The notes under the pieces were generated by a model. That model was not told the origin of the DNA, searched no databases, and was given only the letters and a program-made list of their open reading frames with translations. Made by a program: the position numbers and the translations under genes. From positions 1-39,013 of the IMG/VR virus record IMGVR_UViG_3300025536_000148: DNA of 39,013 bases, one strand, 5' to 3'. This document shows positions 1 to 39,013 of this stretch, piece by piece. How positions within the stretch are numbered: the stretch's first letter is position 1; each line of letters opens with the position of its first letter. Origin of the DNA: a virus.

Positions 1-105
1 CGAGCGCGACGCCGAGGGCCGCGAGGTCTCTTTCGTCTGTGGCCAGGACCCGAAGAACCCGCGCTCCTGGCGCAGCGAGCGCGACGCCGAGGGCCGCGAG
101 ATCGC
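1..105. repeat. Terminal direct repeat, left copy
   Basis: These 105 bases are identical to 38909-39013. The frame of the repeat-protein gene continues exactly from the right copy into the sequence after base 105, as expected of a circular molecule opened at an arbitrary point. The overlap lies inside a 75-bp tandem array, and nearly the same stretch also occurs about 150 bp earlier, so the join could have gained or lost repeat units. Confidence 0.9.
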
Positions 106-316
106 ACGCGTCTATGGCGAGGACCCAACCGACCCCCGCTCGTGGCGCTACGAATACGATGCCGAGGGCCGCGTGGTCGCACGCGTCTATGGCGAGGACC
201 CAACCGACCCCCGCTCGTGGCGCTACGAATACGATGCCGAGGGCCGCGTGGTCTCCTGCGTCTATGGTGACGACCCTAAGAACCCGCGCTCCTGGCGCAG
301 GGATGATGGCCGATGA
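1..316 (+). CDS. YD-like tandem-repeat protein (3' part, continues from the window end)
   Basis: This is the open continuation of the gene starting at 38433. The frame begins at base 2, has no start codon here and stops with TGA at 314-316. It contributes the last units and the tail RDDGR. That tail is shared with the paralogue at 348-605, showing duplication of a common 3' end. The following gene has a GGAGG-GTG start 32 bases later. The two pieces should be read as one gene of the circular molecule. Confidence 0.85.
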   Translation, partial: ERDAEGREVSFVCGQDPKNPRSWRSERDAEGREIARVYGEDPTDPRSWRYEYDAEGRVVARVYGEDPTDPRSWRYEYDAEGRVVSCVYGDDPKNPRSWRRDDGR

Positions 317-347
317 AATTCCCGATCAAACACCGACGGAGGCTGTT

Positions 348-605
348 GTGAGCAAACCTAAATACGAGTACGACGCCGAAGGCCGCGATGTCGCCTGCAT
401 CTGGGAAGGCGATCCGAAGAACCCGCACTCTTGGCGCTACGAATACGATGCCGAGGGCCGCGTGGTCTCCTGCGTCTATGGCGAGGACCCAACCGACCCC
501 CGCTCGTGGCGCTACGAATACGATGCCGAGGGCCGCGAGGTCTCCTGCGTCTTTGGCCAGGACCCGAAGAACCCGCGCTCCTGGCGCAGGGATGATGGCC
601 GATGA
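348..605 (+). CDS. Short paralogue of the YD-like repeat protein
   Basis: The chosen start is GTG at 348, because GGAGG lies at 338-342 with a five-base spacer. The in-frame ATGs at 303/306 have no such site. The 85-residue product is MSKPK followed by three 25-residue units (363-587) and the tail RDDGR. It is a three-unit version of the ten-unit protein upstream. The bases around its stop are the same as those around the end of the first gene, so the pair arose by duplication of the 3' region. The stop overlaps the next start (ATGA at 602), implying translational coupling to the pentapeptide-repeat protein. Function unknown. Confidence 0.8.
   Translation: MSKPKYEYDAEGRDVACIWEGDPKNPHSWRYEYDAEGRVVSCVYGEDPTDPRSWRYEYDAEGREVSCVFGQDPKNPRSWRRDDGR
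363..587 (+). repeat. Three further 75-bp coding repeats
   Basis: Units at 363, 438 and 513 match those of the large array closely. Together with the large array they offer many substrates for homologous exchange. Confidence 0.85.
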
Positions 606-1273
606 AATTCCCGATCAAACACCGTTTCAGTGGCGATGTGATCTGCGAGATAGAACTGGATGCCAGCTACGAGAACGAGCCGCGATCCGTCCAGCTTGGC
701 GCAGCGGTAAAAATTGCTGTTTCGAAAAATATTAATCTCACCGGCGCGGACCTCGCCTACGCGAACCTCGCCTACGCGGACCTCGCCTACGCGAACCTCA
801 CCGACGCGAACCTCGCCTACGCGAACCTCGCCTATGCGGACCTCACCGACGCGAACCTCGCCTATGCGGACCTCGCCAACGCGAACCTCACCGACGCGAA
901 CCTCGCCTATGCGGACCTCACCGACGCGAACCTCGCCTACGCGAAGCTCACCCACGCGAAGCTCACCCACGCGAACCTCACCGGCGCGAACCTCACCGGA
1001 GCGGACATCGCCTACGCGAACCTCGCCAACGCGAACCTCGCCGGACAGGGCCTTTTGCAAATCAACGGCCTGCGCTGGCCCGTCCTCGTTACCCCGGAAT
1101 ATCTGAAAATCGGCTGCGAGCAGCACTCGCACGATTACTGGCGCAGTTTTGATGATCGTCGAATTTTGCAAATGGCCGGAAAGAACGCAGCGGAGTTTTG
1201 GGCGGACAATAAGACATGGCTGCTCGAACGCTGCGAGTGGGCGGCAGGGTTTCGGAAGAGGGGCGCGACATGA
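602..1273 (+). CDS. Pentapeptide-repeat protein
   Basis: 223 residues. Residues about 46-148 are some 21 consecutive A(D/N)Lxx-type pentapeptides, which in known members form a right-handed quadrilateral beta-helix. The C-terminal 75 residues form a separate domain (WPVLVTPEYLKIGCEQHS... then AAEFW and LLE) that recurs in phage pentapeptide proteins. The repeats are visible as 15-bp DNA units between about 740 and 1045. Some family members mimic DNA and bind gyrase, but nothing here proves that. The gene overlaps its neighbours by ATGA on the left and 4 bases on the right, so it is part of the same operon as the YD-like proteins. It is probably cytosolic, as no signal peptide is seen. Confidence 0.9.
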   Translation: MKFPIKHRFSGDVICEIELDASYENEPRSVQLGAAVKIAVSKNINLTGADLAYANLAYADLAYANLTDANLAYANLAYADLTDANLAYADLANANLTDANLAYADLTDANLAYAKLTHAKLTHANLTGANLTGADIAYANLANANLAGQGLLQINGLRWPVLVTPEYLKIGCEQHSHDYWRSFDDRRILQMAGKNAAEFWADNKTWLLERCEWAAGFRKRGAT

Positions 1274-1386
1274 ACACGCCCCGCGAGACCGCCCTCATCG
1301 GTGTTGCCTGCTTCATCGTAGTGCTGTGCGTGGTCTCTACCTATTTGTTCCTGACTGCCAGATTTATTGATTGGGTGATGGGATGA
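1270..1386 (+). CDS. 38-residue single-span membrane protein
   Basis: The ATG at 1270 overlaps the preceding stop (ATGA), and the frame ends with TGA at 1384-1386. The product has a short polar N terminus followed by a hydrophobic stretch (about residues 9-30) and the end DWVMG. It and the next ORF share a W-V-M ending, suggesting either related origin or selection for the overlap sequence. It is supported only by the overlap chain and composition. Function unknown. Confidence 0.55.
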   Translation: MNTPRETALIGVACFIVVLCVVSTYLFLTARFIDWVMG

Positions 1387-1475
1387 TTGAACCGCAGCTG
1401 CCAGATGAAGCCATTATTCTTTTTTGCCTGTATCTCGCGGCGCTGTCCCTGCTCATTAGATGGGTGATGAGATGA
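1383..1475 (+). CDS. 30-residue single-span membrane protein
   Basis: The ATG at 1383 overlaps the previous TGA. The product begins MIEPQLPDEA, continues with a hydrophobic core and ends RWVMR. Its own stop overlaps the next ATG at 1472. Too small to classify; it belongs to the run of coupled tiny genes. Confidence 0.5.
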   Translation: MIEPQLPDEAIILFCLYLAALSLLIRWVMR

Positions 1476-1675
1476 CCGACGAAGGAAATATCGCACCAAC
1501 GATTTTGGAACAGTCTTACAAGACCGCACAACTCCGAGCATACGCCGCCCTAAAAAACGCGGTCCCATATTTGGAGCATCTTTCAGACGTTCTGCCAGCA
1601 GACGACAAGGGCAACCCCAGCGATTTATTGGGGGAAATCCAAGCGTTGTTAAATTTACAACGGGGCGAGTCATGA
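1472..1675 (+). CDS. 67-residue hypothetical protein
   Basis: Start ATG 1472 was chosen over the in-frame ATG at 1460 because it overlaps the preceding stop, like its neighbours. The product is helical and acidic (MTDEGNIAPTILEQSYK...), with no recognised domain, and ends LQRGES. It is coupled to the next gene by ATGA at 1672. Confidence 0.65.
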   Translation: MTDEGNIAPTILEQSYKTAQLRAYAALKNAVPYLEHLSDVLPADDKGNPSDLLGEIQALLNLQRGES

Positions 1676-1953
1676 CCGCCGCGTTCGCCAGAAACACCGA
1701 TCCCCTTACGTCATTCGGCGGCGCGGATGCCATCCAGCCACATGTCACGGCGCTTGAGAAGGAAGTGCTGGATACGCTTCGGGATTCGATCTTCGGGCTG
1801 ACCATCAATGAGATTGCCGGCCGCCTCAACCGGTCGCTGGTAAGCGTCTCGCCTAGGTTAAAGCCGCTCGTTTTAAAGGGGCTTGTCGTTGATACCGGCC
1901 TCACCAAAGACGGTCCTGAGGGGCGCGGACGAATTATTTGGAGGGCAAAATGA
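1672..1953 (+). CDS. Winged-helix DNA-binding protein
   Basis: 93 residues. The core around residues 30-85 (LTINEIAGRLNRSLVSVSPR, then LKPLVLKGLVVDTG) is a typical helix-turn-helix followed by a wing, as in MarR/IclR-type folds. The N terminus contains T-D-P-L-T-S, often seen in small phage winged-helix proteins. It probably regulates early transcription or acts in recombination, but the target is not visible. It sits in the ATGA-coupled early operon. Confidence 0.7.
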   Translation: MTAAFARNTDPLTSFGGADAIQPHVTALEKEVLDTLRDSIFGLTINEIAGRLNRSLVSVSPRLKPLVLKGLVVDTGLTKDGPEGRGRIIWRAK

Positions 1954-2033
1954 CCAACTTTGTCTCTTCGGTGTTTGCAATCGCCCTCACGGCATTCGTA
2001 TTCGCCCTTTGGATCGTGGAGGGAATGCGATGA
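1950..2033 (+). CDS. 27-residue membrane peptide
   Basis: ATG 1950 overlaps the previous stop, and its own TGA overlaps the next ATG at 2030. Nearly the whole peptide is one hydrophobic helix (FAIALTAFVFALWIV). It is the third tiny membrane ORF of this operon. Coding status rests on the overlap pattern. Confidence 0.5.
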   Translation: MTNFVSSVFAIALTAFVFALWIVEGMR

Positions 2034-2251
2034 GCCTGTTCCACGAGGCGAGGCTGTATTGGGAGGTTTGCCGCATCGCGTGGGGCGGCGACATTCATTC
2101 CCGCGCCGAGGCGTGCGGCACGCTCCGGTTTCTCGCCGTCAGGGGGAAGAGCAAAAGAATACGCGAGGCTTCCCAATCTACCCTGCGTGCGCTGGCAAAG
2201 CGGCTTGGGCTTGTCGATCACATGGCGCGCGAATACGGGAGGACACAGTGA
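2030..2251 (+). CDS. 73-residue hypothetical protein
   Basis: The ATG at 2030 overlaps the stop of the membrane peptide; the longer upstream reading is out of frame with the operon logic. The product is basic and helical (RIAWGGDIHSRAEACGTLRF, then RIREASQSTLRALAKRLGLV). No family is recognised. Confidence 0.65.
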   Translation: MSLFHEARLYWEVCRIAWGGDIHSRAEACGTLRFLAVRGKSKRIREASQSTLRALAKRLGLVDHMAREYGRTQ

Positions 2252-2316
2252 TCGCCTTCCTTCGCCGTTTGCACAGACGCGGATTCAGGTTCCTATTGTG
2301 GAGACTAAAGCTATGA
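2248..2316 (+). CDS. 22-residue basic nano-ORF
   Basis: GTG at 2248 overlaps the preceding TGA and the stop at 2314-2316 overlaps the ERF start. The peptide is Arg-rich (FLRRLHRRGFRF). It may only be a translational bridge to the recombination gene. Confidence 0.3.
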   Translation: MIAFLRRLHRRGFRFLLWRLKL

Positions 2317-3050
2317 CACAAATCGCAAAAATTCCAGAAGATGCACCCATCGAAGAGACTGTTTCCCTGATGCAGGTGATTGCGAGGGCGGCGCAAGACC
2401 CGCAAACCGATGTCGGAAAGATGGAGCGGCTGATGGCGATGCACGACCGAATTATCGAGCGCCGCGCCCAAACGGCATTCAATCTCGCCATGAAAGACGC
2501 CCAAGCGGAGATGACGGTCGTCGGGCTAGACGCAAACAACCCGTCCACGCGAAGTCGTTATGCCTCCTACGCCGCCCTCGACCGCGCCTTGCGTCCGATC
2601 TATACGCGGCACGGTTTCTCGTTGAGCTTTGATTCCGGTATCGGGGCGCCGGAGAATCATGTCCGCGTGCTCTGCTACGTGGGTCACAGCGAAGGGTTTA
2701 CCCGAACCTATCAGGTGGAGATGCCCGCCGACGGTAAGGGGGCAAAAGGCGGCGACGTGATGACAAAAACCCACGCCGCCGGGTCTGCGTTCGCTTACGG
2801 GCAGCGGTATCTGCTTAAACTGATTTTCAACGTCGCTACTGGTGAAAACGATGACGATGGAAACGCCGCCGGGGGGGCGATAATCACCGACGAACAGCGC
2901 GATGCACTCCTGGAGCTTGTGAATAAGACCGGCGCGGATGTTCGGAAATTCTGCGCGTATATGGGGGTCGATAGCATCTCATCAATCCCGGCCAAGCGTT
3001 ATGCGAATGCCGTGAGCGCGCTTGAGGCCAAAAAGGTGAAACAAGTATGA
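2313..3050 (+). CDS. erf: ERF-family ssDNA annealing protein
   Basis: 245 residues. The region MAMHDRIIERRAQTAFNLAM, followed by a block with SRYASYAALDRALRPIYTRHG, is the hallmark of the ERF superfamily of single-strand annealing proteins, related in role to lambda Beta. A middle block with GDVMTKTHAAGSAFAYGQRY and LLKLIFNVATGENDDDGN completes the core, and the C terminus is an ITDEQRDALLELV helical segment. It anneals homologous ssDNA during phage recombination and genome circularisation. It overlaps the YqaJ nuclease gene by ATGA, giving the usual two-component recombination pair. GGAG upstream at 2300-2303 supports ATG 2313. Confidence 0.92.
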   Translation: MTQIAKIPEDAPIEETVSLMQVIARAAQDPQTDVGKMERLMAMHDRIIERRAQTAFNLAMKDAQAEMTVVGLDANNPSTRSRYASYAALDRALRPIYTRHGFSLSFDSGIGAPENHVRVLCYVGHSEGFTRTYQVEMPADGKGAKGGDVMTKTHAAGSAFAYGQRYLLKLIFNVATGENDDDGNAAGGAIITDEQRDALLELVNKTGADVRKFCAYMGVDSISSIPAKRYANAVSALEAKKVKQV

Positions 3051-3688
3051 AACAAGGATCAGAAGAATGGCTGGCGGCGCGCCTCGGAAAAGTCACCGCG
3101 TCGCGGGTTGCCGACCTGACGGCCAGGACGAAAAGCGGGTATAGCGCGTCCCGTGAAAATTATATGGCGGAAATCGTCGCGGAACGTCTGACCGGCGCAC
3201 CGGCCGCTCAATACACGAATTCCGCAATGCAATGGGGGACAGACACGGAACCAAAGGCACGGGCGGCCTATGAATTCTACCGTGACATGGACGTAGTGGA
3301 GACGGGTTTTGTCGTCCATCCGATCATTCAAATGAGCGGCGCGTCCCCGGACGGGCTTGTCGGCGATGACGGCCTGGTCGAAATCAAATGCCCCAACACC
3401 GCGACGCACATCGACACGCTTCTGGGCCAAGCCGTGCCGGGAAAATACGTCAAGCAGATGCAGTGGCAAATGGCCTGCACGGGCCGGAAATGGTGCGACT
3501 TTGTTTCCTACGATCCCAGGCTGCCGGAAAATCTTCGGCTGTTCGTGCGCCGGGTCGATAAGGACGATCCGCTGGTCGTCGAACTGGGAAAAGAAATCGT
3601 CGCGTTCCTGGCGGAGACAGACGAAAAAATAATCAAGTTACTGCGGGTCGCAACCGGCGAAACGGATAACAAAAAAGGAGACTCCTGA
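3047..3688 (+). CDS. YqaJ-type lambda-exonuclease-like nuclease
   Basis: 213 residues. It starts KQGSEEWLAARLGKVTAS, the conserved N terminus of the YqaJ/lambda Exo family. A PD-(D/E)XK active site is visible: Glu near 68 (GTDTEPKA), Asp102 in GASPDG, and Glu112/Lys114 in VEIKCPN, with the QMQWQM helix at about 137-142. It resects dsDNA 5'-3' to feed the ERF protein encoded just upstream with a 4-base overlap. The family is usually 200-220 residues, so it looks intact. Confidence 0.92.
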   Translation: MKQGSEEWLAARLGKVTASRVADLTARTKSGYSASRENYMAEIVAERLTGAPAAQYTNSAMQWGTDTEPKARAAYEFYRDMDVVETGFVVHPIIQMSGASPDGLVGDDGLVEIKCPNTATHIDTLLGQAVPGKYVKQMQWQMACTGRKWCDFVSYDPRLPENLRLFVRRVDKDDPLVVELGKEIVAFLAETDEKIIKLLRVATGETDNKKGDS

Positions 3689-3933
3689 TGGCCTATGAAC
3701 CCAAGCCGAATAGCGGTGCGTTGTTCAAGAACGAGAAAACAAAACCCACGCAACCGGATTACACCGGGAACTGGACGGACGCCGCCGGGAAGGAGTGGCG
3801 GCTCGCCGCGTGGCTGAAGGACGGCAACGTTGGAAAGTTCCTATCTATCAGCGCGAGCGAGAAATTGATTGGCTCTAGGCCAAGACAAGAGACCAAGAGC
3901 CAAGATGATCTAGACGACGCCATTCCATTCTAA
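3688..3933 (+). CDS. Small ssDNA-metabolism protein with SSB-like acidic tail
   Basis: 81 residues. The body (MAYEPKPNSGALFKNEKTKP, then DYTGNW and EWRLAAWLKDGNVGKFLSI) matches a small phage protein family of OB-fold-like appearance, normally found beside recombination genes. The C terminus is DDLDDAIPF, closely resembling the DDDIPF tip that bacterial SSB uses to recruit partner proteins. It starts at TGATG right after the exonuclease, with GGAG upstream. Role inferred: an SSB-like or SSB-mimicking accessory of the ERF/YqaJ system. Confidence 0.75.
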   Translation: MAYEPKPNSGALFKNEKTKPTQPDYTGNWTDAAGKEWRLAAWLKDGNVGKFLSISASEKLIGSRPRQETKSQDDLDDAIPF

Positions 3934-4259
3934 TGCACATTACAGACGATGACATTGAACGGGCGCTGGACTACCTGCGGGACAACGCTTCCCACGCGGC
4001 GGTTGCCAAGGGCGAGCGGGTGTTTGCCGAGGAATACCGGAAATCCTTAAAGGCGATTTTGGCCAGCCAAAGCAACCAGACGAGCGAACACGCCCGCAGC
4101 GATTTCGCCTACGCGCATCCGAAATATCTGGAACACCTGGAAGCCCTGAAGGCGGCGGTGATCGAGGACGAAAAGAACAGGGGCTTGCGGGTTGCGGCAG
4201 AGGCAAGGATCGAGGCGTGGCGGACGCAATCCTCCAACCAGAGGGCGATGAAGATTTAA
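3933..4259 (+). CDS. 108-residue phage hypothetical protein
   Basis: The start overlaps the previous stop (TAATG). The product is helical and charged. It begins MHITDDDIERALDYLRDNA, has a middle YAHPKYLEHLEALKAAVIED and ends EAWRTQSSNQRAMKI, a pattern common in phage proteins next to recombination genes. No enzyme motif is seen; probably an accessory of the recombination module. Confidence 0.75.
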   Translation: MHITDDDIERALDYLRDNASHAAVAKGERVFAEEYRKSLKAILASQSNQTSEHARSDFAYAHPKYLEHLEALKAAVIEDEKNRGLRVAAEARIEAWRTQSSNQRAMKI

Positions 4260-4409
4260 TTTATGACCGGGGCGGCGTGGATTAGACACGCGGCGTGCAG
4301 GCAGGAATGTCTGGTTAACGCGCTCACTCAAGGGCCTCTTGCTAAGGAAAACCAAGCTGAACAGCCGGTAAGCAACCCGGCCTCCGGTCGCCAAACACGA
4401 GGAGTGAAC

Positions 4410-5099
4410 ATGACCAACCTACTTGCTTACCACAACGACCCAAAAATCAAGGCTGCCATCCTGGCCCAGCTTCAAGCCCATTACGATGCCGACGAGATTG
4501 TAAAGGGCCAATATTGGGAAGATGGGAAAGGCTGCGCCGTCGGCTGCACAATTCATTCCGGAGACCATATGGAGTATGAAGGCCGCTTTGGTATTCCTGT
4601 CATGCTGGCGCGCCTCGAAGATTGTATCTTTGAAGGCTTGCCAAACCATAAGGCAAAAAAATGGCCGCTTCGGTTTATGAACGCCATCGAACCGGGAGCC
4701 TACCTGTCGAGAGCTGGGTGGAAATTCCTCTATTGGCTCCTGACGGACGAAAAGGTGAACCCTGGGATTAGCCATCCATCCGTAAGCGAGGCTGTAAAGC
4801 AATGTGCCGACGTGTTGAATCCTCTTACGGAAGGTAGGCCGGTTGATAGAGGCGCGGCGAAAAGCGCGGCGAGCGCAGCGAGAAACGCGGCGAGAAGCGC
4901 GGCAAGAAACGCGGAGAGTGCGGCGTGGAGCGCAGCGAGGAGCGCGGCGTGGTGTGCGGAGAGCGCAGCGAGAAGCGCGGAGAGCGCGGCGGAGAGCGCG
5001 GCGAGAAACGCGGCGTGGAGCGCGGCGAGCGCGGCGAGAAACGCGGCGTATGTAAGAATGGCCGATAAACTGGTTGAGCTAATTGTAGGTGCGAGATGA
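4410..5099 (+). CDS. Phage protein with Ala-rich SAAR-type repeats
   Basis: Start ATG 4410 is preceded by GAGGAG at 4399-4404. An in-frame ATG at 4263 would add 49 residues but lacks a site, so 4260-4409 is probably a leader. Residues 1-140 form a globular domain (GCAVGCTIHSGDHMEYEGRF and AGWKFLYWLLTDEKV). Residues about 148-212 are imperfect four-residue repeats of S/N-A-A-R/W/E, forming a continuous amphipathic Ala-rich helix. The end is MADKLVELIVGAR. Such repeats are seen in other phage proteins of unknown role. The DNA of the repeat is very GC-rich and gives long false ORFs on both strands. Confidence 0.8.
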   Translation: MTNLLAYHNDPKIKAAILAQLQAHYDADEIVKGQYWEDGKGCAVGCTIHSGDHMEYEGRFGIPVMLARLEDCIFEGLPNHKAKKWPLRFMNAIEPGAYLSRAGWKFLYWLLTDEKVNPGISHPSVSEAVKQCADVLNPLTEGRPVDRGAAKSAASAARNAARSAARNAESAAWSAARSAAWCAESAARSAESAAESAARNAAWSAASAARNAAYVRMADKLVELIVGAR

Positions 5100-5287
5100 A
5101 CAGCAAAAACACCCTCCGCAAAATTCGAGAAGAGATCCCAGTGCCCAATGGATATGTAATTGTTCCTGATAATGATTGGGCTTTTATGGCAGGATTAATG
5201 CGTTTTTCGCCAGCAGAACGTGGGCGTTTCTATACAACAGTTGGATATTTATTTCCCAGTGCAAAGGAGTTGAAGAGTAATAAATGA
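5096..5287 (+). CDS. 63-residue hypothetical protein
   Basis: Coupled to the previous gene by ATGA. The product (IPVPNGYVIVPDNDWAFMAG, then FSPAERGRFYTTVGYLFPSA) looks folded but matches nothing I recognise. Its DNA is clearly more AT-rich than its neighbours, as is all of 5096-5480, suggesting separate acquisition. Confidence 0.65.
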   Translation: MNSKNTLRKIREEIPVPNGYVIVPDNDWAFMAGLMRFSPAERGRFYTTVGYLFPSAKELKSNK

Positions 5288-5343
5288 ACGGTCGTAAATA
5301 TATACAGCAAAAGGAAGGAGAATGGGTCCATCCTAATGATTAA
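5284..5343 (+). CDS. 19-residue nano-ORF
   Basis: ATG 5284 overlaps the preceding TGA and the frame stops at TAA 5341-5343. The peptide is MNGRKYIQQKEGEWVHPND. An upstream AAGGAG is somewhat distant. It could be a coupled peptide or a chance frame. Confidence 0.3.
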   Translation: MNGRKYIQQKEGEWVHPND

Positions 5344-5497
5344 ATTTATAGTTCTTGTTTGTGCAGCAGTTGTAGTTGACAGCACAAGTCTTATCACAGG
5401 AAGGCCAGCAGCCCACCCAAAAGAAGAATGGGCGTTCCAGACCCTATGGAGAGAATTACAACAATCAAGCGTAGTGCCAGAGAGCGAAGGAAAATGA
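5336..5497 (+). CDS. 53-residue protein with N-terminal hydrophobic segment
   Basis: The ATG at 5336 overlaps the nano-ORF end and the stop at 5495-5497 overlaps the zinc-finger gene start. The product begins MIKFIVLVCAAVVV, a signal- or anchor-like stretch, followed by a polar tail with EEWAFQTLWRELQQ. No family is recognised. Weak ribosome binding; AT-rich like the preceding gene. Confidence 0.45.
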   Translation: MIKFIVLVCAAVVVDSTSLITGRPAAHPKEEWAFQTLWRELQQSSVVPESEGK

Positions 5498-5718
5498 CCG
5501 ACGCGCCGAGGATTAAGCCCTGCTTATGGTGCGGCTCCCCCTTCCCCGCCATGCGTCGAGGGGCGCACGAGAAGCTTTGCTGCTCGCCTGCCTGCAAGGA
5601 TCGCTTCAACGCGGCGCTTCGCCGGTACGGCCGGGCGATGTTTGAGGATCGGCTCGTCTCGGTCGAGACCTTGAGGGACGTCTATTCGTCGTGCACGATA
5701 CGCAGGAGCGCGGCGTAG
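5494..5718 (+). CDS. Small zinc-finger protein
   Basis: 74 residues from ATG 5494, with AAGGAAA just upstream. Two cysteine pairs, CLWCG near residues 10-14 and CCSPAC near 29-34, form a likely treble-clef zinc site followed by the basic helix KDRFNAALRRYGRAMF. This pattern is typical of small phage DNA-binding or HNH-like finger proteins. No nuclease His/Asn motif is visible. It precedes the excisionase/integrase pair. Confidence 0.7.
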   Translation: MTDAPRIKPCLWCGSPFPAMRRGAHEKLCCSPACKDRFNAALRRYGRAMFEDRLVSVETLRDVYSSCTIRRSAA

Positions 5719-5720
5719 CC

Positions 5721-6029
5721 ATGCCAACCCACAGCCACCCGGCGCCGGAAAGATGCCTCACAGGGGCGGCCGCACGGATCACTGGACTCCAGGCCCGCAC
5801 CGTGCAGGATAAGGCCAAGAAGGGAGAAATCCCCGGAGCCGCCAAACTCGGCGGCATATGGACATTCGATCTGGCGAAGCTGCGGCGTTGGGTACGAAAT
5901 GGGGAGGTTAAATGCCGGAGCACCTCTATTGCCGCGGCGGCACCTGGTACGCCCATCTCCGCGTTCGAGGGCGGCTCTACCGAAGAAGCCTACGAACGTC
6001 TAATAAAACCACGGCAAAACGCCGCCTGA
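5721..6029 (+). CDS. xis: Excisionase-like helix-turn-helix protein
   Basis: 102 residues from ATG 5721; a GTG at 5691 is an alternative without a binding site. The segment LTGAAARITGLQARTVQDKA, then KKGEIPGAAKLGGIWTFDLA and KLRRWVR, is the MerR/AlpA-like winged HTH of small excisionases (Helix_17-like). The gene overlaps the integrase start by 118 bp in another frame, and that overlapping tail is of low complexity. It probably directs excision by binding near attP, and the overlap couples its synthesis to integrase. Confidence 0.75.
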   Translation: MPTHSHPAPERCLTGAAARITGLQARTVQDKAKKGEIPGAAKLGGIWTFDLAKLRRWVRNGEVKCRSTSIAAAAPGTPISAFEGGSTEEAYERLIKPRQNAA

Positions 6030-6979
6030 AGAAAATCCTAGAGGAGGCTTCCCACCTGCGCTTTCACGGGGAAGCCCGCCATGGCTGGAAGCACGCCGTC
6101 GTCCGGTGGGCGCAGGAGTACCCGGCCCAGGTCAAACCGGCCGCCATGAAGCGGTATCTGGTTTCCGTCCGCCAGCTCGACCCCTTCTTTGGCGGGGCCT
6201 ATCTCGACGAAATCACCCGGCGCCGGATCGCCGATTATGTCTCCGACCGCAAGAAGGCGGCAACGAACGCCACCATCCGGCGCGATCTGACGGCACTTTC
6301 CAGAATTCTGGCTTGTTGCGTTGCCTGGGGCTGGCTAGAGACGAATCCTGCCCGCGAATTCGACCGCACGGTGCTGCGCGAAAGACGCGACCCAATCGTG
6401 CCGCCATCCGATGATGACGTCGCCTGGTTCCTGACCTTCTGTCCTAAGAATTTTGCCAACGCCGTCCAGTTCCTCCGGCAGACCGGCATGAGGGCCGAAG
6501 AGGGGTTTTCCCTCGAACACGGCCAATGCGACCTTAAGCGCCATGAGATACTGTTGCCCCGGACCAAGACGAACCGGCCACGGGTGATACCGCTCGCCGA
6601 CCCCCTGCTCTCCGACGCCGGTATCACGTTAAGTATCACACAAAGACACCTGGCCTCCCCCTTCGTGTTCTGGCACGGCGACGGAAATCGCTATTGCAAT
6701 GTCGCATCCCGGTTCGCGGAGATCATGCGCCGGGCCGAGCAGGGGGCCATCGTCGAGAAGCGCCCATTCCAACGCTTTCGCTGCCATGATCTGCGACACA
6801 AATTTGCGGTCGAGTATCTGAAAGGCGGCGGCGATATTTACGCGCTCGCCAGGATATTGGGGCACTCCTCGGTCAAGACGACGGAAATCTACCTCGCCTA
6901 TACGAGCGAAGGAATATCCCAAAAAGTATCCCAGCAGCGGCGGTTTTCGGGCACGGGTGACGGCGAAGCGCCAATCTAA
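5912..6979 (+). CDS. int: Tyrosine-recombinase integrase
   Basis: 355 residues. The N-terminal domain (about 1-50) has the AP2-like MPEHLYCRGGTWYAHLRVRG start of arm-binding domains. Residues 55-145 form the core-binding SAM-like domain, and 165-335 the catalytic domain. All catalytic residues are present: Arg194 (TGMRAEEG), Lys219 (RTKTNR), His292-x-x-Arg295 (HDLRH), His318 (LGHSS) and Tyr327 nine residues later. It recombines attP with the host tRNA-Ser gene. attP lies 11 bp after the stop codon. Arm-type repeats lie within and after the gene. Confidence 0.95.
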   Translation: MPEHLYCRGGTWYAHLRVRGRLYRRSLRTSNKTTAKRRLKKILEEASHLRFHGEARHGWKHAVVRWAQEYPAQVKPAAMKRYLVSVRQLDPFFGGAYLDEITRRRIADYVSDRKKAATNATIRRDLTALSRILACCVAWGWLETNPAREFDRTVLRERRDPIVPPSDDDVAWFLTFCPKNFANAVQFLRQTGMRAEEGFSLEHGQCDLKRHEILLPRTKTNRPRVIPLADPLLSDAGITLSITQRHLASPFVFWHGDGNRYCNVASRFAEIMRRAEQGAIVEKRPFQRFRCHDLRHKFAVEYLKGGGDIYALARILGHSSVKTTEIYLAYTSEGISQKVSQQRRFSGTGDGEAPI

Positions 6980-7180
6980 CCCATTGAAATGGCGGAGGGA
7001 GAGGGATTCGAACCCTCGATAGGGCTTTACGCCCTATAACGGTTTAGCAAACCGCCGCGCAATTCCTGAAAAAACCCGCCAAAGCCAAAGATGCCTTAGA
7101 GTATTGCTGGTTTTTCGAGAGCGCGAGGGCCGCAAGCGGCGTGAACAAAGGCCGTCCGAAGTATCCCAAAGAGTATCACA
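6925..7180 (+). promoter_or_regulatory. Candidate integrase/excisionase arm sites
   Basis: The 9-mer AGTATC(C/A)CA occurs at 6925-6933, 7160-7168 and 7172-7180, flanking the attP core on both sides. A fourth copy, AGTATCACA, lies at 6632-6640 inside int. Direct repeats on both sides of a core are the expected arrangement of arm-type sites. Binding is inferred only from position and repetition. Confidence 0.5.
6990..7057 (-). other. attP core: 3' half of a tRNA-Ser(GCU) gene
   Basis: On the minus strand this reads as an anticodon arm with TTGCTAA loop (anticodon GCU), a long variable arm with a perfect 7-bp stem (ATAGGGC/GCCCTAT), the T-arm GAGGG-TTCGAAT-CCCTC, the acceptor strand TCCCTCC, discriminator G and encoded CCA. 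The D arm and 5' acceptor strand are absent upstream, so it is not a functional tRNA gene. It is the tRNA 3' segment that tyrosine integrases use as attachment core and that restores the host gene after integration. It directly follows int. Confidence 0.88.
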
Positions 7181-7196
7181 TGAAATGCCCGGTTGT

Positions 7197-7451
7197 TCAC
7201 GGCTTGAGGTAGCGGATTTTTGAAACGCACCCGAGGGGGATTGCGATACGCCGGTTATAGGCGTCCTCATCGTGCTCGCCCGGATGACACTCGGGCGTGA
7301 TGTCGGCCGCCAGTACGATGTAGGTCTTCGTCTTTTCGATCACCCATCCGCTCGATACAACTGGGCTTGGCGCCAGTTTATCGGTTTTTTTTGTCCACCC
7401 GGATTGAACGGTGATGTCCACCCACTCGACGAAGGCGTGCCGGGTCTTCAC
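7197..7451 (-). CDS. 84-residue hypothetical protein
   Basis: The start is GTG at 7451, overlapping the stop of the upstream membrane protein (GTGA). A longer frame reaching 7862 only shadows that gene. The product (MKTRHAFVEWVDITVQSGWT, then SSGWVIEKTKTYIVLAADIT and RIAIPLGCVSKIRYL) looks like a small beta-rich phage protein. It is the last gene of the minus-strand late region before attP. Confidence 0.75.
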   Translation of the reverse strand: MKTRHAFVEWVDITVQSGWTKKTDKLAPSPVVSSGWVIEKTKTYIVLAADITPECHPGEHDEDAYNRRIAIPLGCVSKIRYLKP

Positions 7452-7918
7452 GATACGCTCGCCGAAAAGACAGCGAACACCCAGCCCATGAAAAGGAACT
7501 CGGCAACAGAGGTTGGCTCGTCGAACAGCCACCCTATAGTCCACCACGAAGCCAGATAGACCGGCCCCATCATGGCCCCGGAAAGCATGACCCATGGGCC
7601 GTATCCAAGCAAAGCCAGGGCAAACCCTGGAAGGGCTGTTAGAACCAGCCCCCGCCCGGTCATACCCCAGAAGTCGTCCGACAGACTGCCCCCCACCCGG
7701 CTCATGTCGAACCACTCCCCCCATGGCGGCAGAAGGCCGGGGAAGACCAGCAGGCCGGCAAGCCCCGCCCGCCAATCGCCAGAGGCCCACAGGGCCACAC
7801 CTGCCAATCCTAGGGCCACCCCGGCCCGGCGCAGGGTGTGGGAAGCCGGCCAAGGAAGCCACCCCCCACGCCAGCGGTTCAGAAGGCCGCCGATAATAAA
7901 GCAGGCGAGCGTGTTCAT
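7448..7918 (-). CDS. Polytopic membrane protein in the lysis region
   Basis: 156 residues with four to five hydrophobic segments (for example GVALGLAGVALWASG and GLVLTALPGFALALLGYG), Trp-rich and Gly-rich. No enzyme motif is recognised. It overlaps the outer-spanin gene at its start and the 84-residue gene at its end by 4 bp each, so it belongs to the lysis operon. It may be a second holin-like or envelope protein (inference). Confidence 0.75.
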   Translation of the reverse strand: MNTLACFIIGGLLNRWRGGWLPWPASHTLRRAGVALGLAGVALWASGDWRAGLAGLLVFPGLLPPWGEWFDMSRVGGSLSDDFWGMTGRGLVLTALPGFALALLGYGPWVMLSGAMMGPVYLASWWTIGWLFDEPTSVAEFLFMGWVFAVFSASVS

Positions 7919-8115
7919 CGGCAGAATCTTTCGACCTTCATGTTATGGGCGATGATTTTATTTTCAGTCGTTCTGGCAACCTTGTCCTGCGGGGCCAGGG
8001 TGATTTTTTTCACCCAAGCACACTCAGTCGGGGGGGTCGCCGTACAACCATTTACGACGATCAGCGTCAGAAAAACCGTCAACGCGCTCGTCAATCTCGG
8101 CAGCTTCTTTCGCAT
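7915..8115 (-). CDS. Outer-membrane spanin-like lipoprotein (Rz1-like)
   Basis: 66 residues. A signal sequence (LTSALTVFLTLIVVNG) ends at a lipobox-like Cys near residue 24. The mature part has the pattern C-x-W-V-x-x-I-x-L ... D ... T ... I-x-A-H-N ... C, which is common in phage o-spanin-type proteins. The start lies inside the preceding spanin gene in another frame, the classical Rz/Rz1 arrangement. It would be anchored to the outer membrane and help fuse it to the inner membrane during lysis of a Gram-negative host. Confidence 0.75.
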   Translation of the reverse strand: MRKKLPRLTSALTVFLTLIVVNGCTATPPTECAWVKKITLAPQDKVARTTENKIIAHNMKVERFCR

Positions 8116-8245
8116 GTTTCAGCGCCTGTTCAGCCTGTTTCCCTTGTGCCTTCCGGTAGCCAGCGACCCACGCAAAAATCAGTCCAACCCAACTGAAGAT
8201 CGCGGACAATACCTTCGCAACCGCCGTGAGCGTGCCGGCCCACAT
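8024..8245 (-). CDS. Inner-membrane spanin-like protein (Rz-like)
   Basis: 73 residues. There is an N-terminal transmembrane helix (about 10-30, VLSAIFSWVGLIFAWVAG), then a charged helix (KAQGKQAEQALKHAKEAAEI) and the tail DRRKWLYGDPPD. Its last 92 bp overlap the lipoprotein gene in another frame. It is shorter than lambda Rz, and the assignment rests on topology plus the nested partner. Confidence 0.65.
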   Translation of the reverse strand: MWAGTLTAVAKVLSAIFSWVGLIFAWVAGYRKAQGKQAEQALKHAKEAAEIDERVDGFSDADRRKWLYGDPPD

Positions 8246-8250
8246 CTGCG

Positions 8251-8427
8251 TCAGGCCGTTGGCTTTTTACGTTTGGCAACGACCGACCAGATTATGCCGA
8301 TCAGGGACACGATGGCTCCCACTCCTGTCTCAAGCTCGCTTGCCCCGATAGTCCCGCTCGTAACAAGAAACCCGCCGCCGAACGTCAGGACGTGGCGAAC
8401 GACGCCTTGAATTGCTTCCCAGTTCAT
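8251..8427 (-). CDS. Small phage holin
   Basis: 58 residues from ATG 8427, chosen because GGAG lies six bases upstream; an ATG at 8439 lacks a site. The sequence MNWEAIQGVVRHVLTFGGGF, then GASELETGVGAIVSLIGIIWSVVAK, matches the small two-helix holin family known from cyanophage Pam3 gp28-like proteins. It would accumulate in the inner membrane and release the peptidase. It sits between the M23 peptidase and the spanins. Confidence 0.8.
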   Translation of the reverse strand: MNWEAIQGVVRHVLTFGGGFLVTSGTIGASELETGVGAIVSLIGIIWSVVAKRKKPTA

Positions 8428-8450
8428 TTTTAACTCCATTGTTGATGAAA

Positions 8451-8879
8451 CTAACGAACACTCAAAAACGGCGTCGGGTCCACGAAGGCCCCGGCGGCGT
8501 TCTTGATTTCAAGGTGGACGTGATTCGTAATGCCAGGATAACGCGGGGCGAGATTCTGGACGATTCCAATCCGCGTCTCCCCGGCGATAACGCTCGACCC
8601 CCGCTTGACGGCCGGCCAGACGTAGAACACCCGCACCAGGAGCCCGCCATCGGTTGTGATCTCGACGTAGCGAAAAGACGTGTCGCTCGCGTAGGGGTAG
8701 CCGAGCCTTGATATAATTCCATCCGCAGGGCTTACGGCCGCCTTCCCCGCTGGAGCTGCAATGTCTATTCCGCTGTGCGTGCGTTTGCCTCCATCCCGCG
8801 AAGCCCCAAAGGCCCCGCTGCCGAAGGCATCATGGCCGCGCAAGGACGCACCCGGAACCGGGTTTGTAAGCCGGAACAT
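8451..8879 (-). CDS. M23-family peptidase (endolysin candidate)
   Basis: 142 residues from ATG 8879 with AAGGGG upstream. Zinc ligands are visible: His35 and Asp39 in THSGIDI, and His120/His122 in NHVHLEI. The region AAPAGKAAVSPADGIISRLG is typical LytM. The usual YxHL motif is replaced by FYVWP, so the auxiliary catalytic His is missing at that place, as in some divergent members. No signal peptide is present, so export would depend on the holin. It probably cleaves peptidoglycan cross-bridges. There is no second lysozyme-like gene in the window. Confidence 0.82.
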   Translation of the reverse strand: MFRLTNPVPGASLRGHDAFGSGAFGASRDGGKRTHSGIDIAAPAGKAAVSPADGIISRLGYPYASDTSFRYVEITTDGGLLVRVFYVWPAVKRGSSVIAGETRIGIVQNLAPRYPGITNHVHLEIKNAAGAFVDPTPFLSVR

Positions 8880-8880
8880 T

Positions 8881-9150
8881 CTAACCCCTTTCCGCGATGG
8901 CCCAGGCAAGCGCCAGATACCCGGCGGCGTCCGCGTAATCGTCGCGGTTGTGCTCGCCGGTCATTGTTCTCGCGACCTTTAGAAGCACCAACATCATGGC
9001 GGCATGGCGCGCCGTGATCTCAACCCCGAGATAAGCGGACCAAAGCTTGGCGATATTTTCGTGGTTTTCGAGATAGGGGCCGTGGGATTTCGCCCGGTCG
9101 CCGTCTATAAGACGGATCGCGGTCTGAAGAATTTCCCCAGGCTCCGTCAT
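8881..9150 (-). CDS. DUF6378-type (MazG-like) protein
   Basis: 89 residues. The core DGDRAKSHGPYLENHENIAK, LWSAYLGVEITARHAAMMLV and NRDDYADAAGYLALAWAIAE matches the DUF6378 phage family. That family resembles MazG/all-alpha NTP-pyrophosphatases by helical pattern and acidic D-x-x-D residues. Any nucleotide hydrolysis is inferred. It overlaps the metallophosphoesterase gene by ATGA. Confidence 0.75.
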   Translation of the reverse strand: MTEPGEILQTAIRLIDGDRAKSHGPYLENHENIAKLWSAYLGVEITARHAAMMLVLLKVARTMTGEHNRDDYADAAGYLALAWAIAERG

Positions 9151-10340
9151 GGGTTGTCAACCCGGATAGGCCAACGCGCCGTAAATCCCCATTTCGGATG
9201 AACAAACAGCAGCCATTGCGTCGGCGGATGGGGCTTAACCCTCAAGTCCCTTGCGTACTCGCCGAACCCACAGAGCGCGCCGTTGGCCCACCCATCCTCA
9301 AGCTCCAGAGATGTGTGAAAATGCCCGACCAGAATCTTGTCGATGGGCTTTCCGACCTGGGCGTATTGCTCCATCGTCTTCTTCATGCCACGGGCAATCG
9401 TCGCCACGGGTCCGATGAAACCCTGTCCGCCGCGCGAGCCTATCCGGTCCCCGTGGGTGAGAAGAATGTGTTGGCCGGCGACATCGAAATAGGCATCCCC
9501 GCTGCGGGGTGTGAAAAACGTCACGCGCTTGTCACCCCTGGCGTTGAAATAGGATTCAATCATCCACGATAGAATGTCGTCCCAGCTTAAATCCGCGTAA
9601 TGTTTAGAGTGCGACTTGACGGTTGTCCTGCCGTGATTCCCCGGCACGGAAATCACATGGACCTTCCCGAAGGCGTCAGCCAATTGCTCGATCCCGCGTA
9701 TCTCCTGCCGGGCCATGTCTTTTACGGCGGGGTTGGGGGACATCTCGTTTGTCTCCCTTAGTTCGTCGTGGATGTCGCCGGACACCGAATCCCCTCCGCG
9801 AAGGTAGAAAAGGCCCTCATATTCCGGGGAGGTCATGTGATGAAAGGAAAGGTCTATCGTCTTGGAGATCAGCCTCTGGTATCGTTCCCTCGCTATGGCC
9901 GGGCTGTATTCGTTCACCCCGTCCATTTCCTCCAGGTTGATCACTTCTCCCCACTGGAAGTCCGATGTAAAAAGGATCGGCGTGTTCTTCGACATCTGCT
10001 TACCGCCCGCCTTCACAACCCATTTCGGGGGATCAAGCGGCTGGGCGGTCAATTTGAAGATGGAAGATCGAATATCCTCCGCCGAGGAAACATCCCGTAG
10101 CGCGTCTCGCAACTCGCGCTTCAATATCGAAATCTGATCCTCGTATCGCTGTTTTTCGCCCAGCGGGAGGATATCAACTTTTGCCTTTTCCTGCACGAGA
10201 CCGGCGTTCAGCGCCGCGTCGTATCTCGTCTTCAGGGTGCTCACGTGCATTCCAAGGGCGCGGGCGGCGGCGGCTTTTGAGCCATGCTGCCGCACCGCGT
10301 CAACGACGGCCTGCATTAGGCCACGCGAGAGCGAAGCCAT
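9147..10340 (-). CDS. Metallophosphoesterase with N-terminal HTH
   Basis: 397 residues. Residues about 8-45 form a helix-turn-helix (SKAAAARALGMHVSTLKTRY), then a coiled segment. From 118 the calcineurin-like phosphoesterase core follows, with Asp127 in SDFQWGE, Asp184 in GGDS, Asn235-His236 in PGNHGR, His296 in THGD and His340/His342 in GHFH. All five motifs of the fold are present, so a two-metal phosphoesterase is likely. The substrate is unknown; similar proteins in phages may process nucleic acids. The HTH suggests DNA targeting. Confidence 0.88.
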   Translation of the reverse strand: MASLSRGLMQAVVDAVRQHGSKAAAARALGMHVSTLKTRYDAALNAGLVQEKAKVDILPLGEKQRYEDQISILKRELRDALRDVSSAEDIRSSIFKLTAQPLDPPKWVVKAGGKQMSKNTPILFTSDFQWGEVINLEEMDGVNEYSPAIARERYQRLISKTIDLSFHHMTSPEYEGLFYLRGGDSVSGDIHDELRETNEMSPNPAVKDMARQEIRGIEQLADAFGKVHVISVPGNHGRTTVKSHSKHYADLSWDDILSWMIESYFNARGDKRVTFFTPRSGDAYFDVAGQHILLTHGDRIGSRGGQGFIGPVATIARGMKKTMEQYAQVGKPIDKILVGHFHTSLELEDGWANGALCGFGEYARDLRVKPHPPTQWLLFVHPKWGFTARWPIRVDNP

Positions 10341-10370
10341 ATATCACCTATTAGTTGGTTCGGATGAGGG

Positions 10371-10622
10371 CTAGTTGCCGCGCGCGGCGTTCTTTAGAAT
10401 TTCCCACAACAGCCAGCCGAAACCTCCGACCAGCGCGGTCGCCGCCCCGCCGACAAACGACCTCCGCACCGTTGCGCCAAGCGCCTCCGCCGCAAGGCGC
10501 TGCTTCCGCACAAACGAGAAATCCTGCTGCATATACAATGGATTGCGAGAATCCAAGCCGTACACCTCTAGCCGTTCGATTAGCCGGTCGGCGATGTGGT
10601 CTATTTCGGTTTCTGTCAGCAT
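10371..10622 (-). CDS. 83-residue protein with C-terminal membrane anchor
   Basis: An N-terminal acidic helical part (MLTETEIDHIADRLIERLEV) is followed by a basic stretch and one transmembrane helix (VGGAATALVGGFGWLLWEIL). Topology recalls DUF6127-like phage proteins, but I am not sure of membership. The start overlaps the preceding stop (TAATG). Confidence 0.7.
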   Translation of the reverse strand: MLTETEIDHIADRLIERLEVYGLDSRNPLYMQQDFSFVRKQRLAAEALGATVRRSFVGGAATALVGGFGWLLWEILKNAARGN

Positions 10623-10903
10623 TAGATTCCACCTTCCGGCGCGACTTGCCTCAACACCTCTGCGTTGAACTGTACGCGCGATCCTCTAAACACCACGCAC
10701 ACCCTGTCTGGGGATGGCATGGTGATGACGTAGATGTGCGAATTCGGCGCCAAGAGCATGACATGGCGCACGCCATCCATGTCCCATCGGACGAGCGCCA
10801 CGACGTTTGCGTGCGGCAGCACGACCTCCGGCTTGCCGCAAACGGGATCGGCGTGCGCGAAAGACGCAACCAGAAAAAACATGGAAGCCAGAAGGAGTTT
10901 CAT
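10622..10903 (-). CDS. Secreted small protein
   Basis: Start ATG 10903 gives a clean signal peptide, MKLLLASMFFLVASFAHA with cleavage before D. An ATG at 10933 would bury it behind ten polar residues. The mature protein of about 75 residues has two Cys that could pair and beta-like segments (VVALVRWDMDGVRHVMLLAP and VITMPSPDRVCVVFRG). It is probably periplasmic. No family recognised. Confidence 0.7.
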   Translation of the reverse strand: MKLLLASMFFLVASFAHADPVCGKPEVVLPHANVVALVRWDMDGVRHVMLLAPNSHIYVITMPSPDRVCVVFRGSRVQFNAEVLRQVAPEGGI

Positions 10904-10939
10904 TTGAAGACTCGGCCCAGTGCGGGCGCCCATGAATGG

Positions 10940-11278
10940 TCAGCGATATTTGGCGCGGCCCTGCTCTAGCTGGGCGAGGGCGTCCTTGGCTTGCTCGATC
11001 AGATAGCGAAGCTGCTGCGCCTGATCGGCTTCGCCCCTGGCCTCGGCGTCGCGTAGCTGCTGCTCAAGCCAAACGACGTAGCGGCGCTGCTCGCTGATCG
11101 CCGTCGAGTAGGAAATCCCGGCGATCTCGACTTGCCCGGCTTTCAACGCATCGACGTCGGCCGCGTCCGCCCGGCTGGCGACGTAAGCCCCGGCTTGCCA
11201 GAGGGCGACGGAAGCCGCCGCGACGGAAACGATGCCACCGGCCAGAAGGGAGATTTTTTTGAGAAGACCATCGGTCAT
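10940..11278 (-). CDS. Membrane-anchored coiled-coil protein
   Basis: 112 residues from ATG 11278. It has an N-terminal anchor (ISLLAGGIVSVAAASVALWQ), then a long helical region rich in Q/E/A (QRRYVVWLEQQLRDAEARGE, then ADQAQQLRYLIEQAKDALAQ). The topology is that of an i-spanin or of a virion-linked membrane protein. Because a nested spanin pair exists at 7.9-8.2 kb, I leave its role open. Confidence 0.7.
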   Translation of the reverse strand: MTDGLLKKISLLAGGIVSVAAASVALWQAGAYVASRADAADVDALKAGQVEIAGISYSTAISEQRRYVVWLEQQLRDAEARGEADQAQQLRYLIEQAKDALAQLEQGRAKYR

Positions 11279-11292
11279 AAGATTCCACCACT

Positions 11293-11562
11293 TTATGGCT
11301 TGGGATATTTTGACTTGACGGCATTGATTTCGGCGAACATCTGATCCGCCCCGGCGTCTCCGGTGCTCTGAATTTTTTTCCAGATCGCATCCAGTTGATC
11401 GCCGATGGATGGGTAGGATTGTCTGCGAAGCTCCTGGTATCCGGGCTTTCGGAAGGCAACGACCTCGGGGTCGCCGTCGTCCAGAAATTCCTCCGTGGCT
11501 TCCTGATGCACGGCAAAAAGCCCGCAGATATCCCCATTCTCGTCTCGAAGAACAAACGGCAT
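11293..11562 (-). CDS. 89-residue hypothetical protein after the tail-fibre gene
   Basis: Start ATG 11562 has AGGAGA upstream. The product (MPFVLRDENGDICGLFAVHQ, middle PGYQELRRQSYPSIGDQLDA and end AEINAVKSKYPKP) resembles small phage proteins encoded after tail appendage genes; DQLDAIWK is a recurrent motif in them. Possibly a chaperone or minor tail protein. Confidence 0.75.
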   Translation of the reverse strand: MPFVLRDENGDICGLFAVHQEATEEFLDDGDPEVVAFRKPGYQELRRQSYPSIGDQLDAIWKKIQSTGDAGADQMFAEINAVKSKYPKP

Positions 11563-11564
11563 GA

Positions 11565-12824
11565 CTATCTCCTGTGGTCTTCCCACCCAAGCGTTGCGAT
11601 CTTGAATCCTGTGTTGGCGGTCGATCCGGATTGTCTGCTGCGAATCTGGGCGGACGTGTTCGTGCGAACGCGCGCTTGTGCGCCAACGTCGGTCGCGGCG
11701 GAAGCGTTGTGTGTCACGGTTGCAAGGGGCGCGGCCGTAACGGAGCTCGCTTCGTCGTTCACATCCAGGCTGCTAAGATAGACGGAGGAATTCGCCGCCA
11801 CAGCAGACCGGCAAATGACATTCATCTTGGCAACAACATTTATTCCGGTCGGAACGCTTAGCGTCCGCGTGACGGCGGACGTTCCGGGGTTTGTGACATC
11901 GACATCAAGGGGCGGGTCCGTCCATAGAAAGTCCAGCCCGCCGCCGGCGGATTCGATGGTTTTAAAGGCTATGATGGTGTTTGAGCCGTTCGTAATGACG
12001 GAGCCGATTCTGCGATATTGATCGTAGGAACTTGCCGTCAGCAGGTTGGCGGCCGTCAGGGATGTGTCGAACCCGGCGTCCACGACCGACGTGGAGGAAT
12101 TCCGGATCATGAAAAAGTGATAAACGGTATTGGCCGATAGCGACAGGCTGGAGGGGAAGCCCCCGGCGTTCGTGCCGGCCACCCAATTCACGTCTATCTG
12201 CTTTGTAAGAACGGACGTAATGGCGAGGTTTGCGGCGTCCGATGAATCCCGGCACTCCCCCACGGAGATATCGATATCGTGCCCGGCGTCCGAGGAATTG
12301 TTCGAAATGACAAGCCCGGAAATATACCCCTTCGGCAGGGAGTCGTTGGACGCCAGCCCAATAACCGCTACCCAGTTCGCCCCGTCCGACATGAACATCA
12401 TGCCGTCCCCCCTTGCGGTCAGGGATGCTGTCGTTCCGGAGCCGTTGATGGTCTGGCTTGACGTGGTGGCTATGGATATTGTCGTGGCGCTTACGTTGAC
12501 AACCCCGACGATCCACCCATCGCCGACCGTCACGGCGGAAGGAAGCGTGACGGTGATGGTGTTGGAGGCCGCTATCCATGCCCCCCTGTCCGTCGTTTGG
12601 ATGCCGTAATTCGTGGACTGCGCGTTCTTTGTGTTGCCGAAGCGGTCGCCCGAAGCGGCAAGCATGGCGGACGAAATGGCCTGGGCGTATGCCTTGATCG
12701 GGTCGTCAAGCTTTTCCTTGATCGTTGCCCATTTGACCTTGTTCGCTTCTGTCTGCGACCCATCGTCCGATGGGGGGCTCGCGTTATAGCCCGTTAGCGT
12801 TGGTTCGACGTAGGGACTTCCCAT
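11565..12824 (-). CDS. Tail fibre / appendage protein
   Basis: 419 residues, Ser/Thr/Ala-rich, with beta-strand repeats. The N terminus (YVEPTLTGYNASPPSDDGSQ, then KVKWATIKEKLDDPIKAYAQ) resembles phage appendage proteins. The middle (YISGLVISNNSSDAGHDIDI, then SVGECRDSSDAANL) is a domain repeatedly seen in phage tail fibres. No enzymatic motif is seen. It probably forms the distal adhesin that binds the cell surface. It lies at the end of the structural block. Confidence 0.75.
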   Translation of the reverse strand: MGSPYVEPTLTGYNASPPSDDGSQTEANKVKWATIKEKLDDPIKAYAQAISSAMLAASGDRFGNTKNAQSTNYGIQTTDRGAWIAASNTITVTLPSAVTVGDGWIVGVVNVSATTISIATTSSQTINGSGTTASLTARGDGMMFMSDGANWVAVIGLASNDSLPKGYISGLVISNNSSDAGHDIDISVGECRDSSDAANLAITSVLTKQIDVNWVAGTNAGGFPSSLSLSANTVYHFFMIRNSSTSVVDAGFDTSLTAANLLTASSYDQYRRIGSVITNGSNTIIAFKTIESAGGGLDFLWTDPPLDVDVTNPGTSAVTRTLSVPTGINVVAKMNVICRSAVAANSSVYLSSLDVNDEASSVTAAPLATVTHNASAATDVGAQARVRTNTSAQIRSRQSGSTANTGFKIATLGWEDHRR

Positions 12825-13348
12825 TCTATTTTTGCCTTCGCTATGAAATCTTTAAGCTCTTTCGTGGACACCCATCCTGGCGCAACCAGTTCAAGCGTCA
12901 GGAGGGCGGATTGCGCTTTCTCGAAATTCCCAAGACGTACTTCCTGTATGGCTTTGGTGAAAAGAATGTTCGCGGAACCCGGGTCTTCCCTTAGGGCCAA
13001 ATCAATCTTCGGCAGAAGAATGCCAGGGGGGATGCCCCTGATCATCGCGCCGGATACCGCCGCGGCCTCCCGCTCGCGTCTTCCGATTGGGAAAACAGCC
13101 AACGCCTCCGCATGAAGCAAGAACGCCTCCGCGCCCCGTTTTTCGCGCATGGCTTCCCTTGCCTCGTAGAAAATCAGATCGCCGCGAAACGAACTAAGCG
13201 CGTAAATGGTTCCGGTAATTAAGAATATGGCCGCAAGTAACCGCCGCCAGAAACGCCGTGGCGGGGTTGAACAGCGGGAAATTGAAAAGCCCCAGGCCAA
13301 GGAACGCCAGAAGAACCCAGCCGGATTTTTCAGCCCTTTTGAAAACAT
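12794..13348 (-). CDS. Membrane-anchored TPR-like protein, start uncertain
   Basis: From ATG 13348 the frame encodes 184 residues, but its first 155 bp overlap the O-antigen ligase gene in another frame, and those 35-50 residues look non-native. No ATG, GTG or TTG lies directly before the hydrophobic helix LLAAIFLITGTIYALSSF; a TTG at 13300 is an option. The rest is helical and TPR-like (EAREAMREKRGAEAFLLHAE, later GSANILFTKAIQEVRLGNFE). Polymerase/ligase proteins often carry C-terminal TPR tails, so this may be a detached tail or one joined by frameshifting. It overlaps the fibre gene by 31 bp. Confidence 0.6.
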   Translation of the reverse strand: MFSKGLKNPAGFFWRSLAWGFSISRCSTPPRRFWRRLLAAIFLITGTIYALSSFRGDLIFYEAREAMREKRGAEAFLLHAEALAVFPIGRREREAAAVSGAMIRGIPPGILLPKIDLALREDPGSANILFTKAIQEVRLGNFEKAQSALLTLELVAPGWVSTKELKDFIAKAKIEWEVPTSNQR

Positions 13349-14216
13349 TCAGCAGAAACCACCCAAGAAGAAAAACGCCGGGGATGCCCGTTTCGGCGAA
13401 TACCGTCAGAAAATCGTTGTGCGCTTTTTCAGGGCGAACATACGCCCGGTAAATCACCTCCGGCGTTTCGGTCAGGGCATCGTGGTAGAATGGGTACGCC
13501 GACCAATACGATCCGACCCCGTGTCCGAACGGCTTGTCCGCGATCATGCCGATGGTGTTTAGGTAAAGCGCCGCCCTGGCGTCGAAGGCCGTCTTGTCCA
13601 GATGCGGGTAAACGATGAAGCCCAAAAGAACGCCAGCAAAAACCCCGGCGATTGCAAGGCGTTTGCTTTTCCGCCACACCCAGCACAGGGCAAGAAGCGC
13701 CGCCGTGACGAACGCCCCCAAAGAGGCCGGCAGGATCACCGCGCAAATCAGCGGCGGGATCAAAAGCCAATGGCGAAACGCAACGGCCCCAACCAGCGCC
13801 ATGAGTCCGGCCTCGGCGAGAAAATTCTTATTCATAAACAGGCCGGCCGGAGGAATGGCCTGCTCGATGAAATTCCATCCGAAATATTGCGGGATGGCGA
13901 GGACGCCACTTATCGAGACGCCAAGGCCGAACCAGAAAACAACCTTCCGGTAATCAGCCTCTAGCGCAACCAGCGCAGATACAACCGCGAATTGCCACCA
14001 CTGCACCACCCCATCGTAAAACGGCCCCCACGAAAGCGTTACGGCGCTCCATAGAAGGAACAGACCAAGCGGCAGAAGTTCCCCCCTGATCTTCGGCTCC
14101 TTCAACAGGAACAGAAGGGGGACCGCAATGGACAGCATGGCCCATTTTGGGGTGGTGGCGGCCGCCGTTACCGCCGGCCAGTACAGGGCCGCAGCAAGAA
14201 AGGCGAGAAGGGGCAT
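13194..14216 (-). CDS. O-antigen ligase / polymerase family membrane protein
   Basis: 340 residues with about ten hydrophobic segments. Wzy_C/WaaL signatures are present in order: GLFMNKNFLAEAG at about 126-137, Arg213 followed by IADKPFGHGVGSYWS at about 225-239, and AHNDFLTVFAETGIPG at 265-280. This large periplasmic loop carries the catalytic His/Arg in known ligases. The protein would ligate or polymerise surface glycan in the inner membrane and so change the host surface after infection (inference). The gene directly abuts the internal virion protein gene (TAAATG) and shares its strand, so it is transcribed as part of the structural operon rather than as a separate moron. Confidence 0.85.
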   Translation of the reverse strand: MPLLAFLAAALYWPAVTAAATTPKWAMLSIAVPLLFLLKEPKIRGELLPLGLFLLWSAVTLSWGPFYDGVVQWWQFAVVSALVALEADYRKVVFWFGLGVSISGVLAIPQYFGWNFIEQAIPPAGLFMNKNFLAEAGLMALVGAVAFRHWLLIPPLICAVILPASLGAFVTAALLALCWVWRKSKRLAIAGVFAGVLLGFIVYPHLDKTAFDARAALYLNTIGMIADKPFGHGVGSYWSAYPFYHDALTETPEVIYRAYVRPEKAHNDFLTVFAETGIPGVFLLGWFLLNVFKRAEKSGWVLLAFLGLGLFNFPLFNPATAFLAAVTCGHILNYRNHLRA

Positions 14217-16244
14217 TTATTTTTGCTGCTTCGAAAGGACGCCCATGTATTTCAAGATTGCATCGCTGGTTTCCGGGTCTTCCGCGGTTGCAATGGCGCC
14301 AAGACGCGTGATGTGAGCGTTAAACCCATTCGGCTCTATCTTTGTCGATGCCGCCAGCCACCGCACGAATCTTTGGCTGGTCATCAGCCTGGCGGAGACG
14401 TTCGCAAGCCCCATCGCGGCCGTAAGGCCAACAAGAAACCCGACCCCGGCGTCACCTCCGGAAAGCGCGCTGATCGCAGCACCCGTGCCACCGAAGAAAA
14501 TGCCCTGCCCAACCACCTGGCCTGCGGTGCCGGACGGGTTGGCGAAGGCCCTTGCGTTTTCCCTTATCTTCGAAGCAACGGTTGCCAGCGTATCCAGATC
14601 CCTCCGCATCCCGCCCAAGGCCGGGCCGGAGAAAAACGCGTCCTTCGCTTCTTTTGAAAGGGAACTGTAATTTGTCAAGAAGGTTTCGATGGAGAAAGCT
14701 TCGCCGGAGGCGTCCTGCTGGCCGGCCCGCGCCCGGCCGAGCCTCTTGAAAATCGTCCCCGAAACAACCCGCCACTGATCATCCGTAAGGCTTTGCTTCA
14801 CCGCGCGGATTGTCGTAGCGCCATCCTTGCCACCGGACTCGAGGGCGCGGAATATCTTTTCCGGCTCGGCCTTCTTGGCGAGCGATTCAAGCGAACCCTC
14901 GATGCGTGCAAGGCCGCTTGCATAGAATTTGTTGGCGCGGGCAAATGCCATCTCGCCACCCTTGCCGGACGCGCTGGCGGCCACTTTCATGTCGGCGGTC
15001 AAAGCACCGTATAGCTCCTTCAGTTCGCCCCGGCTGACATCTGAAACGAGCACCGGAGAAGAAATCTTCTTCCCGATCTTCGTGCGAAGCGCCTTCAGAA
15101 CGGCGTAGGGCATGGCCCCGGAATTCGAACCGATTGCCGCCAGATCGGCCTCAAGCGCTGTCGAAACCTCGCGAATGGTGGAATTCGCAAGAAGCGTAGT
15201 GGCACTTAGATTTTTCGCGCCTTCTATCGGACCGGACAGCTTCAACAGTGTAGAACGCGTGTTTGACACCGAAACCGAACGCGAGGGCGGGATGAAGGCG
15301 TCAAGCTCGTTGAACAAAACCGCCGCCTTGTCATTAAAGCGGCCGATGAAATCGTCGATCCCGCCGGAAATGACCCGCCCAGCCATTTCCGGCTCAAGCG
15401 TTTCAAAGCGCGTCCCGCTGGTTTTCTCGACCCTCTCGGCTACGAACTTCTTGACCTTCTCCACGGTGTCGAGCGTGTGCCTGCGAAAAACCGCAGCGCC
15501 CCCCGGCATCTTCGAAAGAATCCCCTCTAGGCTATCCAGGGCGGCGGATTCCGTGACTTGTCCAATCGTGGCCCTGGCGCCGGTTTTTTCGAACGCGGCG
15601 GCAGTTTCCGCGGTTTTGTCGGCTTTCAAGACCCTCTTCAGGGCCGTTCTTCCAAGGAATCCAATGGCCGGTCCAACGGCCTGACCTGCCCCCAAGAAAA
15701 GCCCAAGCACGCCGCGCCCGAAATCCCTTTCTTCCCGGGTTCGGGTATCCTCGGCCCCCGCAGCTCTGGAAGCGGCGGTAACGGCCTCATCGGCCGCGAT
15801 CCCGCCACCGACGGCACCGACGAGGCCGAGACCGGCGGCCCCAGCCCCAGAGACAAGCGGTCCACCGGGGGCGCCAAGAACGGCACCGGCCTTTCCTAAA
15901 AGGGCGGCCCCGGCTCCGGCTCCCGCTAAAACCGCGCCTTCCCTGCCGAGGGACGCCACGTCCCCGGCGTCAATCCCCTTCGGGTTATAGAGGGTGAGCT
16001 TCCCGGTTGCCGGGTTGGTAAAAATAAAGTTATCCGTGCCGGGGACCGGAGATGCGTCGTCGAAGAATTTCCGTAGCGTGGGAAGCCTGTCCTCCGGTTT
16101 CACGACCGCTCCGACAACGGCGCGAATGGCCGGCGCCGCGCCTGTATCCATGTCCACCTCGCCGCCGCGAATGGCCGCGCGAAACGCCCGCTCCCGCAGC
16201 TCAAGCGCCTGGGTTCTGCCAACAAGCTCTTCAAGTGAGGCCAT
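14217..16244 (-). CDS. Large internal virion / DNA-ejection protein
   Basis: 675 residues. It has an N-terminal charged region, a Gly/Ala-rich hydrophobic stretch (about 100-180) that could insert into membranes, a long helical middle, and a second Gly/Ala-rich segment (GQGIFFGGTGAAISALSGGD) near the C terminus. This build and its place after two smaller structural proteins match P22-like ejection proteins. No lytic transglycosylase motif is seen. It would leave the capsid with the DNA and help form the envelope channel. Confidence 0.7.
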   Translation of the reverse strand: MASLEELVGRTQALELRERAFRAAIRGGEVDMDTGAAPAIRAVVGAVVKPEDRLPTLRKFFDDASPVPGTDNFIFTNPATGKLTLYNPKGIDAGDVASLGREGAVLAGAGAGAALLGKAGAVLGAPGGPLVSGAGAAGLGLVGAVGGGIAADEAVTAASRAAGAEDTRTREERDFGRGVLGLFLGAGQAVGPAIGFLGRTALKRVLKADKTAETAAAFEKTGARATIGQVTESAALDSLEGILSKMPGGAAVFRRHTLDTVEKVKKFVAERVEKTSGTRFETLEPEMAGRVISGGIDDFIGRFNDKAAVLFNELDAFIPPSRSVSVSNTRSTLLKLSGPIEGAKNLSATTLLANSTIREVSTALEADLAAIGSNSGAMPYAVLKALRTKIGKKISSPVLVSDVSRGELKELYGALTADMKVAASASGKGGEMAFARANKFYASGLARIEGSLESLAKKAEPEKIFRALESGGKDGATTIRAVKQSLTDDQWRVVSGTIFKRLGRARAGQQDASGEAFSIETFLTNYSSLSKEAKDAFFSGPALGGMRRDLDTLATVASKIRENARAFANPSGTAGQVVGQGIFFGGTGAAISALSGGDAGVGFLVGLTAAMGLANVSARLMTSQRFVRWLAASTKIEPNGFNAHITRLGAIATAEDPETSDAILKYMGVLSKQQK

Positions 16245-17398
16245 TATCCCCCCAATTCGTCCAGGCGCTTCTCAAGGCGCTTTAGGGTATCCGGGTCCGG
16301 ATTTTTTTTGAGCTCTTCCAGAATCTGCGTGGCGTTCATCTTTTCTACGCCATCCCCGCCCGCGTCGTTCTGGTGTGTCACAACGCCGGACCGGAAATCG
16401 CCGATGAAATCAACAACAACATCGCCAGGGTTCATTCCGGAGCGCTTCGATATGCCGCGGAACTGGTCTTCCAGAAGCAGTTGGGATTTTATCTGGGACG
16501 CGAAAATGTTCTCCGACTGTTTGATGAAATCAATCCTCTGGTTTTCCGCCAGGCGTTCGCCGCTGACCACGCGATTGTAGAAACTTCTTACCCTGTCAGG
16601 GACGCCGGCAGCGGATTGCGCGGTGGCGAACTCGCCCTCCCGCACGACCGAACCGGGATCGAGCAGCTTCATAAAATTGAAAATCATGGCCAGATCGCCG
16701 GCCGCCGTCGGGTCAACAGTGGCGGCAATGATTTTCGAAAACGCATCGCGGACAGCCAAAAAATCCTTCGACAAAGTCGTGAATTGGCCACGCGAAGAGG
16801 AAATATCCGTTAGCTTGGCCTGTTCCGGAAGGGACGCCGCCTCATCAAAAGCCTTGGCTTGTGGGCTGTTTTCCCCGAACTGCTCGATGACGATCCCGCG
16901 GTCAAAAACCAGCTTGCCAATGTCGGTTTGCGGTTTAGGCTGTGCGATCCCCGCACTTTCCTGGGCCAGGCCTCTTGGCACGCCCACCTCTTCCAGAAGC
17001 GCGGATTCCGAGGCTTTCTTCGATCCGGCCTCGATACCGGACAGCCCGCCCTTCTCCTGCGGGGACAGAACTCCCTGTAGGGCGGCGTCGAACGCAACGG
17101 AGGTTTTCTGAGCAAGTCCGGACCGGGATGGGTCGAGGGATTCAATCTGTTTGGCGGTACCGACGGCAACGCTCCGAAGGTTCTGAAGCGCCTCGTCTAT
17201 TTGTGGGGTTGGGCTGAGCAAAGACCTGGACTTGATCTGCTCGGCGCGTTTGATGAAGTCGGCAATCTGGTTTTCGCCGGAGGTGATAATGCTATCCAGT
17301 TTCCTGTTCTGAATCTCCTGAGACTGCTGCTCCAATTGCCCCCTGGCGAGACGGTTGTCCGCCGCCCCCCCAAGCATAACTCCGGACAAACTAACCAT
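16244..17398 (-). CDS. Internal virion protein
   Basis: 384 residues, almost entirely helical (RLARGQLEQQSQEIQNRKLD near the start, DTLKRLEKRLDELGG at the end). It is the second of three consecutive genes whose starts overlap the preceding stops by TGATG/TAATG. This trio of helical proteins between the tail hub and receptor genes is typical of podoviruses. Direct function is inferred from position. Confidence 0.65.
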   Translation of the reverse strand: MVSLSGVMLGGAADNRLARGQLEQQSQEIQNRKLDSIITSGENQIADFIKRAEQIKSRSLLSPTPQIDEALQNLRSVAVGTAKQIESLDPSRSGLAQKTSVAFDAALQGVLSPQEKGGLSGIEAGSKKASESALLEEVGVPRGLAQESAGIAQPKPQTDIGKLVFDRGIVIEQFGENSPQAKAFDEAASLPEQAKLTDISSSRGQFTTLSKDFLAVRDAFSKIIAATVDPTAAGDLAMIFNFMKLLDPGSVVREGEFATAQSAAGVPDRVRSFYNRVVSGERLAENQRIDFIKQSENIFASQIKSQLLLEDQFRGISKRSGMNPGDVVVDFIGDFRSGVVTHQNDAGGDGVEKMNATQILEELKKNPDPDTLKRLEKRLDELGG

Positions 17399-18132
17399 CA
17401 GATGCCAAGCCTTTCAAAAATCTTTGCAAGTGTGTCGCTCGCCGTCTTGTTAACGTCCTTATCAACTTCCGAAGTCGCTGGCTCGAAGAATTTCCCAATC
17501 CCGCGCGCGGATTCAACGGCAAGCTGCGCCCGCGTGGCGTTGTTCTGGGAAATCGCCGCCGCCGTGCCCGTGATAAGCTGCGCGCCAAGATTGGCCGCCG
17601 CGTCCTGATCGTCCAGAATCGTCTGGAAGGACAAAGCCGCCGCCTCGGAAATCTGGTTGACAAGATTGATGGATATGTCGATCTCCTGAAGAAACGACGT
17701 GGCCACGATCTCGTCTTCCGCCCGGGCGAACTCGCCCTCGGCCCGGGTTATCGTGTCGTTCGCAAAACTCGACCCAAGAACCTTCCGCCGCTCAAGGGAG
17801 GATTTCAAATCGCCTACCGTCCGGTTTCTGGCGTCCGAAAGCTGGGCAAGCCTCGATTTTGTAAGCCGCCCGAATCCCGGCGTGACCTCGCCAAGCAACC
17901 CCCTAAGCGCCTGCGCCCTATCGGAAAACACGCCGGAAAGCTTGCCGGTCAACGCCTGTCTGTCCGCCGTGATGCCGACGGTGTTATTGGAAAAACCGAA
18001 CCCGGGCGATTGAAGCCGTACGCCGGTCCCTACCGGAGACGGGTTGAATTTCGGCCGGCCGCCAAGCAGCCTTGAAGCCCCGGCGGAGGCAAACCCGCCC
18101 GCAATCGCGGAAAGCGCGGAACCTATCGGCAT
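17398..18132 (-). CDS. Internal virion protein (first of three)
   Basis: 244 residues. It begins MPIGSALSAIAGGFASAGAS, a hydrophobic Gly/Ala-rich segment, followed by long helices (SSLERRKVLGSSFANDTITR, then AEGEFARAEDEIVATSFLQE). Small ejection proteins of podoviruses often start this way. It overlaps the neighbour by TAATG. Confidence 0.68.
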   Translation of the reverse strand: MPIGSALSAIAGGFASAGASRLLGGRPKFNPSPVGTGVRLQSPGFGFSNNTVGITADRQALTGKLSGVFSDRAQALRGLLGEVTPGFGRLTKSRLAQLSDARNRTVGDLKSSLERRKVLGSSFANDTITRAEGEFARAEDEIVATSFLQEIDISINLVNQISEAAALSFQTILDDQDAAANLGAQLITGTAAAISQNNATRAQLAVESARGIGKFFEPATSEVDKDVNKTASDTLAKIFERLGI

Positions 18133-18698
18133 TACACCACGCTATAGAACAAGGTGGCGTCCCTTGCCCTATCCCCGTCCGGATGAAGCCCGTGAATGCG
18201 GCTCCCAGTTTTCATGATCCCGATGCGGGAGATGGAATCGAAGAACTTCCTGTCCTTGTAAGCTGCAAAATCCATCACCATGATCTTTTGTCTCATTTCA
18301 TCTATAAAGTTGACGGCGCTTTCGTAGATATTGCGTTTCGACGCCCACGGCATCCAGATCATGTCACCGATGATCATCACGGGGCCGACAAACACCCCGC
18401 CGATAAGACCGACCGGGATAAACCCCTCGCGGGTATCGGCAAGCTGTGTCCAAGTGCCCGTGAAGTTCTCAAGCACATATTCTGAAAACGCCAGGGAGAA
18501 TTCCATCGGGTCCAACCCGTCCGGCAGGTTGAAGGTTTTGAACAGCCCCTTTTTATAGGCGGCCCAAAAATAGGGGATGTCGCCTTCCTCAACGGGGCGG
18601 AAATCCACTTTCCTTGAAAGAACCGACCGAAGGCGTCTCTTAACCTTACGCCGACGCGGTAAACTGGATTCCGATTTCACTGATCTGGAAGTCGGCAT
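18132..18698 (-). CDS. GNAT-like acetyltransferase-fold protein
   Basis: The start is set at ATG 18698, overlapping the end of the tail gene by 53 bp; the frame upstream of that only shadows the gp10-like gene. No clear binding site is seen. After a basic N terminus the sequence (VDFRPVEEGDIPYFWAAYKK) has the typical strand-helix beginning of GNAT enzymes. A mid-part VGLIGGVFVGPVMIIGDMIW and a late FFDSISRIGIMKTGSRIHGL fit the remaining fold, though the R/Q-x-x-G-x-G/A motif is not evident. Proteins of this kind occur beside podovirus tail genes. Activity uncertain. Confidence 0.6.
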   Translation of the reverse strand: MPTSRSVKSESSLPRRRKVKRRLRSVLSRKVDFRPVEEGDIPYFWAAYKKGLFKTFNLPDGLDPMEFSLAFSEYVLENFTGTWTQLADTREGFIPVGLIGGVFVGPVMIIGDMIWMPWASKRNIYESAVNFIDEMRQKIMVMDFAAYKDRKFFDSISRIGIMKTGSRIHGLHPDGDRARDATLFYSVV

Positions 18699-20265
18699 TG
18701 CTTTCGATTTCTGTTTCGATCTGGAATTCGTTTGCGAACCCACCGATATCGAAGCGCTCTCTTGAAAGGCGCCCCTCGAAAGGAGACGAGAAATAAGCTG
18801 CATCGTTGAAATAAAAAGACCCCCCAAAATACGATCCGCCCGTATCCGCCGGCAGATCAACCGTGATGTTCGTGCTATATACTTCTTCCCCGGCAAACAA
18901 AAACCGCAGCGTTAGCGTTTGCGCGGCGGCGATCCTGTGGCGAACGTATCCTTCGATGTCGTAGAGCTTGGCGTCCTGCGGCGCGGACATGAGCCCGGAC
19001 TTTCTGCGCGTTTTAATGGGAGCCACCCCGGCGTCTCCGGACGCCCCGCTGCCCTCCATCTTGTAAAGGTTGCCGGCCCCGTCCCCGAAAAACACATATT
19101 CAAGCCCGTCCACGGGATCGAGCGCGTTCATAACCGCCGTCGGCTGGAAAGAAAGGCTATGCTGCGTCGTGTATTTCGACCACGGCGAAATCCCGGAAGC
19201 GCCCTTCCCAAGGGCGCCCAAAAGCCTCTCGTCGGAAGACAGGAGCAGGTTTTTGTTCAATACCCACAAATCCGACTGGCTTTCCGCGAAGCAATACACA
19301 AGCTCGGTTCTATGGTTGTAAACAAGCGTCCAGTTTTTATATCCCGCGATGCTGTTCGCAATGACGAGCGACAGGTCGTCTTTTTCCACATCGCCGAATT
19401 TATCCGACTGGATAAGGCTCTCGATCCTTCCGACCCTGCCGTAAAGCACGTCTGTTCCAATGAAGGCCAGAGCCTCATTCCCGCTGGCGGCGGAATTGTC
19501 GTAAAATTCTTCTATTGCGAAGTCTGTCTTGTCCGACCCGGTAAGCTTGAAAATCCGCCCGTCCTCGGAAGAAAGCGCCAGCAGCCCGAAGGCGCCGACA
19601 AGCCCGTTGATTGACCGCAGGTCCAGCGTCAGAAGAAACCACGGGTCGGCCGACGTCGCTCCGGAGGACGGGCGGGAAGAAACCGACAGATTGTCGTGAT
19701 CGCCAAGGGCGGAGCCGACAAGCATGTGCGGGGTTGCCGTGCCGTTGGAAACCACGTTCGCATAATTTGCCCGCTCGTTCGCCACATGGCAGTACTTCGC
19801 CATGAATGTCCCGGTGAGGTTGTGGGCCATCGTGGAAAGGGTGGCGCCGTCCCATGTCATCACCGGCTGCTGAAGGTTCAAGTCCGTGATAATGACAAGA
19901 TCGTTCAGAGGCCAGTAATGCTCCTTCCTGCCCCTTAACTTTGCGGAAGAACTGACGGAGCCTACACTCGTAAAGGTTGTCCCGTTCCAGGAATAAACCG
20001 TGCCGCCCGCCTGAACCAGAAGCGTGACCGTGCCGGCGTCGTCCTTAAGGGTGGCGAACCCGCGTATCTCCGCCGCGTTTGGCGTGGTGCCGAGCAAATC
20101 ATAGGGCTTGCGATTTCGCATCTCCGCGTTCTGCACGTCGAGCACGAAATTCTCTCCGTCCGCGCACTCCCTGGGGTCGATGTCCGCCTCCGATCCCCTG
20201 GAGTGGACGCCACCGCCAAACACCAGCTTCGCGTTGAGATCGGTTTGCGGGATGCGCTTAGGCAC
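18646..20265 (-). CDS. P22 gp10-like packaged-DNA stabilisation / tail hub protein
   Basis: 539 residues from GTG 20265. The N terminus (PRECADGENFVLDVQNAEMR) and the beta-propeller-like strands (GGTVYSWNGTTFTSVG, NLYKMEGSGASGD) match the P22 gp10-type stabilisation proteins that plug the portal-tail complex. It follows the adaptor gene and precedes the internal proteins, the expected P22-like order. The start overlaps the adaptor stop by 8 bp. Confidence 0.75.
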   Translation of the reverse strand: MPKRIPQTDLNAKLVFGGGVHSRGSEADIDPRECADGENFVLDVQNAEMRNRKPYDLLGTTPNAAEIRGFATLKDDAGTVTLLVQAGGTVYSWNGTTFTSVGSVSSSAKLRGRKEHYWPLNDLVIITDLNLQQPVMTWDGATLSTMAHNLTGTFMAKYCHVANERANYANVVSNGTATPHMLVGSALGDHDNLSVSSRPSSGATSADPWFLLTLDLRSINGLVGAFGLLALSSEDGRIFKLTGSDKTDFAIEEFYDNSAASGNEALAFIGTDVLYGRVGRIESLIQSDKFGDVEKDDLSLVIANSIAGYKNWTLVYNHRTELVYCFAESQSDLWVLNKNLLLSSDERLLGALGKGASGISPWSKYTTQHSLSFQPTAVMNALDPVDGLEYVFFGDGAGNLYKMEGSGASGDAGVAPIKTRRKSGLMSAPQDAKLYDIEGYVRHRIAAAQTLTLRFLFAGEEVYSTNITVDLPADTGGSYFGGSFYFNDAAYFSSPFEGRLSRERFDIGGFANEFQIETEIESNADFQISEIGIQFTASA

Positions 20266-20917
20266 TGTAGGTTCCGTAGCTCTTTCTTGGCGTCACGGAT
20301 CGAAGGGCTATAACGGCCCGGACAAAAGACGTGCTCATTCGAATGTCGAACGGCCGTCTCTCCATTTTGGCTTCCCAAAATTCAAGAACGGCGTCCTGCA
20401 GGGCATCCACGACGTCGTCCGAAAACGGGAAGGTGTCCGTGGTGGCCGTCAGGTTAACGCGCATTTCGTAAAGATAGGTGTAGGAATCGCCGTTTTCGGA
20501 AGAGGTTGGTGTTGCATCCAAGACAAGATTGCCGTTCACGGGGTTTATCGTCCAATGCGCGGGGCGCCCCGTGTAATCTGTAAAATCCGGCTGATCCTCC
20601 CGAAGCTGCAAATATCCCCCACAATATGGCAGAAGGACGTTATTGTTTGTGGAATCCACGGGGTTGCCAACCACCTTTATAGCGGAGGCGGCAAGCGCAT
20701 ACTCCCTGGTGCCGGTCACAAGGACAAGGGTGCTTGACCCCACCTCCCCGCGAAACAGGCCAAACGCAAACAGTTGGTCTATCACGTCGTTCCACGAACG
20801 AATCATCACGTTGACGCTTCGCTGAATCCCCGAACTCGTGAAACTGGCAAGGTCGGTCCGGATAACACCGGCGCTCGATAGCGATGAGTTGACCGCCTGG
20901 AGGAACGTGTAAGCCAT
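20258..20917 (-). CDS. Head-to-tail adaptor protein
   Basis: 219 residues. It begins MAYTFLQAVNSSLSSAGVIR, has LASFTSSGIQRSVNVMIRSW (a helix frequent in P22 gp4 / T7 gp11-like adaptors) and a beta-rich middle ending in SDDVVDALQDAVLEFWEAKM. It would form the ring under the portal. It overlaps the 166-residue gene by one base. Confidence 0.7.
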   Translation of the reverse strand: MAYTFLQAVNSSLSSAGVIRTDLASFTSSGIQRSVNVMIRSWNDVIDQLFAFGLFRGEVGSSTLVLVTGTREYALAASAIKVVGNPVDSTNNNVLLPYCGGYLQLREDQPDFTDYTGRPAHWTINPVNGNLVLDATPTSSENGDSYTYLYEMRVNLTATTDTFPFSDDVVDALQDAVLEFWEAKMERRPFDIRMSTSFVRAVIALRSVTPRKSYGTYSA

Positions 20918-21417
20918 TAGAGTTTCAGCGCCTCAAGAATTTGTTCCCGGTTCTTATGAAGAACGTCCACGCCACGCGAGCGCGCGTATTTCTGCAGGTC
21001 GTTCCATTTCAAAGAGGCCGGGTCGGAAACGTCGGGTTGCGTCTCCGCATCTCTTTCGGCTTCTTCCGCAAGCGCGCGAAGAGCCGCTGGGTCTTTCTTC
21101 AGATTTTCCAGAACCTGCCTTGTGATATCGTCGGCCGTCGTGGCTTTTTTAACCTTCGGGAACTTACCGGAGTTCCACCAGCCTTCGAAAATCGGCAGCA
21201 TGTGCATGTGCGCGAGGTTTTCATCAATGTCGAGGCCGTATCGGCGCGCCAGGCGCACTAATTCCGTTCTCCTCAACCCCTTGAATCCAGCGCCGTGAAA
21301 CTCAACCCACCGCTCTTGATGCGGGTCGGTTCCAAGGGACGCCACAAGGGCCGTAAGAAATTGCGAGATTTCCTCTCCAACGACGGTCGGTTCGTAGTTC
21401 TTGATCAGCGTCTGCAT
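20917..21417 (-). CDS. 166-residue protein with C-terminal SAP/Rho-N-like domain
   Basis: AGGAGA precedes ATG 21417. The N-terminal part is unassigned (LGTDPHQERWVEFHGAGFKG). The C terminus (SLKWNDLQKYARSRGVDVLH, then KNREQILEALKL) resembles the HeH/SAP/Rho N-terminal type helix-extension-helix. Similar domains occur in phage head genes between capsid and adaptor. Possibly a head completion protein. Confidence 0.65.
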   Translation of the reverse strand: MQTLIKNYEPTVVGEEISQFLTALVASLGTDPHQERWVEFHGAGFKGLRRTELVRLARRYGLDIDENLAHMHMLPIFEGWWNSGKFPKVKKATTADDITRQVLENLKKDPAALRALAEEAERDAETQPDVSDPASLKWNDLQKYARSRGVDVLHKNREQILEALKL

Positions 21418-21429
21418 TTTTCTCTCCTG

Positions 21430-21459
21430 AAAAATCAGCGGGCGTTCTCCGTCACCCGC
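21430..21459 (-). terminator. Hairpin plus T-run after the capsid gene
   Basis: On the minus strand a stem with GCGGG/CCCGC arms and an A-C mismatch near the loop (21438-21459) is followed by TGATTTTTC. It stands between the capsid gene and the next gene, so it could partly terminate and raise capsid mRNA relative to downstream genes. The T-run is short. Confidence 0.5.
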
Positions 21460-21507
21460 CGATCATGGGTAGTGTCGCGTGGAAGTCAGCTTTGTATCAG
21501 GCTTGTA

Positions 21508-22569
21508 TTATTGGGTTAGCTTGCTCGCGGCAACGCGGAGTCCGCGCACCCAATTGCTGTTCAGCAGGGCGCCGGAATGCCACGCCTTCCAGCCAATGGA
21601 AGAAACCTCGTCCAGCGGATCACCGGTGCCGGCGGAACCCCTTGGCTTGCTGATGAGGATGATGCCGGGCACCCTGTCGCCGGCGCTGTAAACTTCCTTG
21701 GTGAGCTTGGTGTCCAGGGAAATCGACCCGTGAGCTTCCTGCCCCAGTATAATGGTCGGGTAGATGTCGGCGGAAACGCCCGTTGTGGACCGCACCGCAT
21801 TCCCCGCCGCCGCCCCCGCGTCCGCATCGGCGGACGCCTCCGGGGACGAAATAAAGCGGATGCCGGCGGCCACGCCGAACTCACCGATTGCCGTCTCTGT
21901 CTGACCGGCGTAAGTCTCCACGCCGCGGAAGCCCGGAATCATCCGGACGTCCTCCTCGACATCGACGTGGCAGATACCCCAATAGGCCTCGCCTAGCGGG
22001 GCAGTTCCGACATTGGTGGAGCCAAACGTGCGCGCGGTGAACGTCATGGCGGACTGGTTCTGCAGGTCGTTAACGCCCCGGCGGATGAGAACGCGGTCGA
22101 TAACGTCGGCAACGCCGCTGTTCGCGGTCGCCCCGCTGGCATAGACCGCCGTCGCGTTGTCTTCCAGGATGTTCCTTTGAAGGCGGTTAAGAGACCGCCC
22201 TGCCTGAACCGCCAAAGCGGTGACGATTCCATCCGTGAGGCCATTGAAGTTTATCAGGTCGGCCTCTTCCGACAGAGTGACGTGGGCGCCATATTTGGAA
22301 GCCGTCGCGCTCGTATCGGTGACCGCGATGGCGGTTGCCGCACGCGTCGGCATGGTAAGCGTCCCGGTCAGTTCGGAAAGAGCCGACGTGGTTGGCGTGA
22401 GCGCGTCGATACGGCGCCACGTCACACGGAAACTTCCGCGGTGGGACGAGACTTCGCCCGGAACGGAGCCCACAAAATGCGGGCACCGGGCGCGGGCAAC
22501 CCGCAGCAGCGTCTCCTGGAAGATGACGTTGACCGGGGCTGTAGCTTGAGATGTGGTGCTGATGGTCAT
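21508..22569 (-). CDS. N4-gp56-type major capsid protein
   Basis: 353 residues. Signature blocks are SKYGAHVTLSEEADLINFNG, then LTDGIVTALAVQAGRSLNRL, LGEAYWGICHVDVEEDVRMI, and GEFGVAAGIRFISSPEASAD. These are the conserved stretches of the N4-gp56 family HK97-fold capsid proteins. AAGGA lies nine bases before the ATG. It follows scaffold and portal genes, the usual order, and has a terminator-like hairpin behind it. Confidence 0.88.
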   Translation of the reverse strand: MTISTTSQATAPVNVIFQETLLRVARARCPHFVGSVPGEVSSHRGSFRVTWRRIDALTPTTSALSELTGTLTMPTRAATAIAVTDTSATASKYGAHVTLSEEADLINFNGLTDGIVTALAVQAGRSLNRLQRNILEDNATAVYASGATANSGVADVIDRVLIRRGVNDLQNQSAMTFTARTFGSTNVGTAPLGEAYWGICHVDVEEDVRMIPGFRGVETYAGQTETAIGEFGVAAGIRFISSPEASADADAGAAAGNAVRSTTGVSADIYPTIILGQEAHGSISLDTKLTKEVYSAGDRVPGIILISKPRGSAGTGDPLDEVSSIGWKAWHSGALLNSNWVRGLRVAASKLTQ

Positions 22570-22595
22570 TAGAGCAAATCCTTATGGATGGCCCC

Positions 22596-23222
22596 CTACA
22601 AGCCGCGCTTGTAATCCTCGAACTCGGCAGCATTCATTTTACGAATCTTTTCCTTGTCGAAGGTTTGTTCCGGGGGCGTGGTTGATGAGCCCCGAACTGC
22701 GGCGTTGATGACCTCCCGGTCATTGGTAAGGCCATTATCCGGCCGCCCCTTGAGTTCTTTCGAAAACTTCTCCGAAAGCCCCTTGAGAACGCGGGTGAAA
22801 GCGTCGGGGTTCCGTTTCCGCATGGCAAAGGCATCCAGAACCCTGGGATCGCGATCCGCTTCAAGACGGAAGCGGGCCTCCAGCCAGTTCGTGCTCAAAT
22901 GGCCGAGGGTATCATCGTTCTCCCGCAGGGATTCTGCGGCCCTTGTTACGTCGGAATCGGTTTCCTTCTGCTGTCTTTCCAGATAATCCTTTTCAATAAG
23001 ACGGTAGGTCTTGGGGTCGATGGGCTCCTCTCGGGGCTTCTCTTCCGCCTTGCCTGGTTCGGGTTTTGGTTCTGGCTTGGTTCCCTGGTCAAACTCCTTA
23101 AGAGCCTGTTCCAGTTCGCTCACCTGCTCACCCGCCTTCTCTCCGACTGGCTCATTGGCCGTCGGGTCGATTGCCTGAGTAGCGGCTTGCTTGACGCCTT
23201 CCGGCGTCTTTTCCGGGTCCAT
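22596..23222 (-). CDS. Capsid scaffolding protein
   Basis: 208 residues, highly acidic and Pro/Glu/Lys-rich at the N terminus (EFDQGTKPEPKPEPGKAEEK), then a coiled helical body (KDYLERQQKETDSDVTRAAE) and a charged C terminus ending KRGL. Size, composition and position directly before the capsid gene are those of a scaffold. GGAGG is six bases before ATG. Confidence 0.8.
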   Translation of the reverse strand: MDPEKTPEGVKQAATQAIDPTANEPVGEKAGEQVSELEQALKEFDQGTKPEPKPEPGKAEEKPREEPIDPKTYRLIEKDYLERQQKETDSDVTRAAESLRENDDTLGHLSTNWLEARFRLEADRDPRVLDAFAMRKRNPDAFTRVLKGLSEKFSKELKGRPDNGLTNDREVINAAVRGSSTTPPEQTFDKEKIRKMNAAEFEDYKRGL

Positions 23223-23462
23223 TTATTCCTCCTTGTTGCCGAAAAATAATAGAAGTGATTCCACTTCCTCTAATCTTCCCGAGTTGAAAACCCAGGAGTG
23301 AATCTTTCCCTGCTCATCGCTGTCCTGAAAGCGCCGCCAGTTGAGCGCTAACGTCTTCCGGCGTTCCTTCGCCCAACTCTCCAGTATCGACTGGAAGGTC
23401 GAATCCTGCTTCAACTCCGCCAGCTTCTGGAGCAACGTCTGAGGCAAATATCGTATCGACAT
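23223..23462 (-). CDS. 79-residue protein between portal and scaffold
   Basis: Start ATG 23462 has AAGGAGG eight bases upstream, placed inside the end of the portal gene, giving a 149-bp overlap in another frame. The product (MSIRYLPQTLLQKLAELKQD, then STFQSILESWAKERRKTLAL) is helical, charged and folded-looking. A conserved small ORF often sits here in such phages. Its stop overlaps the scaffold start. Confidence 0.75.
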   Translation of the reverse strand: MSIRYLPQTLLQKLAELKQDSTFQSILESWAKERRKTLALNWRRFQDSDEQGKIHSWVFNSGRLEEVESLLLFFGNKEE

Positions 23463-25239
23463 TCGTGAATCCTCCTTCACGAAGTAAGAGTTTCTGCAAT
23501 TCTGCGTAGTCGATGGGCTTGCCGCCGGTCTGGAGTTTCAGCGGCTCGATCTGCATGGCAAGGGCAAGGGCGTTCTGCTTGGACGCCTGCTTCTCCCTTT
23601 CCTCTATCGGTCCGGCAGCGCCGTGAACGTCGAACGTGACGTCCTCCGGCAGCATGTCCCGCGTGATTTCGACATAGGACTGGTATTTCGGAACATAAAT
23701 CCGCGTTGGTCCCATCTTCTTCCTAAGCATATGATATTCCATGCTTAACCACGTCTGCATGGCGCCGGTCATCGTGGCGCGGATGTAATCGACCGTCCGC
23801 GTTACCCCGCGCGTCTGTTCGACATCCACCGCGAACGCGGACTGATGGGATTTCGTCTGCGCCCCCAGTCTTGGCGCGTGCGTTCCCGTCACGTCCTTGT
23901 ATTGCCGCACAAGCTCCTGATAGACAGCGAGCAAGCCGGCCGGGTCGCCGATCTTGTGAACCGTCACGCCGAGGGCCGTTTCCCATTGCGCCCTTGGCTC
24001 GACCACCGGCCCGCCGGTGGATTGAAGATAGGGGTCCGATGGGTCCCACGACATCGGCGGCTCGGTGTTGAGCGCCGTGGATTGCAGAACGCGGTTCAGG
24101 GCCTCCGTGGCCCCCGCGTGAAGCGGCGCCCCCTTCATAAGCGGGGACGAGGAATAAGCGGATTCCGCGTCTTCCCGGTGGTAGTGATTCTCGATGTGGG
24201 AGTTGAATGGAAACTCCCTCTCCCTGTAACGAAAGACCACCGGCCCGCCCCGGGAAACCACAATATCCACAAGGACGTTGGGGAAGAACATCGACGGGCC
24301 TGTTTTTCTGGAAACCAGAAGATCGCCCTCGTACATCAGCACCAGGACGGCCCCGATATTCGCGTTCTCCGCCTCCATGTTTTTTAGGCGGTTCGGCATC
24401 CATCCGCCGTCTTCCCGCGTCGGCTCCCTCGATCCCTTGGCGGCGGCGAGCTTGAGATCGTCGAGCCGGTGCCATCTGGCGTAGATGTACCCGGGGGAAG
24501 TCATCAGGCCCTCCTGAAGGGCCGCCATGGGAGAAGGGTCTAGATACGTGCTCTTGATGCTGTGGACGCTCAGGACCGGAATCCGAAGGTTCTCCTTGAA
24601 CACGCCTCGGAAATCCCGGCTGAACTTGTCAAGCCTCGCCATCCTTGCGGATCCGATGGATGTCCCGTATTTGAACGCCTCCACGTTCAGGAGGCCCCAT
24701 GCTTCGCGGTGCCTCCAAAGGCTGTGGAAGTGCGTAAGTGCGCCCTCCACCAGGGCGTCCATATCGTCTTGCGTGATCTTGGTTTTTTTGCCGCCGAACA
24801 AACCTTCAATCAGGCGGCGCGCCATCCCGCCAAGACCAGGCACAAGAAAGGAGCCCTCAAGGTTTGAAAGGGTTTTGTCGTCAAGACCGGCGTGGGCGGA
24901 AAAAAAGTTTCTATCGTCCGGGAACTGGAGACGCGCCGCGTCCGAGTCAAGCACTTCGAGCGTTTCCGCCTGAAGCGGCAGTTCCACGGCAGGCATCCAG
25001 GCCGTCCCGGCGATGGGCTTGCCGTCCGCAGTAAGGCGCGGCCGGGCGTCCATTGCGATCTGGCGGTCTATCTCCTTCCACTTTTTTTCAAGGATCGTGC
25101 GCTTCGAATCGTTCTTCCTGCGCTCGTATTCGTCCTTGATGAAGGAGGCGATCTGTTCCCAATCGTTTTCCGTTATGCGGCGCTTTTTTTTCGGCGCGTC
25201 TGGTAAAAAAGTGTCAATATCCGCCAACCGATTGCCCAT
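23314..25239 (-). CDS. Portal protein
   Basis: 641 residues. It is long, starts with a basic charged helix (KKRRITENDWEQIASFIKDE) and has the DARPRLTADGKPIAGTAWMP/ELPLQAETLEVLD region of podovirus-type portals. A central crown region (HSIKSTYLDPSPMAALQEGL) and C-terminal helical barrel (RGVTRTVDYIRATMTGAMQT) follow. It lies between the large terminase and scaffold. It forms the dodecameric DNA channel. Confidence 0.82.
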   Translation of the reverse strand: MGNRLADIDTFLPDAPKKKRRITENDWEQIASFIKDEYERRKNDSKRTILEKKWKEIDRQIAMDARPRLTADGKPIAGTAWMPAVELPLQAETLEVLDSDAARLQFPDDRNFFSAHAGLDDKTLSNLEGSFLVPGLGGMARRLIEGLFGGKKTKITQDDMDALVEGALTHFHSLWRHREAWGLLNVEAFKYGTSIGSARMARLDKFSRDFRGVFKENLRIPVLSVHSIKSTYLDPSPMAALQEGLMTSPGYIYARWHRLDDLKLAAAKGSREPTREDGGWMPNRLKNMEAENANIGAVLVLMYEGDLLVSRKTGPSMFFPNVLVDIVVSRGGPVVFRYREREFPFNSHIENHYHREDAESAYSSSPLMKGAPLHAGATEALNRVLQSTALNTEPPMSWDPSDPYLQSTGGPVVEPRAQWETALGVTVHKIGDPAGLLAVYQELVRQYKDVTGTHAPRLGAQTKSHQSAFAVDVEQTRGVTRTVDYIRATMTGAMQTWLSMEYHMLRKKMGPTRIYVPKYQSYVEITRDMLPEDVTFDVHGAAGPIEEREKQASKQNALALAMQIEPLKLQTGGKPIDYAELQKLLLREGGFTNVDTIFASDVAPEAGGVEAGFDLPVDTGELGEGTPEDVSAQLAALSGQR

Positions 25240-25522
25240 CCCTTAAAAAAGTCACGGCGTCGGCCACCGCAATTTGAATTCTTTCTTCCCTTGTCACCGG
25301 CCGGTTAATCCCACGCACCGTTTGATAGGCCGGCACATAAACCAGTCTTCCGACTTCCGCCTCGCTCCTGACCACGCCCCAGAACAAACGGTAATGCGGC
25401 CCGTCCTCTTTGGTGTCGAAATAGCCCTCGGCAAGGCAGATCGTTCCTCGGTCCGTAATCTCTTTTTCGACGGGAACGAGGTGAAGCCTCCTTACCCAGC
25501 GCTCGAATCTCTGTATGTCCAA
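25214..25522 (-). CDS. 102-residue protein between terminase and portal
   Basis: The only usable start is TTG at 25522 with a GGGG-rich site upstream. The product (HYRLFWGVVRSEAEVGRLVY, then GINRPVTREERIQIAVADAV) is compact; no domain is recognised. It overlaps the portal start by 26 bp. Confidence 0.7.
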   Translation of the reverse strand: MDIQRFERWVRRLHLVPVEKEITDRGTICLAEGYFDTKEDGPHYRLFWGVVRSEAEVGRLVYVPAYQTVRGINRPVTREERIQIAVADAVTFLRDGQSVGGY

Positions 25523-25526
25523 AATC

Positions 25527-27026
25527 TTAACCCCAGGCGCTCACTATCGGTCTGGCATAGGAGCTGCGCTTTTTCCTCGGGGCGTCGGTCGTGGCGTAGC
25601 GCAACATCATCATGGCGTAGCGCGTGGCCGACATGATGTCATCGCCCGTGTCCACGACGATCCCGTCCTTGCGGTGGTACATGCGGAATTCCTCGAACCA
25701 GTCGGAAAGATTCGAAAAGACCTTGAACCTTCCGGTCCGCATTCTCTCAAGCATGTCTTCGAGAATCGGGTTGATCGGCTGCCGCCCGCCTTTCTGGTTG
25801 TCGTAACGGGCGGAAATGGGCAGCAGGTTCGCCCCGTGCTTGCGATAGAGTTTATGAAGCTCGACCCCAGAGCCCGGGTCTCTTTTTTCACCGTCGTGCG
25901 GCCAGGCGACCGGCACCCATTCGCCAAACGCCTTCAGGGCCGCCGCGTGATAAACTGGTGTCTCGCCGGATTTTCGATAGGTGCGCGTCACATAGACGCA
26001 ATCCGTGTCCCTGTCGTGCGCCAGGCAAACGCCGGCCGCCGGATGATCCATCCCGAAATCGCACCCGGAAATCCGCGCCCAATGATTCGGGATCTGGAAC
26101 GGGTCCACCGTGATTTCGGAGACGGCTACTGGGAACACCATGCCTTCGCCCATCATGGGAATTCCGAAGGCGCGCGTATCCCTTTCCCATGGCTCGTAGG
26201 ACGCGATGATCCTGTCCGCCTGGTCCTTGGTGTAATGCCCCTCCCACGGCTGGCCTGCCCACGGAGTCCCTTCCGGCCACACACCGCCCACGCAATCCAG
26301 AATCGTCATGTTCGTGACGCTTCTTGGGTCGGAGCCCTTTTCGGGTTGCAGAAACCTGCGAACGGTTTTTGACAGGCCCAGAAGCGGCGTGAAGGTAAGA
26401 AGGACGATTCCGCCCGTGGCGTTGGTGCGGGTAAGCCCCTCCGAGTAGATGTCGTAGTCGCTCGGCTCCTCGTCATCCCAGACCACATCGACGGGCTCTC
26501 CGCCCCACTTGGCGGCACCCATCTCGTAAGTCAGGAGGGCGATCCTGGAAATCCCGCCGGATATATGGCGCACCAGGATTTCGTCCACGACATCCTTCAC
26601 GCCGGCCTGACGGGTCGTGACCTTGACAATGGAATCCATCGGCAAGGTTCCGGTCCCAATGTCCGGGTGCTTAAGGCTCGCTACCGTCGTCCCGAGCAAC
26701 TGCTTTTGAACAACGCCCTTCGACTTCTCGTTCGTAGGAGCACCCGTCCAGATGGTGACGGGTTTGGAGAACCTCCTTCCAGGCCACCATTTCGGATAGA
26801 GACCCGTCGCGTGAAACGCCACCTCGTGCGAGGCGCCGAAGGTTTTTCCCTCCTGGTTCCCCGCCATGAAAAGACGTTCACGGAACGTCGCCCCCATGGC
26901 GTGGAAGTCGTACTGCTTTGGGTAGGGTCGGTAGTCAAGCAGCTTCCGCTGTAACTTTCTTCGCCGAAGCTCGGCAAGGATTTCCTCCTTGCTCGGCTCC
27001 TTACCGGTATTTGTACGCGGAAACAT
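25527..27026 (-). CDS. terL: Terminase large subunit
   Basis: ATG 27026 gives 499 residues; a longer frame to 27119 overlaps the signal-peptide gene without support. ATPase: Walker A GNQEGKT (about 56-62) and Walker B VDVVWDDEE (179-187). Nuclease: Asp323 in SGCDFGMD and DTGDDIMSATRY near 459-470. The protein cuts and packages DNA into the portal complex. It is separated from the small subunit by about 4 kb of unrelated genes. The start overlaps the preceding gene by 26 bp. Confidence 0.9.
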   Translation of the reverse strand: MFPRTNTGKEPSKEEILAELRRRKLQRKLLDYRPYPKQYDFHAMGATFRERLFMAGNQEGKTFGASHEVAFHATGLYPKWWPGRRFSKPVTIWTGAPTNEKSKGVVQKQLLGTTVASLKHPDIGTGTLPMDSIVKVTTRQAGVKDVVDEILVRHISGGISRIALLTYEMGAAKWGGEPVDVVWDDEEPSDYDIYSEGLTRTNATGGIVLLTFTPLLGLSKTVRRFLQPEKGSDPRSVTNMTILDCVGGVWPEGTPWAGQPWEGHYTKDQADRIIASYEPWERDTRAFGIPMMGEGMVFPVAVSEITVDPFQIPNHWARISGCDFGMDHPAAGVCLAHDRDTDCVYVTRTYRKSGETPVYHAAALKAFGEWVPVAWPHDGEKRDPGSGVELHKLYRKHGANLLPISARYDNQKGGRQPINPILEDMLERMRTGRFKVFSNLSDWFEEFRMYHRKDGIVVDTGDDIMSATRYAMMMLRYATTDAPRKKRSSYARPIVSAWG

Positions 27027-27441
27027 CCAGAGACGCCCCCGCGGCGGTGTCAACCATGAACACCAGGCCGGAAGTGTTAAGGGCGTCGGTAACGCAATGA
27101 ACATCCGTGCCATCGCCAATCGGGAAGATGGTCAACGCCTGACCGCCGAGGGTGGCGCTGCCCGTCTTGAAGCCCGCGGCGGTCGGGGAAGCCCCCGTGC
27201 CGCCATCGAGCGTCGTCAGGGACCGGCCCGTGCGATACCACACGCGGGCGGAATCGTCTTCAAGGCAGACGCGGACATAATCCGAGACGAAACCGAAATC
27301 CACCTCGTTGCTGGTGCCGGAAAACGTCACGTATTCACCGAATACCTGGCGCACGTCCGCCCCCAGCCCTTGCGAATCCCCGGCGAAAACAGGGGAGCTA
27401 AAAAGCATGGCGGCAAAGGCCGCCAAAAACATTTTCTTCAT
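27001..27441 (-). CDS. Secreted/virion-exposed beta-rich protein
   Basis: 146 residues from ATG 27441, preceded by AAGGAAA. A clear signal peptide, MKKMFLAAFAAMLFSSPVFA with cleavage before G-D, is followed by a beta-strand-like domain (GEYVTFSGTSNEVDFGFVSD, VRVCLEDDSARVWYRTGRSL) with two Cys. Likely exported to the periplasm or cell surface. No family known. It lies directly upstream of terL and downstream of the CTAGGTCG repeat cluster. Confidence 0.72.
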   Translation of the reverse strand: MKKMFLAAFAAMLFSSPVFAGDSQGLGADVRQVFGEYVTFSGTSNEVDFGFVSDYVRVCLEDDSARVWYRTGRSLTTLDGGTGASPTAAGFKTGSATLGGQALTIFPIGDGTDVHCVTDALNTSGLVFMVDTAAGASLDVSAYKYR

Positions 27442-27480
27442 CGACGTGTTTCCTTCTGCTTCCTTGGTTGTGAAAGGATT

Positions 27481-27513
27481 TATCTAGGTCGTTTCTAGGT
27501 CGTTTCTAGGTTA
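27481..27513 (-). repeat. Cluster A of CTAGGTCG repeats
   Basis: Three 11-bp units in tandem on the plus strand: TATCTAGGTCG (27481-27491), TTTCTAGGTCG (27492-27502) and TTTCTAGGTTA (27503-27513), followed by an AATTGAG tail. The spacing of one helical turn suggests a protein-binding array. On the minus strand it lies upstream of the secreted protein at 27001-27441. Confidence 0.7.
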
Positions 27514-27518
27514 ATCGG

Positions 27519-28301
27519 TTAATTGAGCGTGATCCCGTATTTCGCCGCCAAGCATGTCATCGTGCGGTTGAACTCGGCGTCCGAAAGTGCGGAACCACTC
27601 TGACCAATGACCTCCGCCAGAATGCCGCCATTACCCATCATGAGCGGACTGGTCGCATCCCGGCTACCCAGGTCAGGTTCTGCGATGCCATCCGAAGCGT
27701 CAACCTCCGGCCGGACGGTCAGGCTGTTGATGTAGCCCTTGACCGTCGAATTATCGTGCCGCAAGGCAATGATATAGGCGGAACTGACATCGGGGGTAAT
27801 GGTCGTTGGTGTCGCCGAGCCAAAACCGGCGGTTCGGTAGCGGAATTGCAAAATGCCATTGACTCCGAAATTGAAACCCCAATACCAACCCACGCCGGTG
27901 TCCCTGCCGACGAAAATCACCTTGTTGGTAGGGAGTGAAGCTGGCGTGCGAAGAACAACGAACATCGTCTTCTGGGTCTGTGTCCAGAAGAAGTCGATGT
28001 TGAAGGGAATGGAAAGCTCAAGCACGTCGTCCGTCGCGTCGAACGTCATCCCCGGCAAGCCGTTGATCGCGGAGGCGGTGTAGGCCGGTTGCAGGGATTC
28101 GGTGGCCTGGGTGGCGTTGTTGCCGTTACCGGAAAGGTCGGAGACCTGGCTGATGGTCCCGGTTTTTGTAAGCGGCGACCGATTGGCAGCCAGCCACAGC
28201 ACGCGGCCTGGCAAGCGCTCGCACGTTGGGCCTGCGAACCCCTGGCCTGCGTTAAACCCGGCGGAAACCGGCGAAATGGCCGCGATCAAACAAGCGGCCA
28301 C
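27519..28301 (-). CDS. Secreted LamG/concanavalin-like domain protein
   Basis: 260 residues from GTG 28301; the upstream frame has no other standard start. A signal peptide (MAACLIAAISPVSA) precedes a LamG-like jelly roll: VSDLSGNGNNATQATESLQP, then GLPGMTFDATDDVLEL, and TTITPDVSSAYIIALRHDNS. The fold binds sugars in many phage tail and bacterial surface proteins. It may be a secreted adhesin or receptor-masking protein; export to the envelope is expected. Confidence 0.78.
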   Translation of the reverse strand: MAACLIAAISPVSAGFNAGQGFAGPTCERLPGRVLWLAANRSPLTKTGTISQVSDLSGNGNNATQATESLQPAYTASAINGLPGMTFDATDDVLELSIPFNIDFFWTQTQKTMFVVLRTPASLPTNKVIFVGRDTGVGWYWGFNFGVNGILQFRYRTAGFGSATPTTITPDVSSAYIIALRHDNSTVKGYINSLTVRPEVDASDGIAEPDLGSRDATSPLMMGNGGILAEVIGQSGSALSDAEFNRTMTCLAAKYGITLN

Positions 28302-28318
28302 GATGGGAAAGATTCTGG

Positions 28319-28669
28319 TTATGGAAGGAATTGATAGAACTCCCTTACGTCATCGGCGGATTTCAGGGCGCGCCTCTGCTCGCCAGACAAAACGCCAAAA
28401 TCCTTTTCCATGATGCCGACGATGGCTTTTTCCGTTTTCGGGTGCTTCACGGCCACCGTGTAGTCCGCAGTTTTCGTTTCAACGCCCATCGTGGTCGGGC
28501 TTCCATCTTTATTCCTGTAGCCCATCACGACCGACATTTTCCCGGCGAACGCCCGCGCTTCTTCCATGGATGAAAATTCCAGATATCTATCAGCGCCAAA
28601 GGCCGGAGCCGAGAAAAGAAAAAGCAGAACGTAGGCGGAGACGACCTTCGGGACGAGCAACCCTTTCAT
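28319..28669 (-). CDS. 116-residue secreted protein
   Basis: The ATG at 28669 overlaps the previous stop (ATGA). A signal peptide, VPKVVSAYVLLFLFSAPAFG with cleavage before A-D, is followed by a domain with YLEFSSMEEARAFAGKMSVV and EKDFGVLSGEQRRALKSADD. No known family. It is one of four exported products in this cassette. Confidence 0.7.
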   Translation of the reverse strand: MKGLLVPKVVSAYVLLFLFSAPAFGADRYLEFSSMEEARAFAGKMSVVMGYRNKDGSPTTMGVETKTADYTVAVKHPKTEKAIVGIMEKDFGVLSGEQRRALKSADDVREFYQFLP

Positions 28670-29049
28670 CGCGCGAACTGCACCGTGAAGGTGCACGTCA
28701 CCGTGGCGCCCGATTCGGCGGAAACGCCAAGCGACGTGATGGCAATGTTCCCGGTGAAACTCTCGCCAAGCTCCAACTTGAGCGGGTAGTCGTTCGCCGC
28801 CGCGTCGCGCGCCCCACGGAGATCGAAATACAGCGCATCCGCGCAGTCGTTCTTGATGGACACGAAGCTCGCCGGTCCGCCGGGAACAACGATGGACCCG
28901 GTGGAGGTCGCCCCAACGGAAATGTCCGGCGTCGATGGAAGGGCGATCATCTGCGCCATGGCAATGGAATGTGCGGCCATCAAGGCGGCAAGCACCCAGA
29001 CCACCCGCAAGGCCCACCGGAATATCGCGGTGTCTCGAATGTCGTTCAT
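28666..29049 (-). CDS. 127-residue membrane-anchored or secreted protein
   Basis: ATG 29049 follows GAGGGAAA. The N terminus contains a hydrophobic segment (LRVVWVLAALMAAHSIAMAQ) that can act as anchor or signal, then a beta-sandwich-like domain (ISVGATSTGSIVVPGGPASF, SFTGNIAITSLGVSAESGAT) with two Cys. It may be a small virion decoration-like domain on the host surface (inference). Confidence 0.68.
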   Translation of the reverse strand: MNDIRDTAIFRWALRVVWVLAALMAAHSIAMAQMIALPSTPDISVGATSTGSIVVPGGPASFVSIKNDCADALYFDLRGARDAAANDYPLKLELGESFTGNIAITSLGVSAESGATVTCTFTVQFAR

Positions 29050-29702
29050 GATTTTCCCTCGTAGGCAAAAGAGCCCATGTGTTGCAGGCGAATGGTCGGC
29101 TCCAGCAAAACCTCGCCGCCCAGCTTTCTCCACCTGCGGCAGAAAAGATAATCCTCGCTGGCGTAAAACCGCTTGCCTCCGTCTTCCACGATCTCCGTGT
29201 CGAACAGGGCAAAACGCTCTTCCCCCTTGGGGCCTTCCATGTGACGCGTTTCCGGATAGGCGGCGCACATCTTTTCCAGGCAGTCCCTCGAAATCATCAT
29301 GAAGCCCGTGCCGGCGTAGTCCACCGCGACAGGCTCCTTGAATTTATCGAGCCCCCCCACGAGACGCCCGTCCACCCACGCGGAAAGCTTCGGCATCGCG
29401 GGCGTCTTCATGGCGTAGGCCGCGACAGCCACGGGGGCTTGCAGATTCCACAGCTTCGCCACGTCGTCCGCGGCAAACCCGATATCCGCGTCGATGAACA
29501 TCATGTAGCGATAGGCGGTGTCCTTCAAAAACGCGTGAACACAAGCGTTCCTGGCCCGCGTGACAAGCGATTCGTTGACCCCCGTGTACCAGTCGTACTC
29601 GACGCCCGTTTGAATAAGCGCGCTTTGAAGACCGATACAGGACTTGAAATAGGCCTCCGTGCACATCCCGCCGTACATCGGCGTGCAGAAAAGAATGCTC
29701 AT
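29046..29702 (-). CDS. GT-A-type glycosyltransferase
   Basis: 218 residues. SILFCTPMYGGMCTEAYFKS at the start, VTRARNACVHAFLKDTAYRY and the DxD motif in MMFIDADIGF (about 68-77) are typical of GT-A glycosyltransferases acting on nucleotide sugars. A later CRRWRKLGGEVLLEPTIRLQ is the usual acceptor-side region. It would modify a glycan of the host envelope or a virion component. No signal peptide is present, so it acts in the cytoplasm. It overlaps the next gene by ATGA. Confidence 0.82.
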   Translation of the reverse strand: MSILFCTPMYGGMCTEAYFKSCIGLQSALIQTGVEYDWYTGVNESLVTRARNACVHAFLKDTAYRYMMFIDADIGFAADDVAKLWNLQAPVAVAAYAMKTPAMPKLSAWVDGRLVGGLDKFKEPVAVDYAGTGFMMISRDCLEKMCAAYPETRHMEGPKGEERFALFDTEIVEDGGKRFYASEDYLFCRRWRKLGGEVLLEPTIRLQHMGSFAYEGKS

Positions 29703-29709
29703 GGAAGGA

Positions 29710-29814
29710 TCATCGCCTTATCACCCGGCGCACGAACCAAAAAATGCCGGCGATGCCTGCAAGGGCAACGGCAAGCATCCCGATAACCGGAACCCATAAA
29801 TACCAACTTCCCAT
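29710..29814 (-). CDS. 34-residue single-span membrane protein
   Basis: ATG 29814 gives MGSWYLWVPVIGMLAVALAG, then IAGIFWFVRRVIRR, one helix with a basic C terminus. The frame extends upstream to 30003, but that part overlaps the repeat region and looks non-coding. It lies seven bases before the glycosyltransferase start. No strong binding site. Confidence 0.5.
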   Translation of the reverse strand: MGSWYLWVPVIGMLAVALAGIAGIFWFVRRVIRR

Positions 29815-29831
29815 GTTGCCGATACCAGCGA

Positions 29832-29993
29832 TTCCAGGTCGATTTCGTCTTGGGGTGCCGGGCCTGTTGCTGGCTTCGGTGATCCGGCCGGGCGGGAGGA
29901 CCGCATGGCGCGGACCAGCAACCCGTTTCTTGGTCGTTTCTAGGCCGTTTCGATAAAACGTCTCAATTAATCGACCTAGAATCGACCTAGTAA
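29832..29993. repeat. Cluster B of CTAGGTCG repeats, both orientations
   Basis: Plus-orientation units: TTCCAGGTCGA (29832-29842), TTTCTTGGTCG (29926-29936) and TTTCTAGGCCG (29937-29947). Minus-orientation units: CGACCTAGAA (29972-29981) and CGACCTAGTAA (29983-29993), again 11 bp apart. A CTCAATTAA block at about 29962-29970 is shared, in opposite orientation, with cluster A. It overlaps the end of the HslV-like gene. An 8-bp inverted repeat, GTTGCTGG/CCAGCAAC (29866-29873/29915-29922), lies between. Confidence 0.65.
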
Positions 29994-30415
29994 ATAGATC
30001 CATTTACGCCGATGGCGTACACCGACCCACCAGTGTTGGCATCAAGATTCATGGCCGTCTCGACAGCTTCAACAGCGCTCTTCCCCAAATGCATCGCGGC
30101 AATAGCATATTCACACCCGGACCCTATGGCCCAGAAGGGATGGGGTATCGGCAGCGGAATAAATTTGTCGGTAAACATAAAAAGCCCGTCGGCATAAACC
30201 AGGGCGCATGGCGAGTTTTCAATTCTGATATCCGGTATCCGACTGCACCCGCCCTTAAGCCAGTCGTAGAAAAGAAACGTGAACTCCGACGACCCGGCCG
30301 TCCCAAACAGCACGCGACCGATTCTAAAAACCTTCCTCTCGTAAAGCGGCGTGCCTCCCCAGCTCACCTGGGTATCCCCCGCCAGAACGCCGTCCTTAAA
30401 GGCAATCGTGGTCAA
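29987..30415 (-). CDS. HslV/proteasome-like Ntn hydrolase
   Basis: TTG 30415 is the preferred start because GGTGA lies seven bases upstream; it gives M-T-T-I-A-F-K-D-G-V-L-A-G-D-T. In HslV the nucleophile is the Thr exposed after Met removal, matching Thr2 here. Further HslV-like features are the VFRIGRVLFGTAGSSEFTFL stretch and GSGCEYAIAAMHLGKSAVEA near residues 95-115. It is 142 residues, shorter than HslV (about 175). The role is unknown; a phage protease acting on capsid or host proteins is possible. TTG at 30421 is an alternative. Confidence 0.75.
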   Translation of the reverse strand: MTTIAFKDGVLAGDTQVSWGGTPLYERKVFRIGRVLFGTAGSSEFTFLFYDWLKGGCSRIPDIRIENSPCALVYADGLFMFTDKFIPLPIPHPFWAIGSGCEYAIAAMHLGKSAVEAVETAMNLDANTGGSVYAIGVNGSIY

Positions 30416-30417
30416 GA

Positions 30418-30597
30418 TCAATTCACCGCAGCAACGCCGTCGCGCTCGACGAGGGCACCATCGGCCACCAAATGCGTCAGCGCGTGAGCCAGTTCGTGCG
30501 CGCGCTCAATCGTCCCAATCCCCGCCGCGTGCACAACAACCACCTCGAACGTCCCGTCGCGGGCGTCCCGCATTACCTGGACATAGGGCGGAATCAT
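30418..30597 (-). CDS. 59-residue hypothetical protein
   Basis: ATG 30597 is preferred; a TTG at 30621 is the alternative. Content: YVQVMRDARDGTFEVVVVHA, then HELAHALTHLVADGALVERD. No family recognised. It lies just upstream of the Ntn hydrolase and shares its direction. Confidence 0.6.
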   Translation of the reverse strand: MIPPYVQVMRDARDGTFEVVVVHAAGIGTIERAHELAHALTHLVADGALVERDGVAAVN

Positions 30598-30791
30598 GAG
30601 CGGCCTCGTGGCAAGTTTCAACCTATTGGTGTATAAACCCCGCGTTTCGCGGTAAAACCACCATCAACCTCAACTATGAGTTGTTTCTTGGACACCTTAC
30701 GGAACCAATATATGTGCAGTTTTGCAACAAAAGTCCCGAAATCGGCCGAGGGTCAGACGGGGGATACCGACGCCGCCCACAACCTCCAAGG

Positions 30792-30811
30792 GGGGGTGCC
30801 CCGCCACCCCC
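30792..30811. other. GC-rich hairpin GGGGGTG/CACCCCC
   Basis: A perfect 7-bp stem with a 6-base loop (CCCCGC). No T-run follows on either strand, so it is not an ordinary terminator. It may be a packaging or structural signal. Confidence 0.5.
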
Positions 30812-30843
30812 TAGAACGGCTGGTATGGTGCCATTCCTGGTTC

Positions 30844-30859
30844 TGGACCGATCGGTCCA
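30844..30859. promoter_or_regulatory. 16-bp perfect palindrome
   Basis: TGGACCGATCGGTCCA is a perfect palindrome. It lies next to an AT-rich region that may contain promoter-like sequences, so a dimeric repressor operator is plausible; a terminase recognition site is an alternative. No second copy was noticed. Confidence 0.5.
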
Positions 30860-31109
30860 CGCATAACATTTATTATGACAAATAATGAATTGATATATTT
30901 CAATGGGTTAGCCTTATTTCCGCGCTGCGATACACGATCCCACAACCTGCACGGGCAACGTAGCCACCACCCAGGAGCGGCTCGGCGCCGCCTGTGGAAA
31001 CCCGCAAACACACAGGCGGGCACCAATACCCCCTGCGCTGTCGTGGCATTCGCGGTGGTGGCGTCCGATGGCGATGGGGCGTTGTGCGTCTCCACCCGTG
31101 TACGGAGCT

Positions 31110-31598
31110 CTAATGCACGCTACTAGCCGGCTGCTCGGCTTCTCTCTCGATCTCGCTGATGTCGTAGCCCTTATCTTGGGCTGCCTTCAGCAGGTCGGCG
31201 TACCTGGCGTCCGTGATCGTCAGGTCGGTCTGCTCGCGGAACATCTTCAGATATTTTCCCAGCAGTTCCTGGGCGCGGACGCGGGCGGACGCCTCCTTGG
31301 CTCCCACGGCCTCTTCCATCAGCCCCCGCAGAATCCACTCCGGCGTTAGACGGGCGGCCTGGGCCACGTCCTCCTCCAACTCTGCCATCCTCGCCTGAAT
31401 GTTCGGGTTGGCCATGAGTTCGGCGGCCGCCACCGAACAGGACTTGTCCTTCATGTTCTCGGCGTCGTAAGCCTCGCGGTACGCGTCTCTTTTACCCCTC
31501 CCCGCCACCACCAGCCGGCAGAACTTATCCTGCTTCATGGTAATAAGGCGCCTTGGCAGATTTCGGGCCGGGCTAGTGTTATCGTCGTTGCTGCTCAT
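31110..31598 (-). CDS. terS: Terminase small subunit
   Basis: 162 residues. RLITMKQDKFCRLVVAGRGK, then RDAYREAYDAENMKDKSCSV and AAAELMANPNIQARMAELEE, is the Terminase_2-like DNA-binding domain. The C-terminal half is helical (RVRAQELLGKYLKMFREQTD) for oligomerisation. It recognises the packaging site and recruits the large subunit. A shorter start at 31538 (MKQDKF) is possible. It starts the minus-strand late block. Confidence 0.85.
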   Translation of the reverse strand: MSSNDDNTSPARNLPRRLITMKQDKFCRLVVAGRGKRDAYREAYDAENMKDKSCSVAAAELMANPNIQARMAELEEDVAQAARLTPEWILRGLMEEAVGAKEASARVRAQELLGKYLKMFREQTDLTITDARYADLLKAAQDKGYDISEIEREAEQPASSVH

Positions 31599-31613
31599 AG
31601 GAATATGTTCTTG

Positions 31614-31641
31614 TTGCTGCCGGTCCTAAAATTGGCATAAT
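31614..31641 (+). promoter_or_regulatory. Sigma70-like promoter for the accessory operon
   Basis: TTGCTG at 31614-31619, a 16-base spacer and CATAAT at 31636-31641. It lies 50 bp before the ATG at 31692, between the divergent terS and the accessory gene. Confidence 0.5.
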
Positions 31642-31691
31642 TGGGACATTCGGGGCGGGCGCTTTTGCCCACCCACACTAAGGAGGGTCAA

Positions 31692-32276
31692 ATGGCCACC
31701 GAACATCCCGGGAAGATCGCCGCCAGACTATCCCACCAGCCGAATGTGGCGGCGCGGGCGAGCGGCGTCGTGAGGGCGGAGGTCCGCGCGATCCGCGAAT
31801 TACAACTGCTCCGTGAAAAACTCCGGAGCGGCGACGACCCACTGCTTGTCGCCAAGCAAACGCGGCCTTACAGGACGGCGAGTAAGGTCGCGCTGTCGCG
31901 GGCACGGGAAGAGGCGCGAGAGGCCGAGTTCGCCGCAGAGGTGGCGCGCGCGAAACGCGCCGCGGACCACGCGGAGGGCGTCCGCAAAAGCATGCTCGCC
32001 GCCGCGCAAATGGCCCGCGATTTTGGCATTGCCGTACGGAAATCGACGGACCGTAACGGCCGGGTCAGCAGCTATTATTGCTCCGCGCCCGGCGGTGAGG
32101 ATTTTCGCATCTCCGACCACGAAATCCCGTGGACGGCACAGCGCGACGGCCAGGCCCGCGCCCATGGCCACAGCAGCTACACCGGGTTTCACGGCTCCGA
32201 AATTATCATTGACGAGCCGCGATCCGAGACCTGGCTCCGCCGCGCCATCATTCTGGCGCGGGCCGGGAGAATTTAA
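31692..32276 (+). CDS. 194-residue hypothetical accessory protein
   Basis: AAGGAGG precedes ATG 31692. The first 110 residues are basic and helical (ELQLLREKLRSGDDPLLVAK, later RAREEAREAEFAAEVARAKR). The C terminus contains SSYYCSAPGGEDFRISDHEI and ends RRAIILARAGRI. No family recognised. Early-gene position with its own promoter; followed by a regulator gene whose start overlaps its stop by one base. Confidence 0.72.
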   Translation: MATEHPGKIAARLSHQPNVAARASGVVRAEVRAIRELQLLREKLRSGDDPLLVAKQTRPYRTASKVALSRAREEAREAEFAAEVARAKRAADHAEGVRKSMLAAAQMARDFGIAVRKSTDRNGRVSSYYCSAPGGEDFRISDHEIPWTAQRDGQARAHGHSSYTGFHGSEIIIDEPRSETWLRRAIILARAGRI

Positions 32277-32611
32277 TGAAAAGACCAGCCTTCGCCCCTG
32301 ACGAACTCCAACGACTCGGCCGCGCTCTTTTTGGAAATCAGTGGCAGACGCCCCTGGCGCGCGCGCTGGGGCGATCAGACCGCACCGTCCGCCGCTGGCG
32401 GTCCGGAACCCGGTCGCCAAGCGCGGCGGACTGGCGTCTCATTCAGGAGTGGTTCGTCGCGCACCGCGTTGTGGAGGTCCTCGATCTCATCAACGACCTC
32501 GCCAAAAAAACCGGGGAGACACCAGCCGAGATCATTTTTACCGAGCCCGAGACGCCGCTGGAAAAAATTATCGTCCGGCGCGTTCAGAAGGAATTAACGC
32601 TTCAACACTGA
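32276..32611 (+). CDS. HTH regulator-like protein
   Basis: 111 residues. TPLARALGRSDRTVRRWRSG and TRSPSAADWRLIQEWF form a helix-turn-helix of the Cro/C1-like type with a compact C-terminal helix. It ends in a 10-bp tail-to-tail overlap with the minus-strand HigA-like gene. Possible DNA-binding accessory regulator. Confidence 0.72.
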   Translation: MKRPAFAPDELQRLGRALFGNQWQTPLARALGRSDRTVRRWRSGTRSPSAADWRLIQEWFVAHRVVEVLDLINDLAKKTGETPAEIIFTEPETPLEKIIVRRVQKELTLQH

Positions 32612-33069
32612 GTGGGTGGAATCTCCCCATAGTGCGTTTTCTTCGCGGCAGGCGGTAGATGAGGAATATCATCGACGCTGTTAACCCCAAAAAATCGTAT
32701 CATCTGCGCTTCCATCAAGTCGGGATCAGCAGCCTCAAGCCAGCCGCGCTTAATCATTTCGCGGACAGGGTAAGCGGCCTGCCAACGAGCACGGTGCGCA
32801 ATGCCCGGATCGGGCTCCTTCGCATTCGCCATCTCATACGATTTCTGAAGATTAGCAAAAAACTCCGGGTTGACATCAAACGCCTGACTAAGTGCCTTCG
32901 CCATTTCAGGGCTAATGCCTCGCTTACCGGAAACAATCATGTTCACAGCCTGCTCCGACATCCCGAGAATATATGCGAGGTCGCGCTGTAGCCACCCCCG
33001 CGCCTCCAGCTCTTCTCGAATAAACTCGCCGGGATGAGGAACGTCCTTCAAACAAAACTCCATAGTCAT
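32602..33069 (-). CDS. HigA-like XRE-family protein, truncated domain architecture
   Basis: 155 residues from ATG 33069 (MTMEF; ATG 33063 also possible). VPHPGEFIREELEARGWLQR, then DLAYILGMSEQAVNMIVSGK and RGISPEMAKALSQAFDV, is the HigA antitoxin HTH. A second region, YPVREMIKRGWLEAADPDLM, then EAQMIRFFGVNSVDD, is the segment that in larger relatives links to an ImmA/IrrE-type domain. The peptidase is missing here. No HigB toxin lies next to it. It may act as a repressor of this module or as orphan antitoxin. Confidence 0.75.
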   Translation of the reverse strand: MTMEFCLKDVPHPGEFIREELEARGWLQRDLAYILGMSEQAVNMIVSGKRGISPEMAKALSQAFDVNPEFFANLQKSYEMANAKEPDPGIAHRARWQAAYPVREMIKRGWLEAADPDLMEAQMIRFFGVNSVDDIPHLPPAAKKTHYGEIPPTQC

Positions 33070-33092
33070 TCGCCATATAATCGCAGGAAAAA

Positions 33093-33208
33093 ATAGCGTC
33101 AGTTGGTAAGGAAATGAGCCGCCAGTCCAATACAAGCAGATATTCAAGGTTCTAATCTTCACCCGCGATGATCAGGAAACGCAGGGAAGCATAGCGTCAA
33201 CTAGTTGG
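33093..33208. promoter_or_regulatory. Direct repeats and palindrome between divergent genes
   Basis: ATAGCGTCA occurs at 33093-33101 and 33191-33199, followed by (G)TTGG-like ends. The second copy extends into the palindrome CAACTAGTTG (33198-33207). They lie between the HigA-like gene and the gene at 33219, so they may be operators of the HigA-like protein. Confidence 0.5.
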
Positions 33209-33218
33209 AGTTGAAGCC

Positions 33219-33464
33219 ATGTCAGAAAACGTCACTTGGATCGAAGATGCTGTAAACGTCAGTATTAGCGCCCTCCAGATGGACGATACGGGGATTGAAG
33301 CTCCGCAACTTGTTTTGGAGTTAGTTCATCAATCTGGACACCTGACGCGCCTGAACATATCCGCACGGGCGGCTTCCAACCTGTCCGAGGTTCTCGCAGT
33401 CCTTCTGCAATCCGAACATTCCCCGTTGCGGCGAGGATCAAACGAGCAGTCCACCGACCACTGA
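33219..33464 (+). CDS. 81-residue hypothetical protein
   Basis: The ATG at 33219 follows GGAG nine bases upstream. Product: VTWIEDAVNVSISALQMDDT, LVHQSGHLTRLNISARAASN and LSEVLAVLLQSEHSPLRRGS. It looks like a small folded protein; no family recognised. Divergent from the HigA-like gene. Confidence 0.6.
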   Translation: MSENVTWIEDAVNVSISALQMDDTGIEAPQLVLELVHQSGHLTRLNISARAASNLSEVLAVLLQSEHSPLRRGSNEQSTDH

Positions 33465-33478
33465 AAGCTAGAAATTCC

Positions 33479-33619
33479 ATGTCTGACCTTTCAAAACCCA
33501 TGTTCCATAACGAGGATGCGGCCCGTAAGTATCTTGAGCGCATCCGCTGGCCGGACGGGCCTTATTGCCCCTATTGCGGCCAGCATGAACCTGCCCGCCC
33601 CATGCCATGTCGTTATTAA
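33479..33619 (+). pseudogene. IS1595-type transposase N-terminal zinc-ribbon fragment
   Basis: The frame encodes 46 residues. The part FHNEDAARKYLERIRWPDGP followed by YCPYCG is the conserved N terminus of IS1595-family transposases (Zn ribbon, Cys pair). It ends shortly after the first Cys pair at a TAA, so the catalytic domain is absent; full transposases exceed 200 residues. It is either a relic of an insertion or a captured small zinc-ribbon protein. No IS ends are recognised. Confidence 0.65.
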
Positions 33620-33660
33620 CGCTTGGAACAGCCAACTCGCAGCGTAGAAGAACCAACAAC

Positions 33661-33691
33661 TGACGGTGGAGCACCGTAAGCTCCACCGTTA
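33661..33691. terminator. Long perfect hairpin
   Basis: ACGGTGGAGC (33663-33672) pairs with GCTCCACCGT (33680-33689), and weaker pairs extend it to about 12 bp with a 7-base loop. It begins at the stop of the minus-strand gene ending at 33689. There is no strong T-run, so termination is likely only partial. It may instead be a mobile-element end. Confidence 0.5.
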
Positions 33692-33871
33692 ATCCTTACG
33701 CTTACGCCCAGCACCTTGGCGACGAGGTGAATTATTTTGTTTCGGAGATTCATTAGATACTTCCTTATGTGATTTCGGCGGCGTTTCCAGCATCCGCTTG
33801 GCGATTTCGTCACGGCGCCTCGCCGTCTCTTTTTCGGTCAATTCATCTTGATTTTTCAAGGGCTTATCCAT
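33689..33871 (-). CDS. 60-residue conserved small protein
   Basis: MDKPLKNQDELTEKETARRR, then DEIAKRMLETPPKSHKE. This pattern, with ETARRRDE...RMLxTPPKxHKE, is a recurrent small proteobacterial and phage protein of unknown role. The remainder is basic and disordered (QNNSPRRQGAGRKRKD). Confidence 0.68.
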   Translation of the reverse strand: MDKPLKNQDELTEKETARRRDEIAKRMLETPPKSHKEVSNESPKQNNSPRRQGAGRKRKD

Positions 33872-34166
33872 GGAAATGTCACAAAAACCGGAACCACTAA
33901 AGTTGCCTCTATTTCATTTAGCGCAGCCAATCAACTCCGATATTCTTGAGGCCTGGGACGATCAAGACATTCTCACTATTGCCCACAAAATATCTGACTT
34001 GGAAAACCGTCTTTTCTGGTGGGTCAACTTGACAGCGCGGGATCTAATTCGCGTTCTTTCATCGCAACAAAAACATCCGCAACAATCTCGGCAAAATCGT
34101 GGTGCAATTCCTCGTGAAGGCGCCCCCGCAAAACAGAAACGCCCGCCTCGATCATCTCAGATGTGA
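33870..34166 (+). CDS. Possible small protein, convergent overlap
   Basis: 98-residue frame with ATG 33870 or 33876. The first 60 residues (LKLPLFHLAQPINSDILEAW, then ILTIAHKISDLENRLFWWVN) look protein-like. From about 34024 the frame overlaps the minus-strand gene and becomes basic and irregular. It has only a weak binding site. It may be a real gene whose 3' end overlaps, or chance. Confidence 0.38.
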   Translation: MEMSQKPEPLKLPLFHLAQPINSDILEAWDDQDILTIAHKISDLENRLFWWVNLTARDLIRVLSSQQKHPQQSRQNRGAIPREGAPAKQKRPPRSSQM

Positions 34167-34218
34167 CCTCAATCTCATTCGGGCTGGCTTGACCCTCTTT
34201 GCTTAATTTCTTATGCAT
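34024..34218 (-). CDS. 64-residue conserved small protein
   Basis: The core NEIEVTSEMIEAGVSVLRGR, then HHDFAEIVADVFVAMKE, matches a widespread small proteobacterial/phage protein starting with an EMIEAG motif. Function unknown. It lies in the mosaic accessory region. Confidence 0.68.
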   Translation of the reverse strand: MHKKLSKEGQASPNEIEVTSEMIEAGVSVLRGRLHEELHHDFAEIVADVFVAMKERELDPALSS

Positions 34219-34315
34219 TGGCAGTCAAGTATATCATTTGGTTTGTGGCCCATTGCAGCGGGCCGCCCATAATATCCCCATCCTAGGAAAATAGGGCCAC
34301 GAAACGCGCATGCTG

Positions 34316-34885
34316 TCAACCATATCTTGTGTTTTTTGCCGGAACGGATTGGGAACCACCCACCACATCCCGAATCCCGGCGGCACGGCAGTATTTATCC
34401 AGTCCGGCCCTCAGATATTTCGAGACCATTCTGCGACCACGCGGGAGGCCGTATAAAATTTCAATCTGACCGGGGGCTAAATTGTCCACCACGATCTCCC
34501 GAATCAGCTGCAGCCAAATCAGCCGGCGGCGCGCCGGGAGCAACATGCCCATTTCCGCGGCCCATGACACATATCGGTACCGCCAGATCCTGTAATCGTC
34601 CTCCCGCATTCGCTCGGCCATGAGTAATCCGCCATACCTCCGGGGCACGTCGTAATCGCGCCGCTCGTAGGCCCTCGAAGCGGGGAATAACGCGCGGTCA
34701 ACCGCGTTCCACACACGCCTTAATTCGTCCACCGCGTCCAGATGGTGCCGGTCTAAATCTCCCCGCTCGAATAACCGCAGAATTACATCCTTCCGAAAAT
34801 GCCGCAGTGTCTCGGGTGTTGCCTCGCGGTTCTCCACCGGCTCCCTGTTCGGTGGTTGCACCGTCGCAAATTTAAGCTTTGACAT
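34316..34885 (-). CDS. 189-residue protein at the end of the replication operon
   Basis: Rich in Arg and helices (LRHFRKDVILRLFERGDLDR, MAERMREDDYRIWRYRYVSW, MGMLLPARRRLIWLQLIREI). The C terminus (GLPRGRRMVSKYLRAGLDKY) contains a possible helix-turn-helix. Proteins of this form terminate replication operons in alphaproteobacterial phages. Role unknown. The start overlaps the preceding gene by 14 bp. Confidence 0.7.
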   Translation of the reverse strand: MSKLKFATVQPPNREPVENREATPETLRHFRKDVILRLFERGDLDRHHLDAVDELRRVWNAVDRALFPASRAYERRDYDVPRRYGGLLMAERMREDDYRIWRYRYVSWAAEMGMLLPARRRLIWLQLIREIVVDNLAPGQIEILYGLPRGRRMVSKYLRAGLDKYCRAAGIRDVVGGSQSVPAKNTRYG

Positions 34886-35366
34886 GATCCAAAACCCCCT
34901 GCACCAGTGATCTCGCCTCCGCCGCAGATACCCTCGCGGATGCCGCGCGCGCCTCGTCCGATCGCCGCCTATGCTCCGCCAAGTGGCCCTTGGCCCGCCA
35001 CGCTATCGCACGCGTCCTGGCGCGGATTTTTGACAGTTCAGAAAACACCTCGGCTCTGGTCGGTAAAAACTTCAACCCTCGGGTGATCGCGTCCACCGCC
35101 GCCGAGCCAGCCCACTCCGGGGCCTCTGCAAAAACGCTCACAATCGCGCGCGTGTAAATCTCCGGGTCGGACAGGTCTCTCGCCGGGTACGACCCAACCA
35201 GAATCCGCGCCAGCCCCGCCGCTTTTCCAGGCCCGCACGGCACCCATCTCTCCGCCTCGGTTATCAAGCGTTTGCAAACCTCCGCCGGCACCAAAGGCCC
35301 GCTCATCGTGGCTGGTTGAATGTTGGAAAACGCCCGGAGATCGTCGGGAAGCGCCGGCAAGCTCAT
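34872..35366 (-). CDS. Replication-operon protein, possible helicase loader
   Basis: 164 residues from ATG 35366, which overlaps the initiator stop (ATGA); the longer frame to 35474 lies inside the initiator. AGLARILVGSYPARDLSDPE, then IYTRAIVSVFAEAPEWAGSA and FLPTRAEVFSELSKIR, is a helical block seen in phage proteins after replication initiators. A role like lambda P (loading the host helicase) is inferred from position. Confidence 0.65.
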   Translation of the reverse strand: MSLPALPDDLRAFSNIQPATMSGPLVPAEVCKRLITEAERWVPCGPGKAAGLARILVGSYPARDLSDPEIYTRAIVSVFAEAPEWAGSAAVDAITRGLKFLPTRAEVFSELSKIRARTRAIAWRAKGHLAEHRRRSDEARAASARVSAAEARSLVQGVLDHVKA

Positions 35367-36073
35367 GTTCCGTACTCCCGCTCGATCCGGTCCAGCGCCT
35401 GCATGACGCCGGGCCGCGGAACGTGTTGAACGTCCGTCCATCGCCCCTGATTTAGCCAAGTTTTCGGGTGGCAAATGAATTTCGGGTCGGAATTTGCCGA
35501 TGCCTCGGCGTAAGCGCGGATGCCGTCGAGCAACTGCGCCTCGGTAGCCTCGCCGCGATCAACGATCCGGCGATAGATTTTTTCGCATTCGGGTTTTGCA
35601 ATTTTTCGAATCACGAAATTCCAGAACGCATCGAAGCTCGCACATGATTCCTTTCCCTGTTCCTTTCCTTTCCTTTCCTTTCCTTTCAGGGCGGAATGAT
35701 TCCGGAGCCTTCCGGGAGGCCTCACGGAGGCTTCCCACAAAACTTCCATCTCATTGATTTTACTTGGAGTTGGGTGGCTTATTTTCTGATGGTCGAGAAA
35801 ATTCACTATTTTTCCGTAGCGTTTTCCGTCCTCCCCGCCGCCTAGCTGGAGGAACCCTATTTTGGATAGGTGCTGGAGGCTTTCCGGAACGCTCACGGAG
35901 GGCTCCCGAATCGGAAAACACTCCGCCTTGATGAGCGCGGGGTTGGCGTTAAAAAACCCCTCGTCGTCGGCGTAGTTGAGAAGTGCGGCAGCTAAAATAT
36001 GCGTCGATTCAGGAAGGGCGCTTAAGTCCTCATTCTTCCAGAATTCAGGCTTTATCGTGCGAATTCTTGCCAT
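35363..36073 (-). CDS. Phage replication initiation protein
   Basis: 236 residues. The N terminus MARIRTIKPEFWKNEDLSAL, then ADDEGFFNANPALIKAECFP and LQHLSKIGFLQLGGGEDGKR, is the conserved winged-helix domain of phage O-like replication proteins. A Lys/Glu-rich linker (KGKERKGKEQGKE) joins the C-terminal domain (SDPKFICHPKTWLNQGRWTD). It is expected to bind the origin, often inside its own gene. The linker DNA is a homopurine tract. Confidence 0.85.
   Translation of the reverse strand: MARIRTIKPEFWKNEDLSALPESTHILAAALLNYADDEGFFNANPALIKAECFPIREPSVSVPESLQHLSKIGFLQLGGGEDGKRYGKIVNFLDHQKISHPTPSKINEMEVLWEASVRPPGRLRNHSALKGKERKGKEQGKESCASFDAFWNFVIRKIAKPECEKIYRRIVDRGEATEAQLLDGIRAYAEASANSDPKFICHPKTWLNQGRWTDVQHVPRPGVMQALDRIEREYGT
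35662..35686. repeat. CCTTT pentanucleotide microsatellite
   Basis: Five tandem CCTTT units on the plus strand (GGAAA/AAAGG on the coding strand), within an almost pure pyrimidine run at 35648-35687. It encodes part of the charged linker. Five-base units shift frame if their number changes, so variation here would inactivate the initiator. Confidence 0.8.
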
Positions 36074-36347
36074 GACACCCCTCCTTCCGTTCTGTTATTT
36101 GAAGTTCGTACCCAAGCGCGTTAAGCGCCGCCTCCAAAACGTCCGCGCGCGGCGTGTGTAAATATCGCCACTTGACGATCGTCGTGTGACACACCCCAGC
36201 CCTCTCTGCGACATCCGTAAGCGCAACGCCCTGGCTCTGCATGATTTCAAAAAACTGCCTTGCCAGTGGGTGCATTTTGACATCGTGGTGCGGTACGCGG
36301 TGCGGGTTTGGCTTGCGGGCTATGTGGGAGTTTTGATCAATGTTCAT
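36045..36347 (-). CDS. XRE-family HTH protein
   Basis: 100 residues from ATG 36347. FFEIMQSQGVALTDVAERAG, then VCHTTIVKWRYLHTPRADVL and EAALNALGYELQI, is a typical Cro/CI-type HTH. It may be a second early regulator (CII-like position between Cro and the replication initiator). It overlaps both neighbours. Confidence 0.75.
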   Translation of the reverse strand: MNIDQNSHIARKPNPHRVPHHDVKMHPLARQFFEIMQSQGVALTDVAERAGVCHTTIVKWRYLHTPRADVLEAALNALGYELQITERKEGCHGKNSHDKA

Positions 36348-36607
36348 TTCGGGGGCATCCCGTTCACGAGATTCGACCGGATGCACATGAGCGGGGAATT
36401 GTTCCTCACCGGGGCAGATTCAATCCAGAACGTCACGTCCTTGCGGCCGTCCAAGGGCGGCCCGTCGGAAAACCGCGCGGTATGGTGCGTTTTCTGCCAA
36501 TAGGCCAGAAGATTGGTAATCAGGGCCATGGTGGCTTGACGCGACCCACAATAATTCGCTTGTGGCTGTGCGTAGCCGGATAAATCCTTGCGCGAGACGC
36601 TGTTCAT
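36344..36607 (-). CDS. 87-residue hypothetical protein
   Basis: MNSVSRKDLSGYAQPQANYC, then GSRQATMALITNLLAYWQKT and VRNNSPLMCIRSNLVNGMPP. No family recognised. It is held between two 4-bp ATGA overlaps in the replication operon. Confidence 0.65.
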   Translation of the reverse strand: MNSVSRKDLSGYAQPQANYCGSRQATMALITNLLAYWQKTHHTARFSDGPPLDGRKDVTFWIESAPVRNNSPLMCIRSNLVNGMPPK

Positions 36608-36822
36608 TTCACACCTCGGATTGCGTTGAAAATTCGCCGTATCGAATAGCTGCGGAGGACAGAAACCACCGTGAAAATCGCCCCGATTGTCAGGTTTTCC
36701 TGCAGCGTCGCGCGCAGGCCGAACAACGGAAAAACCGCCATTTGAGCAAGCACGGCAACGCCATATCCGACCAACACGTTACTGAGGGATTCAACCAGCG
36801 ACATGGCGCGGGACTGTTTCAT
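36604..36822 (-). CDS. DUF7220-like two-span membrane protein
   Basis: 72 residues: MKQSRAMSLVESLSNVLVGY, then GVAVLAQMAVFPLFGLRATL, GAIFTVVSVLRSYSIRRIF. This pattern, with QSRxxSLxEsxxNVxxGY and FTxxSxxRSYxxRRxF, is a recurrent phage membrane family (DUF7220 as I recall it). Role unknown. Confidence 0.75.
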   Translation of the reverse strand: MKQSRAMSLVESLSNVLVGYGVAVLAQMAVFPLFGLRATLQENLTIGAIFTVVSVLRSYSIRRIFNAIRGVK

Positions 36823-37271
36823 GCGTCCCCCGCCAGGCGCTCAATAATGATCGCCGCCGTTTGAATCTCGATTCGTCCGATTCTCCCCGTGTCGCGCAGG
36901 CAGGTGATCCGCGATAGTTCGTCTTTCAGAAACGCGTGGATTTCCTCGCGTTCCGGTTTTGTGAATTTCACGATTTGTTTTGATGCGCGGCGGAGTTTTT
37001 CGGAGGCCGTCTTCCCTAAATGCTTTTCCACCCAGCGCGCGAATTCGACCGGATTCCCGCCGAGGTAATCGTGACATCCGAAGCACATTGCGGCGGCGTT
37101 CTTTGGATGCCACCTCAAGCCACGATGCCTGCGCGAATAAAAATGCGAGCAATGAAGGGCTTGCCGGCGGCCTTCGGGGAAATATTTTCCGCAAACTGCA
37201 CAGGTCCACTCGCCCGCCTCCCGCAGGAGATTCGAGAACACGGCGTCGAGCTTGTCGCGCTTGATTTTCAT
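36819..37271 (-). CDS. ninG: NinG-like recombination protein with zinc finger
   Basis: 150 residues. DAVFSNLLREAGEWTCAVCG near the start, then LHCSHFYSRRHRGLRWHPKN and AAAMCFGCHDYLGGNPVEFA, shows the NinG/Rap-type zinc-binding HNH-like arrangement (C-x-x-C ... H-C-S-H ... C-x-x-C-H). NinG-type proteins assist lambda recombination by resolving branched DNA. A strong terminator stands immediately before the start. Confidence 0.8.
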   Translation of the reverse strand: MKIKRDKLDAVFSNLLREAGEWTCAVCGKYFPEGRRQALHCSHFYSRRHRGLRWHPKNAAAMCFGCHDYLGGNPVEFARWVEKHLGKTASEKLRRASKQIVKFTKPEREEIHAFLKDELSRITCLRDTGRIGRIEIQTAAIIIERLAGDA

Positions 37272-37273
37272 GC

Positions 37274-37295
37274 AAAAAAAACGCCCCGCCGGGCG
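37274..37295 (-). terminator. Rho-independent terminator ahead of ninG
   Basis: On the minus strand CGCCC-GGCG-GGGCG (37282-37295) is followed by eight T (37274-37281). It ends three bases before the ninG start codon. It should stop transcripts from the Cro-side promoter unless antiterminated, as tR1 does in lambda. Confidence 0.82.
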
Positions 37296-37401
37296 CGAGG
37301 CCCAGCGAGGCAGTCCCTTAGGGGGGGTAGAAATTGCTGGCGCCGTCCGGGTGGACGTCGCCGAATGCTCGTCTTACGCATGGCAGGCGAGACGGATTTT
37401 C

Positions 37402-37590
37402 TCATATCGCGGTGGCCCACATCGAAAGGGCCTCCGCCTTCGTAAAGCCGCCGACTATTCTCCCGCACGCGCCGCACTCGATGAAAGTGCAGCCGGTCAC
37501 GCAGTCTGTTTCGCACAACGGCTTGAGGTTTCCGCAGCAGCAGCGGGGAACTTGGCCGGATCGTTTGGTTAACTGGTTGATTAACCATAT
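37402..37590 (-). CDS. Cys-rich zinc-ribbon frame without a standard start
   Basis: The frame reads IWLINQLTKRSGQVPRCCCG, NLKPLCETDCVTGCTFIECG, then ACGRIVGGFTKAEALSMWAT and stops at 37402. The Cys pattern and the GGFTKAEALSMW end are typical of small phage Lar-like zinc ribbons. No ATG/GTG/TTG opens it. The ATG at 37588, which has AAGGA upstream, is in another frame that gives an implausible Arg-rich protein. Thus either ATA at 37590 is used, a +1 frameshift occurs, or one base is wrong in the assembly. Confidence 0.55.
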   Translation of the reverse strand: MWLINQLTKRSGQVPRCCCGNLKPLCETDCVTGCTFIECGACGRIVGGFTKAEALSMWATAI

Positions 37591-37618
37591 GTTTTCCTTG
37601 ACGTCGCGCTATAACGGC

Positions 37619-37825
37619 TTAGGCTGCCTGGCTGTCCTTGAAAAAATCGTTTGGTTGAACTTCGCCGCCCGTAGCCGCGCAGATTCGGCGGATCAGGTCA
37701 AAGGACGGGGCCTGCCCACCCGTCTCCACCCTCGACACGGTGGCTGCGGATGTGTGGGCCAGCTTAGCCACGTCGCTTAGGCTAAGAGAATTTCTCGCGC
37801 GGTATCGGCGTAATGGGTGTTCCAT
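37619..37825 (-). CDS. Cro-like HTH regulator
   Basis: 68 residues from ATG 37825 (a TTG at 37846 lies within the promoter). HPLRRYRARNSLSLSDVAKL, then AHTSAATVSRVETGGQAP, is a Cro/C1 HTH. The ATG is only about two bases after the predicted transcription start, and no Shine-Dalgarno sequence exists, so the mRNA is probably leaderless. Divergent from the CI-like gene; first gene of the replication operon. Confidence 0.82.
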   Translation of the reverse strand: MEHPLRRYRARNSLSLSDVAKLAHTSAATVSRVETGGQAPSFDLIRRICAATGGEVQPNDFFKDSQAA

Positions 37826-37833
37826 AATGGAGG

Positions 37834-37862
37834 TTATTACGCTCAACGAAACAGTGTGTCAA
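37834..37862 (-). promoter_or_regulatory. Strong promoter for the Cro-like gene
   Basis: On the minus strand: TTGACA (37862-37857), a 17-base spacer, TAATAA (37839-37834). This is near-perfect sigma70. Transcription would begin at about 37827. The -35 overlaps the CAGTGTG operator-like half-site. Confidence 0.82.
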
Positions 37863-37914
37863 GTGGCGTGTTACACTGGGTAGCAATGCCATCGACGACA
37901 CCATTGCGTAGAAT
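37852..37914 (+). promoter_or_regulatory. Operator-like dyad and CI-gene promoter
   Basis: CAGTGT (37852-37857) and ACACTG (37873-37878) form an inverted pair over the Cro promoter, with the palindrome GTGTTACAC at 37868-37876 inside it. On the plus strand TAGAAT (37909-37914) with a weak ATGCCA -35 (37886-37891) sits six bases before the GTG at 37921. CTGTGTCC at that start and TTGTGTGTAACG at about 38397 are further similar half-sites. Confidence 0.6.
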
Positions 37915-37920
37915 GAAACT

Positions 37921-38265
37921 GTGTCCTACCGGGCGTCAAAAAGAGGCGGGCTTAACCCCACGTTCATACGCGCGTGGCGGCAGCACCGCGGACTCTCGCT
38001 TGATCGACTGGTTGATCGGCTGGATGGGGTGATGCCGATTTCCAAGGCAACCTTGAGCAGAATAGAAACCGGCAAACAGCCCTATACACAGGACACCCTG
38101 GAAGCTCTGGCGTGGGCGCTGAACTGTGAGCCGGCCGACCTGATTATGCGCGACCCAACAAGCGAGGCGTGGTCCATCTGGGACGACCTGAAGAAAATGC
38201 CGCCAGAACAGCGCAAGCGGGCCATTAAAATTCTTAGGGCTCTGGCTGACGATGAGGCGGCATAG
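37921..38265 (+). CDS. CI-like XRE repressor
   Basis: 114 residues from GTG 37921. FIRAWRQHRGLSLDRLVDRL, then ISKATLSRIETGKQPYTQDT and LEALAWALNCEPADLI, is a canonical HTH. The C terminus (DDLKKMPPEQRKRAIKILRA) is a helix for dimerisation; there is no LexA-type autocleavage domain, so RecA-triggered cleavage is not expected. With its -10 box ending six bases before GTG and no Shine-Dalgarno, the mRNA is probably leaderless, as lambda cI made from PRM. It would hold the lysogenic state. Confidence 0.8.
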   Translation: MSYRASKRGGLNPTFIRAWRQHRGLSLDRLVDRLDGVMPISKATLSRIETGKQPYTQDTLEALAWALNCEPADLIMRDPTSEAWSIWDDLKKMPPEQRKRAIKILRALADDEAA

Positions 38266-38379
38266 CCCCCCGACTTTTTCCCCACCTAAGCGCCCGCCTT
38301 TGTAAATAATCCGCCCTAACACGATCCGTCGCCGCGATAGTGGCCATATTCCACGTGTTTTGCTGGGTGTAATTTTTTA

Positions 38380-38408
38380 TTGACGCGTGGTTTCATTGTG
38401 TGTAACGT
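38380..38408 (+). promoter_or_regulatory. Promoter of the rightward early operon
   Basis: TTGACG at 38380-38385, a 17-base spacer and TAACGT at 38403-38408. It is followed after 24 bp by the ATG of the repeat-protein gene. The spacer and -10 contain TTGTGTGTAACG, similar to the CAGTGTG half-sites, so the CI-like protein may control it. The rest of 38266-38432 holds no gene that I can support. Confidence 0.72.
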
Positions 38409-38432
38409 ACCTCCAACACTACGGAGGCGAAG

Positions 38433-39013
38433 ATGCAAACAATTGAAAAATCCACCTACGAATACGACGCCGAGGGCCGCGAGGTTGCCTGCGTCTTTGG
38501 CCAGGACCCGAAGAACCCGCGCTCCTGGCGCAGAGAGTACGACGCCGAGGGCCGCGAGGTCTCCTGCGTCTGTGGCCAGGACCCGAAGAACCCGCGCTCC
38601 TGGCGCAGCGAGCGCGACGCCGAGGGCCGCTTGGTCGCATGCGTCTATGGTGACGACTCCAAGAACCCGGACTCATGGCGCAGCGAGCGCGACGCCGAGG
38701 GCCGCTTGGTCGCATGCGTCTATGGTGACGACTCCAAGAACCCGCTTTCCTGGCGCAGAGAGTACGACGCCGAGGGCCGCGAGGTCTCTTTCGTCTGTGG
38801 CCAGGACCCGAAGAACCCGCGCTCCTGGCGCAGCGAGCGCGACGCCGAGGGCCGCGAGATCGCACGCGTCTATGGTGACGACCCTAAGAACCCGGACTCA
38901 TGGCGCAGCGAGCGCGACGCCGAGGGCCGCGAGGTCTCTTTCGTCTGTGGCCAGGACCCGAAGAACCCGCGCTCCTGGCGCAGCGAGCGCGACGCCGAGG
39001 GCCGCGAGATCGC
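38433..39013 (+). CDS. YD-like 25-residue tandem-repeat protein (5' part, runs off the end)
   Basis: The start is ATG at 38433, with GGAGG five bases upstream and a promoter at 38380-38408. The leader MQTIEKST is followed by head-to-tail 25-residue units. Each unit reads roughly [YRS]-E-[YR]-DAEGR, then V(A/S)-x-V-x-G-x-D, then P-x-SWR. Joined to 1-316 the gene encodes 263 residues with ten units and ends in RDDGR. The YxYDAEGR core recalls RHS/YD repeats, but the unit is longer and the protein has no signal peptide, so membership of that family is only a resemblance. It is the first gene of the rightward early operon. Its function is unknown; possibilities are a host-interaction or anti-defence protein (inference). 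Cys residues recur at one position in several units. Confidence 0.85.
   Translation, partial: MQTIEKSTYEYDAEGREVACVFGQDPKNPRSWRREYDAEGREVSCVCGQDPKNPRSWRSERDAEGRLVACVYGDDSKNPDSWRSERDAEGRLVACVYGDDSKNPLSWRREYDAEGREVSFVCGQDPKNPRSWRSERDAEGREIARVYGDDPKNPDSWRSERDAEGREVSFVCGQDPKNPRSWRSERDAEGREI
38457..39013 (+). repeat. 75-bp tandem coding repeats
   Basis: Units begin at 38457, 38532, 38607, 38682, 38757, 38832, 38907 and 38982, then continue at 149 and 224 across the junction. There are ten units in all, each 75 bp (25 codons), without spacers. Adjacent units alternate between Q-D-P and D-D-S/P variants, and part of the array repeats as a 150-bp pair, indicating recent unequal exchange. Confidence 0.9.
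38909..39013. repeat. Terminal direct repeat, right copy
   Basis: Exact copy of bases 1-105. Removing one copy gives a circle of 38,908 bp. It is more likely an assembly overlap than a physical terminal repeat, because it falls mid-gene rather than near a terminase site. Confidence 0.9.

What the first reader, a model, noticed from the sequence alone, without database searches (positions are those of the whole stretch)
38433..39013. A phage protein built of ten 25-residue YD-like repeats
The gene (38433 through the junction to 316) encodes almost nothing but units [YRS]E[YR]DAEGR...P-x-SWR without a signal peptide. Classic RHS/YD proteins are large and exported, so a small cytosolic early-gene version is unusual. 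The first position in the early operon suggests a role in early takeover or defence evasion. Novelty and function are inference.
Basis: partly seen in the sequence, partly recalled or inferred. Interest (0 to 1): 0.78.

Follow-up and report, generated by a model that had tools for sequence, protein, structure and literature searches.

The report
Small phage proteins of YD repeats
Near the start of the early genes of a temperate phage sit two genes that encode nothing but copies of a 25-residue beta-hairpin related to the repeat of large bacterial surface and toxin-carrying proteins; the same kind of small free-standing protein turned up in only two other phage types among millions of viral contigs, and what it does is unknown.

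Summary
The record's ends share an exact 105-bp repeat inside the array; merging it gives one 263-residue ORF (38433-39013, then 106-316) with ten 25-residue units. The copy number is uncertain because the assembly ends inside the array. A second gene (348-605) with three units was missed. By profile the unit is an RHS/YD repeat (PF05593, 72 bits against a cut-off of 22; TIGR01643, 49 against 15.8), but there is no Rhs core, cargo or signal-like N terminus. AlphaFold predicts two strands per unit; Foldseek matches Rhs effectors, teneurins, OspA and MORN-type sheets. IMG/VR scans found homologues in only two other phage types: G001 (four genes, of 1, 1, 8 and 10 units) and L159 (four units). 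In the window and G001 the genes run towards an SSB gene. In both, positions 1, 9, 12 and 22 vary while a YD core is fixed. Best reading: an acidic cytosolic beta-ribbon, probably made early, that binds a partner through its repeated surface. Expression, target and function are inference. A new variant of a known repeat kind.

The parts
38433..39013 (+). 5' part of the ten-unit YD-repeat gene (MQTIEKST + units 1-7 and part of 8)
1..316 (+). 3' part of the ten-unit gene (1-105 repeat the record end; 106-316 is new: rest of unit 8, units 9-10, RDDGR stop)
348..605 (+). second gene, GTG start, 85 aa, three 25-residue units
   Evidence: PF05593 E 9.9e-9
1..105 (.). terminal direct repeat of the record, left copy, inside the array
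38909..39013 (.). terminal direct repeat of the record, right copy, inside the array
278..335 (+). 58-nt duplicated gene end plus start of the downstream pentapeptide gene, copy 1
567..624 (+). 58-nt duplicated segment, copy 2 (continues into the pentapeptide gene)
38380..38408 (+). promoter-like TTGACG-17-TAACGT before the array gene (by eye; not reported by the consensus scan)
   Evidence: inference
38421..38427 (+). ACGGAGG ribosome-binding site of the ten-unit gene
336..342 (+). ACGGAGG ribosome-binding site of the three-unit gene
602..1273 (+). next gene: pentapeptide-repeat protein (PF00805)
37921..38265 (+). HTH regulator just upstream
37622..37846 (-). divergent HTH regulator
2187..3050 (+). 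Erf-like ssDNA annealing protein downstream in the same direction
3047..3933 (+). RecE-like exonuclease (3047-3688) and SSB-like protein (3688-3933)

Best explanation
The two genes encode small free-standing RHS/YD-type beta-hairpin repeat proteins. Each 25-residue unit is a hairpin (strands at unit positions 24-3 and 9-14) plus a DPxNPxSW loop, and the units stack into one extended acidic beta-ribbon, open-ended and too small to make the closed Rhs cocoon. They are probably made in the infected cell's cytoplasm together with the early recombination genes. The most likely mode of action is binding a host or phage protein along the ribbon, with each unit offering the same contacts and a few variable positions (1, 9, 12, 22) tuning the surface; unit number and gene copies change by recombination between units. 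Shown or predicted from sequence: repeat structure, profile membership, predicted fold, homologues in two other phage types, conservation of the protein, position-specific variation, gene neighbourhood. Inferred: early expression, cytoplasmic location, binding role. Unknown: the partner and what binding achieves (recombination helper, host takeover or counter-defence). The confidence given is for the whole statement including the binding role; for the identity as free-standing YD-repeat proteins alone it would be about 0.9.
For: Profiles: PF05593 3.5e-20, 72.3 bits; TIGR01643 4e-13. Fold: pLDDT 86.8, pTM 0.73 for the 193-aa window protein and 90.7, 0.78 for the L159 homologue, with Foldseek hits among Rhs effectors and teneurins and MORN-repeat proteins. 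Homologues: G001 with genes of 8, 10, 1 and 1 units and L159 with 4 units and 45% identity to the window three-unit protein; a motif scan of all IMG/VR hit only these and the sister contig G002. Protein-level constraint: E2, D4, G7, D17, P21, S23 and R25 invariant in window and G001; S23 coded TCN in the window and AGC in G001; third codon positions differ most between phages. Variation: positions with at least three residues are {1,9,12,14,16,22} in the window and {1,9,12,22} in G001, hypergeometric p = 0.0012. Neighbourhood: window Erf, RecE-like exonuclease and SSB; G001 10-unit gene, then 1-unit gene, then an SSB gene (SSB read from sequence); the L159 fragment carries an SSB-type gene about 8 kb away and SbcC/D-, RecA- and RuvC-like genes read from sequence.
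Against: No expression, binding or localisation data. Early-gene neighbourhood is shared by many unrelated phage genes. The best PDB hit for the longer model is engineered OspA (TMq 0.59), and Rhs proteins align over its length only poorly (TMq 0.2-0.3), so the long-range shape is uncertain. Single-unit genes in G001 (32 and 38 aa) fit poorly with a long-ribbon mechanism unless they oligomerise or are remnants. Shared variable positions could be old unit variants kept in both lineages and not fresh diversification; the rank correlation of per-position entropy is only 0.37 (p 0.07; permutation p 0.011). The overall pN/pS between the phages, 0.70, is not strongly purifying.
Confidence: 0.4

Rival explanations
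1. Recombination-driven repeat expansion with little function: a 75-bp unit that expands and is tolerated because it stays in frame.
For: Arrays and gene copies are plainly recombination products; within-G001 pN/pS is about 1; two single-unit genes in G001.
Against: Same 25-residue period and YD core in three phage types at about 40-50% identity, codon switch at a conserved serine, own ribosome-binding sites, confident predicted fold in both proteins tested.
Confidence: 0.2
2. Virion or tail-associated protein using YD hairpins for adhesion or sugar binding, like the small phage proteins that end in 2-3 YD hairpins.
For: Such phage proteins exist in many viral contigs, and one matches tail families weakly.
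Against: The window genes lie among recombination genes and not in the structural cluster (minus strand, about 11-27 kb); they lack the N-terminal region of the other small phage YD proteins.
Confidence: 0.12
3. Early counter-defence or host-takeover inhibitor (for instance an acidic mimic of nucleic acid, as some pentapeptide-repeat proteins are known to be).
For: Early neighbourhood; negative charge at pH 7 of the multi-unit proteins (-11.5, -15.8, -12.1 for window, G001 and L159); adjacent pentapeptide-repeat gene; rare and patchy distribution.
Against: Charge per unit is only about -1 to -3 with many arginines; no convincing match to defence-system models; pentapeptide gene absent from G001.
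Confidence: 0.2
4. The DNA array itself is the functional element (iterons, origin or recombination hot spot), and the protein is a by-product.
For: Arrays sit near recombination and replication genes; G001 arrays are flanked by a shared 22-26 bp sequence.
Against: Between phages DNA diverges most at third codon positions while the protein pattern is kept; the L159 array has only four units.
Confidence: 0.06

Closest known systems
RHS/YD repeat (Pfam PF05593, TIGR01643) in Rhs effectors, WapA, teneurins, Tc toxin BC subunits
   Same: Hairpin unit with YDxxGR turn; profile scores above curated cut-offs; same local fold by Foldseek (Rhs effectors TMq about 0.6 for the L159 model).
   Different: Here 3-10 near-identical 25-residue units and almost nothing else; no Rhs core domain, no cargo, no secretion domain, no closed cocoon; in a phage early region.
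MORN and MORN-like (YwqK antitoxin-type) repeat proteins of viruses and bacteria
   Same: Free-standing open beta-hairpin ribbons; MORN repeats are 23 residues with two strands each (PMC7725318); best BFVD matches.
   Different: Different unit signature (D..GR...DP.NP.SW instead of GxG/YEGEW); no Pfam MORN match.
Small phage proteins with an extra N-terminal part and 2-3 C-terminal YD hairpins (e.g. in L163, L165, L167, L188)
   Same: Small, phage-borne, YD hairpins.
   Different: Few hairpins of less regular spacing, with an N-terminal part; weak or no PHROG matches; genome position not examined.
Homologues found here: IMGVR_UViG_3300038334_000010 (G001), 3300038336_000031 (G002), 3300035698_005981 (L159)
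   Same: Same 25-residue unit and whole-protein architecture; G001 and window genes both lie upstream of SSB genes; L159 protein starts MQT like the window protein.
   Different: Unit number 1-10; different phage types; the L159 gene stands alone after a GroES-like gene.

Membership tests
RHS/YD repeat (as a repeat type) | Score above curated cut-off of PF05593 / TIGR01643 | tested here: met
   72.3 v 22 bits and 49.2 v 15.8 bits; the homologues also pass PF05593 (47.4 and 23.3 bits)
RHS/YD repeat (as a repeat type) | YDxxGR beta-hairpin | tested here: met
   D4 and G7 invariant, two strands per unit
Rhs protein / Rhs effector | Rhs-associated core domain and large size | tested here: not met
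   NCBIfam scan gave only the YD repeat over its cut-off; 263 and 85 aa
Rhs protein / Rhs effector | Closed cocoon holding a C-terminal toxin | tested here: not met
   No sequence outside the units except MQTIEKST and RDDGR, so no cargo; model is a run of hairpins
Rhs protein / Rhs effector | Export (signal peptide or secretion-system N terminus) | tested here: not met
   N termini MQTIEKSTYEYD and MSKPKYEYD, no hydrophobic stretch; by inspection, no dedicated predictor available
MORN repeat protein | Pfam MORN profile match | tested here: not met
   No MORN family in scans up to E 10
MORN repeat protein | Single-sheet ribbon of hairpins | tested here: met
   Foldseek BFVD hits; a works-like resemblance only
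Anti-defence protein | Inhibits a host defence | not testable with these tools
   PADLOC gave no convincing match, and it models defence, not counter-defence

The most novel reading that the evidence does not exclude
The proteins are modular recognition ribbons whose units carry a fixed frame and a small set of positions kept variable by selection, so that recombination between units changes what the phage protein binds, in the way other repeat proteins diversify, and phages use them early against host factors.
Probability: 0.15. Interest if true: 0.75.

Novelty: new variant of a known kind. Interest (0 to 1): 0.5.

Why it matters
YD/RHS repeats are known from big exported proteins that wrap toxins or act at the cell surface. 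Stand-alone YD ribbons in phage early regions, recurrent in unrelated phages and with variation focused on the same positions, would show a second use of the repeat and give a compact, easily expressed system for asking what an isolated YD ribbon binds. The family was found in only three phage types (window included) in IMG/VR and in no record of the INPHARED phage set, and I found no name or function attached to it.

Tried and rejected
Direct join at the record ends (gives a broken unit; replaced by merging the 105-bp overlap). Pfam HemS, Enterochelin_N, DUF4258, PADLOC Csm3 and PHROG hits: short stretches summed over many near-identical units, judged artefacts of repetition. Klebsiella plasmid matches: a tandem repeat of another period (WRxNxxADGAxPQR), antisense to the annotated genes, chance likeness; not pursued. 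Nitratiruptor tail fibre match: a different, longer repeat. Actinobacterial and acidobacterial hits are ordinary large Rhs-type proteins; Burkholderia plasmid hits are mostly annotated as such. phrog_38549: only short partial matches in G001 and none in the window or L159. Kin searches in prokaryote genomes could not be centred on a virus record or a locus. Host not determined: the terminase is nearest to Rhizobium phages (48%), and a tRNA-Ser next to the integrase suggests an attachment site. Literature searches found no description of small phage YD-only proteins. No Rfam match in the window.

Full report
What is there. The window is a virus record of 39,013 bp that looks like a temperate tailed phage: integrase, Erf annealing protein, RecE-like exonuclease, SSB, replication initiation protein, terminase and major head protein. 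Its first and last 105 bases are identical, and this terminal repeat lies inside a 75-bp tandem array. Merging the overlap gives a single ORF from ATG 38433 over the record end to the stop at 316: MQTIEKST, ten units of exactly 25 residues, then RDDGR, 263 aa. Joining the ends without merging gives a unit about 15 residues short. As 105 bp is only 1.4 units, an assembler could have dropped or added units here, so 'ten' is the best reading and not a measured number. G001, found below, shows the same behaviour: its ends share 97 bp, again inside an array.

A second gene follows. GTG 348 to 605 encodes three more units with the same RDDGR end. Both genes have ACGGAGG before the start codon. Fifty-eight identical bases cover the end of each gene and the first bases of the following pentapeptide gene (278-335 and 567-624), so the pair arose by a local duplication that took in the start of its neighbour.

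Chance and coding. Self-identity at lag 25 is 73% against 8% in shuffles. The reading frame is supported by comparison between phages: differences at third, first and second codon positions are 0.41, 0.39, 0.32 for window-G001, 0.51, 0.39, 0.34 for window-L159 and 0.59, 0.39, 0.38 for G001-L159. The invariant serine at position 23 is TCN in the window and AGC in G001, which needs two base changes. The signal is moderate: pN/pS between the window and G001 is 0.70.

What the unit is. It scores far above the curated cut-offs of the RHS repeat and YD_repeat_2x. Nothing else of an Rhs protein is present. AlphaFold2 with a shallow alignment gives pLDDT 86.8 for 193 residues of the window protein, two strands per unit, and 90.7 for the L159 homologue. 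Foldseek puts the L159 model on Rhs effectors and teneurins and the longer model on OspA, teneurin, Rhs proteins and viral MORN-repeat proteins. The result is an open ribbon of YD hairpins.

Relatives. There is no match in 50,697 phage records with the window protein or the L159 protein, and only unrelated repeats with the G001 protein. Pattern scans of IMG/VR found G001 with its sister contig G002, and L159. A final motif scan (D-x2-G-R-x-[IV]-[AS]-x2-Y-[AG]-x-D-P) of the whole collection returned only these contigs. G001 (59 kb) has genes of 8 and 10 units and two of a single unit (32 and 38 aa). The 10-unit gene and one single-unit gene share a promoter-like sequence that occurs only at these two places in that genome, and a 22-26 bp sequence lies beside the copies. 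L159 (10 kb, a fragment whose SSB-type protein is 38% identical to that of Vibrio phage SSP002 and kin) has a clean 104-aa gene of four units after a GroES-like gene, with terminator-like hairpins on either side by eye. One scan of 84,980 bacterial and archaeal genomes with the window unit returned twelve loci, all Rhs-type YD-repeat proteins with ordinary irregular repeats.

Variation. Positions 2, 4, 7, 17, 21, 23 and 25 are invariant in window and G001. Positions 1, 9, 12 and 22 carry at least three residues in each phage separately; that overlap has p = 0.0012 by hypergeometric count. By strand alternation positions 1, 3, 9 and 11 should lie on one face, with 22 in the loop; this is inference, as coordinates could not be inspected. 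The alternative is old unit variants inherited by both phages; residues shared at these positions (Y1, L/V9, C/R12, D22) are compatible with that.

Neighbourhood. In the window the genes precede the pentapeptide gene, Erf, exonuclease and SSB in one direction. In G001 the 10-unit gene is followed by a single-unit gene and an SSB gene, and the 8-unit gene by a gene matching RusA-like and clamp-like profiles. The L159 fragment also carries SSB-, RecA-, RuvC- and SbcCD-like genes (names other than SSB read from sequence). This argues for an early role close to DNA metabolism, but phage early regions are full of unrelated small genes.

Mechanism. I think a cytosolic binding ribbon is most likely: no signal-like N terminus, net acidic and strongly hydrophilic, early genes around it, and a repeat whose known relatives act through their surface. 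What it binds cannot be told from sequence. A helper of the phage's own recombination and a host inhibitor are both open; defence evasion remains a guess.

Verdict. It is a new variant of a known repeat kind, rare, recurrent in unrelated phages, and worth a simple biochemical test.

Noticed in passing
window 602-1273: Pentapeptide-repeat protein gene directly downstream; its first bases were copied along with the YD gene duplication. No pentapeptide match in G001.
   Followed up: partly
window 6990-7080 (-), next to integrase 5912-6979: tRNA-Ser(GCT)-like gene with an odd 5' half beside the integrase, probably the attachment site copied from the host tRNA gene; could identify the host.
   Followed up: no
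L163, L165, L167, L188, L191, L208 and others: A recurrent class of about 110-230 aa phage proteins with an extra N-terminal part and 2-3 C-terminal YD hairpins; PHROG matches weak (unknown, tail).
   Followed up: partly
G001 (L125-L127): 393-418(-), 40790-40815(+), 40924-40949(+), 53575-53600(-), 58829-58854(-): A shared GCGTAGCGCCCGGCCTGCACAC sequence lies beside the YD genes on one or both sides, as if the genes moved or were copied with it.
   Followed up: partly
L159 484-792 (-): Phage GroES-like co-chaperonin (Cpn10) gene just upstream of the four-unit YD gene.
   Followed up: no
window 4848-5050: Another imperfect tandem array (12/33-bp period, AGAAGCGCGGCG-like) inside the ORF 4263-5099.
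   Followed up: no
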